DNA of 32,913 nt from Burkholderiales bacterium (lineage in GTDB: Bacteria > Pseudomonadota > Gammaproteobacteria > Burkholderiales > Burkholderiaceae_C), in contig JANXWR010000309.1 of assembly GCA_025351025.1 (NCBI GenBank), positions 1 to 32,913 on the forward strand, read 5' to 3'. The notes beneath the pieces were generated by a model, which saw nothing but the letters and a program-made list of their open reading frames with translations, was not told the origin of the DNA and ran no database searches. Both the position numbers and the translations under genes were made by a program. Of the stretch, positions 1 through 32,913 are shown one piece after another (within the stretch, counting starts at the first letter, position 1; the number at the start of each line of letters is the position of its first letter).

Positions 1-440
1 ATGCCGCCCGAGAGCTGCCACGGGTACTTGCCCTCGAAGCCCTTCAGGCCGACGCGTTCGAGGTGTTCAAACGCGACCGCGCGCGCCTTCGCTTTGGTCA
101 GGCCGTGAATCTCAAGTGGCAGGCAGCAATTGCCGAGCACGGTACGCCAAGGGAACAGCGCAGGCGCCTGGAACACATAGCCGTAGGCACGCGCGAGCCG
201 CGCGTCGCGCGTGCTCTGGCCGTTCACGCGCACGACGCCCGCGGTGATCTGCTCGAGGTCGGCGATCACGCGCAGCAGCGTCGTCTTGCCGCAGCCCGAG
301 GGCCCGATCAGCGAGATGAACTCGCCCTCGCCGATCGTCAGGCTGACGTCGGCGAGCGCCGTGACCGTGTGCTCCCTGGCGGGATAGACGACCGAGACGC
401 CTTGGACTTCGACGGTGGCGGGAGAGAGAGAAGTCGACAA
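1..440 (-). CDS. ABC transporter ATP-binding protein, nitrate/sulfonate/taurine type (partial, C-terminus beyond window)
   Basis: Absent from the ORF track because it runs off the window; I read it from the reverse complement of bases 440-1. The translation shows a Walker A motif (LIGPSGCGKTTLL, about residues 39-51), a Q-loop (YVFQAPALFPWRTV) and the start of the signature motif (WQLSGGM) at the window edge; Walker B and the H-loop lie outside. The Q-loop and length resemble the SsuB/TauB/NrtD group, which energises import of small anions, sulfonates or heterocycles. The likely start is a TTG at 440, 14 bases after the preA stop; CTG or other codons slightly upstream cannot be excluded. As the last visible gene of the pyrimidine operon it probably powers uptake of a pyrimidine, hydantoin or related compound. 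The substrate is inferred from context only. Confidence 0.85.
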   Translation of the reverse strand, partial: MSTSLSPATVEVQGVSVVYPAREHTVTALADVSLTIGEGEFISLIGPSGCGKTTLLRVIADLEQITAGVVRVNGQSTRDARLARAYGYVFQAPALFPWRTVLGNCCLPLEIHGLTKAKARAVAFEHLERVGLKGFEGKYPWQLSGG

Positions 441-454
441 AGGCGGGCTCGGGT

Positions 455-1762
455 TCAGGCGTTCACACGCGCCGGGTTGTTCGGGTGCGTGGTCCAGTTG
501 GCGTAGCTGCCCTCCACCATGCGGCCGGTGCGCGCATCGATCTCGCCCGGCTGCAAGGCGAACATCGTGATGCAGTCCGGCACCGGGCAAACCGAGACGC
601 AGAGGTTGCAGCCGACGCATTCGGCATCGATCACCTCGAAGTGACGTCGGCCGTCCTTGGTCGCCGTGATCGCCTGGTGCGAGGTGTCTTCGCACACCAC
701 GTGGCAACGGCCGCACTGGATGCACAGGTCCTGGTCGATGCGCGCCTTCTCGACGTGGTTGAGGTCGAGCGCGTTCCAGTCGACGATCGACGGCACGGCG
801 CGGCCGCGGAACGCCTCGATGTTCGCGAAGCCCTTGCTGTCCATGTATTCCGAGAGGCCGCTGCACAGGTCTTCGACGATCTTGAAGCCGTAGGTCATCG
901 CCGCGGTGCAGACCTGCACGTTGCCGGCGCCTAGCGCGATGAATTCGGCCGCGTCCTTCCAGGTCTCGATGCCGCCGATGCCGGAAATCGGCAACCCCGC
1001 CATCGCCGGCGTGCGCGCGATCTCGGCCACCATGGCGAGAGCGATCGGCTTCACCGCCGGGCCGCAATAGCCGCCGTGCGAGCCGGTGCGGCCGGTGTGC
1101 GGATGGATCAGCAGCTTGTCGAGGTCGACGCCCATCACCGAGTTGACGGTGTTGATCAGCGAGACCGCGTCGGCGCGGCCACGATGCGCCGCCAGCGCCG
1201 GCGGCTTGATGTCGGCCACGTTCGGCGTGAGCTTGACGATCACCGGCAGCCTCGTGTAGTGCTTGCACCAGGCCGTGACCATCTCGATGTACTCGGGCAC
1301 CTGGCCGACCGCCGAGCCCATGCCACGCTCGCTCATGCCGTGCGGGCAGCCGAAGTTGAGCTCGACGCCGTCGCAGCCGGTGTCGCGGACCATGCGCAGG
1401 ATCGCCTTCCAGGCATCTTCTTCGCACGGCACCATCAGCGAGACGACGACGGCGCGGTCGGGCCAGTTGCGCTTCACCCGGGCGATCTCGCCAAGGTTGA
1501 CCTCGAGCGGCCGATCCGTGATGAGCTCGATGTTGTTGAAGCCGATCAGGCGCCGGTCCTGCGAATAGAGCGCCGCGTAGCGCGGCCCGTTGACGTTGAC
1601 GATCGGCGGCCCCGCTTCGCCCAGCGTCTTCCAGACCACGCCCCCCCAGCCGGCCTCGAAGGCGCGCACGACGTTGTATTCCTTGTCGGTCGGCGGCGCC
1701 GAAGCGAGCCAGAACGGGTTCGGACTCTTGATGCCGGCAAAGGTGCAGCTCAGGTCGGCCAT
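455..1762 (-). CDS. preA: NAD-dependent dihydropyrimidine dehydrogenase subunit PreA
   Basis: 435 aa. Catalytic subunit of the bacterial dihydropyrimidine dehydrogenase, which with PreT interconverts uracil/thymine and their 5,6-dihydro forms using NAD(H); cytoplasmic. The N-terminal two thirds is a dihydroorotate-dehydrogenase-like FMN barrel: ELNFGCPHGMSERGMG contains the Asn and Cys matching the Asn668/Cys671 pair of mammalian enzyme, followed by KLTPNV, NTVNS and the FMN-phosphate segment SGIGGIETW. The C-terminus carries two [4Fe-4S] motifs, CIQCGRCHVVC and CVGCNLCVSVCPVPDC (about residues 346-396). Length matches the family (roughly 410-440). The ATG at 1762 has an AAGGAA-like purine run about 10 bases upstream. 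It lies 36 bases downstream of preT in the same direction, as expected for the two-subunit enzyme. High confidence. Confidence 0.96.
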   Translation of the reverse strand: MADLSCTFAGIKSPNPFWLASAPPTDKEYNVVRAFEAGWGGVVWKTLGEAGPPIVNVNGPRYAALYSQDRRLIGFNNIELITDRPLEVNLGEIARVKRNWPDRAVVVSLMVPCEEDAWKAILRMVRDTGCDGVELNFGCPHGMSERGMGSAVGQVPEYIEMVTAWCKHYTRLPVIVKLTPNVADIKPPALAAHRGRADAVSLINTVNSVMGVDLDKLLIHPHTGRTGSHGGYCGPAVKPIALAMVAEIARTPAMAGLPISGIGGIETWKDAAEFIALGAGNVQVCTAAMTYGFKIVEDLCSGLSEYMDSKGFANIEAFRGRAVPSIVDWNALDLNHVEKARIDQDLCIQCGRCHVVCEDTSHQAITATKDGRRHFEVIDAECVGCNLCVSVCPVPDCITMFALQPGEIDARTGRMVEGSYANWTTHPNNPARVNA

Positions 1763-1798
1763 GGCGATGGGATTCCTTTTGTCGATCCGGCGTGACGC

Positions 1799-3181
1799 TC
1801 AGGCCGCGGCGCGGCGAAGTCGCGTGAACGGCTTGCCTACACGCGCGATGCCGAGGGCGCGGTCGATCGAATGGGCGGCGATCTTGCCGTGCTCGACCGC
1901 CTCGACCGTCAGGTCCTGGCCGCCCCAGGTGCAGTCGCCGCCGGCCCAGACCCTGGCATGCGAGGTGCGCCCTTGCGCGTCGACCTCGATGCGACCGCCG
2001 CGTACCGCGAGCGTCGTCAGCATCGGATCGACGAGCACCAGCGTCTGGCCGATCGCCTTCAGCAGCGTGTCGGCGGCGAGGCTCCAGTGCCGGCCGGTCG
2101 ACTCGAGCTTGCCGCCCACGTCCTGCACGCCGACGAAGGTCGCACCCGCGACGTGGCCCTCGGGCGCGTCGAGGCTCTTCAGGACGCTCCAGGTGCGGAT
2201 CGTCACGCCGTTCAGCTGCGCCAATTCGCGCTCGTAGGTCGACGCCGGCATGCGCTCCAGGTCGCGCCGATAGACGATGGTCACCTCCTCGGCGCCGAGC
2301 TTCTTCGACTGCACGGCGGCGTCGATCGCCGTCATGCCGCCGCCGATGACGACGACGCGCCGGCCGACCGGCAGAGCCGCGTAGTCGCTCGCCTGGCGCA
2401 GGCCGGCGATGAAGCCGATCGCGTTGCCGACGCCGCCCGTGTTCTCGCCGGCGAGGCCGAGGGCGTTGACCCCGCCGAGGCCGAGGCCGATGAAGACCGC
2501 GTCGTACTGCATCTCCAGGTCGGCCAGCATGACGTGCTCGCCGAGCGCCTGTCCGCAGCGCATCTCGATGCCACCGATCGAGAGCAGCCAGGCAATCTCC
2601 TTCTGCGCGAAGTCGTCGGTGGTCTTGTAGGTGGCCAGGCCGTATTCGTTCAGGCCGCCCGGCAACGGCTGCGCCTCGAACACGGTCACGTCATGCCCGA
2701 GCATCGCCGCACGATGCGCGCAGGCGAGGCCGGCCGGCCCGGCGCCGACGACGGCGATGCGTCGGCCGGTCGGCGCCGCACGCGTGAACATCGGCGTGCC
2801 CGGCGCGACGAAGTACGCATCGGTCGCGTGCCGCTGCAGAAGGCCGATCTCGACCGGCTTGTCCTCGTTGGTGTTGCGCACGCAGGCCTGCTCGCACAGC
2901 ACCTCGGTCGGGCAGACGCGCGCGCACATGCCGCCGAACACGTTGGCCTCGAGGATGGCGCGCGCCGCGCCGCGCAGGTTCTTCTCGCCGATGCGGCGCA
3001 CGAACGACGGAATGTCGATGCCGGTCGGGCAGGCGGCGACACAGGGCGCGTCGTAGCAGTAGTAGCAGCGCTCGGCCTCGATCAGCGCCTGCACCGGCGT
3101 CAGCGGCGGATGCGCGTCGCCGAAGTTCTCGCGGTACTGGGCGGCGGAAAGCCGGCCGGCCTTGACGTCGGGGCCGGCCAT
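1799..3181 (-). CDS. preT: NAD-dependent dihydropyrimidine dehydrogenase subunit PreT
   Basis: 460 aa, related to the glutamate synthase small chain. It carries the FAD and NAD(H) site and passes electrons through Fe-S clusters to PreA. The N-terminus has Cys-rich cluster motifs (CYYCYDAPCVAACPTG near residue 40 and CARVCPTEVLCEQACV near residue 86). These are followed by the FAD dinucleotide fold VVGAGPAGLACAHRA (about 143-157) and a second NAD fold VVVIGGGMTAIDAA (about 275-288). A GGDCTWGGQDLT segment near the C-terminus matches the FAD-closing GGD motif of this family. The ATG at 3181 has a strong Shine-Dalgarno GGAGGGA six bases upstream. The hydA-preT gap of 97 bases holds an inverted repeat that ends only a few bases before that Shine-Dalgarno. 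PreT with PreA immediately downstream gives a complete enzyme. Confidence 0.95.
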   Translation of the reverse strand: MAGPDVKAGRLSAAQYRENFGDAHPPLTPVQALIEAERCYYCYDAPCVAACPTGIDIPSFVRRIGEKNLRGAARAILEANVFGGMCARVCPTEVLCEQACVRNTNEDKPVEIGLLQRHATDAYFVAPGTPMFTRAAPTGRRIAVVGAGPAGLACAHRAAMLGHDVTVFEAQPLPGGLNEYGLATYKTTDDFAQKEIAWLLSIGGIEMRCGQALGEHVMLADLEMQYDAVFIGLGLGGVNALGLAGENTGGVGNAIGFIAGLRQASDYAALPVGRRVVVIGGGMTAIDAAVQSKKLGAEEVTIVYRRDLERMPASTYERELAQLNGVTIRTWSVLKSLDAPEGHVAGATFVGVQDVGGKLESTGRHWSLAADTLLKAIGQTLVLVDPMLTTLAVRGGRIEVDAQGRTSHARVWAGGDCTWGGQDLTVEAVEHGKIAAHSIDRALGIARVGKPFTRLRRAAA

Positions 3182-3187
3182 CAGCGG

Positions 3188-3194
3188 TCCCTCC
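3188..3194 (-). promoter_or_regulatory. Shine-Dalgarno of preT
   Basis: GGAGGGA on the minus strand, six bases upstream of the preT ATG at 3181. It fixes the start and lies four bases downstream (in transcription) of the inverted repeat at 3199-3267, so folding of that repeat could affect access to it. Confidence 0.7.
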
Positions 3195-3198
3195 GGCT

Positions 3199-3267
3199 CT
3201 TGTCATCCTGAGCGGAGCGAAGGATCTCGACGCCGATGAGGCCCTTCGCTTCGCTCAGGGTGACAAG
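3199..3267. repeat. Inverted repeat of the dispersed GTCATCCTGAGCGAAGCGAAGG type
   Basis: The left arm (3199-3223, CTTGTCATCCTGAGCGGAGC...) and the reverse complement of the right arm (3242-3267, CTTGTCACCCTGAGCGAAGC...) match at 23 of 25 positions, with an 18-base loop. Transcribed RNA would form a long hairpin. From memory, this motif family is scattered through intergenic regions of many unrelated bacteria; I cannot search for it here. A second perfect 10-base inverted repeat, GATGAGGCCC (3235-3244) with GGGCCTCATC (3271-3280), overlaps the first and could form a competing hairpin. The element lies between hydA and preT and just upstream of the preT Shine-Dalgarno. There is no T-tract, so it is not a classical terminator. 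Confidence 0.85.
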
Positions 3268-3278
3268 GATGGGCCTCA

Positions 3279-4784
<1,506 letters not shown>

Positions 4785-6059
4785 TCACGCAACGGCGACC
4801 GTCTCGGCGCTCTTGCCGACCACGGGCAGCTCGTTGGCCTTGGCCAGCATGGCCTGGAACAGCACGTTGCCGCCGGCCTCGATCCACTCGGGCTTGGCGT
4901 CTTCGATCTCGTTGTGGCTGATGCCGCCGACGCAGGGCACGAAGATCATCGCCGTCGGCGTCACCGTGCTCATGTAGCAGGCGTCGTGGCCGGCGCCCGA
5001 TACGATCTCGCGCGTCGAGTAGCCCAGGCGCTTCGCCCCCGAGCGAACCATCTCGACGCAGCTCTCGTCGAAGTGCACGCAGTCGTACTGGAAGATCTGC
5101 TTCAGGTCGTGCTCGAGCCGGCTGGCTGCGGCGATTCTCGCCACGCCTTCCCTCAGCTCGGCGTCCATCTGCGCCAGCTCGTCGTTGATCGGGCAGCGGA
5201 AGTCGACGGTCAGGAAGACCCGGCCGGGAATGACGTTGCGCGAGTTCGGGTAGCTGTTGATCATGCCGACCGTCGAGACGGCGAGCGGCGCATGCTTGAG
5301 GCCGATCTCGTTGACGAGCTGGATCACCCTGGCGGCGCCGAGCAGCGCGTCGCGCCGCACCGGCATCGGCGTCGGCCCGGCGTGCGACTCCTGGCCGGTC
5401 AGCGTCAGCTCGTACCAGCGCTGGCCCTGCGCATCGGTGACGACACCGATCGTCTGCCCTTCGTGCTCGAGAATTGGACCCTGCTCGATGTGCGTCTCGA
5501 AGAAGGCGTGCACCGGGCGCTTGCCCATCGGCTCGTTGCCGAGGTAGCCGATCCGCGCCAGCTCCTCGCCGATCGTCTTGCCTTGCTGATCGGTTCGCGA
5601 GTGGCCGTATTCGAGCGAGAACACACCGGCGTAAACGCCGGAGCCGACCATGGCCGGAGCGAAGCGCGACCCTTCCTCGTTCGTCCACACCGAGGCCTCG
5701 ATCGGCCGCTCGGTCTCGATCCCCAGGTCGTTGAGGGTGCGGATCACTTCCAGGCCGGCGAGGACGCCGTAGACGCCATCGAAGCGGCCGCCGGTCGGCT
5801 GGCTGTCGAGGTGGCTGCCGGTGCCGACCGGTGCCAGGCTGTTGTTGCGCCCGGGCCGGCGCGCGAAGATGTTGCCCATCTGGTCGATCTTGATGCCGCA
5901 GCCGGCGTCCTTGCACCACTGCACGAACAGGTCGCGGCCCTCCTTGTCGAGATCGGTCAGGGTCAGGCGGCAGACGCCGCCCTTCGGCGTAGCGCCGATC
6001 CGGGCCATTTCCATCAGGCTAGCCCACAGGCGATCGCCGTTTATTCTCAAGTCATTCAT
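4785..6059 (-). CDS. pydC: N-carbamoyl-beta-alanine amidohydrolase / Zn-dependent hydrolase (beta-ureidopropionase, M20 family)
   Basis: 424 aa, M20 family amidase of the HyuC/AmaB/allantoate amidohydrolase group. In this context it most likely hydrolyses N-carbamoyl-beta-alanine or N-carbamoyl-beta-aminoisobutyrate to the beta-amino acid, ammonia and CO2. Metal ligands are visible in GTGSHLDSQPTGGRFDG (His, Asp), TNEEGSRF (Glu), ETHIEQGPILE (His) and SGAGHDACYM (His near the C-terminus). The ATG at 6059 has a near-perfect GAGGAG six bases upstream. It is first in the pyrimidine gene set, followed by hydA. N-carbamoyl-L-amino-acid hydrolase or allantoate amidohydrolase are the alternatives; the neighbouring preTA and hydA make the beta-ureidopropionase role the best reading. 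Other databases may use hyuC or amaB. Confidence 0.9.
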   Translation of the reverse strand: MNDLRINGDRLWASLMEMARIGATPKGGVCRLTLTDLDKEGRDLFVQWCKDAGCGIKIDQMGNIFARRPGRNNSLAPVGTGSHLDSQPTGGRFDGVYGVLAGLEVIRTLNDLGIETERPIEASVWTNEEGSRFAPAMVGSGVYAGVFSLEYGHSRTDQQGKTIGEELARIGYLGNEPMGKRPVHAFFETHIEQGPILEHEGQTIGVVTDAQGQRWYELTLTGQESHAGPTPMPVRRDALLGAARVIQLVNEIGLKHAPLAVSTVGMINSYPNSRNVIPGRVFLTVDFRCPINDELAQMDAELREGVARIAAASRLEHDLKQIFQYDCVHFDESCVEMVRSGAKRLGYSTREIVSGAGHDACYMSTVTPTAMIFVPCVGGISHNEIEDAKPEWIEAGGNVLFQAMLAKANELPVVGKSAETVAVA

Positions 6060-6065
6060 CGCGCA

Positions 6066-6071
6066 CTCCTC
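6066..6071 (-). promoter_or_regulatory. Shine-Dalgarno of pydC
   Basis: GAGGAG on the minus strand, six bases upstream of the pydC ATG at 6059. It fixes the start of the first pyrimidine-pathway gene. Confidence 0.6.
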
Positions 6072-6096
6072 GTCGGTTCGGCAGATCCCCGGTTAT

Positions 6097-6111
6097 GCCC
6101 GCTTCGCGGGC
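6097..6111 (-). terminator. Short GC stem-loop between the FAD monooxygenase and pydC (possible weak terminator)
   Basis: A perfect six-base-pair stem, GCCCGC/GCGGGC with a three-base loop, sits 64 bases downstream of the monooxygenase stop and 37 bases upstream of pydC. There is no U-run after the stem, so intrinsic termination is doubtful. It may instead mark the boundary of the pyrimidine transcription unit. Confidence 0.25.
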
Positions 6112-6175
6112 GCCCGTCCAGCGGTGCCATGCCGGAGATTTCAGCACGAAGGGTGCCAGCCGGCCGGATGGCGCC

Positions 6176-7417
6176 TCATGCGACGGGCGAGCGCACATGC
6201 TCGGGACGCACGCCCATGCCGAGCAGGCGGGCGAACAGCCGCTGCAGCGCCGGCACCGCCGTCAGCAAGCGCATGGGCAGAGGCACGCGCAGCTCGGCCC
6301 CGGCGCTGGTGCTCATGACGGGGACGAGCACGTTATTCTGGATCGTCACCTGCATCGCCTGCGTCGCCTTGGTCGACCAGAGACGGCGCTGGCGCACGGT
6401 GTCGAGATCGGCCTCGGTGACCATGCCGGCACGGAGCTTTTCGGCGAGCAGGTTGGCCGCGGCGACCGCGTCCTGGATCGCCAGGTTGATGCCGACGCCG
6501 CCGACCGGCGACATCGCGTGCGCCGCGTCGCCGATGCAGAGCAGGCCCGGCCTCGACCAGTGCAGCAGGCGATCGACGGCGACGGTGAGCAGCTTGACGT
6601 CTTGCCACGAACGAACGTCGCCGATGTGCGGCGCGAGCAGCGGCGCGGTGGCCACGACCTGGCGGCGAAAGACCTCGATGTCCTGGCGCTGCAGCGCCTC
6701 GGCGCCGCCCTTGGGGATGACGAAGGCGCACTGCCAAGAGTCGCCGCGGTCGATGGTGACGACGAAATGGCCCGGGGCGACGCGAGCCAGCGCCGAGTCC
6801 TCGCCCGCCGGATCGCGGCCGACGCGGAACCAGAGCACGTCGATCGGCACGCCGAGGCCCTCGACCGCCAGGCCGGCCGCCGCGCGCACCGTCGAATGGC
6901 GGCCGTCGCAGCCGATCGTGCAGTCGGCGCGGACCTCGAAGTCGCCCTGTGGCGACGTGCCGCGGACGCCGGCGACGGGGCCGTCGGCCTCGACGATCAG
7001 GCCCGTCACGTTGGCCTGCATCGTCAGCGTGAACGCCGGCAGCGCACGGGCTCGGCCGGACAGGAAATCGAGGAACTCCCACTGCGGCATCATGGCGATG
7101 AAGGCGTAGCGCGCCGGCAGGCCGCCGAAGTCGCCGAGCTGGACTCGCTCGGCGCCGAACACGCCGCCCACGATGCGGAGCTTCTGGTGCGGCCGCTCCA
7201 GGAAATCGTCGAGCAGTCCCAGCTCGTCCATGATGCGCAGCGTCGACGGATGCACCGTGTCGCCGCGAAAGTCGCGCAGGAAGTCGCCGTGCTTCTCGAG
7301 CACGACCGTCTTCACCCCGGCACGCGCGAGCAGGTAGCCGAGCATCATTCCCGCGGGGCCGCCGCCGACGATGCAGCACTGCGTACGGGTCGGGTTCGGT
7401 TCGCTGGCCATGGTCAT
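6176..7417 (-). CDS. FAD-dependent aromatic-ring-hydroxylase-like monooxygenase (group A)
   Basis: 413 aa from the ATG at 7417; a second ATG at 7411 (MASEPN) is equally possible. The 686-aa track ORF adds shadow sequence from the deacetylase gene. Group A flavoprotein monooxygenases of the UbiH/PHBH fold use NAD(P)H and O2 to hydroxylate aromatic or related substrates. Visible motifs are the GxGxxG FAD fold CCIVGGGPAGMMLGYLLA near the N-terminus, the DG motif IGCDGRHSTVR about mid-protein, and the GD motif LLCIGDAAHAMSPVGGVGINLAIQDA about two thirds in. The start lies 5 bases after the deacetylase stop, so the two are likely co-transcribed. I cannot assign a substrate. Closest generic label: FAD-dependent oxidoreductase. 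Confidence 0.88.
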   Translation of the reverse strand: MTMASEPNPTRTQCCIVGGGPAGMMLGYLLARAGVKTVVLEKHGDFLRDFRGDTVHPSTLRIMDELGLLDDFLERPHQKLRIVGGVFGAERVQLGDFGGLPARYAFIAMMPQWEFLDFLSGRARALPAFTLTMQANVTGLIVEADGPVAGVRGTSPQGDFEVRADCTIGCDGRHSTVRAAAGLAVEGLGVPIDVLWFRVGRDPAGEDSALARVAPGHFVVTIDRGDSWQCAFVIPKGGAEALQRQDIEVFRRQVVATAPLLAPHIGDVRSWQDVKLLTVAVDRLLHWSRPGLLCIGDAAHAMSPVGGVGINLAIQDAVAAANLLAEKLRAGMVTEADLDTVRQRRLWSTKATQAMQVTIQNNVLVPVMSTSAGAELRVPLPMRLLTAVPALQRLFARLLGMGVRPEHVRSPVA

Positions 7418-7422
7418 GCGCC

Positions 7423-8463
<1,041 letters not shown>

Positions 8464-8491
8464 GACCCGATGCCGGTGCGACGACGGACGC

Positions 8492-8800
8492 TCATCGCTG
8501 CGCCGGCGGCACGGCGCGAAGCGAGGCGGCGAAGGCGTCGTGCGCCGCCGCATCGACCGGCCGGTGCCGGACTATCGTGCTCGCCGGATAGTGGCCGAGG
8601 AAGTTGTCGCCCTTCCGGCGCTGCGCCGGGCGGATCGGCCGCGGCACGAAGCCGCCACCGCAGTTCGGGCAGACGTCGTGCAATACCGACTCGACGCAAT
8701 CGGCGCAGAAGGTGCATTCGAAGCTGCAGATGCGCGCTTCGGCCGACGCGGGCGGCAGCGCTGTGTCACAGTGTTCGCAGGTCGGTCGCAGTTGCAGCAT
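8492..8800 (-). CDS. DUF1272 domain-containing cysteine-rich protein
   Basis: 102 aa. The first 57 residues match the DUF1272 pattern as I remember it (MLQLRPTCEHCDTALPP, ARICSFECTFCADCVESVL, CPNCGGGFVPRPIRP). It has eight cysteines arranged as CxxC or CxxxC-like pairs (CEHC, CSFECTFCADC, CPNC), which suggests one or two structural zinc sites. The last 45 residues are a less conserved basic tail. The function of the family is unknown to me. It heads the minus-strand run that continues into the deacetylase 28 bases downstream. No clear Shine-Dalgarno precedes the ATG at 8800. The 120 bases between this gene and the divergent SPFH gene must hold both promoters, but I cannot place them convincingly. 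Confidence 0.88.
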   Translation of the reverse strand: MLQLRPTCEHCDTALPPASAEARICSFECTFCADCVESVLHDVCPNCGGGFVPRPIRPAQRRKGDNFLGHYPASTIVRHRPVDAAAHDAFAASLRAVPPAQR

Positions 8801-8920
8801 GGCGGCTACGGATGATGAATCGCGTCATCGAGCGTAGCAGGCCCTCGGCCCGGTTCGCCACACCGGCGATTCACTAACATCGACGCCGACACGGCCAAAG
8901 CGCCGCGAGGGAGACAGGCG

Positions 8921-9850
8921 ATGGATTCGAAAGGCCGCTACACCGACGGGCTCGGCAATTTCAACGGCGGCGCCCTCGCCAGAGACGTGCTCATCGCCGT
9001 CGTCGTGCTCGTCCTGCTCGTCTGGGTCTGGCCGCTGCGCACGGTGCCGACCGGGCACCGTGGCGTGATCACGGTAGGCGGCGCGATCCGCGGCATCGAG
9101 AACGAAGGCTTCCTGCTCGTCTGGCCCTGGCAGCGGCTCGACATCTTCAACATCCGCGCCGAGGAGGCGACCGTCGAGGGCGCCGAGGGCAACACCAGCG
9201 ACACCCAGCCGGTCAAGGTGAGCCTGACGGTGCGCTACAGCATCCAGACCGACCGGGTCGCCGAGGTGTTCGAGAAGTACAGCCACGACGGCAACCTGCA
9301 GTCCTACGTGCAGACGGCGACGCAGGAGGTGTTCAAGGCGGTGACCGCCAAGTACACCGCGCCCGACCTGATCGCGCAACGCAGCCTGGTGTCGAGCGAC
9401 ATCGTCACCGGCTTGCGCGCCAAGCTGATCGTCTACGGGGCGCAAGTCATCAACGTCGACATGCGCAACTTCGCGTTCTCGTCCGACTACATGGCGGCCA
9501 TCAACCAGAAGGTGACGCAGGAGCAGTTGCGCCTGGCCACCGAGAACAAGGTGCTGACGGTGCAGGCCGAGCAGAAGCAGAAGGTTGCAGTCGCCGAAGC
9601 CGAGGCGACCGCGCTGAAGGCCAAGGCCGATGGCGAGGCCTATGCCAACCTGAAGGTCGCCACCGCCCAGGCCGAGGCGCTGAAGATCCAGAACGCGGCG
9701 CTGGCGCAGAACCGCGACGTGCTCGAGTTGCGCCGCATCGAGGTGGAGAAGATCAAGGCCGAGCACTGGAACGGCGCCCTGCCGACCTCGGTCTACGCCG
9801 GCGCGCCGATCCCCTTCTTCAACGTGCAGCCGACGCTGCCGGCGAAGTAG
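8921..9850 (+). CDS. SPFH/Band 7 (prohibitin-like) membrane protein
   Basis: 309 aa. One transmembrane helix near residues 23-41 (VLIAVVVLVLLVWVWPL) is followed by a Band 7 domain (about 45-210: VPTGHRGVITVGG, PVKVSLTVRYSI, GAQVINVDMRNFAFS). After that comes an Ala/Glu/Lys-rich helical region (about 205-265: EAEATALKAKADGEAYANLK) typical of SPFH oligomerisation. SPFH proteins form large rings or scaffolds in the inner membrane and modulate proteases or lipid domains. There is no HflC/HflK pair and no NfeD partner nearby, so this is a stand-alone prohibitin-like member. The ATG at 8921 has GGGAGA upstream with suitable spacing. It is divergent from the DUF1272 gene and convergent with the DUF2164 gene, only 15 bases separating the stops. 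Confidence 0.9.
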   Translation: MDSKGRYTDGLGNFNGGALARDVLIAVVVLVLLVWVWPLRTVPTGHRGVITVGGAIRGIENEGFLLVWPWQRLDIFNIRAEEATVEGAEGNTSDTQPVKVSLTVRYSIQTDRVAEVFEKYSHDGNLQSYVQTATQEVFKAVTAKYTAPDLIAQRSLVSSDIVTGLRAKLIVYGAQVINVDMRNFAFSSDYMAAINQKVTQEQLRLATENKVLTVQAEQKQKVAVAEAEATALKAKADGEAYANLKVATAQAEALKIQNAALAQNRDVLELRRIEVEKIKAEHWNGALPTSVYAGAPIPFFNVQPTLPAK

Positions 9851-9865
9851 GCCTCGTCCGCGCCT

Positions 9866-10138
9866 TCACTTGCCCTTCTTCTGCTTGTCGAACTTGCGCC
9901 AGTAGGCGAACTCGTCTTCGTGGAACTCGATGTCGAGCTCCATGACGCGCGCCTGCAGCCGCTCCTGCAGGTCGGCCACCGCCTTGTTGTAGACGAGCGG
10001 CCCGATCTCCTCGAGAAAAAAGCCGAGCAGCGCCGCCGCGGCGACGTTGCCGATGCGCTCTTCCATGTTCTCGTGGAAGTAGCGCTCGATCGAGGCCATC
10101 GCCTCCTTGCGCGCCTCTTTGGAAATCTCGATCGTCAT
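9866..10138 (-). CDS. DUF2164 family protein
   Basis: 90 aa from the ATG at 10138 (MTIEISKEARKEAM). The track's 144-aa version adds upstream sequence overlapping the glycosylase gene. The pattern IxxYFxENxEExIGNxxAxxLLxFFLEEIGPLVYNxAVxD is that of DUF2164, a small mostly helical cytoplasmic family without known function to me. A GGAG-containing purine stretch lies about 6-10 bases upstream of the chosen start. It follows the DNA glycosylase gene by 37 bases in the same direction and may share its transcript. It ends in a lysine-rich tail (KFDKQKKGK). Confidence 0.88.
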   Translation of the reverse strand: MTIEISKEARKEAMASIERYFHENMEERIGNVAAAALLGFFLEEIGPLVYNKAVADLQERLQARVMELDIEFHEDEFAYWRKFDKQKKGK

Positions 10139-10175
10139 CGTCTGCTCCGCTCGAAGTCTGGCGAAATTGTGCGGC

Positions 10176-10742
10176 TCAGCCGGCCCGCATCGGCTTGCTG
10201 AGAAACGCCGAGCCGGCGAGCACGAAGCGCCAAGGCAGATCCTGCGACTTGCTGATGCCGATGCGTGCGCCGCTGGCCACCTTGAACATCGCGTCAACAC
10301 CCTGCGGGACCAGGCGAAACGGCGGCCGGTCGAAGCGCAGGCCGTTCATCGCATGCATCACGCCGAGCGCCTGGCAAAGCCGGCCCGGCCCCGAGCAGAG
10401 CAGCCGCAGCTCCTGCTGGCCGCGCCGCTCGCGCATGGCGGCGACGCCTCGCGTCGGCTCGATGGCGCGGATCAGTACACCGGCACCGTGACCGGCGCGC
10501 ATGCAGACGACGTTCAGGCACCAGTGCAGGCCGTACGAGCGGTAGACGTAGGCGCGGCCCGACGGGCCGAACATCACGGCGTTGCGCGGCGTCTGGCCGC
10601 CGAAGGTGTGCGAGGCCGGCTCGCTCTCGTCGTAGGCCTCGGTCTCGACGATGCGGCCGCCGACGCCCGACACGAACAGGCTCGTGCCGATGAGCGCGCG
10701 TGCGACCTCGATCGAAGTCGCATCGAAGTCGATGGTCGTCAT
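10176..10742 (-). CDS. mpg: 3-methyladenine DNA glycosylase (AAG/MPG family)
   Basis: 188 aa. Removes alkylated and deaminated purines (3-methyladenine, hypoxanthine and others) from DNA as the first step of base excision repair; cytoplasmic. The family signature is clear: RIVETEAYDESEPASHTFGGQTPRNAVMFG near residues 29-58 contains the catalytic Glu that activates water, and AYVYRSYGLHWCLNVVC contains the base-flipping Tyr segment. SGPGRLCQALGV is the conserved DNA-contact region. Length is typical for bacterial members (about 180-210). The ATG at 10742 is divergent from psd with about 60 bases between. It belongs to a set of repair-linked genes in this window (also Ku and a UvrA paralogue), although they are not contiguous. 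Confidence 0.94.
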   Translation of the reverse strand: MTTIDFDATSIEVARALIGTSLFVSGVGGRIVETEAYDESEPASHTFGGQTPRNAVMFGPSGRAYVYRSYGLHWCLNVVCMRAGHGAGVLIRAIEPTRGVAAMRERRGQQELRLLCSGPGRLCQALGVMHAMNGLRFDRPPFRLVPQGVDAMFKVASGARIGISKSQDLPWRFVLAGSAFLSKPMRAG

Positions 10743-10792
10743 CGCGGAAGGATAGCCAGCCGCCCTGCCTCGATAGAATTCGCGCCTTCTGC

Positions 10793-10796
10793 GAGG
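10793..10796 (+). promoter_or_regulatory. Shine-Dalgarno supporting the TTG start of psd
   Basis: GAGG lies nine bases upstream of the TTG at 10806. No in-frame ATG exists between here and the conserved LPQYLLPKRGLT segment, so this site decides the start. Confidence 0.5.
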
Positions 10797-10805
10797 TGCG
10801 CTCCG

Positions 10806-11663
10806 TTGCTCTCCGATCGCCGCAAGGTCCTACCGCAATACCTGTTGCCCAAGCGCGGCCTGACCGCCTTTGCCGGCCGCGTCGCATCGCGCGAGCGCGG
10901 CGCGACCACGACGCGCCTCGTGCGCTGGTTCGTGCGCAAGTACGGCGTCGACATGAGCGAGGCGGCCAACCCCGACGTCGCTTCCTACGCCAGCTTCAAC
11001 GACTTCTTCACGCGCGCCCTCAAGCCCGGTGCGCGCCCGCTCGCCGGCGCCGACCTGGTCTGTCCGGTCGACGGCACGATCAGCCAGTTCGGCGCGATCG
11101 AGAAAGACCAGATCCTGCAGGCCAAAGGCCATCGCTATTCGACGACGGCGCTGGTCGGCGGCGACCGGGCGCTGGCCGAACGCTTTCAGGACGGCAGCTT
11201 CGCCACGCTCTACCTGAGCCCGAAGGACTATCACCGCATCCACATGCCCTGCGACGGCGTGCTGACGCGCATGATCGACGTGCCCGGCGCCTTCTTCTCG
11301 GTCAATCCGACGACGGCGCGCGGCGTGCCGGGCCTGTTCGCGCGCAACGAGCGCGTCGTCTGCGTGTTCGAGTCGAAGGCGGTCGGCAGCTTCGTGCTCG
11401 TGCTCGTCGGCGCGACCATCGTCGGCAGCATGGCCACGGTGTGGCACGGCATCGTTAATACGCCGCGAGTGCGCCGCGTGCGCGAATGGAACTACAGCGA
11501 CGGCAAGGTCGCCTTGCGAACGGGCGAGGAAATGGGCCGCTTCATGCTCGGCTCGACCGTCGTGCTGTTGTTCGGCGAGAGTGCCGGGCTTGCCTTCAAT
11601 CCGGCCTGGCAGCCGGGGCGGGCGATCCGGCTCGGCGAGGCGATGGCCACGAAGCGCGGTTGA
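10806..11663 (+). CDS. psd: Phosphatidylserine decarboxylase proenzyme
   Basis: 285 aa from a TTG start at 10806 (MLSDRRKVLPQYLLPKRGLT), which aligns with the usual N-terminus of bacterial Psd. The 518-aa track ORF includes about 230 residues of antisense glycosylase shadow. Psd converts phosphatidylserine to phosphatidylethanolamine at the inner membrane. Catalytic-triad segments are visible: Asp in VCPVDGTISQFG, His in YHRIHMPCDG, and the autocleavage site LGST, where Ser250 becomes the pyruvoyl group and leaves a 36-residue alpha chain. SYASFNDFFTRALKPGARP is a family hallmark. The length matches the E. coli type (about 280-320). The next gene begins two bases after its stop, so the two are probably co-translated. 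Confidence 0.95.
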   Translation: MLSDRRKVLPQYLLPKRGLTAFAGRVASRERGATTTRLVRWFVRKYGVDMSEAANPDVASYASFNDFFTRALKPGARPLAGADLVCPVDGTISQFGAIEKDQILQAKGHRYSTTALVGGDRALAERFQDGSFATLYLSPKDYHRIHMPCDGVLTRMIDVPGAFFSVNPTTARGVPGLFARNERVVCVFESKAVGSFVLVLVGATIVGSMATVWHGIVNTPRVRRVREWNYSDGKVALRTGEEMGRFMLGSTVVLLFGESAGLAFNPAWQPGRAIRLGEAMATKRG

Positions 11664-11665
11664 AG

Positions 11666-12589
11666 ATGCGTGCGGTCTTCGTCGACGCCAACCCGACCCT
11701 GCGCTCGCTTGCGGAGCGGATCGGCGCGGCGTCGATGCCGGCGCTCGAGCTTTCCTATGGCTCGGCCGACATCGCACCGGACAAGCTGCCCGAAGCGCTC
11801 GCGGACGCCGCGATCGCCGTCATCGACCACACCGCCTTGCCGATCGATATCGCGCGCCGTTGCACCGGCTTGCGGCACGTCGTCTTCCTCGGCACCGGTG
11901 CACGCAGCTACATGGATCCGGAAGCGCTGGCCGAGCTCGGCATTGCGGTTCACATCATCAAGGGCTACGGCGACACGGCCGTCGCTGAATGTGCGATCGG
12001 CCTGCTCTTCGCCGCGGCGCGCGGCTTCGCGGTGATGGACCGCGGCATGCGCGACGGCCGGTGGCTGCGCACGGAAGGAATGCAGCTCACCGGCAAGACG
12101 CTCGGCCTGATCGGCTTCGGCGGCATCGGCGCCGAAGTGGCGCGCCTCGCCCTCGGCATCGGCATGAAGGCCCTGGCCTGGAACCGCACGCCGAAGTCGC
12201 ACGGCGGCGTCGAGTTCGTGTCGATCGAGCGACTGCTCGCCGAAAGCGACGCGGTCTCCCTGCACCTGCTGCTCGACGACGAGACGCGCGGCCTGCTCTC
12301 ACGCGAGCGCATCGCCGCGATGCGGCCCGGCGCGATCCTCGTCAACACCGCGCGGGGCGCGCTCGTCGACGAGGCAGCGATGGTCGAAGCCTTGCGCTCA
12401 GGCCGGCTCGGCCATGCGGCGCTCGATGTGTTCGACGTCGAGCCGCTGCCCGCCGGCCACGTGCTCGCGACCTTGCCCAACGTCACGCTGTCAGCGCACT
12501 CCGGATTCCGCACGCCCGAGGCGAACGAGCGGCTGATCGAGGCCGCCTTCGCACATTGCCGGCGGATCCTGGCCGGAACCGACGTCTAG
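11666..12589 (+). CDS. D-2-hydroxyacid dehydrogenase (NAD-binding, phosphoglycerate dehydrogenase-like)
   Basis: 307 aa from the ATG at 11666, two bases after the psd stop; the longer track ORF is psd shadow. The family reduces 2-keto acids to D-2-hydroxyacids (or the reverse) with NAD(P)H. The dinucleotide fold GLIGFGGIGAEVARLALGIGM (GFGGIG at residues 150-155) is followed by the catalytic Arg230 (NTARGALVDE), Glu259 (DVFDVEPLP) and His278 (SAHSGFRTPEA), so the active site is complete. It lacks a C-terminal ACT domain, and at 307 aa it is shorter than SerA, so it is not a standard serine-pathway enzyme. The substrate is unknown; glyoxylate/hydroxypyruvate reductase-like activity is possible. 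Its stop codon overlaps that of the convergent outer-membrane gene within a CTAG palindrome. Confidence 0.9.
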   Translation: MRAVFVDANPTLRSLAERIGAASMPALELSYGSADIAPDKLPEALADAAIAVIDHTALPIDIARRCTGLRHVVFLGTGARSYMDPEALAELGIAVHIIKGYGDTAVAECAIGLLFAAARGFAVMDRGMRDGRWLRTEGMQLTGKTLGLIGFGGIGAEVARLALGIGMKALAWNRTPKSHGGVEFVSIERLLAESDAVSLHLLLDDETRGLLSRERIAAMRPGAILVNTARGALVDEAAMVEALRSGRLGHAALDVFDVEPLPAGHVLATLPNVTLSAHSGFRTPEANERLIEAAFAHCRRILAGTDV

Positions 12590-13329
12590 AACTCGTACTT
12601 CACCCGCATCGTGAACATGTTGCCGCGCTGCGCATAGGTCTTGCCTGCCAGGTAGGCGGCCTGCCACTGAACGGTGCCCGGACCCGCGGGAATGGACCCG
12701 AACAGCGCCGGCCCGGCCCGATGCGATTGCGCCTCGTGCGGCAGCCAGTGGTCCCAGGGTCCGACCTCGCCGAAGCCTTGCGCACCGACGTGCAGCCAGC
12801 GCCTCCACCGGTAGCGCAGCTGCCACTGGTAGCTCAGCTCGGTCGGTTGCGCCGACAGCGCGCCGAAGCCGCGCTCGAAGAAGACGTTGAGGTTGAGCTG
12901 AGTGCGGCCGACGTCGGTCTGCAGGGCCGGGCCGAAGTCCAGGGCGTAGCCCGAGGCCGGATGCTGCGGCCGGATCAGCTGGGTGTGGATCCCCAGGTCG
13001 AACGGATACTGGCCCTGCGTGAGCAGGACATCGTTCTGCCAGTTCAAGGTGTCCAGGTGGGTCGCGAACTTCGACGCACCGACGTAGCTCGCGAGGAGCT
13101 CGGTGTACCAGCGACCGTTGACGTTCCAGCCGAGGCCGACTTCGGGCCAGGCGACTTCGGAAGAGCCGCGTGGCTTGACCGTCCAGTAGCGGAAGTCGAC
13201 CGTCTTCACGCCCGGGTCGTCGTAGACGGTGACGACGTAGTAGCCCGGCTCGGCGTGGACCGTGCCGCAGCAGAGCGCCGCGAGCGCGACGAGCCTGCGC
13301 ATGACGATGGCGGCGCGCAGCTTCAACAT
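12586..13329 (-). CDS. Predicted outer-membrane beta-barrel protein of the cupredoxin/c-di-GMP operon
   Basis: 247 aa from the ATG at 13329, which overlaps the stop of the GGDEF-EAL gene as TGATG; the track start at 13452 is less likely. The first 25 or so residues form a signal peptide (RRLVALAALCCGTVHA, cut before EPGYY). The mature part alternates aromatic, polar and small residues (WPEVGLGWNVNGRWYTELLASYVG, YQWQLRYRWRRWLHVGAQGFGEVG) and ends in MRVKYEF, with the terminal Phe typical of outer-membrane barrels. I do not recognise a named domain. As the last gene of the three-gene unit it may act as the outer-membrane partner of the cupredoxin or the sensor. Both the signal and the barrel are inferred from sequence pattern only. 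Confidence 0.8.
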   Translation of the reverse strand: MLKLRAAIVMRRLVALAALCCGTVHAEPGYYVVTVYDDPGVKTVDFRYWTVKPRGSSEVAWPEVGLGWNVNGRWYTELLASYVGASKFATHLDTLNWQNDVLLTQGQYPFDLGIHTQLIRPQHPASGYALDFGPALQTDVGRTQLNLNVFFERGFGALSAQPTELSYQWQLRYRWRRWLHVGAQGFGEVGPWDHWLPHEAQSHRAGPALFGSIPAGPGTVQWQAAYLAGKTYAQRGNMFTMRVKYEF

Positions 13330-15743
13330 CAATGCAGCACCGCGACGTCGGCGCCTGGCGGACGCCGGCCCGCCGACCAGGTGGCCGACCATTGCAGGAA
13401 CTCGCTTACCGGCATCGGGCGGCCCATGTGGAAGCCCTGCGCCTGGTCGCAATGCAGCTCGCGCAGCATGTTCCAGACCTGCAGGTTCTCCACGCCCTCG
13501 GCGACGACGACGATGCCCAGGTTGTGCGCCAGGTCGATGGTCGAGCGGACGATCATCGCGTCGTCGGCATCGGTCTGCATGTGGCGCACGAAGGATTGGT
13601 CGATCTTCAGCTCATCGACTGGCAGTCGCTTCAGGTAGGCGAGCGACGAATAGCCGGTGCCGAAGTCGTCGATCGAGAGCTTGAAGCCGATCGCGCTGAG
13701 CCGGTCGAGCGTGACCAGGGCGCGCTGCGGATCGTCCATCATCGCGCTCTCGGTGATCTCGAGGCAGAAGGCCCGCGCCGGCGCGCGGCGGCGCGCCAGC
13801 ACGGCCTCGAATTTCTGCGGCAGCTCGGGGTCGAGCAGGTCGCGCGTCGAAAGGTTCACCGACAGCACCAGCTCGATGCCTTCTTCGGCGAGCGTGCGCG
13901 AGTGGCAGGCGGCGGCGTCGAAGACCCACATCGTCAGCGCACGAATGAAGCCGGTCTGCTCGGCGAACGGAATGAACTCGGCCGGCGGCACCAGGCCGCG
14001 CCGCGGATGCAGCCAGCGCACCAGCGCCTCGGCGCCGACGACCTGACCGGTCTCGAGCGCGAGCTTGGGCTGGAGGTACAGGCACAGCTCATCGCGCTCG
14101 ACGGCCTGTCGCAGCTCGCTGATCAGGGTCAGCGTCTGCGCGCTGGCGACGTCGACCGAAGGGTCGTACATCAGCGGGCCGGTGCCGCGGCTCTTGGCTG
14201 CGTACATGGCGACCTCGGCGCGATTGAGAAGGGCATCGCCGTCATCGGCATGCTCGGGCCAGCAGGCGATGCCGATGCCGGCGCCCATGTCGACGTGGTG
14301 CTCTTCGAGCATCAGCGGCGCCTGGAACGACTGCTCGATCCGCCTGGCCACCGAGAGCGCGAGCTCGGCGTCGCCGGCGCGCAGCAGCACGCCGAACTCG
14401 TCGCCGCTCAGCCGGGCGACGAGGTCGCCTTCGCGCACCAGCTGCCGGCTCAGGCGCTCGGCCACCTGGACCAGCAGCAGGTCGCCGATGCGGTAGCCGA
14501 GCACGTCGTTGACGTGCTTGAAGCGGTTCAGGTCGAGCATGAGGATGGCCACCGAGCCGTTCGATGGCGCCTGGGCGATCGCCTCGTTCACCGCTTCGCG
14601 GAAGCGGGCGCGGTTGGGCAAGCCGGTCAGGCTGTCCCAGTAGGCGAGCTTCAGGACCTGCGCCTGGTTCTCGGCGATGTTGATGCGCATCCGCTCGAAC
14701 GACTGCGACAGCTCGCCGATCTCGTCGTGGCGCTGCATGCCGCGCATCGGCGTCGCGTAGTCGCCGCGGCCGAGCCGCTCGGCGGCGTCGGCGAGTCCAC
14801 GCAGCGGCGTCGTCACGCGGCGCGCCGTGAACACGCTGCCGAGCGCGAACACGGCGATGCCCATCAGCGTGATGCCGATCAGGGCCAGCTGCAGGTCGCG
14901 CGGCAGCCGCACCGCGTCGTCGACCGAGAGCGTGAGCAAGGCGCGCACGCCGGCGCCGGCGTCGGCTTCGCGGCCCAGGCTCAGCGTCTTCACGCGCACG
15001 CCCAGCTCGTCGCCCTGCGTCGTCACCGAGCGCATCGCGGCGTCTTCGCTGCCGTCCGGCCAAGGCTGGCGCGCCAGCCCTGTGGCGCTGGCGCCGTCGA
15101 GCGTCGTCAGATTGACGGTCCACGGCTCGCTTGCCGAAGCGCGCGCGATCAGCGTCAGGTCCAGCGCCGACAGCCGCTGCATGTCGCTGGCGAGCTGTCC
15201 GTCGATCGGAAAGTCCATCAGCACCCAGCCGACGACGAGCGGCGCCCGGATCGGCACGAGCACCGCCTGGTAGGGCCGCCCCGCGCGCAACGTGATGACG
15301 CTGGCCTGGCCCGACGCCGCCGATTGCGCCGACAGCCGCTCGGCCAGCGGCAGCAGGTCACGCGCCTCGCTCGCCGTAGAGGCGCGCAGCTTGAAGTCGG
15401 TGGCCAGCAGCGCGACTTCGGTGGCGCCGATCCGCGCGCCATGGTTGGCGAGCACCGAGACGATGGTTTCGCTGTCGTTGGAGCTCACCGCCTCGCGAAA
15501 TCCGTAGTCGGCGGCGAGCAGACGGGCGCCGTTGATCAGCGTCTGGGCGCGCCGATCGAGCAGGTTCTGCAGCAGCCGTTCGCCGGCCTGCAGCTTGGCC
15601 GGCAGAACCCGATGCGCGTGCTCCGACAGGCTCGCCCGCAAGGCGACGAAGCTGGCCAGCTGCACCGCCAGCAGCAGGCCGAGAAAGAGCAGGATGATGC
15701 GGCCGCCGATCGAGCGCTGCCACCAATGGCCGCGCCCGCTCAT
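13329..15743 (-). CDS. Membrane-bound periplasmic sensor-HAMP-GGDEF-EAL protein (c-di-GMP turnover)
   Basis: 804 aa. TM helix at about 16-36, then an approximately 250-residue periplasmic sensor (CACHE-like by architecture, not by clear motif), TM helix at about 286-306, HAMP at about 304-357, GGDEF domain at about 365-525 and EAL domain at about 540-790. The cyclase motif is SGDEF (446-450) instead of GGDEF, while the RxxD inhibitory site (REGD, 437-440) is kept. The phosphodiesterase motifs look complete: EALVR (572-576), VNLS, EITES, DDFGTGYSSL, LKID and AEGVE. The protein may therefore mainly degrade c-di-GMP, or do both. The start overlaps the cupredoxin stop (ATGA), and the stop overlaps the start of the barrel gene (TGATG), giving strong translational coupling. 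The signal sensed is unknown; the neighbour suggests copper or redox state. Confidence 0.95.
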   Translation of the reverse strand: MSGRGHWWQRSIGGRIILLFLGLLLAVQLASFVALRASLSEHAHRVLPAKLQAGERLLQNLLDRRAQTLINGARLLAADYGFREAVSSNDSETIVSVLANHGARIGATEVALLATDFKLRASTASEARDLLPLAERLSAQSAASGQASVITLRAGRPYQAVLVPIRAPLVVGWVLMDFPIDGQLASDMQRLSALDLTLIARASASEPWTVNLTTLDGASATGLARQPWPDGSEDAAMRSVTTQGDELGVRVKTLSLGREADAGAGVRALLTLSVDDAVRLPRDLQLALIGITLMGIAVFALGSVFTARRVTTPLRGLADAAERLGRGDYATPMRGMQRHDEIGELSQSFERMRINIAENQAQVLKLAYWDSLTGLPNRARFREAVNEAIAQAPSNGSVAILMLDLNRFKHVNDVLGYRIGDLLLVQVAERLSRQLVREGDLVARLSGDEFGVLLRAGDAELALSVARRIEQSFQAPLMLEEHHVDMGAGIGIACWPEHADDGDALLNRAEVAMYAAKSRGTGPLMYDPSVDVASAQTLTLISELRQAVERDELCLYLQPKLALETGQVVGAEALVRWLHPRRGLVPPAEFIPFAEQTGFIRALTMWVFDAAACHSRTLAEEGIELVLSVNLSTRDLLDPELPQKFEAVLARRRAPARAFCLEITESAMMDDPQRALVTLDRLSAIGFKLSIDDFGTGYSSLAYLKRLPVDELKIDQSFVRHMQTDADDAMIVRSTIDLAHNLGIVVVAEGVENLQVWNMLRELHCDQAQGFHMGRPMPVSEFLQWSATWSAGRRPPGADVAVLH

Positions 15744-16405
15744 TTCGGCCGCCCGACCGTGCCGAGCGAGCTGCGTTGCTCGATGTCGGCGTTGCCGACG
15801 ACCAGCGGCGTCGAGGTCGGTGGTGCGTCCTCCGCCAGCGACGAGTGCCAGACGCGCAGCCGGTAGCTGCCCGGCGCCACGCCGTCGATCTGCGCCCGAC
15901 CCGAGGCCGCGCTGCGGGCGTGCAGCGGCGTATCGACGACGACCACCCAGGCCACCATCTGGTCGTGGATGTTGCAGCCCAGGACGGCGATGCCGGGCTT
16001 GTCGAACACCACCGGCTGCGCCGGCACGCCGGCATAGAGCTTGAGCTCGAAGGTCTTGACCGGCGAGAACGAATAGACGTGGTGCCGGACCGTGTCGTTG
16101 TTGGGGAACGTGACCGGCGTGCCGACGGTCACGACGCTGATCTGCGGCGTGAACTGGCGATGCACCTGCGCAATCTGCACGCCGCTCATCGGGCTGACCG
16201 GCAGCCGCCCTGCAGCCGGCTCCAGCATAACGACGGCGTCGACGAGCGGCCGGTTATCCGCGTCGGTGACGACAACGCTCACCGTCGCCGCGTGGGTGCT
16301 CTGGGTGACGGCGGCGAGGGCGAGGCAGACGAGAAGAAGGGAGACGGGGCGGAGCACGGCGGACGGCGTCGAAGGCGGGTGGCAGAAACGGCCAGGGATC
16401 GGCAA
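15740..16405 (-). CDS. Exported cupredoxin (amicyanin/plastocyanin-like, 'methylamine utilization protein' type)
   Basis: 221 aa from the ATG at 16405; a GTG at 16357 (VLRPVSLLLVCLALAAVTQSTHA) would give a tighter signal peptide and 205 aa. After the signal the protein has a carboxypeptidase-regulatory-like start (VVVTDADNRPLVDAVVML) and then a cupredoxin core: TFPNNDTVRHHVYSF holds the first His ligand (His108 or 109), and GCNIHDQM supplies Cys144, His147 and Met150. C-x2-H-x2-M is the short ligand loop known from amicyanin, so a type 1 blue copper site is likely. Such proteins carry electrons or bind copper in the periplasm. No methylamine dehydrogenase genes are present. The gene opens a three-gene unit with overlapping stops and starts, so its product probably feeds the sensor domain of the next protein; that link is inference. 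Confidence 0.85.
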   Translation of the reverse strand: MPIPGRFCHPPSTPSAVLRPVSLLLVCLALAAVTQSTHAATVSVVVTDADNRPLVDAVVMLEPAAGRLPVSPMSGVQIAQVHRQFTPQISVVTVGTPVTFPNNDTVRHHVYSFSPVKTFELKLYAGVPAQPVVFDKPGIAVLGCNIHDQMVAWVVVVDTPLHARSAASGRAQIDGVAPGSYRLRVWHSSLAEDAPPTSTPLVVGNADIEQRSSLGTVGRPK

Positions 16406-16536
16406 TCGCTGGAACGCATCTCCACATCGGCCGATTCACCGCCGACTTGAACCGGCGATCCGCTTCGCCGGCAGTATTTCCGCCCTGGATCGCCGCTACC
16501 GTCTCGGCCAAGTCCCGAAACGCGCTTCGCTGCGGC

Positions 16537-17694
16537 TCAATCGAGCTTCCACTTGTTGTCGACGACCTTGACGATGACGCGGGCACGCTGGTCGAGCCCG
16601 AGGTGGTCGTTCTTCGACATGTTGACGACGCCGTTCGAGACGTGCAGGTCGTGGATGCCCTCGAGCGCCTCGCGCAGCGCGACGCGGAACTCCCGCGTGC
16701 CCGGCCTGGCCTTCTTGAGCGCGATCGGCAAGGCCTGGTTCAGCTCGAGCCAGGCGTCCCAGGTGTAGGAGCCGAAGGCCGAGACGCTGCCCGAGCCGTT
16801 GGCCGCCTCGTAGCGCTTCACGTAGTCGAGCGCCGCGACGCGCGCCGGGTGGTCGGCCGGCAGCGCTGCAGCGACGACGACCGGACTGGTCGGCACGAAC
16901 ATGCCTTCGATGTCCTTGCCGCCGACACGCAGGAAGTCGTTATTGGCGACGCCGTGGTTGAAGTAGACGCTGCCCTTGTAGCCGCGCTCGACCAGCGCGC
17001 GCGCCGGCAGCACCGCCGGCGTGCCCGAGGCGCCGATGACGATCATGTCGGGATTGGCGGCGACCAGCTTGACGATCTGCCCGGTGACGCTGGTGTCCCG
17101 CGGCGCGAAGCGCTCGCTGGCGACGATGCGGATGTGGCGTGCCTCGGCGAATTTCTCGAACTCGGCGTAGAAGGCCTCGCCGAGTGCGTCGTTGAAGCCG
17201 ATGTAGCCCATCGTCTTCATGCCGCGCTTGGCGGCGTGCTCGAGGATGGCGAGGACCATCATCGTGTCGGTCTGCGGCGTCTTGAACATCCACGCCTTCT
17301 TGGCGCTCATCGGCTCGATGATGCGTGCCGACGAAGCGAGCGAGATGACCGGCGTCTCGCCCTCGGCGACGACGTCGATCATGGCCAGCGTGTTCGGCGT
17401 CGTGGTCGAGCCGATGATGACGTCGACCTTGTTCTCGCTGATGAGCTTCCTGGTATTTACGACCGCCGCGCTCGAGTCGCTGGCGTCGTCGAACACGACG
17501 TACTCGATCGACTGGCCGGCGATCGTCTTCGGCAGCAGAGCGATCGTGTTCTTCTCGGGAATGCCGAGCGAGACCGCCGGGCCGGTGGTCGAGAGCGTGA
17601 CGCCGACCTTGATCTGCGCCATGGCCGCGAGCGGCAGTGCCGCGACGAGGCTCAGGATGAAGACGGGCGCCGAGCGGCGAAAAAATCGTGGCAT
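16537..17694 (-). CDS. ABC transporter substrate-binding protein, LivK/branched-chain amino acid type
   Basis: 385 aa from the ATG at 17694, which has AGGAGA seven bases upstream; an ATG at 17712 overlapping the P450 stop (ATGA) is an alternative. Signal peptide RFFRRSAPVFILSLVAALPLAAMA is followed by the periplasmic-binding fold IKVGVTLSTTGPAVSLGIPEKNTIALLP. The pattern VDVIIGSTTTPNTLAMIDVVAEGETPVISLASS, then MFKTPQTDTMMVLAILEHAAKRG, is typical of Peripla_BP_6 (LivK-like) proteins that bind amino acids, amides or aromatic acids in the periplasm. No LivHMGF permease or ATPase genes are adjacent, so it is an orphan subunit. Its place directly after a P450 gene suggests it binds the P450 substrate or a related compound; this is inference. 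Confidence 0.93.
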   Translation of the reverse strand: MPRFFRRSAPVFILSLVAALPLAAMAQIKVGVTLSTTGPAVSLGIPEKNTIALLPKTIAGQSIEYVVFDDASDSSAAVVNTRKLISENKVDVIIGSTTTPNTLAMIDVVAEGETPVISLASSARIIEPMSAKKAWMFKTPQTDTMMVLAILEHAAKRGMKTMGYIGFNDALGEAFYAEFEKFAEARHIRIVASERFAPRDTSVTGQIVKLVAANPDMIVIGASGTPAVLPARALVERGYKGSVYFNHGVANNDFLRVGGKDIEGMFVPTSPVVVAAALPADHPARVAALDYVKRYEAANGSGSVSAFGSYTWDAWLELNQALPIALKKARPGTREFRVALREALEGIHDLHVSNGVVNMSKNDHLGLDQRARVIVKVVDNKWKLD

Positions 17695-17701
17695 GCGAGA
17701 G

Positions 17702-17707
17702 TCTCCT
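17702..17707 (-). promoter_or_regulatory. Shine-Dalgarno of the substrate-binding protein gene
   Basis: AGGAGA on the minus strand, seven bases upstream of the ATG at 17694. It favours this start over the ATG at 17712 that overlaps the P450 stop. Confidence 0.6.
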
Positions 17708-17708
17708 G

Positions 17709-18959
17709 TCATGTCGTTGTGCCTGAAATCGGTTGCAGCAAGGCCGGCAGCCGCAGGTGGCCGCGAAACCGTGCCCGATGCGCGCGCACCGGCCTGCCGG
17801 CCAGCGCATAGCCCGGAAAGCGGGCGACGAAGCGGCCGATCGCGACCTTGCCCTCGAGCCGGCCGAGACCCATGCCGACGCATTGATGGATGCCCGAGCC
17901 GAACGCGACATGGCGGTTCGGATGGCGCCCGATGTCGAGCCGGTCGGGCTCGGCAAAGGCCTCGGGGTCGCGGTTCGCGGCGCCGATGCAGAGCGTCACC
18001 TGGGTGCGCGGCGCGAGCGGCACGCCGCCGATCGCGGTGTCGCGGGTCGTGATGCGGTTGCCGAGCTGGTTTGGGCTTTCGATGCGCAGAAACTCCTCGA
18101 CCGCGCTGCGGATCAGCTCGGGCTCGGCGAGGAGCCGCGCGCGCTCGCCCGGCCATTCGGCAAGCACGCGCAGACCGTTGCCGATGAGATTGGTCGTCGT
18201 CTCGTGGCCGGCGTTGAGCAGGAAGATGCAGTTGTGCAGCAGCTCGCGCGGCTGCAGCTTCTCGCCGCCGGCTTCACCCTCGATGAGACGGGTCAGCATG
18301 TCGGTCTCGGGGTCGCCGGGCGCGGCGCCGCGGCGCTCGACCAGGCCCTCCAGGTAGGCGAGCATCTCGCTCACCGCGGCGTTGCCGAGCGCGTGCTGCT
18401 CGGGCGTGGGCGCCGGCTCGAGCGCGCCGAGGATGGCCAGCGACCAGCCGCGCAAAGGCCCGCGCTCGTCGCGCGGCACGCCGAGCAGGTTGCCGATGAC
18501 CTCGACCGGGATGGCGCCGCAGAAGGATTCGATGAGGTCGATCTCTTCTCCGGCGCCGCGCGCCGCCAGGGCATCGAGCAGGCCGTCGACGAGCTCGATC
18601 AGGCGCGCTTCCATCGCCGCGATGTGCTTCGGCGTCAATGCGCCGGCGATCAGTCGCCGCACCCGCGTATGCGCAGGCGGGTCGTTGAAGACCAGGCTGG
18701 TCGTGTGATGCTCGAACAGCGGGCTCGCGCCGTACTTGGGAAAGAACTCCTCGTGCTTGTCGGAGCTGAAGGCGGCCACGTCTTTGTAGACGGCGACCAT
18801 GTCGGCATGGCGGGTCAGGAAGACGCCGCCGTCGGGCAAGCGCTTGACCGGCGCATGCTCGCGCAGCGCCTTGTAGGTCGGAAAAGGATCGTCGTAGAAC
18901 GACCCGGGCAGGCGCTTCAGGTCGAAGCCAGCGGCCAGCGCGGCGGCCTCGCCGCTCAC
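17709..18959 (-). CDS. Cytochrome P450
   Basis: 416 aa from a GTG at 18959; the 669-aa track ORF adds shadow of the permease gene. Soluble bacterial class I-type P450 that would need ferredoxin and ferredoxin reductase, neither of which is present here. Diagnostic motifs are complete: I-helix oxygen-activation AGHETTT (250-256), K-helix ExxR (Glu289-Arg292 in EEFLR) and the heme loop FGSGIHQCVG (353-362) with Cys360 as the thiolate ligand. PPAHTRVRRL near residue 94 is the C-helix heme-propionate contact. The GTG overlaps the permease stop as GTGA, so the two genes are translationally coupled, and the stop overlaps a possible start of the binding-protein gene. The substrate and CYP family are not assignable from sequence alone. 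Confidence 0.94.
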   Translation of the reverse strand: MSGEAAALAAGFDLKRLPGSFYDDPFPTYKALREHAPVKRLPDGGVFLTRHADMVAVYKDVAAFSSDKHEEFFPKYGASPLFEHHTTSLVFNDPPAHTRVRRLIAGALTPKHIAAMEARLIELVDGLLDALAARGAGEEIDLIESFCGAIPVEVIGNLLGVPRDERGPLRGWSLAILGALEPAPTPEQHALGNAAVSEMLAYLEGLVERRGAAPGDPETDMLTRLIEGEAGGEKLQPRELLHNCIFLLNAGHETTTNLIGNGLRVLAEWPGERARLLAEPELIRSAVEEFLRIESPNQLGNRITTRDTAIGGVPLAPRTQVTLCIGAANRDPEAFAEPDRLDIGRHPNRHVAFGSGIHQCVGMGLGRLEGKVAIGRFVARFPGYALAGRPVRAHRARFRGHLRLPALLQPISGTTT

Positions 18960-19990
18960 TTCGCGTCCTCGTCGGCCAGCTCGCGCCAGACCGCGACCAT
19001 CACGGCGAGGAGCGTCGGCCCGAGAAAGAGGCCGAGCACGCCGAAGGTCTCGAGCCCACCGACGATGCCGAGCAGCGCCAGCACGAGCGGCAGTTGCGCG
19101 GCGCCGGTCATGAACACCGGGCGCACGAAATGATCGGCGACGAAGATCGCCGCGGCGCCGAAGATGCCGAGCCAGATCGCCGTCGTCGTGGCGCCCGAGG
19201 CGACCAGGAACAGCAGCACGCCGGCGAGCACGAGCATGGCGCCGAAGGGCACCAGGCCGAGCACCCCGGTGGCCAGGCCGAAGGCGGCCGCGTGCGGCAC
19301 GCCGCCCACCGCGTAGGCGATGCTCATGAGCAGCGCCACGCCCAGGCCGACCAGCACGAGGCCGTTGACGGCGCCGCGCACCGCCTGTACCGCCAGCGTT
19401 CGAGTGCGCAGGCCGGCCTCGCCGAGGTGGCGCGACAAAATGGCGTCGATCTGCGCGGCGAGCGCGTCGCCGCCGAGGTAGAGAAAGAAGAGCACGACGA
19501 TGCAGAAGAACACCGACATCGCGTGATGGCCGACCACGGCGATGAGTGTCCGCCCCGCCGCGAAGTCGAGGCCGCCCATCAGCGAATGGGCATAGCCGCT
19601 CAGGGCCCCGGGCTCGGCCAGGGTCTCCTGCCATTGCCGCGCCGCCCAGACGCCGATGCCCGGCACCGAGGCCAGCCAGTCGGGTACCGGCAGGCCGGCC
19701 TCGCGGCTCGAGGTCCACAGATGGACCAGCGCCGGAATCTCGCGCAGGCCCCGATAGAACAGGTAGCCGAGCGGCAGGAGCAGAAAGACGATGACCGCGC
19801 TCGTCAGCAGGATCGCGCTGCCGGGCTCCGCGCGCCGGCCGAAGCGGCGGCGCAGGCGGTCGTGCAGCGGCCAGGTGGCGATGGCGATCAGGCAGGCCCA
19901 GACGATGGGCACGAGCAGGCTGTGCAGCAACCAGAGGCAGGCCGCGAACAGGGCGAGCACGGCGGCGGTGCGGACGGTCTCGGGCTTCAT
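18956..19990 (-). CDS. AI-2E family transporter (PerM/YdiK-like membrane protein)
   Basis: 344 aa from the ATG at 19990 (MKPETVRTAAVLALFAACLWLLHSLLVPIVWA). The track's 391-aa version adds upstream non-coding sequence. There are about seven or eight hydrophobic helices in the family's characteristic layout: two at the N-terminus, one near residue 65, a soluble middle with the PALVHLWTSS region, then a dense block after residue 155 including the family segment LVPFGAMLVLAGVLLFLV and a C-terminal GLFLGPTLLAVMVAVWREL. Members are called autoinducer-2 exporters or PerM-like permeases, but most have no proven substrate. It is the first gene of a permease-P450-binding protein unit. The 143 bases separating it from the divergent ku gene hold no promoter I can place with confidence. 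Confidence 0.9.
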   Translation of the reverse strand: MKPETVRTAAVLALFAACLWLLHSLLVPIVWACLIAIATWPLHDRLRRRFGRRAEPGSAILLTSAVIVFLLLPLGYLFYRGLREIPALVHLWTSSREAGLPVPDWLASVPGIGVWAARQWQETLAEPGALSGYAHSLMGGLDFAAGRTLIAVVGHHAMSVFFCIVVLFFLYLGGDALAAQIDAILSRHLGEAGLRTRTLAVQAVRGAVNGLVLVGLGVALLMSIAYAVGGVPHAAAFGLATGVLGLVPFGAMLVLAGVLLFLVASGATTTAIWLGIFGAAAIFVADHFVRPVFMTGAAQLPLVLALLGIVGGLETFGVLGLFLGPTLLAVMVAVWRELADEDAK

Positions 19991-20123
19991 GCGCTGGAGG
20001 CGAAGGTTACGCGATGAGCGAAAGGGTGTCGGCGCGCGGCGTAGGCAGCCGCCCACAGAGGCATAGGACCGAGCCGCCTTGACGCTCGGCACGGCAGGGG
20101 CAGGATGAGGGTCATCGCCTTTT

Positions 20124-20127
20124 GGAG
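20124..20127 (+). promoter_or_regulatory. Shine-Dalgarno of ku
   Basis: GGAG six bases upstream of the ATG at 20134. It supports that start over the in-frame TTG at 20122 used by the ORF track. Confidence 0.55.
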
Positions 20128-20133
20128 CCAAGA

Positions 20134-21006
20134 ATGCCGCACGCCATCTGGAAGGGCGCCATCAGTTTCGGCCTGGTCAACGTACCGGTGACCCTCTATC
20201 CCGCGTCGCAGGAATCCGGCATCGACTTCGACTGGCTCGACAAGCGGACCATGGACCCGGTCGGCTACAAGCGCGTCAACAAGCGCACCGGCAAGGAGAT
20301 TGCGGCAGACGACATCGTCAAGGGCATCAAGCAGAAGGACGGCGACTACGTCGTCCTGAGCGAGGACGAGATCAAGGCTGCCTACCCGAAGTCGACGCAG
20401 ACCATCGCCATCGAGACTTTCGTCAAGGCGAGCGAGATCTCGTTCATGCAGCTCGAGCGGCCCTACTTCACCGCGCCTTCTGGCAAGGGCGCCGACCGGG
20501 TCTACGCGCTGCTGCGCGAGGCCATGCTCGAAGCCGGCGTGATCGGCATCGCCCGCGTCGTCATGCACACCAAGGAGCGGCTCGCCGCGCTCGTCCCCAA
20601 CGGCGAGGCACTGATGCTCAACACGATCCGCTGGGCGAGCGAGCTGCGGCCGCGCACCGAGCTCGATCTGCCCGCCGCAGGCAAGGGCAAGCTGAAGGAA
20701 GGCGAGCTGAAGATGGCGCGCCAGCTGATCGGCGACATGACCTCGCCATGGAAGGCCGACGCCTACGCCGACGAGTTCACCGCCGCCATCCACGCCCTCG
20801 CCGCCAAGCGCGTCGCCGCCGGCAAGACCGAGCAGGTGACGCCGATCGAGGCCGCCGAGATGCCGAAGGCGGGCAGCAACGTCGTCGACCTGACCGAGCT
20901 GCTGAAGCGCAGCCTCGAGGGCAGGAAACCCCCGGCGTCGACGAAGAGGGCCGCACCCAAATCCACTCCGGCGAAGAAGGCAGCGACACGCAAACGCGCG
21001 GCCTAG
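20134..21006 (+). CDS. ku: Ku family DNA end-binding protein (non-homologous end joining)
   Basis: 290 aa starting at MPHAIWKGAISFGLVNVPVTLYPA, the classic bacterial Ku N-terminus. Ku homodimers form a ring on double-strand break ends and recruit the ligase LigD. The core runs to about residue 255 (FDWLDKRTMDPVGYKRVNKRTGKE, ISFMQLERPYF, LPNGEALMLNTIRWASELR-like segments, KMARQLIGDMTSPWKADAYADEF). A Lys/Ala/Arg/Pro-rich tail follows (STKRAAPKSTPAKKAATRKRAA), resembling the basic extensions known in some Ku proteins that help DNA binding. No ligD is present in the window. The OMP gene 45 bases downstream has the same orientation but an unrelated role. Confidence 0.96.
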   Translation: MPHAIWKGAISFGLVNVPVTLYPASQESGIDFDWLDKRTMDPVGYKRVNKRTGKEIAADDIVKGIKQKDGDYVVLSEDEIKAAYPKSTQTIAIETFVKASEISFMQLERPYFTAPSGKGADRVYALLREAMLEAGVIGIARVVMHTKERLAALVPNGEALMLNTIRWASELRPRTELDLPAAGKGKLKEGELKMARQLIGDMTSPWKADAYADEFTAAIHALAAKRVAAGKTEQVTPIEAAEMPKAGSNVVDLTELLKRSLEGRKPPASTKRAAPKSTPAKKAATRKRAA

Positions 21007-21051
21007 GCAACGCCTCTCGCGTGCCGGCCGCCGGTGCGGCTAGCATCGGGC

Positions 21052-21822
21052 ATGCGCATCGCCACGCCCCTGCTCTGCCTGCTCGCCCTCGCCTCGCAAG
21101 CCGCGCTGGCCGACGACGCCGAGCCTTCGACGACACCGTATCGGCCCAGCGTCTCGACGCCGGCCGCGCTTTCCGCGCCCGGTTGGCTCGAGATCGAGGC
21201 CGGCTACGAGCACGACCACGGCGGCGCAGGCGCCCGCCGCGACAGCGTGCCGACGACGTTCAAGCTCGCCTTCTCGCCCGACTGGGGCATCCGCGTCGGC
21301 CAGGAGGCGTGGGTCCGCCAAAGCGACGACAGTGGCCGCCTCAGCGGCATCGGCGACACCAGCGTCGTCCTGAAGCGGCGCTTCGAGATCAACGACAAGC
21401 AGGCCTTCGGTCTCGAGGCCGGCGTGACCGTGCCGACCGGCAGGCGCGGCATCGGCAGCAGCAGCGGCAAGCCCGACTACGGCATCAACGCCATCTACAG
21501 CGCCGACTTCGGCGACTGGCACACCGACCTCAACCTGGTGACGACACGGCTCGGCCAGACCGACCCAGGTGCCTCACGCGGTCAACTGCTCTGGGCGGCA
21601 TCGCTGTCGCGTGCGCTGAACGACCAGTGGGGCGTCGTCGGCGAGTTCTCCGGCACGCATGAGCACGGCGCCGGCAACACCAGCCAGTTCCTGCTCGCCG
21701 CGAGCTACAACCTCGACAAGCGCCTGACCCTCGACGCCGGCGCCGCGCGCAGCCTGCGCGCCGGCACGCCGGTGTGGTCGGCGTTCACCGGCTTCACCTG
21801 GCTCGCGGCCCGATTGTTCTAG
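21052..21822 (+). CDS. Predicted outer-membrane protein (phenol-degradation 'MetA-pathway' transporter-like)
   Basis: 256 aa from the ATG at 21052. A signal peptide MRIATPLLCLLALASQAALA is followed by a mature part with strong beta-barrel character: WLEIEAGYEHDHG, FKLAFSPDWGIRVGQEAWV, GIGDTSVVLKRRFE, AFGLEAGVTVPTG and a C-terminal [11 protein letters not shown] ending in Phe. The pattern GxGDTxxxLKxRF...GxxxxVxxPTG is that of the family often annotated as outer-membrane 'MetA-pathway of phenol degradation' or as putative transporter. The function is unknown; the ligand cannot be inferred from its neighbours. Its TAG stop overlaps the TAG stop of the convergent uvrA paralogue in a shared CTAG. 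Confidence 0.8.
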   Translation: MRIATPLLCLLALASQAALADDAEPSTTPYRPSVSTPAALSAPGWLEIEAGYEHDHGGAGARRDSVPTTFKLAFSPDWGIRVGQEAWVRQSDDSGRLSGIGDTSVVLKRRFEINDKQAFGLEAGVTVPTGRRGIGSSSGKPDYGINAIYSADFGDWHTDLNLVTTRLGQTDPGASRGQLLWAASLSRALNDQWGVVGEFSGTHEHGAGNTSQFLLAASYNLDKRLTLDAGAARSLRAGTPVWSAFTGFTWLAARLF

Positions 21823-24461
21823 GCGACGGCCAGCGCTTCGGCGAGATAGGGCGCGGTCTTCCCTGCCGACGCAGCGACATCGCGCGGCACGCCGGCGGCG
21901 ACGATGCGCCCGCCTTTGTCGCCCGCACCGGGCCCGATGTCGATCACCCAGTCGCAGCCGGCGACGACGCGCATGTCGTGCTCGACGACGATGACGGTGT
22001 TGCCGGCGTCGACGAGCTGGCCGAGCTGCGCCACCAGCTTGTCGACGTCGGCCGGATGCAGCCCGGTGGTCGGCTCGTCGAGCACGTAGAGCGTGCGCCC
22101 GCGCTGCTGGCGCTGCAGCTCGGTGGCAAGCTTGATGCGCTGCGCCTCGCCGCCCGAGAGCTCGGTCGCCGGCTGGCCGAGGCGCAGGTAGCCGAGGCCG
22201 ATCTCGTGCAGCACGCGCAGCGGACGCTGCACCGCGGGCTCGTCGGCGAAGAAGGCAAGCGCCGCGTCGACCGTCATGGCGAGCACGTCGGCGATCGTCT
22301 TCTCGCGCAGCGTGATGCTCAAGGTCTCGGGGTTGTAGCGCGCGCCATGGCAGGTCGGGCATGGCGCATAAACGCTCGGCAAGAAGAGCAGCTCGACCGA
22401 GACGAAGCCTTCGCCCTCGCAGGTCGGGCAGCGGCCCTTGGCGACATTGAACGAGAAGCGGCCTGCGTCGTAACGGTGCCGGCGCGCCGCCGGCGTCGCC
22501 GCGAACAGGCGCCGCACCGGATCGAAGAGGCCGGTATAAGTCGCCAGGTTGGAGCGCGGCGTGCGGCCGATCGGCTTCTGGTCGACGCAGACGAGGCGGC
22601 GGATCGCCTCGGCGCCGGAGGCGATGCGTCCGACGGTCTGCGTGCGCGCCGCTTCGGACGCGCCGGCCTCGACCTCGCCTTCGGTGTCGATCCTGTCGCC
22701 GTCGTCTTCGTCGCGCCGGTGCGCGCCCAGGTGCGCGCCGACGAGGTCGAGCAAGGCCTGGCTCACCAGGCTCGACTTGCCCGAGCCAGAGACGCCAGTC
22801 ACCGCCGTCATGCAGCCGAGCGGGAACGACGCGTCGGTGCCGTGCAGGTTGTTGCGCACGATGCCTTCGAGGCGCAGCCAGCCCTGCGGCGAGCGCAAGG
22901 TAAGCGCCTTCACCGACGCGCTCGCTGACGGAAAGAGGTGGCGCCGCGTCACCGACGCCGCGACATCGGCAAGGCCTGGCGGCAGCCCGCTGTAGACCAC
23001 CTGCCCACCGCCCGTGCCCGCACCAGGCCCGACATCGACCAGCCAGTCGGCGCGACGCATCACGTCGAGATCGTGCTCGACGACGAAGAGCGAATTGCCC
23101 GCCGTCTTCAGCCGCTGCAGCGCATCGAGCAGCGCCTCGGCGTCGGCCGGATGCAGGCCTGCCGACGGCTCGTCGAGCACGTAGACGACGCCGAAGAGCT
23201 GAGAGCCGAGCTGGGTTGCCAGGCGCAGCCGCTGCAGCTCGCCCGGCGAGAGCGTCGGCGTGCTGCGCTCCAGCGCCAGGTAGCCGAGTCCCAGGCCGGT
23301 CAGCGTCGTGACCCGGGCGACGATCTCGCGCGTGATGCGCTGCGCGGCGATGCGCTTTTCTTCCGAGAAGTTGCCGGTACGTCGAACGTCGGGCGCACCG
23401 GCATGCGCAGAGCCGCCAGCGGCGACGCGTCGAGCGGTGTCGCGCTTCGCCGTCTGCCGGTCGAGCACGCTCGCTTCACCGTCGCCGGCGAGACGGCCAT
23501 CGGCGGCCGGCGCCAACACCTGCGCGAGCGCGGCCAGCGGCAGCCGCGCCAGCTCACCGATGTCGCGGCCCGCGAAGGTAACGGCGAGCGCCTCGCGTTT
23601 CAGGCGCTTGCCGTCGCAGAGCGGGCAGACGCTGCCGACCAGGAAGGCCGAGACGCGTTTCTTGATGATCGCGCTCTGCGTCGTCGCGAAGGCCTGCAGC
23701 ACGTAGCGGCGGGCGCTCGTGAACGTGCCCATGTAGCTCGGCTCCATCTTCTCTCGCCGCGCCGCGCGCGCTTCGGCCAGCGAGAAGCCGGCGTAGACGG
23801 GGACCGTCGGTTGCTCGTCGGTGAAAAGGATCCAGTCTCGCGTCTTCTTCGGCAGCTCGCGCCAGGGCACGTCGACGTCGTGGCCGAGCGTAGTCAGGAT
23901 GTCGCGCAGGTTCTGGCCGTGCCAGGCCGGCGGCCAAGCCGCCACGGCGCGCTCGCGGATCGTCAGGCGGTCGTCGGGAACGAGCGATCGCTCGGTGACC
24001 TCATGCACGCGGCCCAGGCCATGGCAGCGCGGGCAGGCGCCGGCCGGCGTGTTCGGCGAGAAGTCCTCCGCGTAGAGCATCGGCTGCTTCGGCGGGTAGG
24101 CGCCGGCGCGCGAATAGAGCATGCGCAGAAGGTTGGAGATCGTCGTCATGCTGCCCACCGAAGAGCGGGCCGTCGGGCTGCCGCGCTGCTGCTGCAGGGC
24201 CACTGCGGGCGGCAGGCCGTCGATCGAATCGACGTCGGGTGCGCCGACCTGCTCGATCAGGCGCCGCGCATACGGCGCCACCGATTCGAAGTAGCGCCGC
24301 TGGGCTTCGGCATAGAGCGTACCGAAAGCGAGCGAGGACTTGCCCGAACCGGAGATGCCGGTGAAGACGACAAGCGCGTCGCGCGGGATGTCGACGTCGA
24401 TATTCTTGAGGTTGTGCTCGCGTGCGCCGCGCACGCGAACCCACCCCGTGGTGAGAGCCAT
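21819..24461 (-). CDS. uvrA: UvrA-like excinuclease ABC subunit A, class II (lacks UvrB-binding domain)
   Basis: 880 aa. ABC-type ATPase of the UvrA superfamily, which recognises DNA damage or bound ligands. Two ATPase modules are visible: Walker [17 protein letters not shown] and [12 protein letters not shown], signatures [14 protein letters not shown] and [14 protein letters not shown], and Walker [14 protein letters not shown] and [13 protein letters not shown]. Zinc-type pairs occur in CPRCHGLG...CPLCDGKRL and CPTCEGEGF...CPTCHGARY. After [28 protein letters not shown] the sequence jumps directly to [18 protein letters not shown]. The stretch that carries the first zinc site and the UvrB-binding domain in canonical UvrA is missing, as in class II (UvrA2) paralogues linked to drug or damage tolerance. 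A roughly 40-residue low-complexity insert precedes the first signature. The start has AGGAG five bases upstream. Confidence 0.93.
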
Positions 24462-24488
24462 CCGGTCTCCTGGGATCGGCCAAGGCGA

Positions 24489-24506
24489 GCGACGCGATGG
24501 CGTCGC
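24489..24506 (-). terminator. Stem-loop downstream of the YXWGXW gene (possible terminator)
   Basis: A perfect seven-base-pair stem GCGACGC/GCGTCGC with a four-base loop lies about 70 bases after the stop of the YXWGXW-repeat gene and about 28 bases before the uvrA start. There is no U-run, so this is a weak call. Confidence 0.2.
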
Positions 24507-24575
24507 GCCGCTACAGGCTTGGCAGGCGGCGCGCCCGCGCCCCGCGTCAGTGGCGCGGTGCCGCCCTCCGGCCCA

Positions 24576-25628
24576 TCACCGTTCGCGCTCGTTCTTGTTG
24601 CCGCCGCCTCGATTCTCGTTGCCGGGCTCGGCGCGACCGGGCTGCGGCTGATGCGCTTGCGGGCGCTCGCCGCGCGGCGCTTCCACCCGCTGCGGCTGCG
24701 GCTGCGGCTGCGGTTGCGGTTGCGCTTGCATCGGCGCTTGCGCATGCGGCTGGACCTGCTGCTGCGCATGCATCTGCTGCGGCATCGGCGCGCCGCCGTG
24801 CTGCCCCGTCGCCTCGGGACGATCGCCGCGACGGTCGTGCGCCATCACCGGCGGCGCACCTTCGCCGCGAGCGAGGTCGCGACGCGGCGGCGGCGGCACG
24901 TTGCCGGCTGGCCGGTCCGTCGGTCGACCACGCATCGGTTCGGCACCGTGCTGCTCGGCGGGGCGCGGCATGGCCGCGAGCGTCGGCGCGCCGTGGTTGA
25001 ACGCGGCGCGTTGCTCGGGCGTGCGCATCGCCACCTGCTCGTGATGCTGCTGCATCTGCGTCGGCGCGAAGTGATGCTCGGCGTTGGCCAGACGCTCTTC
25101 GCGGCCCGGCCGCGCCATCACGCCGCCCTGCCCGCCATTGAAACTGACGCGTGTGTGGTTCTCGGCGACCGGCGCGTTGTAGACGTTGCGGATGATGGTC
25201 GTGTTGGAGATGTTGTTGACGGTGCGGTTGTAGTTGAAAACGCCGCCGCGCCAGTAGCCGCCGTGATAGCCGCTGCCGATATAGCCGTAGCCGTAGTTCA
25301 CGCCGCCGTAGAAGCCGACGCGCGGACCCCAGTAGCCGCCGTGCCAGAAGTAGCCGCCGCCGCCCCAGCCCCACCAGCCGGGCGTCCAGAGCAGGCCGAC
25401 CGCGGGCGGCGCGACCCAGGTGCCGGGCACCCAGAAGTAGTCGGCGGCGATCGGGTCCCAGCGCCAGTACCCGGGTGTCCACAGGTAACCCGAGGCGGGA
25501 ATCTCCGGCTGCACGTAGACCGGCAGCGGCGGCGGTGCGATGTTGACCGAGATCGAGATGGCGGCATGTGCCGCCAGGGGCAGCGCTGCCGCGAGGGCGA
25601 CGGCGCAGAGCATGCGTTGTAGCTTCAT
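24576..25628 (-). CDS. YXWGXW repeat-containing secreted protein
   Basis: 350 aa from the ATG at 25628, which has AAAGG five bases upstream; the longer track ORF adds non-coding sequence. A signal peptide ([22 protein letters not shown]) is followed by [39 protein letters not shown] and [24 protein letters not shown]: the Trp/Gly/Tyr repeats of the YXWGXW family, often seen in Burkholderiales exported proteins. From about residue 110 it is Gly/Tyr/Asn-rich, and from about residue 190 it becomes Pro/Gln/His/Arg-rich, with a (PQ)n run near residue 310. The C-terminal half is probably disordered. The function is unknown; a role at the envelope is inferred. It follows kdpE by 125 bases in the same direction, but I see no evidence of co-regulation. 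Confidence 0.88.
24690..24725. repeat. Hexanucleotide tandem repeat (CTGCGG)n coding for Pro-Gln
   Basis: Four exact CTGCGG units are followed by two CTGCGG-like units with single changes (TTGCGG), all within the YXWGXW gene and encoding an alternating PQ tract. Copy-number change by slippage would stay in frame and alter tract length only. Confidence 0.75.
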
Positions 25629-25753
25629 GAGAGCCTTTCGATGCGACCGGCGTCGCGATGCTATGACAACGCGCGCGACTGACGACCGGACGACCGGGCG
25701 CGGACCCGATCTGTAAAGTTCCGTTGCGCACCGGCAATGACCAAACCCCACGC

Positions 25754-26455
25754 TCAGCCGGGGATCAGCCGATAGCCGACCCCGGTCTCGGTGACCAGCA
25801 TCTTCGGCTGTGCCGGGTCGTCCTCGAGCTTGTGGCGCAGGTTGCCCATGAAGACGCGCAGGTAGTGGTTGTGCTCGATGTGCGAAGGCCCCCAGACCTC
25901 GCGCAGCAGATGGCGGTGCGTCAGCACGCGGCCGGCGTTGGCGACGAGCACGCCGAGCAGCCGGTACTCGATCGGCGTGAGATGGACCGCGACGCCGCCC
26001 TTTTTGACGATGCGTGCGGCGCGATCAATTTCGACGTCGCCCAAGGTCACCGTCGATGCCGCGTCGCCGCCGCGCGCGCCCTGCTGCCGGCGCATGTGCG
26101 CCCGCACGCGTGCCAGCAGCTCCGACACGCCGAAGGGCTTTTCGATGTAGTCGTCGGCACCGGCGTCGAGGGCGCGCACCTTGTCGTGCTCGTCGGAGCG
26201 GGCCGAGAGCACGATCACCGGCACCTGCGACCAGCCGCGCAGCTCGCGGATCAGCTCGGTGCCGTCGCCGTCGGGCAGGCCGAGGTCGGCGATGACCAGG
26301 TCGGGCCGGCGCGTCGCCGCATCGACCAGGCCTTGCTTCGCGGTCTCGGCCTCGAACACGCGCCAGCCTTCGGCCTCGAGCGAAGTGCGGACGAAGCGAC
26401 GGATGTGCGGGTCGTCTTCGACCAGCAGGACGACGAGCGCGGTCTCGGCCATCAT
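25754..26455 (-). CDS. kdpE: Two-component response regulator KdpE
   Basis: 233 aa, OmpR/PhoB-type regulator that activates kdpFABC under K+ limitation. The receiver domain spans residues 1-120: acidic pair VEDDPHIRRF, phosphoacceptor Asp in VIADLGLPDGDG, Thr/Ser position VIVLSARSDEHD and Lys in DDYIEKPFGVSELLARV. The winged-helix DNA-binding domain begins near residue 135 (LTPIEYRLLGVLVANAGRVLTHRHLLREVWG, then HYLRVFMGNLRHKLE and TETGVGYRL). The start is ATG at 26455 (MMAETALVV) or 26452; either overlaps the kdpD stop within ATGATG, so translation is coupled to kdpD. The 605-aa track ORF is a frame shadow fused to the true gene. Position and domains make the name secure. Confidence 0.95.
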   Translation of the reverse strand: MMAETALVVLLVEDDPHIRRFVRTSLEAEGWRVFEAETAKQGLVDAATRRPDLVIADLGLPDGDGTELIRELRGWSQVPVIVLSARSDEHDKVRALDAGADDYIEKPFGVSELLARVRAHMRRQQGARGGDAASTVTLGDVEIDRAARIVKKGGVAVHLTPIEYRLLGVLVANAGRVLTHRHLLREVWGPSHIEHNHYLRVFMGNLRHKLEDDPAQPKMLVTETGVGYRLIPG

Positions 26456-29187
26456 GCGGCTGCGGCCGGCGCCGCTGCTTCGGTGACCTCGCCCGGCGCA
26501 TCGGCGGCGCCGTCGAACGCAGGCGGCCTGCCCAGCGGCAGGCTGAAGCTGAACGCGGCGCCGCCCTCGGCCCGGTTGGCGACGCTGATCGTGCCGCCGT
26601 GCGCCGCGACGATGGCCTTGCAGATCGCCAGGCCGAGGCCGACGCCGGAGACCGCCGATTCGCGCGCGCCGCGCGTGACCTTCTCGAAGATCGCCTTCTC
26701 CTGGCCGACGCGCACGCCCGGCCCGTCGTCGGCGACCACGACATGCATCAGCGCCTCGTCGGCGTGCGCCGAGATGCGCACCGTGGCAATGGGCGGCGTG
26801 TACTTGGCGGCGTTCTCGAGCAGGTTGACGAGCACGCGCTCGATCAGCACGGCATCGCACTCGACCAGAGGCAGGCCGGCGGCCAACGCCGTCTCGACGC
26901 GGCGCGGCACGAGTACGCGCGCCGCCGCACGTACCGCGCTGCCGACGATCTCTTCGATCGAATGCCAGTCGCGGCGCAGCCGCACCTCGCCGCTCTCGAT
27001 GCGCGCCATGTCGAGCAGGTTGTTGACCTGCGTGCTCATGCGCAGCGCCTCGGCGCGCATCGCCTGCGCGATCTCCGACTGCTCGGCGCTGAGCGCCGGC
27101 CGCGTCAGGCCCAGGCTCTCGGCCAGGCCGACCAGCCCGGCAAGCGGCGTGCGCAGGTCGTGCGAAAGCGCGGCGAGCAGCGAGTTGCGCAGGCGCTCCG
27201 ATTCGATCTGCACCGTCGCGCCGCGCGCCACGTCGACGTAGTGGACGCGCTCGAGCGCGATCGCCGTCAGTGCGGCGAAGGTCTCGAGCTGGCGGCGCTG
27301 CTCGGGCACGAGCAGCAGCCGCGGCTCCTCGGGCTTGAGGGCGAGCACGCCGCGCGTTCGCATCGGTGCCCTCAGCGGCAGGTAGAGCCAGGCGCTGCCT
27401 GGCAAGGTGTCGGTGCCCAGCCCGGCCGTCCGCGCATGGTCGAAGGCCCAGCGCGCCGTGCCGGCGTCGAGGCCGGCGCCTTCGGACCGGGGCGCGATCG
27501 AGACCAGGCGGTCGTCGGCGTCGAGCACGAAGATGTGAGCGCTGGCACGGAACTCGCGCGCCACCGCCCACTCGGCCGCCTCGACCACCTGCTCGACCGC
27601 GAGCACGCTCGACAGGTCGCGCGCCACTTCGAACAGCGAATGCGAGCGCCGCTCACGATGCGTCGCGATGCGCGCCTGGTAGCGCAGGCCGGCGGTGAGC
27701 TGGCCGACGATCAGGCCGACGGCCAGCATGACGCCGAAGGTCAGCAGGTACTGGACGTCGGAGACGCTGAACGAGAGCTTGGGCGGCACGAAGAAATAGT
27801 CGAAGGCGGCGACGTTGAGGAGCGAAGCGAGCGCCGCCGGGCCGCGCCCCCAGCGCAGCGCGACGCCGAGCACCGCCAGCAGGAACAGCATGACGATGTT
27901 CGGCAGGTCGAGCACCGCCTCGAGCGGCAGCGCCGCCGCGGTAAGGACGGCGCAGGCCGCCGCCGCGACGAGGTAGCCGGCCGGCCGGAAGCCGGTACCG
28001 GTCGCTTCCGAATCGCGCGACGGCCGGGAAGGCACGCGGCCCGGCCGGGAAGGCGCGCCGATCTCGATCAGGTCGACGTCGGGCGCCAGGCGGCCGAGCT
28101 GCTGCGCCAGCGTGCCCGCCGGCCGCCAGACGCTCGCCTGGTTGTGGCCCATGACGATCTTCGAGAGGTTGTGCTGGCGCGCGTGGCCGACCACTGCCGT
28201 GGCGACGCCCGCGCTCGGCAGCACCGCCGTCGTCGCGCCCATCTCTTCGGCGAGCTTCAAGGCGCGCAGGATCCGCTCACGTTTCTCGTTAGGCAGCCGC
28301 TGCAGGGCCGGCGTCTCGACGTAGACGGCGTGCCACGACACGGCGAGCTGCTGGGCCAGCAGGGCAGCGCTGCGCACGATGTGCTCGGCGCCGTCACGGG
28401 GGCCGACGCAGCACAGCACCGCGCTCTCGGTCTTCCAGACGCAGCCGATCGCGCGCTCGACGCGCCAGGCCTGGACGTCGTCCTCGACGCGATCGGCGGT
28501 GCGGCGCAGCGCCAGCTCGCGCAGCGCCATCAGGTTGCCCTTGCGAAAGAAGTTGGCCGCGGCGCGCTCGGCCTGGGTCTCGCCGTAGACCTTGCCGGCC
28601 TTCAGCCGCGCGATCAATTCGTCGGCCGGCGTGTCGACGAGCACGACCTCGTCGGCGCGGTCGAAGAATGTGTCCGGCAGGGTCTCGTGGACGCGGATGC
28701 CGGTGATGCCGCCGACGACGTCGTTCAGGCTCTCGAGATGCTGGACGTTGAGCGTGGTCCAGACATCGATGCCCGCGGCGATCAGCTCCTCGACGTCTTG
28801 CCAGCGCTTCGGATGGCGCGAGCCGGCAACGTTGGAATGGGCCAGCTCGTCGACGAGGATGAGGCCGGGCCGGCGCGCCAGCGCGGCGTCGAGGTCGAAC
28901 TCGGCGAGCGCCGCCGCCTTGCCGTCGCCCACCCGCGTCTTGCGCGGCAACACGTCGAGGCCCTGCAGTTGTGCGATCGTCTCGGCCCGGCCATGCGTCT
29001 CGACCACGCCGGCCATCACGTCGACGCCCGCGGCCCGAGCCGCGCCCGCCGCGACCAGCATGGCGTAGGTCTTGCCGACGCCGGCCGACGAGCCGAAGTA
29101 GATGCGCAGCTTGCCGCGCGAGGCCCGGGCCTCGTCCTCGCGGAGGCGCTCGATCAGCGCGTCGGGGTCGGGGCGCGAGTCGTGCAT
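26452..29187 (-). CDS. kdpD: Osmosensitive K+ channel sensor histidine kinase KdpD
   Basis: 911 aa from the ATG at 29187. The KdpD N-terminal domain has Walker A FGSSAGVGKTYAML (about 31-44) and DELAHSN plus the family block DVWTTLNVQHLESLNDVVGGITG. A Usp-like domain follows (about 250-370; SKIVMGHNQASVWR). Four TM helices lie near 405-500, then a GAF-like region (LFEVARDLSSVL, SAHIFVLDADD), HisKA with the phosphoacceptor His in ALSHDLRTPLAGL, and an ATPase domain with N-box LVNLLENAAKYTP, G1 DDGPGVR and G2 GVGLGLAICKAI. It senses low K+ or osmotic change and phosphorylates KdpE. The stop overlaps kdpE. The ATG overlaps the end of the frame-shifted reading of the corA remnant (TGATG). A GTG at 29190 is an alternative start. 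Confidence 0.95.
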   Translation of the reverse strand: MHDSRPDPDALIERLREDEARASRGKLRIYFGSSAGVGKTYAMLVAAGAARAAGVDVMAGVVETHGRAETIAQLQGLDVLPRKTRVGDGKAAALAEFDLDAALARRPGLILVDELAHSNVAGSRHPKRWQDVEELIAAGIDVWTTLNVQHLESLNDVVGGITGIRVHETLPDTFFDRADEVVLVDTPADELIARLKAGKVYGETQAERAAANFFRKGNLMALRELALRRTADRVEDDVQAWRVERAIGCVWKTESAVLCCVGPRDGAEHIVRSAALLAQQLAVSWHAVYVETPALQRLPNEKRERILRALKLAEEMGATTAVLPSAGVATAVVGHARQHNLSKIVMGHNQASVWRPAGTLAQQLGRLAPDVDLIEIGAPSRPGRVPSRPSRDSEATGTGFRPAGYLVAAAACAVLTAAALPLEAVLDLPNIVMLFLLAVLGVALRWGRGPAALASLLNVAAFDYFFVPPKLSFSVSDVQYLLTFGVMLAVGLIVGQLTAGLRYQARIATHRERRSHSLFEVARDLSSVLAVEQVVEAAEWAVAREFRASAHIFVLDADDRLVSIAPRSEGAGLDAGTARWAFDHARTAGLGTDTLPGSAWLYLPLRAPMRTRGVLALKPEEPRLLLVPEQRRQLETFAALTAIALERVHYVDVARGATVQIESERLRNSLLAALSHDLRTPLAGLVGLAESLGLTRPALSAEQSEIAQAMRAEALRMSTQVNNLLDMARIESGEVRLRRDWHSIEEIVGSAVRAAARVLVPRRVETALAAGLPLVECDAVLIERVLVNLLENAAKYTPPIATVRISAHADEALMHVVVADDGPGVRVGQEKAIFEKVTRGARESAVSGVGLGLAICKAIVAAHGGTISVANRAEGGAAFSFSLPLGRPPAFDGAADAPGEVTEAAAPAAAA

Positions 29188-29203
29188 CACGCGAAAGCCG
29201 GTT

Positions 29204-29618
29204 TCAAAGCCACTTGGCGCGACGGAACATCCACCACATGAACACACACGCGACCGCGATGATGCCGAGCGCGGCCGGATAGCCCCAGGGCAGCTTCAGC
29301 TCGGGCATGTTCTGGAAGTTCATGCCCCAGATGCCGGCGAAGGCAGTCGCCACCGCGAAGATGCCGGCCCAGGCCGCCAGCGAAGAGCGTGTCGTCGTAC
29401 TCCTCGATCTTCGGCCGCTGGTGGCTGTGCCTGGCGTCCTCGATCGCCAGCTCGTGCAGGCCGAACTCCTCCTGCATCTTCGAGAGCTCTTCGGGCGTTG
29501 CGTCCTTCAGCGCCACCCAGACAAAGCAGCCGGGCCTGGTCAGGTAGTCGCTGATCCCGTCGAGCGGGCAATCGGCGAGCTTGGCGCCGTCTTTGTAGGC
29601 CACGCAGTTGATGAGCAT
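29204..29618 (-). pseudogene. corA: Decayed corA-type Mg2+/divalent cation transporter between kdpC and kdpD
   Basis: The ATG at 29618 (MLINCVAYKDGAKLADCPLDG, with GGAAGG upstream) opens a good CorA N-terminus of 79 residues, ending IEEYDDTLF at 29382. The next bases leave that frame: a second frame starting near 29380 reads LAAWAGIFAVATAFAGIWGMNFQNMPELKLPWGYP and ends FRRAKWL at the TGA 29206-29204. That is the CorA C-terminus with both TM helices and the diagnostic GMN motif (58 residues). About 185 of the usual 320 residues, including the pore-lining helix, are gone, and the join changes frame. The 167-aa track ORF is the out-of-frame read-through. It is a pseudogene or, if the join is an assembly error, a normal corA. 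In its own frame, translation ends in TGATG over the kdpD start. Confidence 0.9.
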
Positions 29619-29701
29619 GGTGCGGCGCCTTCCCGGACGGTTGCGACCGGGCGATTCTAGGAGCCGGTCGACGCGCGCCGGCGCCGGCACGGGTCAGGTC
29701 G

Positions 29702-30280
29702 TCACGATCTGGCCGCGGCATCGAGCGCGAGATTGAGCGCCAGCACGTTGACGCGCGGCTCGCCGAGAAAGCCGAGCACCCGCGCCTGCGCGTGCTCGGC
29801 GACGAGGGCGCGCACCCGCTCGGCCGACATGCCGCGAACGCGCGCGACGCGCGCCACCTGGTACTCGGCCGCGGCCAGGCTGATCTCGGGATCGAGACCG
29901 CTCGCCGAGGTGGTGACGAGGTCGACGGGCACGGGCGCCGCATTGCCCAGGTCGGCGGCGCGCAGTGCCTCGACGCGGCCCTTGACCGCGTCGACCAGCG
30001 CAGGGTTGGTGGGGCCCAGGTTCGAACCGCCCGAGTTGGCCGCGTTGTTCGCCATCGGCGACGTCGCCGACGGGCGGCCCCAGAAGTTCTTCGGATCGCT
30101 GAAGCTCTGGCCGATCAGCAGCGAGCCAACGACCTTGCCGTCGCGCTCGACCAGGCTGCCCGCCGCCTGATGCGGAAACACGGCGCGGGCGATGCCGGTG
30201 ATGGCAAACGGGTAGGCGATGCCGGTGAGCAGAGACAGCAGCACGAAGAGGACGAGTGCCGGTCGGACGAGGGTGTTCAT
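29702..30280 (-). CDS. kdpC: Potassium-transporting ATPase subunit KdpC
   Basis: 192 aa. Small membrane-anchored subunit of the KdpFABC K+ pump, required for complex assembly and ATP affinity. It has one N-terminal TM helix ([27 protein letters not shown], about 6-32). The conserved block [23 protein letters not shown] (about 52-74) is followed by [14 protein letters not shown] and [34 protein letters not shown], which are hallmarks of KdpC. Length is typical (about 190-200). It lies 15 bases after the kdpB stop. Downstream, instead of kdpD directly, comes the corA remnant after an 83-base gap. Confidence 0.96.
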
Positions 30281-30295
30281 GGTTGCCTTGGAGGG

Positions 30296-32383
<2,088 letters not shown>

Positions 32384-32388
32384 GGCGC

Positions 32389-32913
32389 TCACTTGCCTGA
32401 AAAGAGCATGAAGTGCTCGACGACGGGGCCCAGGGCGAGCGCCGGCACATAGTTCAGGAGGCCGACCAGGATCACGGTGCCGATCAGCAGCAGCACGAAC
32501 AGCGGCCCGTGCGTCGGCAGCGTTCCCGCCGTCACCGGTAGTCGTTTCTTGGCGGCCAGCGAGCCGGCGACCGCGAGCACCGGGACGATCACCGCGAAGC
32601 GGCCGAACCACATCGCAATCGCCAGCATGACGTTGTAGAAGGTCGTGTTCGCGGACAAGCCTGCGAAGGCGCTGCCGTTGTTGTTGGCCGCCGAACTGAA
32701 GGCGTAGAGGATCTCGGAAAAGCCGTGCGCGCCGGGGTTGGCGATGCCCGCCTTGCCGGCGTCCAGGCCGACCGCGATGGCGGTGCCGGCCAGCACCAGG
32801 ATCGGCGTGACGAGGATCGCCACGGCGACCATCTTCATGTCGTAGCTCTCGATCTTCTTGCCGAGGTACTCGGGCGTGCGGCCGATCATCAGCCCGGCGA
32901 TGAAGACGGTGAG
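32389..32913 (-). CDS. kdpA: Potassium-transporting ATPase subunit KdpA (partial, N-terminus beyond window)
   Basis: The last 174 residues of KdpA, the K+ channel-like subunit; the gene enters from the right edge. The visible part begins [22 protein letters not shown], a family hallmark. It includes a K+ selectivity-loop region ([20 protein letters not shown]) and TM segments ([45 protein letters not shown]). It stops at 32389 and kdpB follows five bases later. About 400 residues of the usual 560-600, and any kdpF, lie outside the window. Confidence 0.95.

Follow-up and report, generated by a model that had tools for sequence, protein, structure and literature searches.

Why should a cupredoxin, carried by hundreds of genomes under a label derived from methylamine utilization, be encoded beside a second-messenger receptor? 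The question was raised by a stretch of DNA of 32,913 nucleotides from a Burkholderiales bacterium (contig JANXWR010000309.1), hereafter the window, in which genes for an exported cupredoxin, a membrane receptor with GGDEF and EAL domains and a signal-peptide protein overlap one another. The first-pass annotation had drawn the three products as one system, in which the periplasmic copper or redox state reported by the cupredoxin sets c-di-GMP levels with the third protein as an outer-membrane partner.

The overlapping genes and their products

All three genes are located on the minus strand, and the overlaps described in the first-pass annotation are present: the cupredoxin gene (15740..16405) and the receptor gene (13329..15743) share the bases ATGA, and the end of the receptor gene overlaps the start of the third gene (12586..13329) via TGATG. 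The third gene is probably co-transcribed with the other two. The start-stop overlap of the cupredoxin and receptor genes is a general feature and not peculiar to the window, as 57 of the 105 same-strand pairs found elsewhere show an in-frame overlap of this type. Genes for a phosphatidylserine decarboxylase and a D-2-hydroxyacid dehydrogenase are located on the plus strand at positions 10107-12589 of the window, and the dehydrogenase gene overlaps the 3' end of the third gene by four bases. Further away, at 26452-32611, are kdp potassium-transport genes, namely those for KdpD, KdpC and a P-type ATPase consistent with KdpB, each on the minus strand.

The cupredoxin, as judged from its open reading frame, Pfam, an AF2 model and an alignment of its ligands, is an exported protein of 221 amino acids when read from a TTG codon; an in-frame GTG at 16357-16355, which yields a cleaner signal peptide, is a probable alternative start. 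Its copper-site region resembles that of amicyanin and is flanked by CarboxypepD_reg-like parts, and Pfam gives a CarboxypepD_reg match barely above the cut-off. A search of NCBIfam gave no model covering the cupredoxin or the third protein. The amicyanin-like loop Cys144-x2-His147-x2-Met150 noted previously is found in the sequence, with His108 as the fourth ligand, and all four residues are invariant in 52 of 52 cupredoxin sequences. The AF2 model (pLDDT 94.3) matches amicyanin best among PDB structures, with pseudoazurin also close. It has the Greek-key beta fold of type 1 blue copper proteins, and its ligands, a pair of His residues together with a Cys and a Met, follow in the order typical of cupredoxins. 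Based on the ligands, we infer that the protein holds copper in a predicted type 1 site.

The receptor (804 amino acids; open reading frame, Pfam and AF2 model) agrees with its first description as a two-TM protein with a periplasmic region, a HAMP domain, an SGDEF motif and an intact EAL domain. Pfam identifies dCache_3 (1.8e-17), HAMP, GGDEF and EAL. Two PAS-like periplasmic modules behind a long N-terminal helix, the hallmark of dCache domains, are indicated by Pfam, by the topology of the AF2 model of the N-terminal part (pLDDT 93.0; a long helix followed by a double-Cache domain) and by PDB matches to McpB, DctB, amino-acid chemoreceptors and LuxQ solved with LuxP, the top entries being integrative models and not crystal structures. 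In the cytoplasmic part, the EAL catalytic motifs (EAL, N, ExTES, DDxGxG, KxD, E) are all intact, as expected for a phosphodiesterase, and the SGDEF sequence, which is accompanied by an RxxD I-site, conforms to the G(G/S)DEF signature of diguanylate cyclases and makes such an activity putative. Across 102 receptors, there is hardly any variation in the EAL, ExTES, DDxGxG and KxD motifs; the GGDEF motif varies more, reading GGDEF in 60, SGDEF in 14 and being degenerate in the others.

Conservation of the cupredoxin-receptor pair

The first-pass annotation had called for a gene-neighbourhood search for the trio, and its outcome was divided: the cupredoxin-receptor pair is widely kept, but the third gene is not. 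We collected all fetched cupredoxin loci and de-duplicated them by sequence, which left 117, a few of them with the receptor cut by contig ends. The receptor is present at 111 of these and no more than 150 bp away at 107. Gene order is reversed at L068 and L233 with adjacency kept, and L063 and L237 are similar cases in which order or strand has changed and proximity is retained. A cupredoxin match is present in 39 genomes of a 200-genome sample from the order, and the receptor adjoins it in the mapped neighbourhoods. The reverse search, in which the first 300 residues of the receptor were compared with the same 200 genomes, placed 27 of 29 strong matches (E <= 1e-25) within 4 kb of a cupredoxin. 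Counting strong matches only, 27 genomes have both proteins, none has the cupredoxin only, one has the receptor only and 171 have neither (Fisher p ~1.7e-32, a statistic that ignores shared descent); the receptor-only exception, G073, contains fragmentary cupredoxin matches.

The distribution extends beyond the order. A scan of GTDB genomes found at least 591 cupredoxin relatives, and the best 80 of these, which were fetched, are mostly from Burkholderiales, with others from Methylophilales and Alishewanella/Rheinheimera and single MAGs labelled Rokuibacteriota and Chthoniobacterales. In a phylum-wide sample, cupredoxins occur in 40 of 299 genomes, other classes included, with the receptor beside most of them. 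The near-obligate partnership of the two genes is thus well supported by their reciprocal conservation, and the pair forms a strong, widespread and apparently undescribed unit across much of Pseudomonadota. In line with the earlier statement that no characterised pathway has this composition, we found neither a curated family nor a paper describing the pair, and a literature search that reached few subscription papers returned nothing on the pair, on a cupredoxin combined with c-di-GMP or on DUF3034/DUF4394 in this setting. Six loci carry a cupredoxin gene without a receptor (L070, L073, L100, L201, L203 and L212), which points to a further function or partner of the family beyond the pair; the genomes with orphan cupredoxin genes G118, G157, G023, G038 and G152 also have a pair.

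The output of the receptor is not constant. At L062, L064, L230 and L233, a class III cyclase domain (Guanylate_cyc) is found behind the same sensor front end. L062 and L064 retain both cyclase motifs, FTDVRNFT and VLGDGVNLA, and genome G152 contains two receptor-cupredoxin pairs, one of which has the cyclase output (L064). Retention of the front end while the output changes would be expected if the cupredoxin and the sensor are a functional input unit.

Other genes recur near the pair. An exported truncated globin together with DUF3034, an exported family with a barrel-like C-terminus that is recurrent beside the pair in other lineages, is found at 25 of 117 loci, DUF4394 at 29 and a SnoaL-like protein at 5. 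Truncated globins beside DUF3034 and the pair are seen at L061 (4675-5175), L064, L194, L204, L207, L211, L227 and others; some have lipoprotein-type signal sequences, as judged by eye, and two Cys residues are common to most of the globins shown. The exported DUF4394 protein is encoded directly upstream of the cupredoxin, often with an overlap, at L153, L159, L161, L166, L171, L175, L201, L203 and L212, including in Alishewanella/Rheinheimera, which have no adjacent receptor.

Co-receptor, electron carrier or copper chaperone

The side-by-side inheritance of the two genes suggests an undescribed route from the periplasmic copper or redox state to a cytoplasmic decision. We lean towards a model, to which we give somewhat better than even chances, in which the cupredoxin acts in the periplasm as a co-receptor and, through its copper or redox state, determines the output of the membrane receptor. 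To this end, the exported cupredoxin would take up one copper ion in its type 1 site and, in one copper-loading or redox state, dock on the receptor's double-Cache domain. The second TM helix and the HAMP domain would relay the change to the cytoplasmic output, which in the window would be the c-di-GMP phosphodiesterase activity of the EAL domain, with the GGDEF domain possibly active or regulatory; the output driven by this front end would in some lineages be a class III nucleotide cyclase. The computed support consists of the near-obligate gene partnership, the conservation of the ligands, the two folds, the output swap and the intact EAL motifs, and from these we infer a direct contact of cupredoxin and receptor, the copper occupancy, the identity of the signal and the sign of the response. 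A mirror-tree comparison lends no specific support to a contact with the sensor, as cupredoxin distances give a higher partial r with the cytoplasmic GGDEF-EAL part, 0.54, than with the sensor domain, 0.28. The wider proposal, that such cupredoxins are sensors rather than electron carriers and form a general module, a copper/redox switch on Cache receptors controlling c-di-GMP hydrolysis or a class III cyclase, is put forward more tentatively. Should the cupredoxin prove to be the input, the receptor family would gain a testable signal, a blue copper protein would be seen to act as a sensor, and the periplasmic copper or redox state would be tied to c-di-GMP and, where the output is swapped, to a different cyclic nucleotide.

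Alternatively, the cupredoxin might be an electron carrier in a periplasmic redox reaction, for instance with the exported truncated globin, and the receptor might sense a small molecule linked to this reaction, the two being co-regulated without touching. The loci with globin and DUF3034, the amicyanin-like fold and the existence of orphan cupredoxin genes are consistent with this, as is the fact that dCache domains are often small-ligand binders, with amino-acid and dicarboxylate sensors among the structural matches. However, globin, DUF3034, DUF4394 and SnoaL-like genes are each found at a minority of loci, in contrast to the near-constant receptor; the cupredoxin neighbourhoods have no redox enzyme in common throughout, and cupredoxin and receptor are reciprocally exclusive. 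We regard a shared redox reaction as the less likely explanation, albeit one that retains real weight.

A different role for copper would follow if the cupredoxin were a chaperone or scavenger supplying a site in the receptor, which would then be the true sensor. Receptors of this kind could sense copper themselves, since the periplasmic CHASE4 domain of a GGDEF-EAL protein of P. aeruginosa PA14 reportedly binds Cu(II) directly (PMC13277305). The periplasmic part of the present receptor, however, has no conserved His/Cys cluster among 52 sequences, its sole candidate metal ligand, His101, being kept in 33 of 52, so that metal sensing is likelier to reside in the cupredoxin. With conserved ligands absent, a direct metal site in the receptor was rejected, and the chaperone reading appears improbable.

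The third protein (247 amino acids with a signal peptide) is a predicted outer-membrane barrel that ends in ...MRVKYEF, with YEF at its C-terminus, and has no Pfam match. Its homologues, present in 28 of 200 genomes sampled from the order, have other neighbours: an FTR1-family gene adjoins in 15 of 18 barrel neighbourhoods examined, a Cupredoxin_1-family gene in 15 and both in 14, and the closer homologues stand alone or with FTR1. A recurrent trio of Cupredoxin_1, FTR1 iron permease and predicted outer-membrane barrel was observed within the order at L082-L098, L249, L250 and L256, and the barrel family looks like an unnamed partner in FTR1-type uptake. Of the 117 loci, 1 carries the barrel. 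Apart from the window, it adjoins the cupredoxin-receptor pair only in a convergent case, L251, where it is encoded on the opposite strand and is 33% identical, and was therefore probably placed independently. The barrel gene is a local addition outside the conserved unit. That the outer-membrane protein takes a functional part in the system as its third member, as first drawn, is very improbable and the trio was rejected as a unit, since the barrel is absent beside all other pairs bar the convergent one and its closest homologue (57% identical, L243) is apart from the pair, despite the start-stop overlap in the window, the neighbour at L251, the barrel-like DUF3034 proteins of other lineages and the second cupredoxin beside its homologues.

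Comparison with known systems

The label under which the cupredoxin is known had been thought misleading for this locus. Public plasmid records do name its homologues 'methylamine utilization protein', and a PF02975 (MauA-family) search of the genome, which is 81% complete, gave no match, with controls equally silent; a constant Mau context was not seen across the clustered cupredoxin neighbourhoods. With amicyanin and pseudoazurin, the window cupredoxin has the fold and the amicyanin-type Cys-x2-His-x2-Met loop in common, but it is only about 20% identical to them and has the additional CarboxypepD_reg-like flanks, and its constant neighbour is the receptor rather than methylamine dehydrogenase.

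By analogy, the best reading of the cupredoxin-receptor pair is that it may be built like LuxP-LuxQ or NspS-MbaA. In Vibrio cholerae, the periplasmic NspS controls MbaA, a membrane-bound c-di-GMP receptor that carries domains for both synthesis and breakdown (PMC8967002). The likeness lies in the combination of a periplasmic protein and a c-di-GMP receptor, which is known here from the gene partnership, but NspS is a polyamine-binding solute-binding protein, whereas the partner in the window is a cupredoxin. We know of no variant of NspS-MbaA with a cyclase output. In LuxP-LuxQ of Vibrio harveyi (PDB 2hj9, 1zhh), a double-Cache-like sensor is bound by a periplasmic protein, and LuxQ matches the receptor model. 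LuxP, however, is a sugar-binding-type partner and the output of LuxQ is a histidine kinase, in contrast to the cupredoxin and the GGDEF-EAL output of the window.

In Pseudomonas, the small, redox-sensitive periplasmic protein YfiR controls the membrane c-di-GMP enzyme YfiN (TpbB). This arrangement is similar to that proposed for the pair, but YfiR is not a cupredoxin and works via disulfides, and YfiN, a cyclase, lacks an EAL domain. For the CHASE4 receptors PA14_37690 / IsmP, which are GGDEF-EAL proteins, a study published in 2026 reports a metal-responsive periplasmic domain, with copper among the metals (PMC13277305). There, copper binds to the receptor itself and no cupredoxin partner is described, whereas the window receptor belongs to dCache_3. 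A periplasmic protein paired with a c-di-GMP receptor is thus a known kind of system, and a cupredoxin in this role, with a swap to a cyclase output, is apparently an undescribed form of it in the literature searched.
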